64,000 nucleotides of DNA from Branchiostoma floridae. Taxonomy: Eukaryota > Chordata > Leptocardii > Amphioxiformes > Branchiostomatidae. The notes beneath the pieces were generated by a model that saw nothing but the letters and a program-made list of their open reading frames with translations, was not told where the DNA came from and did no database searches. The position numbers and the translations under genes were made by a program. Within the stretch, counting starts at the first letter, position 1, and the number at the start of each line of letters is the position of its first letter. The stretch covers positions 24,443,675 to 24,507,674 of the forward strand of contig NC_049981.1 of the NCBI RefSeq assembly GCF_000003815.2, given 5' to 3'. Shown piece by piece: positions 1 through 64,000 of the stretch.

Positions 1-727
1 CCTAAGCTGTTGTGATGTGCAGCTGTATATACAATGTAATACATTAATGTGCATGTAAATGCCAATCCATACATGTACCATATCAACATACAGGGACCAG
101 TCCATTTAGCAGGGAACAATCAGAATTGGAGCTAGCATAACACAAACACCAGACTAGGCTTACCAGTATCCAAAGGGTATGCGGGTGGGCTTCTTTTCAT
201 ACATAAGGACCTATGTACAGGTTGTGCCTACCAAATCCTCCTCGTTCAAAAATCAATATTTCTTCCTTCAACTAAATGTCCGGGGAGCTTGACACTGCAC
301 ATTCCTTGACGTAATTTATGCAGATTTCACACGCAGAAAAAAATTCCCTTCATGTAATATTTTAGCATACAGGGGCCATGGTTCACAATACTCTGTGCTG
401 AGAAAACCAAACCTGCAATTTTGTATTACAGGAAAATACATGTCAAGAAAGTGGGAACAGCTTTGATATGATCAAGTCCTAAAAAAAGCAGGATCAGATT
501 AAACTACAGGACAACACCTAATGTAATTACCTGACAGTGAGTGAGACAAAACACTGTCTAGTATTCGTATCTAAAAGTGCATGTACAGTAGATGTCAAAG
601 TGCACCGGCATTTCACAAGTTACACGTCTAACATTAAACATACATTTGTCATAGACACTATGCTCTTTCATAAATATTGTTTGAAAAAGAATGTAACAGC
701 CTATATAACATATTGAACACAACATAC
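1..727. other. CHERP intron, no exon recognised
   Basis: This is AT-rich sequence left of the last CHERP exon I can identify. The missing end of the gene (more RS repeats, the G-patch and the C terminus) should lie further left, outside the window. I see no convincing exon, RNA gene or repeat here. Confidence 0.5.
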
Positions 728-3700
728 CTCTTTCTGCGTGGACTTGGTGATCTTGAACGTGACCTTGACCTTGAGTAGCTGGAACACATAAAAAATTCAA
801 AAGCAATGCTGTCAGATTAAAAGCAAAATGTGGAAACAATTTTCACAGTCTTTAAAAACTGATAAACATGTATGGAGCAAAACTATTAATACCCAGTTAA
901 CTAGGCAACTTCAGAACCACAATGATACTATTTGACATTTCCCATGTGAGGATTACCTTCTAGATCTGGATCTGGAGTAGGATCTCTCCCTGGACCTGGA
1001 GCGAGATCTGGAGCGGGACCTGGAGTAGGATCTTCCTCTGGATCTGGAGCGGGATCGGTGCCTCCTTCCTCTAGATCTGGATCTCGACCTACATGTACGA
1101 CAAAACAGATCAGGACGTATTGTTTGTGTTTTGATTTCAATTTTTTTTAAATAAATGTAAACAAGATATGATCGAAAAACATATCTGGATCTCAACCTAC
1201 AAGTACAACACAACAGATCAGGACTTATTGTTTATATTTCTATTTCATTTTTTAAAAATACTTGTAAACAAGATATGATCGAAAAACATATCTGGATCTC
1301 AACCTACAAGTACAACACAACAGATCAGGACTTATTGTTTATATTTCTATTTCATTTTTTAAAAATACTTGTAAACAAGATATGATCGAAAAACATATCT
1401 GGATCTCAACCTACAAGTACAACACAACAGATAAGGACTTATTGTTTATGCATTGATTTCAGTTTTATAAAACTTCCAACTTTGCAAAAGCAGTGCAATG
1501 GCAGGTCTTACCTCCTGGGTCTCATCTTTTCCTTCATCTTCATCTGTGAATACCTTCTCTTGGCCTTGAAGAACTCGTACAGTCCATTGTGCTCCCAGCC
1601 CTCACTAGAAAAAAAAAAAAAACTCATGTAATTATAGTAATGGTTGTAACAGCTATGATAACTTCATAATCATTCTACATGTACCTACATGTGTATAAAC
1701 ATATCAAGTTGTGTGTGCCTTTAGCAAAGTATTTTCTACATGCAATACACAGGCCCGAGGGGGAATGAGAAATAATTTTTTCTCACTTTAGAGGCATTAA
1801 ATGGCTAAGTAGCTAGGCTAGCAGACACAAGATTGAGAGGTCACAGGATCAGTTTCTAGCAATCTCACTCCACCCAGCTTTAAAATGGGCACTTGACTTT
1901 GGTTGGGGATTGTAAAGTCAGTGGAAGGAGAGGGATGTGGTCAGTTTTACAGTATCTTGCCCTGGACACAGTGTATTACAACCCGCTGCCCCAACAACCT
2001 CAAAAGCTATGGGACCTTTAACTTGAATAATAGGCTTTATCAAATCTACCCCTACTAATATGACTATGACTGATTTGGGCATGTGAAAATGTGTGTTCAC
2101 CTGTTGCGGGGTCTATCGTGTGATGGTGGACTATAGAAAGCCTCCACTGCTGCCAGTAGTCGGTCACTTGGTGGCATGGGAGGTGGTAAACGGATAAGTT
2201 CTGGGTCCAGAGGTCGGTATTCTGTGTCTTCCAACTACAGACAAAGTAAGGAAAAAGAAGAAATGACACAGTATACTAAATACACAGCAAGCATTTAGCT
2301 GACTAAAATGATCTTTTGTGCAAATTTCTGACTATAGTTTCATCAGGTTGGTTAAGAAATGGATAATACAGTTCTCTGTTTCACAATGTCAGTCATGTCA
2401 CTGCAGTGCCACCTAGCAGTGGGAAGCAGAACTGCATGTAGTCACTGATGAAAGTAACAGAAGGATTCTATTTAATATTGGCAGGTAAAATCCCATTGGT
2501 CAACCGTTTAATACTATCATATTCCTCTCAAAGATATGCTACTGTTTCTCTGAAGTGTTTTGTAAGTTTTTTTTTGTTGAGTTAAAAGAAAAGGAACGTA
2601 CCTTGACCAGTGGTGCCATGAGTCCGGCAGGAAGTTCATAGTAAGGAACAGACGGCATGAGGTGTGCGTCATCAGGCCTCATCACGGGGAGGTTGGGAGG
2701 GGGGATGTTAGGGGGGGCAGCAGGGCCACCAGGACCCCCTGGCCCGGGGGGAGGGATAGGGGGTGGGAAGTTGGGGAAGCCTGGAGGGGGTTTACTGAAG
2801 TCTGGAGGGGGTGGGAGGGGGTGTCCATGGTTGTAGTCCTGTATGTGTGGGGCGCGGGGAGGGGGGAAGTTGGGTGGATACTGCTGACCTGGATAGACAG
2901 AATAAATCTACATTTAAACTTCAGCCTCCTAAGGTAGCTGTTAGACACAGAATTTGTATTGGTTATGGAATAAGGAAGCAGTAAGAGGTTTATACATACT
3001 GGGCTGTACTTCCATGTTAAAACTGTATGCAACCAATTAGCTTCTTATCTACATGTACATGCACAACAATCAAATTTAACTTTGTATTCAGCTATAGTGA
3101 TTCACAAAAATACTGCAGAAAGGAAATTTCCCGAAAGTTGAGCCAGTAAGGCATAAATGTAATATCATGAAATAGTTCTTTTCAGATTTTGTAATAACTA
3201 TTGTTTTGAAATTGAGTAGGGCCAGAACAATTCAACCATAAACATTCAAGTGTGATGCTTATCACTCTTTTTTAAAACTTTAAACTACATGAATCATTCT
3301 TAAAGATGACACAGAAAACATTGTACACACAGCACTCCGTACACCTTATAATAAACATATGGAACAATACCCACCATGTTGATAGTCAAACTGCTGTGGA
3401 GGAGGGTGGTAGGGCTGCCCCATGTGTGGTACGTTCTGGTACGTGGGTGGGTTGGGCATCATCTGCCCCTCCGATGTGGGGAAAGTTCCTATGTAAACAA
3501 AAAAATAAATATTTAAAAATATTTCTTCATAAATCCTTCAGCAGAGTCTTCTGAACTCAGTTTTGACATGTTATATTGCTTTATTGTTGTGTCTTCAAAA
3601 TACTAATTGCAACAGCTTGGTCATCAACTTGCTGGCAAAATGCAGTAAGTAGCATAATGTGCATAATGTGACACAAGCCTAGATCATTTGTAAAACCCAC

Positions 3701-6700
3701 ATGGCATTGAGTGTACACAACTTTTGCTACGATTTTGCTTTCACCTTACTATTGGTGTATAGCAACATCTCTGCTATGGAAGAAATTACATGAAGGATAG
3801 AGACAAAATGACATAAAAGGTGTAATATTGAGATGAGCACCTGAGTGCGGTGGCATCTGTCCCTGGCTGGTCTCAGTGTAGGGAGCTGACACCTGCACCT
3901 GGGACACCTGATGGGGCGTGGGGAATCCAGATGTCGCACCTGCTGTGGTTGTACCTGGGGCTACAGGTCAAAAATATCTTCTAACACACACCATGGTATG
4001 AAAAATGTAAAAACAACTGTGCTTGTGATACCAAATCAAAACATTTCCTGACGCCATAAAAGTAACATCCAATGAGCCTTAAAAATCAAACTTCAACTTC
4101 TTGATACAGCTTCTTGATCATATCCAATTCTATTGTTAATGTAACAGTGAACATGACAGCTGGTGTCGCAGCTTGCAGAAAAGCAAACCAGTGCATGCAC
4201 ATAATTATCATGATAACATACTATTGCAAGATCGTAACAAAATATTCGTTTTGCTTGCTTTCCATTCTTCTAGTGTTTCAGTGCCAAGCATTTTAAGACA
4301 ATAACTTTTTTTTATACTTTTTATGATTCATACATTTTGTACCTCTTCCTTTATGACCCAATGAAAATTTTAGAAACACAAATGCTCTAAGAAAGTTTTC
4401 AGTTCCATACCGGGCCCGGGTCCGTGTGGCGGCATGGTGGCCTGCTGTGTCAGGTGGCGCACAAACTCCTCGTGCTGGTTCTGCAGCTGCTGGAACTGCT
4501 GCTGGATAATGGTCTGCACCTGCTGCACTACAGCTGCGTGATGCTGCATCTCATTAGTCTGAAACCAACAACAACTCATTTATTTATTTATTTATCTATT
4601 TCTGTATTGTTTAACCAGGGTAAGCTTCATCAGTGACTAGCACTGCTTTTCAGGGAGGCCCTGGTGATGAACTCATGATGAAGTCCATGTGTTTTTACAG
4701 ACTGAAAGACAAGACTACTGTGTGCTTGTACATGTACATGTACTTTGAAAGTGTCACAGCAGGCATTCATGGTGGTATACAATATACATTGTACATGTAG
4801 CAATGGCCATGGTCTAATACAAAATAGAACTGAGTGTGCACACTTTGCCAATCTGTAAAAATCACTTATCATAAATACAAATATGAAGAGCCCACATCCC
4901 ACATACATCTGTCTCAAAAGATACATGAACATAAGCAGCAATGAAGACAATATACAAATATTTGGGAACTTACATGAAACTGGGCAAGTGCTGTTGTTGG
5001 GTTCTTTAGTTGCTGTGAACATTAAGTGTCAACAACATGTAAGGAAATGTCAAGCAATTGAGTTACATTTAAACTTGCAATAAGTGTTTCAATTAGCTGG
5101 ATAACACATATACTACTTGTCTAGATCAATGCAATAATCCTGAATATCAACAGACTTCAGATTTCAACGAAAATAATGTTTCTACCTCAGCTAATCAATA
5201 TTCCCATTGACTTACAAAGTCTGCTATTGTGCAGTGTTTACATTTGGAAATGAGACCCTGACATTAAATGTATGCCCCTATCAAAAACTAATTCTTACCT
5301 CAATAATGGATGCTTCAAAATAGTTGTTTTTCTCCCAAAGAGCAAGAAGCTGTGGAGATAATGATAGTTGGTTACAGGCCATTCTATTGCATCACTTTCC
5401 AAGAAAAAGCAGTTTAAGCTTAACAATAAGGAGTTATACAACTCAGAAATGCTTCAAAAAGCCTCCAAACATCTAATAGTATATTATTCATAATTGTTTT
5501 CTGTTGAAACTGATGCATGATGCCATAATCATAAGCCATTCTGAGTTTTTCTAACAGAAGTAGACATTTTAAAAAATCACATTGACTGTACACTGTACAA
5601 TTTGCATCTGCTTGAAATCTATGATGAACAACCTAAACAGTGTAAAATATCAGGTATATAAAGGATGAGAAATTTATAATATAAAAATAAGGAATGAAAA
5701 ATATTTGAACACTATTTAAGCAAACCATAACTAAACTTTACCTTGGTGAGTTTCTGCTGTTTTTCCTCTTCTGCACCAATCTGTGCTGAACTGAAAATGG
5801 GAACCACTACAGACTGCAGGCTCTGTTTCAGGGGGAACAATAGAACGTAGGTCAAACACTTTCTCTAAAACAACAGATACATACACAGGTCTCAAAATAC
5901 TTTTTTCTGCATACCTGCAATGGTGCAGTTGGTATTGAAAATTACCTGCACCAGACAAATTTTACCTGAACCACTCTGAATTTAGGAAGTATGGATCATA
6001 CTGATCAGGGACCGTTATTTTATTCTTAATAGGTGGTAACAGTCAATGCAGCTAAGAACAATGCACCTACACCATAGGATATTTATGTATAAAATCTATT
6101 ACATTGGCCAGTGCAGGTTCGTTGTAGGCAGATACCAGAAATACCTGCACAGCTCCAATTTTACCTGCACTAACCTGCATATGCAGGTGGTATTTGGAGC
6201 CCTGATACATGTAAATATACCACATGTTCACTCCTGCATCAATGCTGTAGTATTGCACAAGTCTGCTAGGGGGCACTTTTAAACAAACTTCCTTAGCTAC
6301 CAACATGCATGCTAAGGAAAATCTCCTGACATGCAAGCTATATCTTTTCCAAAACACTTCTTTTGGCAATATATAAAACTATATCAAAGGATCTTTATGA
6401 TAACTGTCATGAAATTACCTGTTTGAGGTCTTCTGCTTGTTTCCTGACACTGTAAAGTAAGATCATACTATATTAGAGTTTTACAGTATATGTATATCAT
6501 ATGGCCTTGAAAATACAAAATATTAACAATATACATTGTACTAGTAACTGTGCCATAGGATATTTATTTCAAGTGCAATATACTATTTCAAATCAAATAT
6601 GATTCAGAATCATCTGAAGAGCATGTCCTCTAAATCTAATCTACACTTTTTTTACCATCGTTTTCATGTACATGTATACTATGAAAAGTGTCCTGCAGGT

Positions 6701-9700
6701 CAATTTGAGCTTTTTATGAATAAATAAAGGTTCAAACTTTTGTCTTAATCCAAACGCTATTATCAATAGTAGTAATAGTGATGATGATGGCTGTTACTTC
6801 GTATCCGAAGATCAGTGGGCAGGGTGGGTTTGAGCGACCCATCCGCCTGGCTTGCACGTGACTTTTTAAGGTGAAGGAGGGGTGTGCACTTCCTTCTCCA
6901 CCCTCTCGTCTACTGGTGCACTTAGTCCCACAGGGACAGAACTATATGCCACGTAAGACGGCCCCAGCAGATGCAGGTTTATTATTTGGAGTTTCCGTCT
7001 CCTAGGAGGACTTCCGACCAAGGATGCAAGGGGTTCCTCCTACCCCTGACTCGTGTATAGCGGGTGCGTCATGCCCGAACATGCCCCTAAGGCCAACCAC
7101 TGCCACAAAGGCCTGTCACTGCCACCAGCCGCAGCTAGGTACTCATATACACCTGAGTTAGGTGAGGAAAGTCGTGTAACGTGCCTTTCCCAAGGGCACA
7201 AGATCGGTGACACGGCAGACGGACCTGTCGGGCTGGAGCCCAACGCGCTGCCGATTGCCCCACGCGATCCCACGCGATTACACAATCTATATATTTATGC
7301 ACTGGTATATGTTATGTACACAAAGTAGTTTCTGGTTAAAGTTAGGAAAATATACAATACCATATTACAAATGCTATTGGCAAGTTCTTACCAGTGGTGT
7401 AACACATCATTGATCAGGTAGATGAGATGCAGTTTCAGCTCAAATGAAGAACTTTTGCCCAGGATGCGACACAACAGATACTGGGATATGCACTTGCAGT
7501 GGTCTGCTGACTTGGATGCATTGAAGATCCAACCCTTACCTGCCTAAAATATATAGACCAATTATAGGCAACAATTACAAATGAACTGTAAAAATGATAA
7601 GATATTCAAATAATTTCAACAATGCTCAGTAAGTTTCAGTAGCATCAGCAAAAAAAGATTAGGAATACAAAAAAAGAAAATGATTTTACAAAACCTTAAG
7701 AAATAGCCTGTATAGAAAGGATATAGGCTAGCATTTGAATGACTGAAGAATGACTTAATACATCACTAAAGGCTTGCAAATGACTTACTGAGATGGCATC
7801 CTTGGTGCACTGTTCAATGATGGGCTGAACAACCTTGTCAAACTCGGACAGATCCAGCTCAGCCAGTTTGGCCAGGTTCTGGGTCGACACTTCCCGAGCT
7901 TGCTGAATGGCTGTGTCAATTTGTTCCTGTCAGAAAAATTTAAAAAACAGCATGAATTATATTTGATTATCTTGTCACCAATCTACATCAAGCCCTGATT
8001 GTTATTGGCGACACAGCTACATTAAATTTGTACTCTGTACAAAAAACTTAAATATAAACATACCCCCGGTAAGCATGGGTTTATGAAGAAGCAAGCTGCA
8101 CAAAATAATTGGTCAACAATACACACATGTACTATGTATAAGAGATAGTCTGTGTTTACCTTTATAAAGCAGTCAATGATTGATGAAAATTCTATTATCT
8201 GTGTACATTCGCGACTAATGAATCTCTTCAAAAATAGTCTGTGTCAGTTTGAATTCACTTTCCTCACTCAGTGTTTTATTCAGTGGTTATACATTATAAG
8301 TCACTGGACAGGCTTTATGTCATAACTAATCCTTAGACCTTACTATGCAACATGGGAAGATGATTTCTTTTATATTCATCTTTCCTTGGAAATGTTGGAA
8401 CAGTGCCAGCCTAGGACAAAAGAATATTACCATCAAATGAACAAAAATGCAGTGGCTACCTGCTATACAAATATAGGTTTTAGTATTTTTGAAACTGTGA
8501 ATGTGGTTTGGGAGGGTTAGGGTTAGGGTTAGAGTTTGCAGTTCAGCTGTACCATACAGAGATGTGTATTGTTGGTCATTAGTGAACGTCAGCAGTACTG
8601 TACCTGTTGTTGTGCCATGAGGACCTGGTGTTGTTTCATGAGGTTAGAGTTGGACTGGTTGATCTGAGGTGGCTGTGTAGTTAGTTAGTTAGTTAGTTAG
8701 TGAATGTTCAGCAGTACTGTACCTGTTGTGGTGCCATGAGGACCTGGTGTTGTTTCATGAGGTTAGAGTTGGACTGGTTGATCTGTGGTGGCTGTGTAGT
8801 TAGTTAGTTAGTTAGTTAATGAATGTCAGCAGTACTGTACCTGTTGTTGTGCCATGAGGACCTGGTGTTGTTTCATGAGGTTAGAGTTGGACTGGTTGAT
8901 CTGTGGTGGCTGCGTAGTTATAATTAGTTAGTTAGTTAGTGAGTGAATATTCAGCAGTACTGTACCTGTTGTTGTGCCATGAGGACCTGGTGTTGTTTCA
9001 TGATGTTAGAGTTGGACTGGTTGATCTGTGGTGGCTGTGTAGTTAGTTAGTTAGTTAGTTAGTGAATGTTCAGCAGTACTGTACCTGTTGTTGTGCCATG
9101 AGGACCTGGTGTTGTTTCATGAGGTTAGAGTTGGACTGGTTGATCTGTGGTGGCTGTGTAATTAGTTAGTTAGTTAGTTAATGAATGTCAGCAGTACTGT
9201 ACCTGTTGTTGTGCCATGAGGACCTGGTGTTGTTTCATGAGGTTAGAGTTGGACTGGTTGATCTGCTCCTGTACGTGGGGAGGGATCTGAGGAGGTCCCT
9301 GTGGCGGGATCTGCTGAGGCTGTGGTGCAGACTGCCAGGGTGCAGACTGGATAGCTTGCTGGGTCACTGCCTCCTGGATTATGGCCTGCTGCTGGGCCAG
9401 CTTCTGTTTCTGTTGGTTCAGGACTGGAAGAAAATAAAAACAATTCACCATATACTATAAATATGAAAGTACACATCAAGTGTCTGAAAGCCGTAGGGGT
9501 TTGTGGGTAGCTTTAATAACAAATCTTCATTCTCGTAGCCTACACCTACTAACTGCTGCATAAGCCATAAGTCCATGACAGCGAGACATTGTGCAACACA
9601 GGCTAAAAAGAAGCCACTAAGGGCAACAGATTGTTCATCCACAGTATTTTGCACAAGGTATATATACTTAGACTAAGTTATAGCGTGGAACTCATCCCTC

Positions 9701-10587
9701 TCCTTTTGCCACATACACCTTTTTACATCCAAGTGAAGTCATGTAAGGTGCCTTTCCTAAGGAAACATTATCTAGCCAAGAATTAAATGCATATCCTCCA
9801 TCAATCCATTTTTCAGTTGATGTAGACAGTTTCCCTACTTACTTTGCTGCTCTGTTGTGACCTTGTATTGATAGTAGTTGTAGAACTCCCCGCCAAACAG
9901 GAACTTAAACTTGGGGTTGTCTTTCTGCTTCTGCTTGGTCATCTTCTCAAATTCAGGTCCGTTTCTGGCCACAAAGTTGGCCAGTTTATCAATAATGTTC
10001 CGCAACTCAGGATCTGTGGAAACATAGATAGCTCTGTAGTTCTGGAAAAGTTGGTACACTTACTAGAAACTTTAGTAGAAAGGTAAACATTTGCAAGCAA
10101 ACATACATAATTTTCATCTTCAAATGGTCTATAGATTAATCACCTGATTGTTTAGCTTAACCAACCGATCATGTACAACTATAAAGCCCTGGACAACCCT
10201 CACAAAGCAACTATCACAGTCAGCTGATCACAGAAACTCTAGTCTAAGGATCGGTTCCATGGAGTAAAAACTCCTTGTCCTACCCAACCAACAGTGTCTA
10301 CACTACTCTACTCAAACTACTTCTCTGATCATTCTAATTATTCAGAGTGGATACAAAGATATCACATAAAAATATTATCATGGACGAGTTTTCAGTGCAT
10401 CAAAGCCGATTCCAAGTAAGCCAAATGACCTAATCCACCAAACAAAATAGGGGGAGACACGCGCGTTGCCCCCCTCCCCACCTTTACTTGTAAAACTTGG
10501 TTTTAAAAACCGGTTAAGGTATTGCAGCTACACAGAAATGCTTAACATCTGTTCTTACGAACCTTCGGGTGGCTTTGGGAGATCCAT
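728..10587 (-). CDS. CHERP: CHERP, SR-related splicing factor (3' part missing)
   Basis: This is calcium homeostasis endoplasmic reticulum protein, a nuclear splicing factor associated with the U2 snRNP/U2AF-type SURP family. Exons, 5' to 3' on the minus strand: 10587-10563, 10013-9843, 9423-9203, 7926-7789, 7543-7392, 6449-6419, 5822-5742, 5349-5299, 4558-4411, 3960-3841, 3488-3375, 2888-2602, 2234-2101, 1604-1512, 1088-957, 778-728. Phases agree at every junction and give about 649 codons. Domains in order: SURP module (LRNIIDKLANFVARNGPEFE, then FLFGGEFYNYYQYK), a Gln-rich linker, a CID-like domain (DLSEFDKVVQPIIEQCTKDA, LHLIYLINDVLHHC, LLALWEKNNYF), a Gln-rich coiled segment (QTIIQQQFQQLQNQHEEFV), a long Pro-rich region, the conserved LPPPMPPSDRLLAAVEAFY block, then EGWEHNGLYEFFKAKRR and RS repeats. 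The start is the ATG at 10587, which gives MDLPKPPED before the SURP module. The human protein continues to a G-patch, which is off the left edge. Exon 3 has extra downstream mini-exon copies, listed separately. Confidence 0.95.
1068..1445. repeat. 107 bp tandem repeat including a CHERP acceptor site
   Basis: The 5' edge of the RS exon (ending at 1088) and its flanking intron are repeated in tandem with a period of 107 bp; the motif GAAAAACATATCTGGATCTC starts at 1174, 1281 and 1388. Each copy keeps a minus-strand acceptor-like sequence (CTTGTAG followed by GTTGAGATCCAGAT). A reading frame stays open from about 1213 through the copy into the RS exon frame, so use of an upstream copied acceptor would add an in-frame N-terminal extension to that exon. 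Confidence 0.75.
1880..2010. repeat. Interspersed repeat, copy 1
   Basis: A stretch with GGGCACTTGACTTTGG, then a GTGGAAGGAGAGGG-type block and a CCTGGACACAGTGTATTACA-type block, resembles 15560-15660 in the same order and orientation. It is a degenerate dispersed element in a CHERP intron, class unknown. Confidence 0.5.
6780..7275. repeat. GC-rich interspersed element inside a CHERP intron
   Basis: This block is sharply more GC-rich than the surrounding AT-rich intron and has no sustained coding potential. Its segment GTGCCTTTCCCAAGGGCACA near 7180-7200 recurs in degraded form near 9750 (AGGTGCCTTTCCTAAGG). This looks like an old transposable-element fragment; I cannot assign a class. Confidence 0.45.
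8513..8534. repeat. Short interstitial TTAGGG run
   Basis: Three successive GGGTTA units lie in a CHERP intron just beyond the mini-exon array. They match the metazoan telomere repeat but are too few to mean more than a simple repeat. Confidence 0.6.
8604..9262 (-). repeat. CHERP: CHERP mini-exon/mini-intron tandem array (six 60 bp exon copies)
   Basis: The last 60 bp of CHERP exon 3 (9203-9262) is repeated at 9085-9144, 8966-9025, 8841-8900, 8723-8782 and 8604-8663 (periods 118-125 bp). Read on the minus strand, each copy starts after an acceptor ending CCACCACAG (CCACCTCAG in the last) and ends at CAG followed by a GTACAGTACTGCTG donor. The spacers are 58, 59, 65, 58 and 59 bp and contain runs of CTAAC, a good branch-point sequence. 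Each 60 bp copy is phase 0 at both ends, has no stop and encodes 20 residues beginning INQSNSNLMKQHQVLMA. Two copies carry one amino-acid change each (Leu to Ile, Gln to Pro). Whether zero to five copies are spliced in cannot be told from sequence. Confidence 0.9.
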
Positions 10588-12309
10588 GTTGCTTAAGGTG
10601 GGGCTAAACGTCAGTAAAACTTTCAAGATCGCCGATGATGTGCTCAGAACGAAGAACGCGAGTGGAAATGTTGTCAATAACTTCCGGGTCACAGTTCATC
10701 TGGACTATTACACTAACTGTTTGAATGGGGAGGGGAAGATAACGAGCGATCGCTGTTGTTGATTATATCCGGGGTATTGGACGGTTGTTGCCTACCAGGA
10801 CGTCAGTAGATCGGATCAAAAATTGATATTCAAACTAGCGGCTCAAATTACTGGTTAATATTTAAATCAATCTTTTGCCAAACACCTGCTTTTTGCCTAC
10901 CACTGCGTCACCGTATCAAACATCATCGCGATCCCTCGTATTCTCAAACTTTCAAAGCGGATGTTGATGTTAACCAGTTATGTTTTTGACTGGCCATGTT
11001 TCTTTGAAACCAGTGGCGATTTCTATCCCAGTATCTGTTTTGGATAATGATCATATTTTGTATACTGCAATTAGTTGTTAAACTTAGATGATAAAATTAG
11101 ATGATGATGATGATAAAATTAGGATCAATTAGTAATTGGCAAGACATTAAAGTGTCTTTGTAATATTGTGACAACATTTGATTAAAAGGCATATAAATAT
11201 CAAATGGATGCAAATAGCTAATTGGTATAGAATTTTTGAATGACTTCTCATCCCAATAACTATCATCATAACCAATAACCATAAAGATCAATATATTTCA
11301 TACTTCCTTCTGCTTTGATTCCTTTATAAAGCAGAGGGAAATATGAAATATGTTGATCTTTATCATATGGTTAGAGCCAAAGCGATTTCAAATATGCCCA
11401 GCAAATGTTGGGTGTTGACACTTGCAGGTGTGTAGGCTGCATATCATTTTAGCAGAACCCCCCGTTGAATGCTTTTCCCGGCAAACAGACAACTTGGTGA
11501 GTGACCGTACGGGCATAAGCCATAAAGCTACTGTCCAAGCATAGATATCATGTTACTCTAAACAGGGACACATGGTATTGTAACAATGACTTGCAGACTT
11601 TTCATGTATGTAACGTTACATATGACTGAGGTCTGTACCGAAGCCGCATTTAACTTTCAACAGCTAAGTTATATCCTAATTGCACATTCATGATGAGCGC
11701 TCATTGATCCTTATTGCAAGTATACATAAAAATACAAATTATGATGATGGTAATACGGTAGCTGCATTTTTTCTCTTTAGAATATTTTCTCAACCCACTT
11801 TATCAACTTGGATTTTAAGAAGAAGAAGAAGAAGTTTATTTGCAAGTTCGTGCCCGAGGACTAATTGCAAGTACATGTTATAAACATAGTGACAATGGAC
11901 AGTCATGAACAATATTCTACACTTAAAATACTAGTGTTGGCTATTTCTAAACAGGTTGGGTTTGACTTCTTTCGAGTTATGGAAGATTGTATAATATTGT
12001 ATAACATTTATTGCGCAATTTCTGTCCTGTCACTGCTCTCAAACCTTCATAAACTCAAGTTACGCAAGAGGTTTTTACAACACATTGCATAAAAACTGTA
12101 AAGTTACGTAAACCAGTAGCCAATCAGGTCGAGCTATGCGAACCATCCCCGCCTCCCATTGGCTACCGAGTTCCCACGGAATCAGCTGAGGCCGAATCCG
12201 GAACTAGCTTTTGTCCAGAAGCACAAGTGGGACTATTGTTTGCAGGTTGCCACTCCAAGGTGGGCAGAATACACCTTCTGTTGACCCTTTGTAAGATCGT
12301 AAACTCGAT
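10588..12309. other. CHERP/ABCG2 head-to-head intergenic region
   Basis: This 1.7 kb divergent gap separates the two start codons. The CHERP side (10440-10960) is fairly GC-rich and probably holds its 5' UTR and promoter. The middle (11040-12060) is AT-rich, with a GAA/AGA run near 11820. The ABCG2 side becomes GC-rich from 12110. I see no further gene. Confidence 0.6.
12116..12166. promoter_or_regulatory. Paired inverted CCAAT boxes upstream of ABCG2
   Basis: GTAGCCAAT at 12116-12124 and its exact reverse complement ATTGGCTAC at 12158-12166 form an inverted pair 33 bp apart, about 145-190 bp before the ABCG2 start codon. Paired CCAAT boxes are typical NF-Y sites in TATA-less promoters. I see no TATA box. 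The promoter role is inferred from position. Confidence 0.5.
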
Positions 12310-15300
12310 ATGGCAGAGGTCCAGCGACATGATGGAAACGGCATAGTCCTGTTGTCAATGAAGGAATCGGGCGGAGAAATGGCGCAAGTGACTCCGAAGG
12401 ACACCAACGGCGGCGTGGACGGAGCGAACGGCGAGGTACCGCCCAGCAGCACCAGCCCCACATGGCTCAGTCGCTCGGGCTCAGGGAAGAGGCGTGACCG
12501 AGGAATAACCCTCACATGTCACGGTGTCGGCTACGAGGTCGACGTGAAAGCCAGAGCGTGTGCTAAGGCTGTAAAGAAACAGATTCTACAAAATATCAAG
12601 TGAGTGTCATTGCTCATTAATTCGTAACAGATGGGAAATTTCCCATTGTTGTTTTCCCATGCGGACATCCGATGCACGGGGCATAAATTATGTCCGAAGG
12701 TAACGCAGAAAATATCTTAATCTCATTGTTTTGATTGTTGACATTACAAATGTGTCATTAGACTGTCTAGATTTACACGAGAAACGTTGAAGATAATCCC
12801 TACATTTCATCACTGTCATTATTAGCTTGAGGTGAAATAAAACATGTGTGTCAACTTAAACATTGTCAATAAATAATGGAGCTTTTGGTATGGCAACGTG
12901 TTCTTTGTAGCCCAAATATGTCTACGAAGAACTGAAACGTAGACACGTCGTGTGCTAATATTATAATAGCTCAGCGTGTGAAATTCCTTCAGCTTTCATC
13001 AAGAAAAAATCACATGCATGGTTTTCAACAGACAATTAGAATTGATCATGCTTATGTAAATGTAACATAATAGCTTGCAGCACATGCAGGGCCTCGTGAT
13101 GCAATCACAACAATGCTACTTTTATATGGAAGTTAACTGTTTGGAACTGACTTGTCAAGAGTTGACATTGTTCTAGGTTTAAAAGAAAAAGACTTGGCTA
13201 TTGTCTTTTCATATTTTTCAGAAACAGTATATTTTAAATTAAAGCAGCACTTCTGCAGTGGTGATCATTGGTACCTTGTGGTTGACCTAGATTCTTAGGT
13301 TCTGGGCTGGGTTTGAATCCTGGTACAGTACTACTAGGTCATAATGTTCCTCATATGGGAAAAATGCATTGCACAATTCATTTAACAAGTTATATATAAT
13401 GATACAGGTGAAAATGGGTATCTTTAGCCTTGGTTCAGGATATAAAGCAGTGTTTAAGGAGAGCCACACCTTAAACATATTTAAGAACAAACCATATTAT
13501 CAGCCAGAGGTCTTTAATACATGCATCAGCTGGTGCTTAATGGTGTACAAAACTCAATCGTCTTACAACTTAAAGTGATGTACCAGAGATGGCAACAAAC
13601 ATTTTTAGAAAAAGTGAATCTTATCAATCTAACCCATTATTGCAAGGGGCCAGTCTACATCTCCTAAACAAATTGCATTTTACCCTTTGTATGTTTGCTT
13701 ATACTCCATGTGCAAACATAAGGTACACAACAGCTCTGAAATGTAAATGTAAATGTTCACTTGTGTAAACAGTTCTCTATAATTGATCCTCTGGTTAGTG
13801 TACCTTACATTCATAAGTAAAAATATGATGTTATGTCCAGAGTTACTCAGTTATTCTATCAAAACATACATTAGAATAATTGCAATACAATTTAATGTTA
13901 ATGTTTTACACCTCAGAGAACGTAGCCTGGTAACCATTGGAAGGTCTTTGCTACCTCTATGGTGCTGGGACATTAGCCGGCGGCCCTGTTCGTTTAAGTG
14001 CACATGGGGGAGTTTTTATGGTGTTGGGTTTTAACCGTTACTGCGATGTGCTCCCGTGAAAACTCAAAAGGCCAGCTAAAAGCTTCTGGTGACGAAATCT
14101 CAAAAGACCAGCTAAAATCAAACATGCTGAGAGACACAGGCAGCCAGAGAAGAATGGTGACGAGGTTACAGAGAATAAGAATAAAAGATACAGTCATGAT
14201 GTAATGTATTACTATTAGTATTTGTTATCTTAGAATACACATGTAGTCCTGGTCCATTTCTATCTAAAGTCTGAAGTAGTATTAACAGTTAGTTATATGG
14301 CATTTATTAGACAAGTTTACTTTGAATAAATAGTAAATGTGGGTGGCTTGACATATTTGTAAGAATATCATGTAAAGCCACTTAATTTATTAAATGATAA
14401 TATTTATAGGAACACTTATACTTTGGAAGCGTGTCAAGTTTTGATAGTAATCATGGGTTTATGCACTAGTCATTCTAAAAAGATATGTGTTTACATTTCT
14501 GTACTTACCTGTCTGTGATGTTTATACTGACTGTGTACTGCTTATGTTACAGTGGCATCTTTAAGCCAGGTATGAATGCCATCATGGGGCCCACAGGCGG
14601 AGGCAAAACAACGTAAGTCTCCTGGCTTTGTGTCAGAAATGTCACCATACAATGGTCTGTATAACTTAACGGTACATAATCCTCTACTCTAGTCACGGTC
14701 ACTGTCTTTCACTGTCTCACCCCTGTGAAGTAGAGATTATGTTGTCAGTGGCTGTGTGTCCATGCGTGTTACAAGCATGGACTCCTGGAGGTATCACTGG
14801 ACACACGGCAATGGAGGTATCACTTCTGTCTTCAGAAATAAAGCAAAATTATCTTTATGACATGCCAATTGATTTTTTTGGTACTCATACTGTGATTTAC
14901 ATTTCAAAGAAAAACTTCACAAAATGACAAGGTGAAAATATTTGTTTGGAGAAGGAAACTTTACTCTGGCTGTTACTCTGAAGTGTTTTTCTATAGAATA
15001 GATAGATCATGGTGGTAGAAGAAGGATGGACGCTGTCTTCCAATTCTGTGCCCCAAACACAGGGAACAGCAACCCACTGACACTGTGGCCTCAAAAATTC
15101 TATATAAGTTTATTATAACTACATATGTTGCCTTTACCTTTGAAAGATAAGACACTCAAAGTCATCAACAAGTTGTTGGTTAACACTACCTGTTACAGCT
15201 TACTTGATGTCCTGGCTGCAAGGAAAGAGCCTGAAGGCCTGTCAGGAGTGGTCCTTGCTGATGGAGGACCTCTACCCAACAACTTCAAGTGTATGACAGG

Positions 15301-18300
15301 CTATGTGGTGCAGGTGAGTTTGATAACTATATTCCAAACTGTTCGACAGGTTTCCTTTCATGTGAGTGGAATAGACCAGTCCTGGCCGACCATCAGAACT
15401 AGGAGTTCAGCTATAAGAAAATTAGTGGTGCTATTAGTGGTCTGACCAATGACTGCATTTGATTTGAGTGGTGAGGCTCTCACTGAGAGGTCATTAATTT
15501 TATTTCAGGCGTTCCTAGATTAATATGTGTAAAAGTAATACCCAATGTGTAAAGGTGGGCACCTGACTTTGATATGGTAGGTAAAGGGCAGTGAAAGGAG
15601 AGGGGTGGGCCTTTCCTGCCTTAGACACAATGGATTAAATAAACCACTACCCCCATGCAGGGTAACCTTATCTTGACTTATCTCAAGTTTATGTGTATTT
15701 GCATAAACACTCTTTGTGCTGATTGTTGTGTTTGTTTTCAGGATGATATCATTATGGGCACCCTGACAGTCCGTGAAAACTTGGAGTTCTCCGCCGCCCT
15801 GCGCTTACCCACATCTATCTCTCACAAGGAGAAGAAGGAGAGAGTCCGACAGGTGTTGGTAGAGTTGGGGCTGACACAGTGTGCAGAGACCAAGGTGTGT
15901 TTTGAGCATCAAGATGTCTTTAAGGTTTCTGCAAAATTTATGCAATCTTTTTCTAACATGTATCAGCTTTAATGTATGCAGCAGAATTGCCTTTTTTTCT
16001 TGCATTGTCCTTTTGTAATATGGAAAATGCAATAAGTTATTTAACATTTTCAATTTCAATGATTCTGTCCTTAGGTGGGAACAGAAATGATCCGCGGGGT
16101 GTCGGGCGGAGAGCGTAAACGGACCAACATCGGAATGGAACTTATCACAGCTCCGCCTGTCTTGTTCCTGGATGAACCAACCACAGGCCTGGACGCCAGC
16201 ACAGCAAACGTGGTCATGATGCTTCTGCAAAGGTGGGTTCGGAATGTAGAATTCAGATTTCAGTTATTACTTCAATGGGTGGTTTGGTGAGTGAGTGAGT
16301 GAGTGAGTGAGCTAGTAAGTGAGAGTGAGTGTGAGTGAGTGAGTGAGTGAGTGAGCGAGGGAGTGAGTGAGTGGGTGAGTGAGTGAGTGAGTGAGTGAGA
16401 GTGAGAGCAAAAAATGGTTGTGTCAAAAGGCAAATGTATTGTGCTTAACTGTGCTAAGCAGTCAGTACCACTACTATTGTATGTCAGAACTAAGGGAAAA
16501 TAACCAAATATGCAATGTTTTACAGGCTTTCACAGAGAGGCAAGACAATCATCTTTTCCATCCACCAGCCACGATTCTCCATCTTCCGACTCTTTGATTC
16601 CCTCATGCTGCTGGCCAATGGGGAAGTTGTGTACCATGGTGCATCTGGTCAGGCTTTGGATTACTTCCAGTCCATCGGTGAGTCTGAAATGTGACAGTTA
16701 GACAAGCAAGGCCACTGCCTCAGTCCTTAGAATAGTTTCGAGCATATAGACCCATTTGAACTCTCCTGAACTTAGTTGAGAGATTTGAGAGTGTTCATCT
16801 GTTTGCTTAAACCTGCCAAGTCCAGATGTAGCAGTCAGAGCTGTATCCCTTAATCTCCAAGTAGATGGTAGATGATAGTGTGTTTGGCTACATGTGAGTG
16901 AGTGAGTGAGTGAGTGAGTGAGTGAGTGAGTGAGTGAGTGAGTGAGTGAGTGAGTGAGTGAGTGAGTGAGTGAGTGAGTGAGTGAGTGAGTGAGTGAGTG
17001 AGTGAGTGAGTGAGTGAGTGAGTGAGTGAGTGAGTGAGTGAGTGAGTGAGTGAGTGAGTGAGTGAGTGAGTGAGTGAGTGAGTGAGTGAGTGAGTGAGTG
17101 AGTGAGTGAGTGAGTGAGCGAGCCAGAATATTCACGGATATATTGTGTTGGCAAGGATGCCGTATAATCTGGCCCACTATGTCTGTTCTACACAATTCAG
17201 ACAGGGAAAAGAACCCATCAGGACCCGTTGAAACTGGCTGATGTTTGCAGAGAAGTGATCCAAGCTCTTTCTTTGCCTTGCCTTTCCCTGTAGTTGATAG
17301 CTATAGTAAAGTACTAGTACCAAAGAACTGACTTGCATGTAAGTAGGGAGAAGGATGAATATTAATGAATTCAACATAAATGAAATCCCTTCTTAAACTT
17401 AAAGGTTGGTCAGGCATGCAGTTCCCATTTTAGTTTGCAATTATGATAGACCACCCCCCTCCCCTACTCCTTAAGTGTTTTTCATGTTTTTAAATAAATT
17501 TCTAAATACATTTTTGAATATAGTGAGTTTATTGCTATTGTTGTAGAAAAATAGGAAAAGAAACAGCCAGGTTTATTTGGTAGATTAGAGCTAGGAAAAG
17601 AGCAACTACCTTTCATCATCAATTTGCTACTAATTGTCGTTCAACGTATTAAGCAAATTGCTTACCTCGAATTTTCAGTAATTGCACATGATTCCATTAA
17701 CCCTCTTCAGGAGTGGTGATTCAAGCACAGAGTGGTGATTCAATATCATTACTCTTCAGGAGTGGTGATTCAATTACTCTGAGCTCGAGCCAAGTGTCCC
17801 TAAAGTTACGTGCTCAGAGTAATTGAACATCCACAGATGAGCTTCCATGTTGCTACATGCATTTGTTTGTTTTTTTGTTCCTGTGCGCCCCCAGGCCATG
17901 AATGTGAACTCCACAACAACCCTGCTGACTTCTTCCTGGATGTGATCAATGGTGACTCCACTGCTGTGGCAGCCGTCATGCAGGACATTGAGAAGGAGGA
18001 AAAAATGGAAGGTAAAGACGCCCTTTCTGAAAAATACTATTTCTTCCAAATGTTTGAATGATTAGATAGACATAGGTGTCAAAACTGCCTAAAAAGACTA
18101 CTCAGGGGACTGACAAATGGTCTATGTGCACCTGTCAGGTGGTCCTAAGACTTTTAATGATTGTGTCAATGGAAAAAAAGATCCCCCAAATGTTGTCACA
18201 TTGGCCAGATGAGATAGTCTTTCATGAGTGGGGTTGTGGTCACTTGTACAGGGTTGACTGAAACATGTATGTGTGTTACGCATTACGATGGATTTGACCT

Positions 18301-21300
18301 GCCTAAATTAAAAGTTGAAATGATACATTGGCAGATAGAATGTGTACCTCGAGAACACAGTATAGCATTGTATGATTGTTATTTTGAGCCAAATGACAAA
18401 GAAGAACAGTATCTAACTAAGATATAGCAGTACCCAAAGTACTGGAATGCACACTGTCATGCAGACTGAGTTTTTATGTCCTTTTTTTTCTGTAGAACTT
18501 TCAGTAGAAGTACTGAATGAAAACAACAAGAAGGACATTGCCAACAGTGAAAATGATGGTGCCTTGTTGAGCCAACAATACACTAAATCAAGGTACTACC
18601 AGGAAACCATGTCTCAGTTAGAGCCCCTGGTGGAAAAGCAGGACACGCTGGGAACTAAGTACACCAAACAAGAAGTCAGTTACAGAACCAGTTTCTTACA
18701 CCAGGTATGTTAACCTGCAATTTCTTTGTGTTCTGCCAGAGGGCACTGCTCTACTATCTCTTTGAAAATACCACACTTCTCACTTCTACTATTTGTGGGA
18801 AGTCATTCTATCAAATTACAACATTTTTTCCCTGAATTTTTCCCTTTCTCCCATCCATCAACTTAAAGCTGTTTTAAGAACAAATTATGCACAAAGGATG
18901 TGTTATAACAATCAAACTTTAACTTAAACAGGTGGACAAATTATAATGACTTTATGTCATCTTTTTTTTTTTTTTTTTCAGTGCAAAGTTGTCATCAAAA
19001 GGACTCTGAAGAACTTGGTGCGTAACCCACAAGCATCAGTTGCCCAGGTTTGTCCAGGTTTTCTTCTGAAATTACAATTAAAATATTTAATTCAAAACTC
19101 CTGCTATGGCCTTGGAATTTACTTGCATTGTACAAAGGTTTTGGTAACATCAACTCTCATAATTCCACCAGGTGCTATAATACCACAACTTAAAAACAGT
19201 GTTATAGAAGCCTTCTCAAGATTGTCTTGAACTGTTCAGGCTGAACACTTAGATATCTGAAGTGTATATACTTCAGTTGCAGGGCTACTGATATGATACT
19301 ATGTCTTCAAACCAATTACTTGTGGAATCCGATAAAATCATGAGAGTTGATGTTTTACCTTCTGCTTTTTTGTCTCACTGGCAAATTATGACTGGTTCTA
19401 TTTCCTGCCGCTAGGAGGTGCTACAGTGAGAAAACTGCAGTTCCACATGCTTGTTTCATGGATCTGATGATGACAGATTTTCTGATCCATACAGCATCCT
19501 TTCATTTGATCAGACTATTTATTTACCAACCTAAATTCAGGTTGTGTTCACTATCTACAAATGTAATGTATTTGAGATTCCTCAGCTGTGTTGATATGAC
19601 ATTTTTGATTGTGAAGTCTAAGTATGGTTAATGTTGAAATGTGTGTATCATTGCTGTTCTAGGTAATGTTGAACATCATCTTTGCCTTGATCATCGGCAT
19701 CATCTACCTACAGATAGATGACAGTGCCTCCACTGGTGTCCAGAACAGGTTAGTGTAGCACTGCGTAGATCTAGATCTAGTAACCTTCCTCCTCACATGT
19801 TGTTTTATTTACATATAGTTGTTGTTTTACACCAGTCCAACATAGATTTTTAAGTATTCTAAATGTACATATTGATTTTTTTCAGACGTCTTTGTGGGGT
19901 CTGACATTTGTAATATGGTTTACTTTTCTAAGAATTTTTAGTAGGTAGCTCCTCTTAGGACAGAACGCTAAGCCATGTGCTCCTCTGTTTGTTGTACTTG
20001 TCAAAACAGCTAGGTGAATACTGCAGTACAATTAACCTGTTACAGTACTCCATTAACTGTGTACACAGAGCATCTGTCTTCTCTGTAATCAGTGGAAGAA
20101 TTAAGCTCTTCAATGAGCTGAGCTGGTTCTGAAGATCACTTTTTTCTTCTCACTTTCACATTTCAAATCGTCCCTTTATTGTCATCATCACAGTTATTCT
20201 CAGGTACATGTATGTAATGCATTACTGTACACAGCACTTAGGTAGCCTCTTACATGAAAATCTTCTCTTCATGTAGAACTGGTGTTTTCTTTTTCCTGGC
20301 AACCAACATGATGTTCGGCAGTTTGTCTGCTGTGGATCTCTTTGCCAGAGAAAGGCAAATCTTTATGTAAGTATTTTTGATATCTTACTCTTCAAAGAAC
20401 CTTGCCAAAATGTTGTGCCTTTTGTGTTTTCAGGACTGGTGTGATCTTTTTCCTTGCAACAAATATGGTCTTTGGCAGTACTACAGCAGTGACCATTTTT
20501 GCAAATGAAAGACCTATTTTTGTGTAAGTTTTTTTTTCATTTTTTTTCTCATTATTTTTCTTTTTAAGAATTAATAAAAAAAAATTTTTCTTTTTTTCAT
20601 TATTTTTCTTTTTGACAATTGATAATATTTTTTTCTATGTTGCACCTACATGCAAGTTATTCTGGCTGAAGTACTGTAGAAAACTGCAATCAATCCACTT
20701 GCCTTCATATTAAAGGCCACAGAACAACCGGAATCATAAAAACTACTTTGCTAACACTACTTTACATTCATACAGCTTTCATTAGTACTGAACAACAAAT
20801 TTCTTCCATTTGACAATCTCAAAATTTTATGATCTGTGTATTCCACGAGTCTCAGAGTTCTTCTTGGTACCCCACAGAAGTTCTAGGTATCCCACAAGAG
20901 ATAAGGGTATCCCATAAGAGGTCTGAGTTATGGGTATCTGTGACTCTCAGAGTTATACATTTGTAACTCAAATCAAAATTGGATCATTATAACTTGCTAG
21001 CAATAAATACCAGATTGGTTGTCTAAAAGTCTCCAAATCATACTTGTAATGTAGCTTTATATTAAAAAGATTACAATTTTCTTAATTTTGTTTGCAAAAA
21101 TTGTTGCTTCAGCCATGAGTCAGCCAGTGGTTACTACAGGGTGTCCACCTACTTCTTCTCCAAGATCTTCTGTGATGTCATCCCTATGCGACTCATCCCT
21201 GTCTCCATCTTTGGGCTCATCGCTTACTGGATGATCGGTAAGGACGAACACAAATGACAATTTGTTTCATCGTAGCATACACAGAGTCCATTAATCTTTA

Positions 21301-23682
21301 ACTGGACCATGAGGTTTAAAGTTCGAATCCTAGCTGATCTAGCCCAGCTGACATGCAAGCTACTGGAAATGGTACATTGAGCCAGGATACTCTGCTGTTT
21401 GTTTTTGTCAAAAAGAGCTATTGGAGAATTTCTTCAGTAAAGTGAACATGCATATACAGTACATGGTGTTTGTTTTCTCTGTGATGACCAATGGAAAAGT
21501 AGCTCAACGTGGACTTTATCACACTGTGTACGGCATGACATTGTATATATTTTGGGATGTCATGGTATTATCCTTCCCATATTACTAAAGACGATAAAGT
21601 TATCATTTGTTTGGTACTTTGCAAAAAGGTGTCAAATCTTTCATATTTCTGATCCCAACAAGTCTAATATTGTGATGTCTCTACAGGGTTACGACCAGAG
21701 GTTGGTGCCTTCTTCTTCTTCCTGCTGACCCTGTTCAGCACCACCATGGCAGCCTCCAGCATAGCCTTCGCCATCAGCGCCACCACACCCATCTTCCAGG
21801 TCGCACAGATCTTCATCACTCTGGCCTTCATCTTCATGCTGGTAATGTCTTAGTTTGTTTATTACCTAAAGGCTAAGAGGGTTATGTTTTGGATGCTTTT
21901 TGTCTGTGTGTGTTGTATGGATGGATATTAACTAATACTAGGATACAAGTCATGTACATGTATGTGGCAGGAGGTAGGTTTGACAATGGCCCCTTGGGGA
22001 AATTCTAATTCAATGCATGTACTGCTGCAGCAGAAATCCTGTTTTTGATATCTTGTGTTCTGGTTTGTTGTACCAATTTTCTACTAAAGGGTAACCAATG
22101 AACAACCAAACATTAGACAGTTTACCAAACTTCATAGCTATAGAAAAAAGACTTTTACATTTTGTATATATGTTCTGTTCTCTTTTAAATCTTTACTTGA
22201 TATCAATATTTTTTTTAAGTCAATTCAAATGATCATGTATAAATTATTTTGAATGTATATCTGACAAATTGTCTCCCATGTCTCTCCAGTTGATGGGAGG
22301 TTTCCTGGTAAACCTGGGCTCAGTGGGCCCCTGGATCAACTGGCTCAAGTACTTCAGTATCGTCAGATACTGCATCAATGTACGTACACATCACTGTAAA
22401 GCTATATTAAGTAAAGCACAGTTTACCTTTATCCACAGGGTAACATATATTTGTTGTGTACACCAACATGGTTTTAAGGGATACCAACTGGACGGACGGT
22501 GGTTTTAAGTTGCAATACGTTAAAAAATAATGTAGTTTGAAACTACCATCCGTGGACTTTATATCCCTCAATGCCCATTTCTGAAAGCAACGGAATATAT
22601 AGGTTAGCTCCCAGACACTGAAAAAATGTGAAAAATCGCTTTGAACAAAAATTTTTGCAAGTTTCCAAGCATTCATTCAAACAGCAACTAACATACTGTA
22701 AAAATAAACTTTAAGTGTTTTGATTTGTTGCACTCCGAAAACAATGACATGACTGTCGTCTGTTATTATATTGTATACTGCTGTACTGTACAGTTACAAC
22801 AATGCCTTCAAAAGGTAACGTAAAATCTTGAGTTTTCAGTTTGCTGTTAAATTTGTGTTATGCATTAATTTTTATTAAAAATTTTGTACCATTTAACAGG
22901 GCCTCACCATCCCCGAGTTCCGTGATCGTCAGTTCTGCGATGCTGGGAACATCACCAGTACTGCTGCACCTGTGGGGGAGCCCAACGTTGTAGGTTCTGT
23001 ATGGTAAGTACAATACAGACCTGTATTAGTGGCTACCTTTGTATAGCGACCACCTGGTCATTGTGGTCACTTTTTGTCGGCGAAGTTACCAACATTCCGC
23101 ATGGCAACATTTTTGGAAGATTTTACTTTGGCAGGTGTAGTTGAATTTTGAGACGATTGAGACAACATGGTGAGAAGGATTAGTGGGTACTGAAATCATG
23201 TGTAGCTTGCTCGTAGTCAATTTGCCAACATTTTCTCTATAGTGGTCACCTGTCTATAGTGGCCACATTTCTCCAGTCCCTTGATTTGCCACTATATCTA
23301 TATATAGACAGGTTTGACTGTACATTATATAACCTCCATTAGCCTTTATCTGCAGCTGGTTAATACATACATTCACCACTTTCAAAAACAGCATGTGTGA
23401 GAGATCTCCTCTAGTGAAGCACAGTTTAGATATGTGTATGCAATAGTACATTGATTCAAACGATATACAGTTAACATTGTAGACAGGTTTTTGATTTGTA
23501 ATAGTTGTTGACTCTTAACTCTTAACTTTTACAGTGTCTCAGGTAACACGTATATGACAGTCCAGGAAATCGACTACACTCTGTTTGGCCAGTGGAGTAA
23601 CATGCTGGGGCTGTGGGGCATCATGATCATCTGTCTGACTCTGTGTTATATCCAGCTGCGAAGGATCAAGAAACTCAAGTAG
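12310..23682 (+). CDS. ABCG2: ABCG2-type half ABC transporter
   Basis: A plasma-membrane ATP-driven exporter of the ABCG (White/BCRP) subfamily, expected to work as a dimer. Coding exons: 12310-12599, 14553-14612, 15199-15313, 15742-15894, 16075-16232, 16526-16677, 17895-18011, 18496-18704, 18982-19047, 19663-19748, 20277-20366 (or 20434-20523), 21113-21237, 21687-21840, 22290-22380, 22900-23003, 23535-23682. They sum to 2118 bp, giving 705 aa (human about 655), with all phases consistent. The nucleotide-binding domain comes first: Walker [11 protein letters not shown]-loop VVQDD, signature VSGGERKR, Walker [15 protein letters not shown] and H-loop IHQPR. Six membrane helices follow (for example [16 protein letters not shown] and [17 protein letters not shown]). 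The last external loop keeps an N-glycosylation sequon (GNITS) and two cysteines (FCDAGN and SVCVSG). A long linker at about residues 310-395 is acidic and charged. Confidence 0.95.
15560..15660. repeat. Interspersed repeat, copy 2
   Basis: Lies in ABCG2 intron 3. It repeats, in the same order and orientation, the blocks seen at 1880-2010 (GGGCACCTGACTTTG, a GTGAAAGGAGAGGGG block, a GACACAATGGATTA block and a CCACTACCCCC end). It is a degenerate element and coding-free. Confidence 0.5.
16287..16405 (+). repeat. (GAGT)n microsatellite, interrupted
   Basis: An imperfect tetranucleotide GAGT array in ABCG2 intron 5, with GAGC, GAGA and GGGT interruptions. Long open frames on the other strand here (SLTH-type repeats) are products of the repeat and not genes. 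Confidence 0.95.
16893..17122 (+). repeat. (GAGT)n microsatellite, about 57 pure units
   Basis: A nearly perfect tetranucleotide array of about 230 bp in ABCG2 intron 6, pure until a terminal GAGC. Its purity points to recent expansion. The apparent minus-strand open frames rich in SLTH repeats arise from it. Confidence 0.97.
20277..20366 (+). CDS. ABCG2: ABCG2 exon 11a (transmembrane helix 2, version a)
   Basis: A 90 bp exon between AG (20275-20276) and a GTAAGT donor. It enters in phase 2 (AG|A makes Arg) and leaves in phase 2 (AT|C makes Ile before HESASGYYR). Its 30 residues include [20 protein letters not shown]. By alignment to human ABCG2 this is the TM2 segment containing the drug-contact Asn and Phe of the T-N-x-x-F motif, both present here. 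Confidence 0.9.
20434..20523 (+). CDS. ABCG2: ABCG2 exon 11b (transmembrane helix 2, version b)
   Basis: A second 90 bp exon, 67 bp after 11a, with its own acceptor (TTTTCAG) and GTAAGT donor and identical phases. It encodes an alternative to exon 11a, including [20 protein letters not shown]: 21 of 30 residues are identical and the T-N-x-x-F motif is kept. The open frame, both splice sites and protein-level conservation despite DNA divergence argue that it is functional and probably mutually exclusive with 11a. Joining both would keep the frame but add an extra helix. Confidence 0.85.
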
Positions 23683-26600
23683 ACGCAATGGTACATTCTC
23701 AAAAGGAAAATATTTCGGAGTTGATGGAAAACATTTAGAAGAGAGCTGAAACCTTCAACTTATTCCAGCAGGCAACAGAAAGATTTGAAGCACTTCAAAT
23801 TTTTGACCGTCCTACTTCAGTTTTTTTACAGATTTCAATTGATTAATCCGCTAGGTCACATGACCTTATACAGGTATTTGATAGGTCATTTGTACCATAT
23901 TAGATTACAGTGGATTGTTAAACACACTAAATTAAATGTGCTGCTACCAGGATCCAAGTACCAAAGTTTTTTTGCAGTGAATTCAGCTTTTAGCAGGCGA
24001 CATCACAATGTCTTCTTACGTCTGCAATTTGTTATTTGAATTCTAAAGAAGACAGCAGTCAGATGGTCAATGATTAAATCTGCTTCTTGTGCTTGCACAA
24101 AGGTGACATTTTAGCGGTGTTAACACACAGGAACTTCAATTTGATTATTTTGAATTACTTGAAGGAGTGATCAAACACAAAGAAAATTGATAGTTAACAC
24201 TCATTCTTTGAATGTTAGCAAATGAATATTTATATTTCAGCCATACCATAGGTATGGTGAAATATATTGTATTCGTAATGTTTCTTTCTTTCTTTCTTTC
24301 TCCTGTCAAATCTTCAAATCGAATCAACTCCGCCATTTTTTAACCGATTGACTTGAAATTTGGCACAAAGGTAGAGTAAGCCAATACCCTCAGGTGTTTT
24401 TTTCATTTTTTTCATATCTGCCTTTAAAATGATTTTATTGAGGTTATTGTCAATTTTTATGTATATTTCGGGCTCCTGTACCCTGGTATTACAGCCGAAT
24501 GACATGAAATTTGATACAGAGGTGCCTTGATCATATGCTCACCTAGATTCAATAACAGTTTTGGCATATGGTACAACAAAATGCTTAATTTTGCGATTTT
24601 TGGCCATTTTTTGACCAAAAAAGGACATTTTTGGCCCCTGTAGCCTCGTTTTACAACCAAATGATCTGAAATTTGGTATAAAAGTGCTCTTCAATTATGT
24701 GCACATAAATTCAATAAAAGTTTTCCCATACGGTACGACAAAATGCTTAATTTTGCGACTTTTTGACCTAAAAAGGACATTTTTGGCTCCTGTAGCCTCG
24801 TTTTACAACCAAATGATCTGAAATTTGGTATAAAAGTGCCCTTCAATTATGTGCACATAAATTCAATAAAAGTTTTCCCATACGGTACAACAAAATACTT
24901 AATTTTGCGATTTTTGGCCATTTTTTGACCAAAAAAGGACATTTTTGGCTCCTGTAGCCTCGTTTTACAACCAAATGATCTGAAATTTGGTCTAAAAGTG
25001 CCCTTCAATTATGTGCACATAAATTCAATAAAAGTTTTCCCATACGGTACAACAAATGCTTAATTTTGCGATTTTATGGCCATTTTTTGACAAAATTTTG
25101 ACATTTTTGGCTCCTGTTCCCTCGATTTACAACCTAATGACCCGTAAATTGGTAAAGGGGTGCTCTAGATGTTTATTCAAATGACCCATGTATATTTTTT
25201 GGCATGGACCACTTTAAAATGATATATTTGGGGTTTTTTTGGTCATTTTTGAATGGCCAAAGGGGTCAACGACCTCAAGGCCTATTGTTGCATGAGGGAG
25301 ATGGCTGAAATATGCTGTATTTGCTCTCAAGCAAATGTCGGCCTTTCTAGTATTTAAGTAATTTTTCAATCAGCCAAGCAAAGTGAATGAGGATTATGCA
25401 ATGACCTCCATGTAGAAACAATCATGTCCAAGTCATTGTTGCACATTTTATTCTGCTCTATGCAAGGAAAATAATAAGATCATATTAGAAGGTTGTTTGT
25501 TTTGCATATGTTTCATCACTAGGAAGTTCCAAAGGCGGGTTGTTTTGTGTACTTTCATGTAAGTAAGTCACTAGTTTTTTTTATCCAGATCTTCTTTAAT
25601 TCAACTTCTCAAAGTATCATATATGGAAGTGGGTATAAAGCCATTCAGAAATAGGTTGTTAGTTCTAATATAAAACCAAATTATACTTCAGCCATTCCTT
25701 TATTCAAGAACTATGCAAATCATTATCAGGTGTGTTTTTAACAGAAAAGATGACAATAAAAAATATTTTATTTAACTGACAGGGTAAGGCATGTACTAGT
25801 GTAACTGGTATTTTCTATATAATACATGACATTGTGTAATATTTATTTAATAATAACTAATAATCTAACATATTCCCTTGCAAAGTATAGTATGCTGATA
25901 AGTTACATAATGATTATATATTTGTCTGGTAAAGTATACTATGATTTTACCATATATGGTATTAAAGCATTATTTATATTATACAGGGTAAGACTTTGGT
26001 AGTATTACATGACATTGTATACTTTGATCAAGTTTTTTAATAAGAATAGTTACAGTGCCACAATATCTCTACTTCAAATTATTTCTCAGTTCATGACTGC
26101 AAGCATTTAATTTGTATTCAAAAAACAACAGCAAAATCTGGCAGGAGTGTACATGTATATTGATACTTTTAAATCATTTGATAAACAGTTCTGAAGAACA
26201 CTGTTGGGCATTCTGGCCCTTTGTCACAAACTCGTTGCCGACCTTGACACATGGCTTCAAGATGCTGTTCAAAAGTCCCATACCATCTTCACTGAACAGA
26301 CGGCCTGCTTTCTCCGCAGCTGAAATGGGGCAATTGATAACTCATATGTATTTGGACTACGGTCAGTCAGTGACTTCTGAAACGAAAAATATATAATCCT
26401 AGGCTAGGCCAAGTAAGACATCAAAATCTAAATGACTGGACACCTTCAAAGAACAGAAGATCTTTTAGAGGACTTAACTGTTGGGCTACACTTAATACTG
26501 TTACAGTAACAATACTTCTCAGGCCCCCATATGTCAGCACAAATAGTTGTAGATAGATGTCTGGAGGTTTTGGTATTGTTTTTGACTCCAGTGTGCATAT

Positions 26601-27130
26601 TTGCTATGTCATTATAAAAAAAAGATACTACATATTATTAACTAGAAAACATTAATCTTCCTTGTGATACTATCATTTGATACTTGACAAAACATACCAA
26701 TAAACATCTATGCAGTGATAATATTATTGTTGTTGATTACCTATGCAGTATGCAAATGATATTTAAAAGATATAAGCAATGCTATAAGGATGTATAAAGT
26801 ATAAATCAGTGAAATTAATGGTACAAATATAGCAAAAACCCTATTGAAATGTTAATTTTTGACTTATTTTAAGAGAATATGTGTACAGATGGTCATATCT
26901 ATATATTCTGAATATCATTTATGCCATTTGTGGACTATGATTCTTTTAGAAATGGGTATACATGTAACTGTTAAGTGTATTTGGAAGTGTATGTATTGTC
27001 TGGACGCACATGTTCTACAGGTTTTTAAAGACAAGGGTGTCTGCAACATATTAGAGAACTAAAAGTATATTTTCTTGAACTTGCTGGGGTTACTTGGAAT
27101 CTTGATGCCAAAGGTGGACTAATAAAGATG
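23683..27130 (+). other. ABCG2 3' UTR and flanking AT-rich DNA
   Basis: No coding exon is visible after the ABCG2 stop. Several AATAAA-type hexamers occur (for example near 24711 and 25756), and a clean one at about 27119 is followed by T-rich DNA. I cannot tell which ends the transcript. The satellite array at 24460-25140 lies inside this stretch. Confidence 0.4.
24460..25140 (+). repeat. About 160 bp tandem array, five units
   Basis: The motif AATGA(C/T)(C/A)TGAAATTTGG or a close variant begins units at 24498, 24660, 24812, 24974 and 25136 (spacing 152-162 bp). Each unit contains CTCCTGTAGCCTCGTTTTACAA-like and TTAATTTTGCGA-like blocks. The middle units are very alike and the outer ones are diverged, as expected for unequal crossover. 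A partial related unit may precede it from about 24300, after a (TTTC)n run. Confidence 0.85.
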
Positions 27131-28075
27131 TTAATGTTTAATTTTGCAATTTCTGCTTCTTCATTTCTGTCAATGTTCAGCAGTCATGTTCATACAATTG
27201 TTTGAAAAGCTAGTGTGTTTATTTAAATTAATTAAGTTAAAGGTAAGATTTTGATCAAAATGTATGGATTTCCAGGGCACAGCCCCAGTGCATGATAAAG
27301 CTCGCTCGAAGTCCACCTATGTGACACTTTTGCTGTAAGGTATCCCCCATCCAAGGAGAGGTCAGTGACCGCGGATATCCTGCTCCAATATTCAGCTGGC
27401 AGGCAGCAAAATAAGGAATTCTCGGTATAAAAAAAGCCCTTTAGTTTACCCTACATGGTGTCATTGCTCAAGGATAGCCCAAATAAACACTACGTACGGT
27501 CATTCACCTTCACAAAAAATATTACAAGAATTTCAACTACATAACGTTATATACATAGGCATGTACACAAATCAACGTAATGCAGAATTAGAATAATTTC
27601 AGTATCTTCATTCCAATCAAAAAAAGAAATATTTACAAATTGTCGTGTCCCCAAAAAAATATGCAAATCATCGGGCCGGGGTTGTACTGAAGAGTACAAG
27701 ATGCGTGTCCGGACAGATTTATTTAATCCACTTGAACCTGAAAGGGCCTCTATTGATGATGATAGTGGCCAGTACTTAAACGTTCTTCGCTCACTCGGTG
27801 GTTATAGCAAAGGCCCAAGCGTTATGACACTTTATACATCTCGGGGCGGGTCATTAACCCTTAAACCCTTAACTATTTGATTACAAGCCAATATTGTAGC
27901 GGCATATGGGTTAGTAACATTGCTCAGAATTTGCTCTGTTCTTTAATTATCGTATTCAAATTTTAGGCGGCTATAGAAAAATATGTTGATGTTCATACGA
28001 TGGAATCGTACTGGTAAAAGGGACAGTGAGGCAGTCCTTTTTTTTTATCAAACTGGAATTTGTGAGTAGGTAGGA
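27131..28075. other. Intergenic, nothing recognised
   Basis: AT-rich DNA with no credible exon, RNA gene or clear repeat, between the ABCG2 3' region and the TIR element. Confidence 0.45.
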
Positions 28076-28848
28076 ATATGCTAGCCTCCATAGCAGGCTT
28101 TCTGGGGCCTTTTTTTTTGGCCCATAATACACTTATGCTGGCCATTTCTATTTGTACTCCATGCCCGTAGCCAGGGTGGGGGGGGGGGGGGGTCGGAAGA
28201 ACCCACACACACGATCAAAGGTCAGCTTTTTCACGCTCGAAGGTCCACTTTTTCATCAGTCAAGATTTTTTTCCAAAGGCATGACTGATTTGCATTTTTC
28301 ACTGATAGACATTTTATTCAATCTTAGGGAGTCTATTAGCAAAATTAGCCTCGGAAAGTGCAGGAATTGGCTTTTCAGAGGGTCCAGATTTCAAAATTCC
28401 CCCGGACCTCCATTGCAAAGCCTCGCGCCTTTGGTATCGGACATGATGAAAATATGTTGGGGGAGTCGGCCTCAAAGACTTATGCCAAAGGTCTTGTGTA
28501 TTTCAATAGAAATTCCATTAAACTTAGCCAGCGAATTTTGCCCGTCAAAATGCAGGAAATGGCGTTTCAGAGGGTCAATATTTAATTTTTTTCCGGGGCC
28601 CTAGACAGCTCACGCCTGCGGCGCTCGATGGTCCCACAGGTACTAAAAAGAACCCCCCACCCACCCACCAAAATCCTGGCTACGGGCATGAACTCGGTCG
28701 CTGATTGCTGGCGTTTTCTGATTGCCGACCTCCATCAGAAAACGCCAGCAATCAGCGACCAAGTACAAATAGAAATGGCCAGCAAAAGTGTATTATGAGC
28801 AAAAAAAAAAGCCCCAGAAAGCCTGCTATGGAGGCTAGGAATATGCTT
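28076..28848. mobile_element. Non-autonomous TIR element with nested hairpin
   Basis: The left arm at about 28076-28180 (CTAGCCTCCATAGCAGGC through ATGCCCGTAGCCAGG) is matched in reverse complement by 28673-28848, the right arm being lengthened by an inserted hairpin at 28696-28760. The internal 490 bp has no coding potential. It contains blocks such as TGCAGGAAATGGCGTTTCAG that recur inverted near 63217-63240 and 63613-63640. A 15 bp poly-G run lies at the inner edge of the left arm. No transposase is visible. Confidence 0.8.
28696..28760. repeat. Perfect 27 bp inverted repeat, 11 nt loop
   Basis: The 28696-28722 arm (starting GGTCGCTGATTGCTGG) is an exact reverse complement of 28734-28760, with loop 28723-28733. 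It interrupts the right arm of the surrounding TIR element just where the left arm reads continuously, so it arrived later. Confidence 0.9.
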
Positions 28849-29478
28849 GGGATACCGCTTGGTTATCGTCGGGCTAAGTACCCTCAAAGCGAATAAAGGT
28901 GGAGTACTGATAACCTGTATTATCATTGATTGTTTGTTGACCTTGATCGTTTCCATGGTAACACAGTGTCAATGCTACAGCAGCAATGTAGGGCCCGGTG
29001 TTTTCAGGTAAATAGCCTAGAGTACAGCTGTAGTCACCTTTTCAACCCATGGCATTCCAATGGGCTCTGTCACTACGCAACGCACCCTCCGGCACAACAA
29101 TTGCACCATTAGCTCTCCTGCACAGTGGAAAGTATAGTTCGATCATTACGGTATTGAATCCATAACTTCTCTAGATCTGTTCAAATCGAATTCTGTTATA
29201 TATACTTTGTTCACGGGTGTACCGCAGACATGATCTTCATTAGCATAAAGAGCTTGGTAAGTTGCCGAGTCAAACGAGCTCATTGAGTGACTATTCTATT
29301 TGGAGTGGAACGTGCCTAAGTAAATACACGGACCACATTGAAGTTCCCGTTGTATGTAATTAATGAGTAAACTGGGTACTAAGTTCACGTCTACAGACGA
29401 ACTGTGACTTTTTAGTTTGTACGCTCAAACCACGGCCACTACTTCATAAACGTCCTTTTCGCCCCACTAGTACTTGTA

Positions 29479-31072
29479 ATGGCTGGCGAGGATACAGGTG
29501 ACCCGCGGAACTTACTGAAGCTCAACAGAAAGTTACTAATCCAGGATATTCGTTCAATTGAACCTATACTAGACCACTTGTATCAGTGCGGCGATATCAC
29601 CGAAGAGGAGGCAGAAGAAATACGAGGAAAGGCGACGCCTCAAGAAAAGGCAAGAACTCTGTTAGACATCGTCGCCACGAAGGGTAAGAAGACGTACTAT
29701 CACTTCCGTGAATCCTTAAAAACACTGTATCCCCACTTGGAAGAAATCTTACACCGGTGTCCTTTGCACAACACGCGACTCAAGCTGTACTGTGAGGTGT
29801 GCGAGTGTTTGATATGTATGGACTGCAAATGTCTACATGGGACGCACGCCGCGACTTCTGTGGTAGCTGTCGCCGACGAAGTCAGGTCCAGTTTTGTCTC
29901 TTTCGTTCGAGAAAACCGCAAGAAACTGACGTCAAAACATGGCCTAGAAATAAGCCCTCCAGAAAGGAAACACCTGACTGTTTGGGCAGAGGGTAGAGCA
30001 GCGCATCTACAAGCACAGGTCACCAGGCGGATCGAACAGGAGAAAGAGTGGTTTATAGCCAGGCTGTATCAACGGCCAGGCTCGACTGTTTCTAGCGTAG
30101 CGGAGTCATTCGGCGACAGAGACCGATCCACGAGTGTAGAAGAACCACCCAACGACAAGAAGGAACAGTGTTGGGTAACAGCAGGACAATCAAGACATGC
30201 ACTTGTAAGTTCAATCGTAAAAAATTCAGTTGTTGTTTTTTGTTGCTGTTATGGAAAATCTATCTTAACTATTTGTCGACGGTTGTATATGTCACAGCCT
30301 AATTGAACATTCTGCAACATTAAAGTCTCAAGACGACCATAGACAATTATGATCGTGCCACTTACCGTTTGCAAGCTATTTCCGGGGTATCGTTTCCGAT
30401 TGGATTGCTGTCAAGATGAACTGTTGCCAACTGACATGGCCGATATTATCTTTTGTTCTCCATACTCTGTTTGGCACGTTCCCCAAACACAAACACGATT
30501 CAGTATCTTTTGTGGGCACATTCTTTTGCTGAAAAAATGCACAGTCATGACACAAAGTCCACCTACCCTAGGCCTGGACTGATCCAAGTGTTAGGAACTG
30601 GTTACAGTAAGTTCTAATAGACTTATAAGAGCAGATACAATAGCTGTACATGTGTGCCTTCTTTGAAAGAGAACAACTCGTATCTGTATCTAAAACCTTT
30701 TTTAAGATATTTTAATGTACTTTGTTTTAATTTCAGTGTCAGGTTGTTCATAGCAAGTTGTGTATAAACATCCCGAAGATAGCGAAGGTCATCCACGAGA
30801 ACCCGTGGCTGCCCCCGGACGACCAGCGGCTGCTCCATCGGGTGATGACGCTCGTGCTGGAGGAACCGCGCCAGGTCGTCTGGTACGACGCCGAGATAAC
30901 CGTCCAAGGTGTGAACATATCAGGTCTGAAATTCACGGCGGGAGACAAGACTAACAGATACTTTGTGCACCTAATAAGCGTTCCAAAGCCCTGCGATGTA
31001 TGCGAAGAGAAGAATTGGCGTAAAACACAATACAGTGACGTTTTGATATGGGCTGAGGTGACAAACCAATAA
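29479..31072 (+). CDS. CARD plus B-box protein with unrecognised C-terminal domain
   Basis: Two exons, 29479-30204 and 30737-31072, joined in phase 0 (HAL|CQVV), give 353 aa. Residues about 10-92 form a death-fold CARD (KLLIQDIRSIEPILDHLYQ, then EEEAEEIRGKATPQEKA and LLDIVATKGKKTYYHF). Residues about 94-125 form a B-box zinc finger (CPLH, seven residues, CEVC, CLICMDC, then HGTH). Then come a charged helical stretch and a Ser/Glu-rich linker. The last 110 residues (LPPDDQRLLHRVMTLVLEEP through VPKPCDVCEEKNW to the end) form a compact domain with a CxxC pair that I do not recognise. There is no RING, so it is not a classical TRIM ligase. CARDs recruit CARD partners in innate-immune or apoptotic signalling; a cytosolic adaptor is the inferred role. 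Donor is GTAAGT, acceptor TTTCAG. The tail has a partial copy at 37099. Confidence 0.85.
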
Positions 31073-31987
31073 CTCTATATTGACAAAGCAATTAATTACC
31101 TCCTTGAAATTTGAGTTATATAATGATTGTAGTAAGTCGGTGTTTTTTTTTCTTGAATCCTCAGTTATCTGAATATTGCAAAGTGGTAGGACGGATTTCC
31201 GAGGTAGTGGAGTAGGATACTTGGAGGATTGATTTGGCTCATTCCCGACCAATAGAGAGCCAGGAAGTGATTGCGCACAAGTGGCTGACTCATGGCTACA
31301 CACATACAGTAAAGTAAGGCCGTTACTAGAAAGGGTGCCCCCTTTGCAGTTGTCAATGATGTTCACCAAATTTCACCAGGCCATATCTGTACAGTTTCAA
31401 TGCACAACGTTAACGAGGCGATAAATTGTAATGTTTCCTTTCTATAGGTAATGATTATTCATACTTATACATATACACACCATTCGAGATCATGATAGTC
31501 TTGCATGAACATGTGCGTAGGTGCCGTTGGTATTGCCCGATCATGTTATATAGGTAGTCTTGTAGGATTTTATCATTAACACCAAATAATATAATAAAAC
31601 CAATTGCTCAATAGAAGACAAGGAAAATGTGACAGTCTATTGTTGCATAATAGTATATACTGCTTATACCTAAAATACAAGATGTAAAAATGAGTCTTTG
31701 ATGACTCCCCAATGACAATACCTGCCTCAAAGTCAAACAGCCACCACATATACCCTTACAGTAATAATATAATTTGAGATTTGATAAATATATATATGAC
31801 GATAATGATGATTGCATGCAAGTAAGAAATCAAACGTTTAACAGAAATTAGCTATCCATATGGCTTATGGGCAGTCCTAAACATGGTTGAATGCACCGAC
31901 ATATATGTTATAAGGGTTAAAATACTGTGATGCAAGGGTTTTGTTTTTTATTCATGTCGTGTTGATAATGATTTATATGTTTTATCA
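31073..31987. repeat. Downstream segment of CARD gene, duplicated near 38.2-39.06 kb
   Basis: This non-coding stretch probably includes the CARD-gene 3' UTR; AATAAA-like sequence is near 31592. Blocks such as CTTGCATGAACATGTGCGTA (31500-31519) and GCAAGTAAGAAATCAAACGT (31818-31837) recur in the same order near 38691 and 39033. Confidence 0.75.
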
Positions 31988-34900
31988 TTAGTTTCTTTTG
32001 ATGTGTAAGAAACAGCTCATGACTTCCATGTCGTGTTTTTCTGGAGCTGCAGCAACTTCGTCCTCGTATTCCTTAAAGAAAGACTCCAGAATCGCCGCCT
32101 TTTCTTCCTCAGTGCGTTTGTTTGAAAGCCCTGCGACAAAAGTGAAATGTGAATGTGGTTTCAATGTCCATACTAGCCAATACAGTGTAAAGATTATGTA
32201 TTAATTTATTAGAAAGGGCTCAAACCGGAAATTTAGAAAATGTAGTCGAAACGATAGTTTACCACATACAGTTTGTAATCCCTGTATGGAAATCACACTT
32301 TAAAAAATGTGCATCATTAGAAATGGAAGACCTTAAGAAAGCCTTGTACTTTTGCCGTGTCAATAAAATTATATGCCGTGTCAATAAAGTTATTTGTAAT
32401 TGTGTGTATGTGTCTAGGGTAAATATTGGCCTTTCATATTCATTACATTTTTTCTATGAGCCTTTTCCTCCCATTCCAACGCTTCAGTTTGGTAGGCGAT
32501 ATGCTATGCGTAAGATCACAACAATAACAACATTTCAGATTATTTAACAGAGTTTATTACCTGCGTGAAATGCGTGGTTACTCCAGCTGCGACACATGTT
32601 CACAAACTGTTTAGCGTGTTGGCGCGCGTCCCCTCCCTCCTTCTGCCAGCGAGCTTGGAAGGCACATGGAGTGGGCTGCACAGAGATCAAGCGTAACGTA
32701 ATGATAATGGGGATACAAACTTAAACACTACTTTTAGGACCCTCAAATTCTCACTGCAAGGTCATTAAGCGATGATTCTTTCAGTATTTCCCTGAGAAAG
32801 TAGCAAAAGGGCTTCAGAATTGAGTAGAATTTGAACAAATATCCAAAATCACCACCATAAAACTACTGTGAACCTTTGTCTCCTGGGACACCAATGTCAG
32901 TCCAGCCTTCCGAACTCGTGAGTTCTCGTTGACGAAGGGGGCCTGCATCTCATCTTGCGATCGCCAGTATGCAAACATGTTGGTGTTGACGAACTCTTCC
33001 TGTGAGAGTGGTTGAAGTGACGGTGTTATTGAGAAATGTTCGGGGACAGGTACAGAGAAGAGAAGAGAAGAGAAGAGAAGAGAAGAGAAGAGAAGAGAAG
33101 AGAAGAGAAGAGAAGAGAAGAGAAGAGAAGAGAAGAGAAGAGAAGAGAAGAGAAGAGAAGAGAAGAGAAGAGAAGAGAAGAGAAGAGAGAAAGAGATTGA
33201 GAGACCTTTTTGGCTTCAATTACACTATTTTCCCATTGCTGATAGATTGTGGCATTGATACTGATTGATACCGATAGTGTACTACCTTCCCTTGCCCTAG
33301 CAGACAAAATCTTTTAATAAAGTTCTTTGCTTTTAAACTGTGGGGTAACCTTTCACCACGTGACCTATTTGATTAGGACATAGACGTTTTAAAGACAACA
33401 CCTTTGTTATTTTTCCACGCTGTGCGAAACTATGCCATAAAGACGACAGTTTTTGGCACATGTTGACGTGTCCAAACGTCCATCTGCCGCCTCCATAGTA
33501 GCCACTTTCGTCACTGGTGCAATTTACTATTACCATATGACCACCTATCACATAAAGATACATAAATAAGTAATAGTGAATGAATAAATGTTGCATTCAA
33601 CATTTCCGAAATCTCGAGCGTGTATATTACCGATAAAACAATTTGTCTCGAATTTCATCTTGTTTCATCTTGTCCATACGGACTAACATAATTTTGTCCA
33701 ACGGTACGCATTGTACGTTTAAATATCTTTATCACACTGGCAATCACAATCAATTAATTTGAAATTTGATACTACATTGCCAAAGGGAAAGCACAGACAC
33801 ATTAAGGTATGTCATCTGGCTAAATTGGCATTTTCACCTTCCAAAATTTCTCATCAATGAATTGAGAAAGAATAGAGCCGTAATGAATATTGATAGATGG
33901 GCATGAAAGAATTCTAAATCTGATTTCTGGGGACATTTGGATGACGCCATCAGGTCTAATTGCCCCTAATGTTTTTTCTGTGAGAAAATACAGCACTTTG
34001 GTACATATCACTGCTATGAAACTATGATTTTCATGCGCATAATGATGAAAGCTACAAACTCACGGTTGCGCAAATTGATATCCTCTAATGATCTGTAATC
34101 ATTAGAAAATGTTTTTTTTAATTAGATGAAATAGTCAATAGAACACATATTCCATCTATCATTTTGGCTGGGGATATACCTGGTGTCAGCTCTCTTGCTC
34201 TCTGCAGCAGGATAGTCTCCCAGTCCTGGGCTGCCTGTGTGGCGAACTGTTCCTTCGCCTCTCCACAGCTGCTCACCATGTGGAACACGGCGTCAGGAAG
34301 GGGACAGGGCCCACGACTTAACCAGTGCATCGCGGTGGAGGAAAACCCAAAGTTGACGAATCCATCTTCGAAACACTGCAAAATGGTGTAACATATTAAC
34401 GCAGTAACACATTTCTCATATGCAAGACACTTTTACCGCAGAGCGACGCGTGGAAGTGTAATTCTTTGATTATTCAACTGAGCGTTTTCGAAAAAAAAAA
34501 GTTTGGTACGTACTTGGTCAAAGAATGACATGCCACATGCACCAACGTACACGTTGTGAAAGTCCTTCAGGTAGCTATGGTTGTCCGGCATTGGTAGCAG
34601 ACCTTGCAGCCTCATGAACAGTGACTTGAAGTCCGCCACTGGTTGGTCCTCATATGTCACGTGGATCGGGGGAGAGTCGCCATACCTTTCACGTAACTTT
34701 TTAATGACCTGGGGTGGAGGCAAAAGTGGTATAGCTAGGTGTGTGTAACAAGGGTGTGTGTAACAAGGGTGTTTGCATTCATGTAACCATTGCGTATGTA
34801 TTGACCACCCTGCTAAATGGCTAAAACTCGACGTTTTACTTGCAACTTACAAGTAACTTGTTATATAAATAAGATGCCATAACAGTCACTTAGCCATGAC

Positions 34901-35416
34901 ACATACAATTTTGAGAGTCAAACGTACGACTCTTATCCACACCTGTGATGAAATGGAAATGCAGCACACAGACGATCGCGTCGTCTTGCGTCGAGTGTAC
35001 GTGTCAGAAACCATTCATTGTAATCAAATCTTAATCTCCAAGCAGAGGTTAGAGTCCGGCTTTTTAATAACTTTTTAGTTGTTTTTATCAGGCTTTCTAT
35101 TTTATATTATTACATATATTATCTTTCTGCGTCCGTCCTAGATAGCCCGATAAAAACGTTAAAAAACAGCCGGAGCCTAACGTCTACTTGGAGAGTAACC
35201 AATTCGTACCTGGTAGAAGAGTGGCATCGATGTCCCCCCATCAGCTGACCCATAGTCCACGATGTTGAAGACATGTTTCGGGTCGATCTCCATGGAGTTG
35301 ATGGCAGCCATGACCATTGGTTTGGCGTTTTCCATTATGTTATAATACCCCAAGGCGTTGTCAGAGTAGAAACCAGAACCATCCTCACCGTATGGAATGT
35401 AATGTGGTGTCGAATT
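31988..35416 (-). CDS. SABATH-family carboxyl methyltransferase (N terminus unresolved)
   Basis: An SAM-dependent methyltransferase of the family known for plant salicylate, jasmonate and benzoate methyltransferases (Methyltransf_7). It would methylate a small-molecule carboxyl group in the cytosol. Exons, 5' to 3': 35416-35210, 34708-34514, 34375-34180, 33544-33402, 32999-32874, 32675-32561, 32130-31988. Phases match throughout, giving 374 aa, near the usual family length. Evidence: SAM site NIVDYGSADGGTSMPLFYQ; family spacing to GFSSTAMHWLSRGPCPLPDA (the family's HWLS motif); GGHMVIVNCTSDE strand; then EEFVNTNMFAYWRSQDEM and a substrate-pocket-like region, ending HIKRN. The first exon here starts in phase 0 with NSTPHYIPYGEDGSGFYSDN, so a short upstream coding exon is missing. 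A candidate is 36142-36206. Confidence 0.85.
33053..33189 (+). repeat. (AGAAG)n microsatellite
   Basis: About 130 bp of pentanucleotide AGAAG repeat in the methyltransferase intron between exons 33544-33402 and 32999-32874. Long Arg/Glu-rich and Leu/Phe/Ser-rich open frames here are by-products of the repeat. Confidence 0.97.
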
Positions 35417-36141
35417 CTAACGCAGAGAAAATGAGGTTATGTAGGTAAAGATCTTTTTACACAGCTAATTAAGATTCCACCTGCTAATATTTTGACAACT
35501 CTTCAAAAGGACCTCTTGCCAGATCATAGCGCCGTGGCAAGAATCTAGTTCCAAACAAAACTGATTTTATTTCTCCTCCTTGTCTCGGTTCAGGACATGC
35601 GAGTCTGATGACGCTAGAGTTTCGTGGATGCCACATCACTTATTAATCCTCAATTGATCAAGGCCATCGCCTGCGTTTGCCTGCTGAGTAGACATGTTGG
35701 AGCAAACTATTCATCTCTCTTTTTGTTTACTTTGAATTCATCTTCAGTCGCAATTTTCTAAAAGATTTATCTATTGCTATATTAATCATTTTTAAGTACT
35801 AATGTGTGCCAAAATAGTCAACAAAGTCCTGGGGGCGTGTTTCATAAGAACAGCCATTCCCAATTTCATTTAGGTCATCTGCTGAAACTGTCAGGGCACA
35901 GGATCCAACTTCGTGTCTGAAAATGCCCAAGAATGGCAAAATGGATCCTTTTGAAGTTCTATACGTGATCCCTTGAAGGGTCTCTACACAAAGGTCTCTA
36001 CTGGTACCACACTCTTGGAATCTTAACTGATGCAGGTACGTACCTTTTGAGGAGTCCATGTTGAGCTTTTCTTAAACCCGCTGCCGTAAGTACTGTAAAG
36101 CCTCCTTAGAATGCCGCAGGTGCCATAAACATACCTCATTT

Positions 36142-36206
36142 TGTTGCCTTGCTTGCTCGCTTTCAGGTTCTGTAGCTAAACCCTTGTCACCAGACCCTAA
36201 CCTGTA
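36142..36206 (-). CDS. Possible upstream exon of the methyltransferase
   Basis: Read on the minus strand, an acceptor (CTTCACTACAG) opens a frame LGSGDKGLATEPESEQARQQ followed by NE and a GTATGT donor in phase 0, which matches the phase of exon 35416-35210. It has no in-frame ATG, so a still earlier exon would be needed. Not supported by family similarity. Confidence 0.3.
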
Positions 36207-36375
36207 GTGAAGACAAGGACAATCGTTATGTATATTAGTCTGAGAAGTTTCGACGAGCGCTCTATAGATCTGTGACAATGCCTCAAATCATGCCTTGTAG
36301 CATGTGCTGTACAGAAAAACAACTCTAAGTACCTACGTCCATCCTGTACCTTCACTCTATAGAAGTAAAGCTTAC

Positions 36376-36421
36376 CGCCACAGTTAACGTTGCAATGAGC
36401 CGCCAGCTGTTTATATATCCT
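36376..36421 (-). promoter_or_regulatory. Possible TATA box and 5' UTR exon of the methyltransferase gene
   Basis: The minus strand reads GGATATATAAACAGC at about 36421-36407, a good TATA element, and a GTAAGC donor follows at about 36376. Spacing fits a short 5' UTR exon for the methyltransferase gene. This is inference from motif and position only. Confidence 0.35.
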
Positions 36422-37098
36422 AAACGGATTCTAGTCTGAGCAATGAATGAAGACTTGCGAAAATGTATAAGCCGAATATGAACAAGAATGCTCATTCATG
36501 TAGCCGTTCAGTTTAAAAAAACTTGCCGTGGGCGAATTTTGATGTGCCGTGCCAACTGGAGACTCGAAAGACTGGTTTCCAGAGCAGGATCGAGGATAAA
36601 GGTCATATATCCAAGGACGTTCTATAGAATAAGATGCCCTTCGTATAACCCCCGTGACACCGCTATGGGACGGCAGGGGGTAGCCTATTCGAAGCGCTCT
36701 AATGATCGCAATTATCAAAGGACCAAATACCACAAAATTCATAAACAAACAATGTAAAAAAACATGTAAGAATTAGACAAGTAATATTTGTGGAAAACAC
36801 AGCATATTTAACCATCTCCCAACCATACCCCAAAAATGACATAAAAAATGAACTTCCGGTTTACAAAGCCACTTTTCCGGATTGTGACAAGTTAACTGCA
36901 TAGAAACTTACAAATCCTGCCACAATTTTGGTCACAAACAATGTACAACTGTACTTACCAACACATGTCCATTTGTAGTTATTTTAGCTAGATTTTACCA
37001 AATTTAAGGGAAAATTTTTAAAACTCCAATTTTCTCCCAAAATTTTAGAAAGGCTCTTCGAAACAATGTATTACATGAACATGGCCTATATTGTATGT
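36422..37098. other. Intergenic, nothing recognised
   Basis: No exon with splice sites and family similarity is visible. If the CARD gene duplication ever included exon 1, it is not recognisable here. Confidence 0.4.
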
Positions 37099-37218
37099 AA
37101 GCATTTCGTGCATCTAGTAGACGTTCCGAAACCCTGTGGTGTATGCGAAGAGAAGAATTGGCTTAAAATAAAATACGGCGAGGTTTTAATTTGGTATGAG
37201 GTAACGAAACAATTGTAA
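37099..37218 (+). pseudogene. Partial copy of CARD-gene C-terminal domain
   Basis: An open frame of 39 residues ending TAA includes KHFVHLVDVPKPCGVCEEKN and a VLIWYEVTKQL tail. About 26 of 38 residues match the end of the CARD plus B-box protein, and the stop is at the same place. I could not find the rest of the domain or the CARD exon upstream, so it is probably a truncated duplicate. Differences are spread evenly and keep the CxxC, so it could also be the last exon of a diverged gene. Confidence 0.75.
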
Positions 37219-37275
37219 CTCTTATTACCTCCATATTTACCTCCATATTTACCTCCATGAATATGGAGGTATTGT
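37219..37275. repeat. TACCTCCAT palindromic repeat end
   Basis: TTATTACCTCCATATT and two further TTTACCTCCAT units end in a short hairpin, TACCTCCATGAATATGGAGG. The same palindromic sequence type closes the element at 40747-40776. Confidence 0.6.
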
Positions 37276-37351
37276 TGCCATACTGCTTTTAGTCTGAGGG
37301 TTATGTGAGGTATGTCTCATACTCAAAGGTATGTGGGGTAGGATGTCGGGC

Positions 37352-37955
37352 ACTTCGGCACATGGACACTTCGGCCCCCCTCTTATCAGGACATTTCGGC
37401 CCCAAGCCGAGGACACTTCGGCCCCAAGCCGAGGACACTTCGGCCCCAAGTCTTACCTACTGCGATGTGCAGTTAGCCGTCTTAAACAGACCTGTTACAA
37501 ATGTTTTTTACTGTTCAACCGGGTTGCCATATTAGAAAGCGTTAGGAGATCACGTGGTCGGTTACCCGCCGACCGAGAGCTCCGGCCGAGTGGTTCCGAG
37601 CGTCCCGTTTATCATCGATACGCTACCGACCATGACCGACAACGCTTCGGAAGATTCTCGGGAGCGGTACCGAACATCTCCGACCACGCTGTCCAATATG
37701 GCGCTGTCGCGATTCTTTCAACATTTCTCGTTATGATGCGAAATCAATATTCAAAGCTTTAAGTTTTCTTTTTCAGATGCAATTTCACCCCTGACAGTAT
37801 GATGGTACATAGCATGCCCACGCACATAAGAACTAGCGGGGCCGAAGTGTCCTCGGCCTGGGGCCGAAGAGTCCTCGGCCTGGGGCCGAAGTGTCCTGGA
37901 CTTGAGGCCGAAGTGTCCGAGCCGAAGTGTCCATGTGACGAACTGTCCTGATACC
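37352..37955. mobile_element. Foldback-type element with GGACACTTCGGCC subrepeats
   Basis: The left arm at 37352-37451 carries repeated GAGGACACTTCGGCCCCAAGC units. The right arm at 37837-37950 carries the inverted units GGGGCCGAAGTGTCCTCGGC. The 390 bp interior is GC-richer than its surroundings and encodes nothing recognised. Subrepeated long inverted arms are typical of foldback transposons. Confidence 0.7.
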
Positions 37956-38224
37956 GATACCGAAAATTCTTGACATATACCCCAGGTATATGTCAAGAAC
38001 CGCTGGAAGGTTTGCAGTGTTTTCGGTAGGTGGGTGATGTGGGGATGGTCCAGGTAGACTTTGAGCCCCCTGTTGGTTGACCTTGATACTGCAGCAGCGC
38101 ATTTCGTGTTATATCTTTGCACCTGTAGTGCTGTGGTGCACCTGTAGTTGATTTTTTTATTAGTTACAAGTTTCAACTGAAAACGAATGCATTACAGTTT
38201 ACAAGTTAGTGTGCTTGCCTGTTT

Positions 38225-39062
38225 GTCCTGATATATAAAGTGGCAATACATGGGAGTGGTGTAGAGGGATACTTAGAGAATTGGTTTGGATCGTGTCCGT
38301 CCAATTGCTGAAAGCCAGGAAGTTATTACGCACAAGTGTATTGACTCTAGCCTGATTACCATCCTCCTTATAGTGACCACTGGTTCAATAGTTTCGATTG
38401 CTAACCGCAGTTAGTATGACTCGTGGCTACACTCACACAGCAATGTCAGACCGTTACTGCATTCATTTTCAGTTGAAACTTGTAACTCTATAAAAAAATT
38501 CAACTACATGTGCACCACAGCACTACAGCTGCAAAGATATAACACTTTAAACTTGTAAATAATGTTTAGCCAATTTTACCAAGACTTATTTGTACAGGTT
38601 TGATAATGTGCAGCGAATGACAAATTATAATGTTTGCTTTCTATAAATAATGATTATTCATACTTCACACCACTCAAGATAATGACAGTCTTGCATGAAC
38701 ATGTGCGTATGTACCAGCGCTTTAACCCTATCATGTTATATGGGTGGTCTTAAAAATCATGCATTTCCACAGTTGACTATTGCATTTAAACTTGTATCAG
38801 CATTATATTATAAACACAAAACAATTCATTACTAGCAAAAAAAATGTGGCAGGGAAAGGTTGCCAATGTGCATTTCGTACACATAGAATACAAAATATAA
38901 GAAGGAGTCTTTAATGATATCCCAACCTAAATACCTTCCTAAAGTCAAATAACCATCACATATACTCTAATAGGAATACATAGTCAGAGCTTTGATAAAT
39001 ATGGCGATAATGATGATAAATTAAGATTACATGCAAGTAAGAAATCAAACGTTTAACATTAA
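38225..39062. repeat. Second copy of the CARD-gene downstream segment
   Basis: Collinear with 31160-31860: shared blocks include AGCCAGGAAGT followed by TACGCACAAGTG, then TGGCTACAC, CTTGCATGAACATGTGCGTA and GCAAGTAAGAAATCAAACGT. Small insertions separate them (for example 38350-38410). With 37099-37218 this defines one duplicated unit that was split by the insertion at 37219-38220. Confidence 0.75.
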
Positions 39063-39084
39063 CACGCTGTCGAAACACACTGAT

Positions 39085-39094
39085 TTATATATAC

Positions 39095-39130
<36 letters not shown>

Positions 39131-39132
39131 TA
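39085..39132. repeat. (AT)n(AG)n microsatellite
   Basis: A TATATA run passes directly into an AGAGAG run. Simple repeat, downstream of the first TMEM175-like gene. Confidence 0.9.
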
Positions 39133-39492
39133 TACAACCTCGGTTCGTTTAGTCTCTCTATTCCACTTTCCCCCTCTCTCTATCTATATATTACACGAAA
39201 AAAAAAATGTACCGTTTTCTTTTGAATCCATTTTTCGCTATCAATTAACGTTACTGTATACTGCTCGCTCTTCTTTATCTGGATCTACAGATGGATAGTG
39301 ATCAAAAAGTGATCCACACCGTAGAATTATCATTTTTATCGTACAATTCTCCCAAATAACCACCGCCTCCATATCTTAAAAATTAAAATAAATAAACATA
39401 AAAATGGTACTACCCCTCAAAGGTTGTCAGAAATCGCTTTTCCTCGAGTCTTAATTACGTCATAACTGTATCAAATGGAGACTACAAGAAGA

Positions 39493-42400
39493 TCACACAG
39501 CAGTGATGTCGTTCTCGCGATCTCTGTTGTTCCGCTTATGATTGGACTCATTCGCATCTAGATGAGACATCGCTGGGGTTCCTGAGGGTCGATTTTTGTC
39601 CTCTCGCCTCTGAAAATTTAAGGTTATTTACTTCAATATCATATCTATGTATCAACAGGGTTTTTTAATAGACAACGTATGGAATAAAGTTACAGCAAAC
39701 ACTAGAGTTCGGCGACCTCATACCTCCATTAAATATTCAAGCTTTTGTAAATCTTATGCAAAGGACTTGCACATTTTCATGATGCATGCATGGGGATGTT
39801 CATCATTGACTAACATACAAAATTCCCATAATTAATCATTGAGCAAATGTCATTGCAATTTTCGCATGTATTATGCAAATCAGTTCCTAATTAGCATATT
39901 TGGCATCTGCTTATGTTCCATCTATCAAAATTTACATTTGTTACATTTATTAAAGTCAAGTTATTGAAATGATGGAATTATACAATTTCCTCATTAATTA
40001 TGCAAATAGTGTCCTCATTTGCATAACCTGTATATCATTATGAACATCTTTGCCTAAGCTACCTGCATGTCTAAAATGATGGCAATCCATCATTCCTCTC
40101 TGCAGTTATCTTCTTTGGAATGTCTTGACAAAAATACCCCTGCAGTTCCAAAATTAAATGTTAGGGGGCTGAAACTTGGCCCACTATGTCATGACGCTGA
40201 AAGCTGTCTACCACCCAATTGTCAAGACCATATCATTTCCGGGACAGGAGGTACATTGAAAAAACTGCTATGATAGAATATTCTCATTAATTATGCAAAT
40301 GTACTCCAATTTTGCATGATTTGCATTTTATCTTGTACAACATTGTGTAAGGTACCTATATACCAAAAATCATGAAAATCCGTTGATTCCTTCTTGAGTT
40401 ATCCGCTTCAGAAGTTTTTGACAAAAATGCCCCTGCTATCCCAAACCTAGTCGCTAGGGGGCTCAAACTTATGTCACTTATTCCTGAGCACAAAAGCTAC
40501 CTAACAACCAAAAGTCTTGACCATAGCATGTTCAGAACACCGACATAGCAAAACCGGAAATTGTGCTGCAGTACCAAGGGAAGCCGCTAGAGGACCCAAA
40601 ATCTAATCACTTCTAGCTTTCATCTCACTTTACCAACACACCAAGTATGAAACCAATCCATCCAGCCGTTCTTGAGTTATCTTGTTGACAGACAGACAGA
40701 CAGACAGACACACACACACACACACACAACCGCTACTGAAAATATAACCTCCATGACATTTCATGGAGGTAATAACACCGTAACAGGTATAAATGTAGTT
40801 ACATGCAGTGCCATCTTGCGAATGTTTAACGAAGTGAAACGTACGGACAGTGTTAAACAGTTACATTCAGTGCTACCTTGCGACCGTTTTGCTATTTAAA
40901 AAGCGAAGGCTACGGACAGTTTATTACTATCACGCGTACGACCGCCTTACCTGCACACAATTACGGACAATCTTGATGGTGATGAACACAGCAGGAGTGC
41001 AAATTTGTACCTGTTATAGTCAGTAAAGAAGTCATATTGAATGAACATTTTGCGATTATCACAATATGACAAAGAATAGCAAACAAAACAAAAACAACAG
41101 ATTTTCTTAGTACAATAACTGCTGCATTGTCCTGCGAAATAAATATATACCCAGTTGATGACTTCCGAGTCGAATTTCCAGACTGGCACGAAGCACAAGA
41201 GAAACAGCAGGAGACTAAAAAATAAAAGTAGTATTCATTATATACAGCTACATTCAAAAACCATGTGAAGGCAATTAAAAGCCACCTTACAATGTAGGGA
41301 ATTGTGGATAAGGTCAGAGGGCAGGCCCCCTTAAGAGACAGTAATATCTATGTGACAAAGAATTGTTAACTTTATAAATTTGAGGCTTCAAACTTTAACG
41401 CAAGTCCACAATACATCACACTGCACATGGGCACTCAGAACTATGAAGAGGTTTGACTTTGACTCTATTGGAATGAAGTCACTAGGAAGCTAACTAGCTG
41501 ATCTTGTGGCCACATTCATATTCAGTACAAACATGAACAAAACATACATACAATCGAGGTGGTGTTCTTCATGTTCTTCTTGCTGCCGTTCTTAATTATT
41601 GTGTAATATGTGTCGTGTGAAGTAATGAAACATAACACATACAGTAGACGCTTACCTGATGACAGGGTACACGCTCAACTTGATCAACATGAACGCGTTC
41701 ATGTATTTGTCTTCATTGACATCAACGAAATGATGAATCAGCTTCGACCTTCGGAAAGAACAGATGTGTTGCTGTGTGACCTTGAAACATAACTAGTACA
41801 ACTTAAAAGTGCGTTGCTTACTTTAGTAAGCATTGCGACATGTATGGTGAATAAATTCAATCACGAAAGGATGACAATAAAAGCATCATTGCCATGTGAC
41901 GTTTACCTTTGCCTAGAAGTAAATATAAGGAGACTCTGACCTGGCAAATAGTTGAGTCAAGTCTAGTCAAGTTTATATTCCTTTCAATAAGCTCAATGTA
42001 CAGTTGATGCAATTCTTGCAGAAAAAAAATGACAGAGTTGCCAAAATTCATGCCTGAAAATGCATTTCTTTAACACATTAAAAATCATCAATGTTTCAAT
42101 AAATTACGCAAGTAGACGGGCAGCCTACTTGTTTTTCATGATGATGATCCACATGACCAGGTGCCAGATGCTGGAGAACAGCACCGTGCAGGCGTTCAGC
42201 TGTACAGCGAGGGCAGCGTCACCTGCAGACACCTGACATAGTGAGGAAAGAGGAATGGAAATCAATTTAGTTGTGTGTTATCGCATTCACATCGCATCAC
42301 ATGCCATAGCATTTCATTTTTATCCCCCACATGCCATTATTGTCGGAAGTAGAACAAATATCTACCATCAAAATAAAGAAAAAAATGACATTTGTTATTG

Positions 42401-45400
42401 AAAAATAAAATAAAACAGAATGGCCTTCTGGCATGTATTTGCAAACAAACGATCAATACTAATATCATTTTCTAAAACTATTCTATTCATTATTAATGAT
42501 TGAATACGTAGTTATATATGGATACTTATGATGACGCATTTGTGCATTTACAATTTAACTTTCAAAAGGATTCCTTACTTGGATATTTACTTCCAACTTG
42601 TTGGAAGAATACTTTGAACAACGTAGTAGGTCAAAAAATGATAACAATAATTAAGATGTAGCATATATACACTGTACCTCTTTTCCGAATTCTCCGGTAA
42701 TCTTGAACACGATCGGAAGTAGTCCAGCAAACATGAGGGCCTATAGATGACAAAAATGAACTGTTTTGGTTGTCTTTCACCATCTACAGAAACTGAAAGC
42801 AAGATTTAAAATAGATCTAAAATATACACGATGTTAATTGTGCAGATTGAAAAACTGAGCTTACTGACCAACTTGTTGAAAAACTCCAGAAGGGGGTTTT
42901 CTACGTCGATGCGCTGTAAATCGTTGAAACAATTATCAAGGTATTTAAGAGGATATAAATAAATTGCACAGCCAAGAGAGACATATTATGTCAGAAAAGA
43001 CAGTCAGCATTTAGCAGAAGAAATGTTGCTTTTTATTCAGATTCCGTACGTAGAGTGGCTAGCGCATGTATAATAGCAAATGTTTGTGTTGAATAGCATT
43101 GTTTTTACTTAGTGCATTGCAATTTGTATATTTCTCTATGTACATATGCGGCTTTGTACATATCGTCTGATAGTAATAACAAACAAATTTCTGTACAAAA
43201 AGTACCAAACTTGCCTATCACAACAATTCTACATAACAAACGAGGAAAAGTGAACCTACGTAGTAAATTGAGTGGTGGAGATACCACAGCATACCTAACA
43301 GTGAAAAAAGACAATCCTAATGAGCTTTGTCTTTGAAGTAAGTCATTCATATCGAAAACTCATGATCAGACAGCAAAGGCATACCAAATTGCTGAGACAG
43401 TAAAATACTTGAAAGAATGTAAATTGTTCTATACTACATTCTATACTACATTCTGTGTACAAGATATTTCTGTTACAACAGAATCAGATAACCATTAAAT
43501 TTCTCAGTCTATCACCTTTACTACTACGTATATCATTTGCCAAAAATGATTGTTAAAAACATATCATTTGTTAACTCACAGATTGTGATAAAAGTGCCGG
43601 CATAAGACATGAACACGTGCTGGTCGTGTTTCAGAGCTGTGATGAGGTCACCATGCTTCGCGATGTCATCTTCCTTAGACGGGACGTTCTCCACACTGGG
43701 TAGGGGTAAAGTCAATGTTAAATATCTATTATCTCGCGTTGTCAATGATAAAACAAATATGATTTAGATTTTGTACGTATGTCTTGGAGACGTAACAGTC
43801 TTTAGGCACAGAAAAATGAGAATTAATATAGAAACTTGAGGATGGATATGTTACCAATATTGTTAAAAGTTACCATATGTCCAAGATGATAAGTGTGGCT
43901 ATGATTGCATAAACACCGTCACTGTAGACTGAAAAATTGAAACAACAGAAAAAATGTTTTATTAGTATGCTACTTGATTTCACCAGGCTCATTACCAAAA
44001 CAGAATATGTAAAAAAAAGGATTGGGATAAATCAGGGAATTGGGAAATTAAGATGTCATTGTCGTGCATATAATGGTTGTTATTATAATGTCTGACTCAC
44101 CCCTGGTTCGGAGAGTGTCAGACGTATCCACGAGAAGGCGTGACGGCAAGAGAATTTTACATCCAGCTTCTCCGTTTCCTTAGAGAAAGGGATATTAATT
44201 GATGGGTCAATGTATGGAATTTAATAAATTAATTGAGATAATCAAGAGAGGGTAGAAGGAGGGACAGCGAGAGAGGGAAAGTCGAAAGAAGGAAAGAGAA
44301 ATCTATTAATCAACGGTTTTATTCAACACTGCTATTACTCAGGAATGTACAATTATATGAAGATGTATGATCTGCATACTGTCATGTTCTTATTTTATTT
44401 TCTGTAACATGATTCTGACGACGTTGACGAAATATTTGACACACATACAACGGAAGAACAAGTCGTCCATGGTATCTATGTATTGGATTAAAAATATGAT
44501 AAAGGATAACAAGTCAGAAGGATATCTAATAGTATGATTTATCTAGTATATCATGCTGTAATTTGCCTAACCTTTCCCGAAGTAGTAGAGGGATATGATG
44601 ACCTGGCGCAGCAGCGGCTCCAATAGAAGCATCACCAGTAGAGCCCAGGCCTACACACAATTACAAGTAACACTTTTAACAAAAAATATTTCACACGATT
44701 CGGCTTAAAAAATTTTCGACAAAATAACACAAAATACATAAAAAAATCTGGGCTATGAAGCCACTTTCAGCGGCAGACTTGCTGTAATGTTACTGTGACA
44801 TTGTTTTGTACATCTTCGAGACAACTGTCAAATAACCTTTACATCAAGTGCAATAGCCTTAAAACATCTATATAAATGATCGAACGAAACTTATTTCTGG
44901 CAAATATTCAGTATTTTATTGTTTGCTACAACTTCAAATGTATATCATAGAGCTCACAGCCTCAATCCGGATCCACCCGATGCCGGCAGCAACCACGGCG
45001 ATGACTGGCTTCCCGAGTACCATCAACATTGTTCGATAGCGTTTGGTTTTCTGAAAAGAAAAATAGAATGAAACTCCAATAAATAGCTTTCCTTTTGAAT
45101 CAACAATATGAGCTTTTGAAAATTCAAACGCCTGTTCAGTTGTTATTCTTCAATTGCTTAAAAAGTATGTAATGCAAAATGTAATTAAAGTTTTACAGGA
45201 GCAAACCTCCTAACTAAGTATGCACAGATAACGCCAAGTCATTCATGTTGTAGCCCTTTCACTCGTTCTCATTGAAATGTCGAAAATGGCATTTTTTTGG
45301 TCGAAAAATAAATCGGCTTTAGTTTCAATGAAAACTACCTGGTTGTTTAGGAAAATTCCTCTTTTAATCATAGCCAAAACATTGCAACTTATTATTTTCG

Positions 45401-48400
45401 GTCCCATTGGTAATGCATTACAGGGCATGTAACAAACGTTACCGGTAACGTTTGTTACAACAGTAGACTTTACCCTGTTTTCTTCGAAAGGACTCACCTT
45501 ATTGACTACATTATTTAGGTATAAGTGGACGTCCCTAGGAACATTTAAAAAGTGGGCAGCTTTTTTTACACCAGGTCAAGTAGAAAGCTTAGACAGCATC
45601 GAACAATGGTAGCGTTTGTTACAGTCATTTCTGTACAACATTTTGTTATGCAAGGTGGGATACAATGACAGTCAACAGCCATTTCTTGTTTCTTTAGAAA
45701 GCCAGAAAAACTGTACAGCGTCACAAAAACGGCAATTTCTAGTCTTGTACGTGGATAATATAACCGTGGTAACCAGCGTACTCATGGTGGTAACGTTTGT
45801 TACCGAATCTGGCGACAGGCATAAACCACCTCACACAGCCTCAAAGATCAGTGACAGTAGCGATCTGACGTGATCGGTCAGAGGGCCTGGCCAGCTAGTT
45901 TCACCTACCGAAAAATCATTCTTGGAACTGAATTGTTACATTTTTGGCTAATATTTGAATTCTTCGTTTCTTCCCAGGCGACAGCCATTTTTTAGGGGTT
46001 GAAATCCCACCCGTTGCTATAATAATCTTTTAAGCCATTAACCAATACGAATGTTGTTGTGCATCTTGTGTAAAACATTGCAGGGGTTGTGGAAAAATGA
46101 AGGAACCAGTGATGTTGTCTATAGTTTGCTCCATTTCAAGTCGTAAAGTCAGGCGACAGCATTTCGACATTTAAATGAGAACGAGCCCTTTACGATACTT
46201 AAGTGAACATTTGATTCCCTCTGAATAACTCATAATGAAAATATCAACACGATGTTTTTTTTATAATCAGTACTCGCCATTTCGCCATATCTTGCTTCAT
46301 CTTCTTCCAGCAGATTTGGCCTACTGTAGGCCTGCCATGCTATCCCTGCCTGTACGGACGTAGGGATATAGTTTTACAATTAAAACAGCGATACTCATGG
46401 ATAATGCATGAAAAATTATATATTTAAGTGCCAGCATATATTCCTGGCGTGTCTTTGCATATGAAAGTCGCATCAGAGACTAGTGATCCGCCAAAGTGTT
46501 GTTATTTGCATATAATACCTGGTCAGAGGCCCATGACCACTAAATGGTTTATTACTATTAGGTAACAGGCCGACGTGTAATCGTAATCATCGGCGAAAAA
46601 TGGCCATATGCATTATCGTTATTGCCGGATGACCAATTCAAAATTGAACAATTCAAATGGTCTTGATTGTCTTCATTAACCGATGCCTATGACGTTATGG
46701 CTGTGTAACCTGTTGAAATAGAGACTTGTGACACAGCTGGGCTAAATGAAAATTACCATGAGAGCACCGGCTATAGCAACGCTTGCACAGAACAAAACTA
46801 CTGCAAGCGGTTCCGTTGGATGTTCCGCAAACATCAGGAACTAGAAAAGTAAGCAAGGAACACTTAAGTCATTTTAGTCTAGGCTAATCATTTGTTATTT
46901 GAATATCACAAGTACTTGCCGATTGCGTAGTGTAAGACATCACTTACAAGTTTCATGTCAAACATTCTTCAATACAGTCTCGTTCAAAAGAAAAAGCAGG
47001 CATTCCATTTACATATAATTGAGATGTTGCGTTTATATGTCCAGCAGGCTATTACTACTTATTACATCATTGGTTTAGTCATATCCGATGCCTAAAGTAC
47101 TGTACTAATAAAAGCTATACTAATGATATTTAGTATTACAATTAAAGTTTGGAAATAAAAAGAAATCAAGCGAATACAATGCAAGTTAAATCTATCCACT
47201 GAATGATTATGGAATAATAGATGGAAAAGATGAGGCAAGCATACTGAGAACGGTAGGAAAGTCGACGCCATTAAAACTCCCTGAAAACAATAACAAGAAA
47301 CACATTAAAAGTATTGTAAAACGCTGTATATATAAGGAAAAGCTGTTCTCAACACTCACTCTCAAGCTCGCCTGGTGTTATTCTATCGCTATATTTAGAA
47401 ATCAGCACAAAAATACAATATTACTTACAACTCGCATCAATAGAAACGTTTGATATATATCACAAAATACGTTGTAAAACCATAACGTTAGTTCTCTTAG
47501 CTGCTCTCTATGATATGATATTTATGCAATTGCTATTCGAATTCTAAGCATAATATTAAAGTAAGGCGTCACCAGATTGAGTAGTATGATTGTCTCGTTG
47601 ACTTTTTCTATGTATCCGAACAATCTGCAATGTAACAAAAACAAGACGTAAATGTAAGTTGTAAGTTGTAATTTTTCATACCCTTATAAAGCCCAGTACA
47701 TTTATAGTGATATTGCGTGTTATATATCTTTTGGAGATAAAAGTTCTGTTAAACATAAACCAGCTGTTCAAAGCAAGTCTGATATAGGGGGGTCATCGTT
47801 ATCGTTCCTTAGAATCATGAATACAGGAAGGTTTTTGTCTTCTTACGTTTTATGGGTACTCCAAGTTGAAGCCACAATCACAAACGTAGTGGCGTACACA
47901 AGAATCTTGAACCATATGGATTTCACGCCCTCCAGCAGGTCCTAGGATAGTGAATGGATTCAACGTGAAAGTTATCTGACTTAGCTCGCTGAAGAGATAT
48001 TCCTCTCTTGATAGTGACGTAGAAGATAGAAGTACGTTTGCAAGTCCTGGTCTAGATATAGGAGATGCTAAAGAAAAATTGTACTACTGTTGCATGGAAA
48101 CATGAATCAATATTTACCTGAAGTTTTTTTTTAAATGCGAACTGGAAAAATGTAATATTCATAAGCGCATATATTATGTTCGCCTTCTCGTGGTGTAGCT
48201 TGACAAATTACTGCTAGGATATTTGATTCAAAATCAGTCATGTATAATGCGACCACCTCCACCAGCTCTGTCCTGCCACTTGCTACATAATGTAGACGAA
48301 ATCAGAGTGTGTCTGCTTATCAAAAAGTATCCATGGCGACAGCCGTCTGGTTTAGGTCATTGACCCTATTTGTTAAAAGGAGATGGAGAGGAGGAAAAGG

Positions 48401-50875
48401 AAGACAAAACTGACCTAAAACGTGTTTACTTTTGCAGATAAAAACATAAAACCGCAGTAAAAACCCATGTATTCTCTAAATTGTTGTGCAATGAAGTTTT
48501 ATACATAATGTGTGACATACAGCTAAGTTTACTGCATTTTTCGTTGTTACTGTTAGATCGGTACTTTGTGTGCGCAACCAGTTGTGTGAGTGTTCTTTCA
48601 CTTTTTTTTCTAAATTATACTTTTTACGTGAGACCCTTATTGTTAACGTAGCTAAGGGCTTTTTAGTCATTTCAAAACAACATTAAAAGGGAGAAAGGGT
48701 TGGGTAATTGTTGTCGTCTTAGATTTTGAGGTTATGTGATTGTTGTCGTCTTGTTAATATGATATATATCCAATTAGTTTTATTTTACAGCCGTGAAAAC
48801 TAAAAGACGTGTGGAAATGTGTAAGTGATAAATTTATTTGATCGAAAGACTGACTTTCTGACTAGATACTTTTTTTAACTTTCCATGCAGCCGACAAAAT
48901 CATCTAAGCTTCATTTAGTAGTACGAAGACTATATGATTTTTAGACGGAATAGACGGCAATTTCACACCTGGCGGCAACAACTAATAGTTTTCTGTGAAT
49001 TAGGGCGTGAACAGGTCTTACCACTACAGGTAAAAGGGATCTAGGCACAATATGTTGACTGACCATAGATCACTCTATGTCAGTGCACAACGTAGATACA
49101 TTTAAAAAAGTATAGAGTGACCGAACAGCGACCGACATAGGATTTGTTGACTACCATGGATATGATATAAAAAATATTCAAAAACAATTTAATACACAAA
49201 ACGTACAAAAATCGTTATCTTTAACACACAATCTGTCAAATATTTTATTGCTTATTGGGCTCAGCGCGGTGGTAGCCTTTAGTCTAGTGAAAATATTCAT
49301 TCTCTTTATTTTTTTCACCGACAAAACATTTGTAATCTGATCAACAGTTAAAGTCAATATCAATGCTGCATGCTCGTACTCTAGAGCAAATAAATGAAAA
49401 TTCAGAAAATACCTCACTACTGTGTATTTCCTCCACCGTTTCTCCGCCCAGCGGCACAATCTGTGTAAGAACATTGTTTTCAAAACGGTCAAATAATAAA
49501 TAAGACATGTTGTAATCTGCGTATCCATACTGCGTGAGTACTTATAACGTTATATCTTCACATTGCGGCCACTCTGAATCGCATTTTTTTCGTCCAAAAC
49601 AAAGTTTGCGGCCATGCTACAAATCGTACAAAGTTGCAAAATGAGCAACACATATTAGACCACAGCAAGTAAGTTTTATGGATGAGGCAACGCTCTCATT
49701 AATATTTGCCTGATTTTTTAGAAAAAAATTAATTTCCTCTCCGGAGATGGTAAATATGACGAGAAAATACCATATTCTAGCATTGGCTGTAGTTATTAAC
49801 ATGGTTGATGATACCAGTCTATCGCACTAGTGCCACTTTCTGTACCTATCGAACACATAAATAAAAGACTGTGATTGTTGACTGTGATATCATGATTTGT
49901 CGCTTCAATTCTTTTACGTTTATAGTGTTCATTTTCAAAATAGACGCCATAGATATCTTGTGCCTTTTACCCATATTTTTGCCTTACCTCAGTCTGCAGA
50001 GGATGTCATCCATAAATTTTACTTGCTGTGGCCTTACTGCTATGTACTGGCCTTTACCTGCATTATTGGTAATGACCTCGTCCAGCTTTGTTCTCATTAT
50101 GATCATTCCTTTCATGAAATTTTTTGTTATTTTAAGCCGAGGGCTTCTCCTTAGGAATCATTGAAAGCCGTCCAGTAGGCGTCATGTATATCATAGCGAA
50201 ATGCATAAACTGGCCTAAACTGAACTTTCCCCCTAAGCTATCATTATCATAGCACGAGTAAGCACACGGTATCTTTTTTTTAAAGGGCTTGGCCTTGCTA
50301 AGTGGGCGTTCACAGCTTTGTGTGTTGGTTTCTGATCTGGAAAAAGGTACACAAGCTTATCTTCCCCATATTGAGTGCTCTTTCGTATCAGTCTGTATAT
50401 GACAACTTCCCATGTGTAGAAAACGTTACTATTCGTATATCTCTAACGGCACTGAGAAGCGAGAAGAAACGAGAGCCCAAGAAACGAGAGTCCACAAACA
50501 AGACTAGAATTGTTGGATTTTATGCACATACATGCATGTATTTGCAAATCAATGCAAAATTGTGTGATCTGTGTATCCAATAATACAAAGAATGTACACT
50601 TCTTAACGTCATTCATTCATTTATACCCTATCAGAACACTGGAAATTGTACGTCCCAAAACTGATATCATATTCCGTGACCCCAATTCATGACCTTGTTG
50701 TTTATACAAGGGTAAACAATGTTAGGTAAACATTCCAATTATTTTCCTGTAAACCAATTGACCGACAGACCAATAATGAAACACATCTCACCATGATCGT
50801 GGTGATGATTGAGAAGACGGCGTCGCTGTACGACAGAAGTCTCTCAGACGAGCTGATGTGCTGGTCCCGCGCCAT
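39493..50875 (-). CDS. TMEM175: TMEM175-like endolysosomal cation channel, gene A (complete)
   Basis: TMEM175 proteins are K+/H+-permeable channels of endosomes and lysosomes. Exons, 5' to 3': 50875-50792, 49460-49413, 47941-47847, 47624-47573, 47280-47245, 46840-46757, 46349-46278, 45050-44958, 44650-44572, 44178-44101, 43928-43874, 43695-43580, 43294-43260, 42913-42869, 42740-42678, 42232-42129, 41748-41656, 41214-41151, 41010-40951, 39609-39493. The sum is 1473 bp, 490 aa (human 504), all in phase. Two six-helix repeats are visible. Repeat 1 starts SERLLSYSDAVFSIITTIM and continues with KILVYATTFVIVASTWSTH and IEKVNETIILLNL. Repeat 2 starts VYSDGVYAIIATLIILDI and continues with WYLHHSIYY, ALMFAGLLPIVFKITGEFG and ALAVQLNACTVLFSSIWHL. 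The polar C-tail (residues about 453-490) is unlike human. The ATG at 50875 opens MARDQHISS. Intron 7 appears to use a GC donor. Confidence 0.93.
39830..40776. repeat. Interspersed element rich in ATGCAAAT octamers
   Basis: Lies in the last intron of TMEM175 gene A. It holds two degenerate internal units: each has an ATTAATTATGCAAAT start, a GTTAGGGGGCTGAAACTT or CTAGGGGGCTCAAACTT block and a TCTTGACCATA-like block. ATGCAAAT occurs at 39873, 40000 and 40293, with its reverse complement at 40017 and 40319. The right end is a GACA/CA microsatellite (40687-40730) and a CCTCCATGA hairpin at 40747-40771, as in dispersed non-autonomous elements. No coding capacity. Confidence 0.7.
45262..46185. mobile_element. 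Non-autonomous TIR element, about 920 bp
   Basis: Left end 45262-45285 (CTCGTTCTCATTGAAATGTC then GAAA) is matched with one mismatch by the reverse complement of 46162-46185. The element lies in TMEM175 gene A, in the intron between exons 46349-46278 and 45050-44958. Inside are three GTAACGTTTGTTAC-type motifs (45444, 45607, 45791), the first forming half of a perfect 30 bp palindrome. The two open frames inside are short and unrelated to transposases. Confidence 0.75.
45429..45458. repeat. Perfect 30 bp palindrome
   Basis: The sequence reads GTAACAAACGTTACC followed at once by its exact reverse complement, with no loop. It lies inside the TIR element at 45262-46185. Confidence 0.95.
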
Positions 50876-52153
50876 TTTTGCTGTCCCTCGACCTTTTAGT
50901 CAGACGCCAAAACTTCTGCTTGATCTAACGACCTAACCATCCCCTATTAGCTAAAGCGCCTCCAGCATTGGCAACCACACAATAAGTAGGGGGCTAACAA
51001 TAGGGAGTCAGGGCTTTCTACTTTGCATGATACACACGTGTCTAACTACACGAAAATAACAACCGGTGATTTTATAATGATGCAGTTAGTTTATACAATT
51101 AGTTCAACTATTACCTTTGATGGACCTTTGTCTGAATGCTAGTGCTAAAACGCACATATCACTGGACTGTGCTAAACTGCGCCAGGTATTCACATTGTGG
51201 TGCAAAACCATTGCGCCACATTTGTCGCCTGAAATTGCGAGTCTTGTGAAATGCTTAAGAAATGCACAAGTCCCAAAATGACGCAAACAATTTATCTTAG
51301 AATATCTTACATCTACGTTGCTCCAAGTATTATGATTAAGTCTCAAAGTAAACATCATTTGATCACGGCAAATATCTTTTTTGTGTATTTTCTACTTATT
51401 TCATTATATTGCGATTTCCAATAAACTGCTTATTATTTATTCATAAGTGTAGATACCCGTCTAACTTGATGATAGTTTCATGGCTGATTCGGATACAGTG
51501 TGCTTCATACAATGCACTACAATTTACATCTGCCGTATTGAGCCATCCATGACGAGATCTGTATACGTTTCTTATAAATGTTGGTATTGTATGAAAAACG
51601 CTTAAATCAAGTACAACGTTAAATTTCTTATATCAATCGCTTTACATTCAATCGGGGTGTTCAAAAACTGATAACCATTGCGACCATTTATTATATACTT
51701 GTAAACATCAGCATTCAGTCTATTGATAGTAGCAGAACAATACATTAGGGAAATTGTATTCAACAAACTACATTCACACAATCAAAAAATACGGAACGAC
51801 TTCTATTTTAAAGACTTACTTAGATCTAAAAATCTTCGTTTGTACAATCAGGTTGGTGACATACACCAGCTGAAACACATGAGGTAAGTGAGGAGACCTT
51901 ATCAAGTATCGAGTAACTTAAAATACGATATGCTACGACTTTCATGCATTCATAAGCTTTAAGTGACTAAGTAGCAATGGAATTGCTTACAGGCTATTCT
52001 ATGTGTACCCTGTTGTATTCCAAGAAAAATGGAATTTTGTCTGATTGTATATGCACGCTGCCCTATCCGACTATGTATACCCTTGATTTCAAATATGGAA
52101 TATCATACTTGAAAGATAGCAATTTTAAACAGCAATAGGGCCTGTTTGGGGGT
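50876..52153. other. Intergenic spacer between tandem TMEM175-like genes
   Basis: A 1.28 kb AT-rich spacer between the gene B stop and the gene A start. It should contain the gene B 3' UTR and the gene A promoter. I see no TATA box at a convincing place and no other gene. Confidence 0.5.
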
Positions 52154-55100
52154 TTAAAAGGAAGTGGACTCAGATTCGGCGCCAGCATTGTCATGCCCCT
52201 CTAGACCCCCTTCCTTTGGTCCACACGGCTGTCCCTTATAGTCGGAGAGTTCTACGTCGGTTTCCGGGGATTTCTCTGGATCATGTTCACCCACGCATCT
52301 CTGTACAAAGAATAAGGCAATCTCTGTCTTTTTGTAACGGTATTTGTGATTTAATTGTCCAAAAGAATGAAAAATATTCATGAAGACATCAACATATAAG
52401 AATAAAAAAAAATTGAATATCTGACATCGTTAACAGAATAAGTATTAACAACACCCCATAGTTCTATTAAATAACATGTTATACCTGGGTCCAGTTACGG
52501 ACAAGTTTCAGAAGTATGAAGACCGCAATCAAGGCAATCTGTACCTGCAACAAAAATCAGAAAAAAAGATATTCAAACAATTACAAAAAAAAAACATAAA
52601 CACGAGTCACACGTAGATAAATCTACGATTTATGAGATGCAGATCATTTAATAAAGCTATCACACCATGCATATGTGCTCCTGGTCAACGAGTCATTTAC
52701 TTTGACTTTATATAAACTAACATCTTCTTCGGTTAAAGAACGTAGCTTATCACAACAGGTTTCTGCAAAAGTCGGATTGTGTATCTTTTCTTCCCCGGAC
52801 AAATGGGAAAAAGGACTCCAAACAGGCCAGGAAGCCAGAGGAGTAGCATCAGTATGAATATAATCAAACAACAGATTAATAAAAGAATGTATTTTGCCTG
52901 AGGCGACCGTCTGTCAAACTGTAACGCCCCTACAATTAGCACGACTTGCAACAAGTTTGTAAACATACATAACATACGAGTGAACCATACCCCATTGATC
53001 ACTACAGATGGCACTGGAACGGCAAAGCAGACGCAAAATATCACCAAACTGCAAAACAAGGCATGTTGTTTCACTGTCTGTTGCAGTCGATCTGCGGGTA
53101 TGACACGTTACATAATACATACATACATCATCATTACATACATATAAACATATATATAGAATACAACCCGAGGTTTCAGCCCGACCACGGGTAGGATCGG
53201 CCGAATTTATCTATATCAAACCCAGCTGAGAAAAGCCCATGTTTTGATGCAAAATGCGCCAGAAGTTGAACAAATTTGGTGCCCTCGAACAAAAAGTGTT
53301 ACAACAGCGATGTTCCAACGTCCGAATCAGGTATTCTAATTTTCGACCGTACCGCACTCGGCCCGCTCTAAATAGTTCGATTTATTCGAATGAAGCCCTT
53401 AGTGATACAACTTAGAGCCCCATATGGTCCGGAACACCTGTATCGTTATCGCGGCCCAGGCATGACATAATAAAAAGATAATATAGGGCCAGTTTAATGA
53501 CTGATTAGAGAAATGAGTAAACTCACCTGACAATGGGATAGATGAGCAGGTTCAGAAACATGAAAACACAGTCGTGGGTGCCGTGAGCAGACGGATGTAG
53601 CAGCTCGGATCTACAGATGATGGTTTTGAAAAGATCAGAACCAAATCAGAAGACTTTCATGTGCTTATTTGTTGTGCGCCTTGTTGTACGTTGTAAATTC
53701 GCTCTACAACTTACACACAAATACACACATATTAATTGTCAGCGCAAAATAAAACAAATTACAGACCGTCTAAAACAAATAAACATGCTAGAAAAGTGTA
53801 CACCATGCAAAAGAAATTGTGAAATACCATTAATTATCCTTCAGTTATGATTTAATTTAGTAACTGTAGCTGTGTAATGATAATTTGTTAGCGCTGACAT
53901 TTTGAAACAGTGGCGTTTTTTTTTTCACAAAGGTTACCAGAACGGCATTTATGCATTCCTGGGCTATGGGATTCCTGGAATTATTGCAGACTACAAACAA
54001 TACTTTGCTATCAGGCTCGCTCACTAAAAGCCGCGCCAAAAAACGCACGTGGAACACTTACTTCTTACACATAGCCGTGATCCATATGGCCAGGAGCCAG
54101 ATGCTGGCCAGAAACACCGTGCCACTATTCAGTTGCACAGCTACTGATGTATTGTTGTTTCGCACCTGGTGTATCAAACGGTATCAAAACAGCCGATCAG
54201 ATACAATGGTAGCCGTTTAATTGCACAACGGATTACCGCACACTTGGGATCCTCAAATGTCAAGCCGATGTGGTCCAGCTGGATAACTTCGCATTGCTGC
54301 ACCACCCAGATAATTGCACGAAGTACGTAAACAAATGGGCTGCACAATCAAACGGCTCGCAAAAGTTTGAAACAGTTTTTTTATAGGTTACATTGTAATT
54401 AATCAATTACATATACATTTCTATATCAGTGTTTTACCAACGTATCTTTGTACACAGGATATTGCGAATACTCACCAAGTGTCCAAACTCTCCCGTTAAC
54501 TTGAAAACGATTGGGAGAAATCCAGCAAACATGAGTGCCTGTTATAGGTAAAGGAAATCGTTAAGTTTCAGGCTATAAAATACAAATGTGCTACAAAAGT
54601 CAGATGATGTACATCTCTATCATTCCTACTACAGAAACGTACGCAACAGATACAAAGAGTACGATAACTATTGTTACTAAGACCAAGATGGAAATCAAAG
54701 TCAGCGACAAACCAGAGCGACATACAAGGGGCCCATCTACAGCAAATCATCCTGACATCAATGGCTTTTTGGCACCAAAATACAGAAAAATCCAGACCAC
54801 AGCACGTTCAGAATAAAAAAAAAATACAAACAGCCACCAGGATGCACAATCTTGACCCGGACATTTCTCCTCCAAGACATTATCGCACACAAAATATAAG
54901 TACAGTCTACAAAGATGTTCTAAGTTACTAGTATACTGACCAGATATGTCAAAATACAGGCACCTAGAAAAGCAGGCGCTCACACACATAAACACACGCA
55001 CGCACACACACACAATACATCCATAATTCATGTAGAATAACAAAACAAATCTAGAAAAACTATAGATCTCACCAGTTTGTTGAAGGTCAGCAGCAGAAAG

Positions 55101-58100
55101 TTCTGTGCACGTATGTGCTGTAGATAGTAGGATAGAAAATTCATATATTCATAGATGGAATAGCCATTGTCAAAGGTAATTATCGTATGAACTCCAAGAT
55201 TTTACATAAAAAGCGACGACGAAAGAAGTCAAAAGAGAATTAAAGATAACCATCCTTACGTAGAACATGGAGTGATGCAGGTACCACAGGAGACCTGAGG
55301 ATAAAATGTAGAGCATCGATGAAAATTCTCATCAAACCAAATTGTAGGCGTCATCATCATCAAGTATGTGACATATGAAAACTTTACTTTGGGTAGTACC
55401 GACTCTATATACTGTTATTGGTAGTAAATTGGCTTATTGATAATGCTACACTGAATTCGATACTGCTTCTGGGCGTCTTCAACACTGGCTATACCTTATT
55501 ACTGACAACGCCATCCTTGTAACTGTGTACGTTACACTCTTTTCGATACCACTATAATGTCTTTGGTACTGAAAACATTGCGTGTGGTACTGACTTCTCT
55601 ATCCCTGCCCTTGGTACTGAATACACTATCCATGGCATTTAGACTCAACTGTTCTTGCCATCTCTACACTGCTTATATGGAACAGGCCACAGTGTCCTTA
55701 CTAGAAAGTACCCTAACTTGGTACTAAGGACGGTTACAGTGATTACACAATAGACACATAAAACGCAACTCTATGTACTAAATGACTTTATTTACGTTAA
55801 CTATCTGTGTACGTAAACGAATATGAATAAAGTGGTAACCCACTGTCATATCATACTACTTACAAATTGTCACGAATGTTCCAGAATAAGACAGGAACAC
55901 ACTGGCATCACGAGAGAGGGCCTCTGCCAAAGTGCCATGAACGTCTAAAATCCCTTCGGCTGGAACGTTGTTCACACTGGAACATAAGGAAATATAAGGA
56001 AATCCTTAGAAACATGCAGGGCGATTCATAGCACACAACAATCAACATGGTTCTATAGGAAAACTACTGAAATATGTTGATTACTGTGTTGATTAAAAAG
56101 AATAGTATCTTTTTTTGGGAAATGCTTTGCCTTGCTAGAAAAAAATGGAAAATTTCGAAATAGTCTTGCCCTTCTTACGTGTAATATTAGATGATTACTA
56201 AGTAAGGTCACCAATATGTATGTAATAGATACTTTATACAACTGTTACTATAATTGTTAGTTTATGCTTTTAATAGAGCTTAAGGTCACGATTCCTAGCA
56301 AATCTTTTCAACCAAATATACTCTTATCTACTCATGAGACTTATCAGATGATAGCATGTTTTGTACGTACCAAATGTCCAGGATGATGAGGGTGGCCACG
56401 ATAGCATACACGCCGTCACTGAAGCCTTAAATATCAACACAGACATTGAGGATTACATCACGTTCTTTTAAAACAGTAGATTATGATTTTAACTATTCTA
56501 CATGTATCTCTAATGTTGCTTGGCAATATCCATGTAAATGTGACATTCCTTTTGGGCGGGTACTTGTAACCAAGAAGGTTAACATCCTTGTTGTAACACT
56601 GCAGCGACACCTAGCCGAATGTTCCAGAATAACTGGGTCATCAAAGCGTCGGCTCATGTGAATACATATTTTTGATAAATGGAAGATGAGGTGATATTTA
56701 CCATCGGTCCTGAAAACATCCGATGTCTCCGAATAGAGACGGGACATCTTAAATAGACTGGTGCCTTCTTCTACTTTGCCTGTAAAACCAAAAGACATAT
56801 ATCAAACACGAGGTAACGTTATTTACCGGCTAGAAACGAAGCGATTGTGTATAATCAAGGTATAATCTTTAATTATCTTTCACATGACTTCACAATCCAA
56901 AATGGCCGCCTCTTTTATCACTTCATACAAACTTTGTCAATTTTATCACTAAAGCGCACCATCATGTAGAATATTAGAGAAGTGTCGTCGGTACATATAT
57001 AGCATTCCTATATTACCAGGAAACTTTGATATATATTACCGCAATTAAACCCAATTGCTTACCTTTGGCACATTTCATGATGGCATCCACAATTAAGAAA
57101 ATTATTGGTTTCAGTACTGCCAGAACAAGAAGTGCCCATGCCTGAAAAAATATCATGAGTTGCGTCAAGTTGAAGCAAGGAGGTTAACCTCCTTGGTTGA
57201 AGTTTTGTCATTGATAATTATCTCTGTACAGTTCAATCAAATCTTTTCATTATTTATTTTCTGCTGGATTCAGTCTCCGAGCTCTTGCTAGAGGATGTTC
57301 TAAGAGCGTAATGTTACTGTAGACGGTTAACAACCCCATTTTGAAATGTTTATATATATGGCAATAATTTCATCTAATAAAAAGTGTGTATCGATACATG
57401 TAGCTGTAGCTAGGCCTTACGAAATTCAGTGCGCTTTTGTTGAAAATGAATGGTTTACCCTTCAACTGAAATAACAGAAACAGTTGTAAGTATCATGTTC
57501 GCCTTCTTTGAAAACAACAGGGGACTTATTTACACGGAAAGGCAGATCTTATTCGATTTCAACTAATAATTCTAAATTAATATTTTAGGACTTACGACTT
57601 CGATGGATCCATAACTGACTGGAATGGCGATGAGGTAAATGATCGGCGTGATCAGCACCTTGATGGTAGCGCGGGTCCGTTGTAATTTCTAAACATTAAA
57701 GTTTGTCAGGTAAATAAAGTCATATTGTCTTTGTAATCAAAATTCATGATAAGGTGGACTACGACTACTGCGTTGCAAATGTGTCATTTGGTCTTTTTTT
57801 TCTAATTTAAATGATAGATCAACAAATCAAAGGTAACATAGATATTACGATGCCATAAAATATTCACTACTTAGTCAATTTAGACACAACTTCAAACATA
57901 TTTTAAAATGAGATGAAATATTATACGCAAATTCGACAGATTTTTGTGCATCTTGCATGTATAAGAATAGTTTAATGATACCTCTCCAAAACTAGTAGCG
58001 ATACGCTTTAGTCTGGTATCCAGCTGTATTGTATAGCTCCTAAGTCGCAAATACTTGGTATTTGTGGAGAGGACAGAAGAGACTCGGGGCTGTAATAAGG

Positions 58101-61100
58101 CTGAATATACCAGACTAGGTATGCTTACCTCTGTACAAGAATAAGTTTAAAATTACAAACAATATATCTAATGTTTCACTATTTTAAGTACGCATGCGCA
58201 GCGAAATTTATTAAAGGTAAAATGAAGTCTCCTCTGCTTGGAGAGTACAAGGCCAACTAGACTTCGGGGCTTTCCGGTTTCCGATTTTAGGGTTTACGGT
58301 TTGCAGAACAATTCAAGAATGCTTTATTTGTCCCAGGGCTGCTCACCTTTGATATATTACCAACAATGCATTTCGCTGCGCATGCGTACTTACAATCTTG
58401 AACGTCCATATTAGGTTGGACTCACCATTTCCTCTTTTCCTTGTTGGACAAACTCCTTTTTCAACAGGTTGGGTCTTGAATGAGCGTGCAACAATATGGC
58501 GAGCTAAACACACACAAAAACGATAATTAGTACACACATTTGGACATTATTGCTATTTCAAATCCTGTTTTTTCTTCTGTTTATGCATTGATAAGGTCAA
58601 CGAAATTGTTGTTCTTTCAGTTTGAACAGCGCATTTTGATGTTTATCAGCCATCAGAAAACTTAGGATCTTTATAAACAACAAAGCAATTCGTAGAATCA
58701 ATTTTTCAAAGACGATTAAAGTCACATATTAGGTGTTTAGAAAGCGACATTTTGCCATAAGACGCTAAACACTTTGGTGCAAATATGAATAAATGTACAA
58801 CTGTGTGACATGCACCATGAAGAAGCCCTGAATAGCCACGCAGCTACAGAACAGCACCACGGAAAGCGATTCCCTAGGATGCTCGGCGAACATCAGAAAC
58901 TAAAAACAGAAAGACGAAAGTCTGGATATCAAATTATAGCACTATTGTACATAATGATACTCAAGCAATTCATAGTATTTATATAATATGCAGAAATGTT
59001 AACTTTTAAAGATGATAACCCATTATTCGCAAGATACAGATGTACCATTATTCGCTCTATATTATTAATATCTCCATAATCCATAATTGTCTTGATCGAA
59101 ATCAAATTACTCAAGGAGACTAGTATAATCTGTTGTTTTTGAAAAAAATTGTCTAGTATTGCTGCAATGCATGTGGAGGAATCTAGCGGTTTCAAGCCAA
59201 ACTGCAGTCTGAGCCAGATTGACTTATCGGGGCCTTTAAGATTGGATCTGTTTCCAAACACTGAATCTTTAGAGAAACTGTGGTGAAAATGTATTGTTTG
59301 TTTCGGAGAACTACAACAAAGTGTACATGGAAAGTACTCACCGCATATGGCACAAAGGTTGCCAGCATCAAGACACCCTACAAAAACACCAGCGACAGGA
59401 TACAGTAAGCTAGCTGTCGTAGAAATCCACCATTCATTTACATTTTGTGGACTCCATACTTTGCTTCTAATATATCGGCTGTGCATGTAGACAAGTTGAA
59501 ATTTTGATTTTATTGATCATTTTTACTCAAGCCAAATAAGGAGATTCCCAAGTTCGTATCATGTCGACGAGTACAAAATGTACATGTAAAATGTTCTGTC
59601 CTGTTCTTTCAAACTCTACGAACACATTTATCATAGTACAACATGTATCAGCATAAAAATACCAGTAATATGAACACATTGACGAGAGAAGATAATTGGG
59701 CGCCGGGCATTAAAGAAATATGTATATTAAGTGATGTACACATTTATATGCGTTCTTACCAAATTCAGAAGCACAATAGTCTCATTAACTTTCTCTATCA
59801 TCCGGAAAATCCTGTAAAATGGACAGGAACAGGTTATGGTGATTATCTAGATCTAATACAAAATGACTACATTCGCAGCATCAAAAGTTGCTTTATACCA
59901 TTTAACTGTTATATGCAACGTACGGGCTGAATATGTTCTTGGCATTTAACGGGGCATATGCACTTCTTTTCCCCTCGTTAGTATGTAATTCCGTAAAGGG
60001 TTTAGTACATTAGAATTCATTTCTGGAATGTCCTCAATATGGTTTCTACTTGAACATCTTTTCCTGTGTTTTTATCACTTTGTCTAACAGACATGACACT
60101 CTAATATTTTCCTTGTTCCTTTGTTTTATTTTCTGTTTATTTTGCACACGGGATATAAACTTGATAAGAAGAATAGTAATAAAACTAGATAGGCTTACGC
60201 TCTTACCTAAATCTTATCCTATCTTAGATTTGTAGGCATGACCTTTTATTGAAAATTAAAGTACCTGACAGCCAATCAGAGACTCGCTTAAATGGCTTCT
60301 TTGGGTAAAGCCGAATTCTGATTGGCTGACAGCTGGTTAGAGTCACGAGAATAAGCCACCTGTTAGCGTAGGGGTGGGTACACGTTTGCTGTAGAAACTT
60401 ACCATGTATGCACCTCCCATGAAGAGGAGACCAGAAAGAACGATATCGCGTAGATCAGCAGTTTGAACCACATCTCTCCTAAACCCGTCAGCAGGTTCTG
60501 TAAAGTAACCAAACATCAGAACTTTATGATTGTCGGTGAACTGTAAAAGCAATATGCATGATATGCTTTACATATCGAAGGGATACCCGCGTCATGGCAT
60601 TTAACATTAGCTATTGAATGATAATGAAGTTTAACGGGTATAAATTATTGAGTTTTTATATATTGAAGGATACGGGTATAGTTTTCGAGAGTAAACTGGG
60701 AAGGGAAATAGGTATTCCTTTTAAAGAGAGTAAACTGCAGATATCGGAGGATACGGGTATAGTTTAGAACTATAATAGTATGCTTCATATAAGGTGAGTT
60801 CTACCTCTTCATCAGCAATCTCCTTTACAGCCTCTCCCGACAGGGGCAGTATCTGTGAACAAGAGAGTAAGTTGAGTTAAACAAACAGAGGCTGCATGGT
60901 CTCATTAATACTGCAAAATACGTCTACAATTGGACCGGAAGATTATACATGGTGTCGTCCCGGTTCAACAAGGGTTGATGGGTCGCCCCCATCTTACTAT
61001 GTATCAGCAAACCTTAACAATGTTGTATCTATTTCTAGTTACTAGTACGTAGTTATTATCTTGTAACTCTAACACTCTTATCAAATTTCCCATAAAAAAC

Positions 61101-64000
61101 TCCGATAAATCCGACTGATTATATCCAAACTATATTATATGTATAGTAAACTAAATGAGTTACTCTGTCTTCCAGGTTACATAAAATTGGTTGAAATTTA
61201 TGTGTAAAACATTGCCAGTAAACTGAACAAAAAGGGGGTGCTACTTTCAGAAGTAGAGTTATCGCGCGCCCGTGTGTGTGTGTGTGTGTGTGTGCGTGTG
61301 TGTGTGCCTGTCCGTCTGTCTGTCTGTGGTTGAACACAATAGTAAATGTAGAAATGTTCGCGGTGGTGTTATGTTCCCGGTTTTCGCGTTGCTAATTCAC
61401 ACCACCGCGAATACTTTCCATTACAGTATGTGACTAAAGAAGATGGCGCTACCGCGAACTCAAAACCACCGCGAGCACTCCATTTTCCCGCTACCGCGAA
61501 TTCAAATACCCGCGAACTTTGATGCATTTACAGTATCTCCAGAAAGCCTGGGTGATCAAGTCACCAGCTAGGATACATAAAAACGTAAAAGTAGGTCGAT
61601 TGCCATACAACAGTGGCATGCCAAACAGCCGGTGTAAACAAAACACCACGATGATGTCCGGCACTTGTTACTCTGTGACCCTGGAGGGTAACCTCCAGTA
61701 ACAGAGTCTTGTAATCACTTTGTGCGTTGAGTGTTCGCACCTATATCTCTATGTTCCGTATGCCGCAATCGCATGTGGATTGGCATGTCGTTTGTACTCG
61801 GTCGGGAAATGATGCACGTTATTTGTTTTTCCAACGTCCTTGGTCAGATTGATTCCAGTTCCCAACCTGACCTCAAAGGAGTAGGACGTGGCATGTCTTG
61901 AAGGCCCATTTCTCGAGTATGTTCAGCCGTTTTTACAGTATGTTCTGGCGAGTTCCGTACACAGCCCGACATATCTGAGTTCCAGCTCGAGCTGGTGTAA
62001 AACGTTTTGCTGCAGCCTATTGGCATCTCTTCCAAACTGTTCTGTAGTTTTGATCCTGACCAGCTCCTGCCAGACAGACCGGCCAATGTCGCTGCCCCCT
62101 CCCCCATTTCATTCGCCCTGCTGGAGTAACCGTTCTGACGAGCTGTCCTGTTCCCAGTTTGACCCGTTCTTGGTAGACCACATCATGCATTATCTTCCTG
62201 CATTTTTAGTTTGTTTCTCGTTTATGGAAGTATCGATCGTATGCCACATGTTTGCTTCGTTTTGATCAATTTAACTCGCATGTCTTTATATAGCATCTCT
62301 ACTTTTTTAAAAGTTTTTCTTTACTATCTTTGAACCTGTTCCCTAGCTTGATGGAATCAAGGAGGTTATACTTTTCATGTCTTTGATGTAACGCTTTTTG
62401 TACATTTTCTTGTTACAAGAAACTCTTTATTATTGTCTTGTTATTTCTGACTTTCTTTCACAGTGGTCATTAGAATTCCCTTTGTTTATGACATGAATAA
62501 AGATGTTCAGTAACATAGGTTGATTTGCTGTTTCCCTTTTTGTTAATTCTTTAATTGCTTTTATTTGCATGAGAAAGGTGGGCGTCCTCAACTTAGTCAA
62601 TTTATTCGTTACTTAGTACACCCCTACCCCTAGGTACACCATTCAGTTGAATGGTGGGCGTCTCCAACTTAGTCAATTTATTCGTTACTTAGTACACCCC
62701 TACCCCTAGGTACACCATTCAGTTGAATGGTGGGCGTCTCCAACTTAGTCAATTTATTCGTTACTTAGTACACCCCTACACCCAGGGACACCATACTATG
62801 TAATAGATTGTGAGAAGCAAAAGGTGCCCAGAACCCGGAGGAATAACAGGGACAATGTCCATGACATCTGTAAATGGACGGAGGCAGAGTTCCCGGCCCG
62901 CCACAGAGACGGCGGCAGCAATTTTCGTATGGGGGGATTGAACTATTGTTTCGGCACATGGAGCGCCGAATGCGCGACGCATTCCAAAAAAATTTAAAAA
63001 TCAAGACCCTCATTTTTGAGGGTTAACCCTCATCCTGCATTTTGGGCAAATTTTGCCGACCGACTAAGCTAGGTTGATTTTGACATTTTCATCAAATTAC
63101 ACATGATTATACTCGTAGCTTTGGCCTCCACCCCCAGAGCCCCGACATATTTTTACCATTTCGAGCTCTGAAGGCACGAGACGTTGCAATGTAAGTCCGG
63201 GAAAATTTTAAAATCTGGACCGTCTGAAACGCCATTTACTGCATTTTGAAGGGCAGATTTTGCCGTCAATCAAATGCCGATTTTGCAAATGCAGATTTTG
63301 CCGTCAATCAGATTTTGCCGTCAAGCTAAATCAAATGACATCTTATTAGAGAGAAAAGTTTTTTTGTGCGAAAACCCACGCCCCTAATATATTTTCGCCA
63401 TGTCATCGTGAGCGCCAAAGGCGCAAGCCGTCGCAATGGAGGTCCGGAGAAACCTCATTTTCTGCATGCTAGGAGAACTTTTTGCCCGACTAAGCTGTTT
63501 GACACTGAAATCTGTATGAGTGATAAAGTTTTGAGGGCGACGCTTCCGCAACATATTTTACCATGTTCAGAGCCGAAGGCCCGGAGGCTCGGAGAAATTT
63601 TGAAATCTGGACCCTTTGAAACGCCAATTCCTGCATTTTCAGGGGCTCTATCTGGCATTTGACTTCGTGTGTATAGCATAACGGGTTACGAAGAATTTCT
63701 TGGTGACGCTTAACGGTGAATTCGGGATAACAAATAACGATTAACGTTGAATTGAAACGACCAATAACGCTTCACGAAGAATATAACGATAACGATTAAC
63801 GTTGAATTAGAGCGGGCCAGTAACGATTAACGGTGAATTAAAATGGCTCGTAACGCTTAACGGAAAACAGGCATGCAGACCCTCTTGTAACTGAAACCTG
63901 TAACTCCCACCCCAAGCAGGTTGAAATCTCCTACCATTATAGTGGCGACAATGGAGAAGATGGCGTCGGCGTAGGCCTGAGGGCGCTCCGCAGGCGCAAG
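52154..64000 (-). CDS. TMEM175: TMEM175-like endolysosomal cation channel, gene B (extreme N terminus off the edge)
   Basis: A tandem paralogue of gene A with the same exon plan. Exons, 5' to 3': 64000(partial)-63935, 60852-60805, 60497-60403, 59811-59760, 59377-59342, 58899-58816, 58503-58426, 57688-57596, 57141-57063, 56779-56702, 56425-56371, 55976-55864, 55294-55260, 55117-55073, 54538-54476, 54165-54062, 53610-53527, 53048-52991, 52544-52485, 52300-52154. Phases agree with gene A at every junction. Repeat 1 reads ERPQAYADAIFSIVATIM and repeat 2 reads RTDGFSDGVYAIVATLIIL. Helices such as WFKLLIYAISFFLVSSSW and TSVAVQLNSGTVFLASIWLL are visible. The 48-residue C-tail from RCVGEHDPEKSP to the stop is acidic and polar, unlike gene A. 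Only a few N-terminal residues before LAPAERP are missing. Confidence 0.92.
54975..55018. repeat. Impure (CA)n microsatellite
   Basis: ACACAC runs with CACGCACGC interruptions in a TMEM175 gene B intron. Simple repeat. Confidence 0.85.
58185..58392. mobile_element. 208 bp MITE with perfect 23 bp TIRs
   Basis: 58185-58207 (TAAGTACGCATGCGCAGCGA then AAT) is an exact reverse complement of 58370-58392. The element ends TAAGTA...TACTTA, with a TT or TA-like context, and codes for nothing. It sits in TMEM175 gene B intron 7, with its right end only 33 bp from the donor of exon 58503-58426. It looks like a miniature inverted-repeat transposable element; superfamily not determined. Confidence 0.85.
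60264..60333. repeat. Inverted pair of GACAGCCAATCAGA boxes
   Basis: CTGACAGCCAATCAGA (60265-60280) and TCTGATTGGCTGACAG (60318-60333) form an inverted repeat with one mismatch around a 37 bp spacer, in a TMEM175 gene B intron. Each arm contains a CCAAT box. This could be a small foldback element or an internal promoter or enhancer; the sequence does not decide. Confidence 0.6.
61270..61327. repeat. (GT)n plus (GTCT)n microsatellite
   Basis: A GTGTGT run with one GC interruption followed by GTCTGTCTGTCTGT in TMEM175 gene B intron 1. Simple repeat. Confidence 0.9.
61341..61535. mobile_element. Small CCGCGAA-rich TIR element
   Basis: The left edge AGTAAATGTAGAAATGTTCG mirrors the right edge CGAACTTTGATGCATTTACA. 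The interior carries repeated ACCACCGCGAA-type boxes on both strands. Non-coding and GC-richer than its flank; a miniature element by structure. Confidence 0.65.
61536..62576. other. Intron 1 of TMEM175 gene B, moderately GC-rich block
   Basis: Contains weak open frames on both strands (for example 61888-62265) without splice sites or recognisable domains, and ends in an AATAAA near 62495. It may be a decayed retroelement or the remnant of a processed transcript. I do not call a gene. Confidence 0.35.
62577..62793. repeat. 76 bp tandem repeat, about 2.9 units
   Basis: GGTGGGCGTC starts units at 62577, 62653 and 62729. Each unit carries CTTAGTCAATTTATTCGTTA and the short palindrome CCATTCAGTTGAATGG at the junction. 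Units are almost identical, so expansion is recent. Confidence 0.9.
62880..63680. repeat. Interspersed repeat related to the 28 kb TIR element
   Basis: Contains GTCTGAAACGCCATTTACTG (63222-63241) and CTTTGAAACGCCAATTCCTG (63617-63636), matching the inverse of 28552-28580, plus repeated GCAGATTTTGCCGTCAATCA boxes at 63245-63320. Appears to be two degenerate copies of the interior of the 28 kb element without its arms. Confidence 0.65.
63690..63870. repeat. Degenerate TAACG(A/C)TTAACG minisatellite
   Basis: Repeated TAACGATTAACGTTGAATT and TAACGCTTAACGG-type units about 35-50 bp apart. It ends 65 bp before the first visible exon of TMEM175 gene B. Confidence 0.75.

Follow-up and report, generated by a model that had tools for sequence, protein, structure and literature searches.

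The DNA analysed here, a 64,000-nucleotide stretch from Branchiostoma floridae that we call the window, carries an ABCG2 gene on its forward strand. At the eleventh of the gene's 16 coding-exon places there are two exons, 11A and 11B, each of which encodes the second transmembrane helix (TM2) and the start of intracellular loop 1. The features, in window positions, are:

12310-23682, + strand: ABCG2 gene, coding part, 16 coding exons per transcript (GT/AG sites and homology)
12310-12599, 14553-14612, 15199-15313, 15742-15894, 16075-16232, + strand: coding exons 1-5 (GT/AG and homology)
16526-16677, 17895-18011, 18496-18704, 18982-19047, + strand: coding exons 6-9 (GT/AG and homology)
19663-19748, + strand: exon 10, end of TM1 and extracellular loop 1; its donor is common to 11A and 11B
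20277-20366, + strand: exon 11A, TM2 and start of intracellular loop 1, canonical-like, in public isoform X1; codon 442 (Leu) at 20323-20325, codon 446 (Asp) at 20335-20337
20367-20433, + strand: intervening intron, 67 bp; branch-point candidates A20387 (in CTTAC) and A20407-20410
20434-20523, + strand: exon 11B, TM2 and start of intracellular loop 1, diverged; codon 442 (Thr) at 20480-20482, codon 446 (Thr) at 20492-20494
20530-20589, + strand: U-rich tract after the 11B donor (from +7), 37 T of 60
21113-21237, + strand: exon 12, intracellular loop 1 and TM3; its acceptor is common to 11A and 11B
21687-21841, 22290-22379, 22900-23003, 23535-23682, + strand: coding exons 13-16 (GT/AG and homology)

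The product containing 11A is 705 amino acids long and 100% identical to a Branchiostoma protein record (P0001, 'ABCG2-like isoform X1'), and this identity over all 705 residues supports the gene model independently. Its Pfam domains are PF00005 (residues 94-243), PF01061 (418-629) and PF19055, with the nucleotide-binding domain ahead of the ABC-2 membrane domain, the layout of a half-transporter. The nearest solved structures are human ABCG2 chains, at 700 bits, while ABCG5, ABCG8 and ABCG1 reach approximately 253-261 bits. Modelled with AlphaFold2 (mean pLDDT 78.8, pTM 0.75), the 11A protein retrieves ABCG2 chains at Foldseek ranks 1-19 (TMt 0.86-0.94); in this model exon 11 spans two helices, 465-483 and 485-503, and the Asp at human position 446 is residue 489. 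Exon 11 corresponds to human ABCG2 positions 427-456, where TM2 is placed at 429-449 and intracellular loop 1 at 451-465 (PMC12250437). Homology and this mapping support what the first-pass annotation had proposed, namely an ABCG2 gene in which the exon in question encodes TM2.

A tblastn search with four pieces ruled out that the window contains another ABCG2-like membrane domain. In the 513-Mb assembly the protein finds no membrane-domain match outside the ABCG2 gene at E ≤ 1e-5 (50 candidates scored), a threshold that remoter ABCG genes would escape. A search of a phage collection with the ABCG2 gene gave no match, which was expected and is uninformative.

The window also holds several tandem repeats. 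A 119-bp repeat (5.7 copies, 8579-9265) overlaps a minus-strand open reading frame at 9188-9454; a SURP-domain exon (9835-10059, minus strand) adjoins this repeat-bearing frame, and the repeat may contain copied fragments of a coding exon. Two GTGA arrays, at 16894-17122 (57 copies) and 16287-16399 (28 copies), lie in and near ABCG2 introns 5 and 6 and read as long LTHS repeats in minus-strand open frames. Downstream of the gene there is a further array at 24471-25156, with periods of approximately 152-162 and 314 bp.

Both exon 11A and exon 11B are 90 bp long, have the same phase and are bounded by an AG acceptor and a GT donor. A split Arg codon receives two of its bases from the upstream exon, and a split Ile/Val codon receives one from the downstream exon. 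The coordinates, the 90/67/90 bp lengths, the AG/GT sites and the split codons thereby confirm two adjacent 90-bp exons with matching phases around a 67-bp intron, as first annotated; the likeness then given as 21 of 30 residues comes to 21 of 29 whole codons encoding the same residue, or 22 of 31 when both split codons are counted (62 of 90 bases). Such a resemblance does not arise by chance. The two strands of the window together hold 101 open AG-90-GT segments with this phase; two of them are 11A and 11B, and the best of the 99 others matches 11A at 5 of 29 residues. The 11B peptide, searched against the assembly (513,431,437 bases, 431 contigs), matches only its own exon and 11A at E ≤ 10 (2 candidates scored); as DNA, the exon pair is present once. 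The DNA similarity of the two copies stops about 12 bases beyond the donor and is absent from the rest of the introns.

The divergence between the two exons (Nei-Gojobori with Jukes-Cantor correction) is dS 1.75 and dN 0.22, where dS is rough, being estimated from one short pair near saturation. A dS of this size rules out a recent duplication or an allele collapse as the origin of the pair. The changes fall on 14 of approximately 21 synonymous sites and 14 of approximately 72 nonsynonymous sites (Fisher p 8e-5). We also simulated neutral drift, with 11A as the starting point and held fixed, 11B free to change under our own substitution model, and a run counted as passing if the frame stayed open and at least 22 of 31 residues were shared. 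The fraction passing falls from 28% at 0.2 substitutions per site to 3.5% at 0.3 and 0.25% at 0.4, and at 0.6 and 0.87 substitutions per site it is 0 of 20,000 runs each. Simulations and Fisher test together therefore argue that 11B has been maintained for its protein-coding content: judged from its coding sequence, it is an intact and selectively constrained exon, not a decaying copy.

That 11B might nevertheless be an unused or dying copy, or an artefact of assembly, is suggested by the lack of any protein record whose representative has it among the matches listed. The database is collapsed at 90% identity, with P0001 standing for 6 members, and isoforms containing 11B would fall inside such a cluster too, so their absence is weak evidence either way. 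The near-saturated dS, the low dN, the open frame and the two intact splice sites all speak against decay; an assembly error that joined two alleles would not give a dS of 1.75, nor is there a second occurrence of the pair. We consider this alternative barely credible. Public isoform X1 contains 11A alone; its label means that at least one further isoform is predicted and does not say that 11B is used. A second Branchiostoma record (P0002, 700 amino acids, 91%), displayed under a name without an isoform label, likewise has an 11A-type exon 11, identical at 28 of its 30 residues.

To compare the two copies with other animals we used 122 aligned non-Branchiostoma sequences, comprising 118 of the best 120 listed from 1540 protein matches and 4 of 7 from another search (P0125-P0127 were omitted before alignment). 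The sample is vertebrate-heavy and its rows are non-independent, with 68 distinct TM2 segments. All 122 homologues among the matches listed are nearer to 11A than to 11B over the exon-11 segment (mean 15.1 against 12.5 of 30), which makes 11A the conservative copy and 11B the diverged one. We are close to certain that the two form a real, old and constrained pair of alternative TM2 exons.

Exchanging 11A for 11B preserves the reading frame, as does keeping both exons (735 amino acids) or neither (675 amino acids). The reading frame therefore does not enforce exclusivity; if anything restricts each transcript to a single exon, it would be splicing, together with the failure of the other products to function. 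The intervening intron, at 67 bp, is the shortest of the 16, the other 15 ranging from 180 to 1953 bp. Leaving aside the adenine of the final AG, all candidate branch points for 11B are adenines 3-44 nt from the 11A donor. The best motif, CTTAC, has its adenine at nt 21, but its use is doubtful because an AG follows 9 nt on, at 30-31. The adenines at 41-44 have an ordinary spacing of 23-26 nt from the acceptor; their motifs are poor and they are nearer to the limit of approximately 50 nt. Steric interference is taken to occur below 50 bp in one source (PMC5740500) and below a limit of approximately 50 nt in another (PMC7969005). All candidate distances are below this limit, which comes from vertebrate work and may not be that of amphioxus. 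The distances are compatible with the original suggestion that so short an intron may hinder the joining of 11A to 11B.

A different possibility is that 11B is a non-exclusive cassette, sometimes added to 11A to give the 735-residue protein with a repeated TM2. The frame would be kept, and introns of 67 bp are spliced in some animals, such as flies and worms. The Pfam TMD profile fits 11B as well as it fits 11A (166.6 and 164.9 bits); the score is 163.1 with both exons and 120.7 with neither, so that keeping both exons carries no penalty in it. Against a cassette, 11B begins and ends at exactly the positions of 11A and has the same TM2 content, a tandem TM2 would be expected to turn over or displace all later helices, and the 11A donor is at most 44 nt from the branch point. 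Double inclusion thus seems improbable to us, and mutually exclusive use of 11A and 11B, as predicted from exon content and intron geometry, is the best reading and a likely one.

The donors give some indication of how the choice might be made. Scored with an approximate weight matrix, the 16 donors range from 1.0 to 8.4, with 1.4 for 11B and 3.7 for 11A, so that 11A has no strong donor either. The U-rich tract with its 37 T in 60 positions is the highest of the 16 donors; the next has 29 and 11A has 27, and among 9135 60-mers sampled from the window only 6 have at least as many T. Other known regulator motifs were listed without a control and hence left unused, while for the U-rich tract the remaining donors served as the comparison. 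A weak donor with a U-rich stretch behind it is described as the TIA-1/TIAR type, and these proteins are reported to promote U1 recruitment and to regulate the OGDH exon pair (PMC7969005). By analogy, an amphioxus TIA-1 might act at the 11B donor.

We do not rely on RNA structure as the main switch, since a 321-nt fold around the pair is only mildly stabler than shuffled sequences, 2 of 100 of which reach its stability (z -1.9). The predicted fold pairs 20249-20261, around the likely branch point of 11A, with 20516-20528, in the 11B donor region, over 13 bases; this weak pairing could hide both sites at once.

The nine residues that differ between 11A and 11B are, in human numbering, 430 F/I, 438 M/V, 442 L/T, 443 S/T, 446 D/T, 447 L/I, 450 R/N, 453 Q/P and 456 I/V. 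The drug-contact residues F431, F432, T435, N436 and F439 are present in both exons. The alignment also reproduces the T-N-x-x-F motif that the first-pass annotation had noted in both versions, with the differing residues just after it. One analysis of human ABCG2 names F431, F432, T435, N436, Q437, F439, S440 and V442 as the cavity residues of TMH2, of which F432, T435, N436, F439, S440 and V442 are contacts common to the docked substrates (PMC11957596). Among these eight only 442 (Leu/Thr) differs between the exons; position 440 is Gly in both. The earlier claim of different cavity walls accordingly shrinks to one wall residue (442), together with the gate residue 446 and a conservative change at 443, the other seven TMH2 cavity residues being the same. 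The Asp/Thr contrast at 446 lay inside the strings printed at that time but was never singled out.

Position 446 is Glu in all 122 non-Branchiostoma rows among the matches listed, and in all 68 distinct segments; it is Asp in 11A and Thr in 11B. At this column human ABCG5 aligns Asn and human ABCG8 Ser, and both are working sterol transporters. Glu446 is here a conserved residue of the sampled homologues rather than a formal defining feature of ABCG2, and both amphioxus versions, as encoded, break this rule, each differently. In the human protein E446 is termed essential and is placed at the entry gate (PMC11957596). The substitutions E446K, E446A and E446D are each reported to abolish mitoxantrone efflux; in the same source ATPase activity is near-normal for E446D and none for E446A and E446K, although its discussion instead says that the variants retain ATPase (PMC5653816). 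This cuts against a simple reading: by the human data for E446D, 11A too should fail on mitoxantrone, and therefore amphioxus must have either a cavity that makes up for the change or other substrates.

It could also be that the pair is exclusive and 11B makes little functional difference, or encodes a poor pump that lowers ABCG2 activity, which would make the exon a splicing off-switch. Thr is found at 446 in none of the 122 other homologues among the matches listed, and the loss of efflux and ATPase in human E446A and E446K suggests that Thr might inactivate the protein. Yet 11A itself carries Asp, and human E446D loses mitoxantrone efflux as well, so that the rule from the human protein cannot simply be carried over; moreover, ABCG5 and ABCG8 work with Asn and Ser at this position, and 11B is constrained as a helix. 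We regard this account as unlikely, though less so than the cassette.

The explanation we favour, and hold to be probable, is that the TM2 exon of amphioxus ABCG2 was duplicated in tandem long ago, giving two coding versions of one helix that are used singly. Joining of 11A to 11B would be hindered by a branch point for 11B within 44 nt of the 11A donor, and for this reason each mRNA would take one copy. 11B would be the regulated copy, with a donor that is weak on its exon side and followed by the U-rich tract, and could plausibly be activated by U-binding, TIA-1-like factors. As encoded, the choice of exon swaps a drug-contact residue, 442, and the entry-gate residue, 446. ABCG2 functions as a dimer with a single central cavity, and the exon chosen would therefore determine both the wall residue 442 (Leu or Thr) and, beneath the cavity, the gate residue, which is Glu in the other sampled homologues and would here be Asp or Thr. 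We infer an effect of this exchange on transport, which may alter the range of substrates admitted or the tightness of coupling between transport and ATP use, and we think it somewhat probable that 11A and 11B pumps do differ in transport. More tentatively, since the pump is a dimer, cells making both versions could possibly build three pumps from one gene, A/A, A/B and B/B, with different cavities; the gate would then be retuned by splicing, with B nearing the uncharged gate of ABCG5/ABCG8 (Asn, Ser).

In human mutagenesis E446 could not be changed, even to Asp, without loss of drug transport (PMC5653816). Asp and Thr versions kept side by side under long constraint offer a natural test of the role of residue 446, and of whether this residue is a drug-access gate peculiar to Glu-bearing pumps. 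If the favoured explanation is true, substrate range would have been widened by exon choice and not by gene copies.

The closest parallel in splicing is the pair of exons 4a and 4b of vertebrate OGDH, which are likewise tandem, with a short intervening intron and a U-rich tract, and whose branch points, like the candidate ones for 11B, lie less than approximately 50 nt from the upstream donor; in OGDH the branch points, mapped at 25-41 nt, enforce exclusion and TIA-1/TIAR regulate the choice (PMC7969005). The systems differ in that OGDH is a mitochondrial enzyme whose exons affect Ca2+ sensitivity, that its branch points and regulators are known from mapping experiments whereas the amphioxus pair is read from sequence, and that the U-rich tract lies within the intervening intron in OGDH but after the second exon in amphioxus ABCG2 (PMC7969005). 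Homologous exons are also swapped inside a folded transporter domain in human SLC25A3 and SLC39A14, which belong to carrier families unrelated to ABCG2 (PMC5740500); the terms ABCG and ABCC are absent from the main text of that source. Among the papers listed by our literature search we recognised no description of mutually exclusive exons in ABCG2, in ABCG genes or in amphioxus. Drosophila MRP, also an ABC transporter, has tandem alternative exons in its membrane domain, but it is an arthropod gene of the ABCC subfamily, the exons encode another helix and their origin is independent. Mutually exclusive tandem exons are therefore of a well-known kind, while their placement on the ABCG2 gate residue is, to our knowledge and by this search, undescribed. 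Human ABCG2 itself has the same fold, being the top Foldseek match, with TM2 lining the cavity and residue 446 below it (PMC5653816, PMC11957596). It has a single version of TM2, with Glu446, where amphioxus has Asp or Thr according to the exon chosen.
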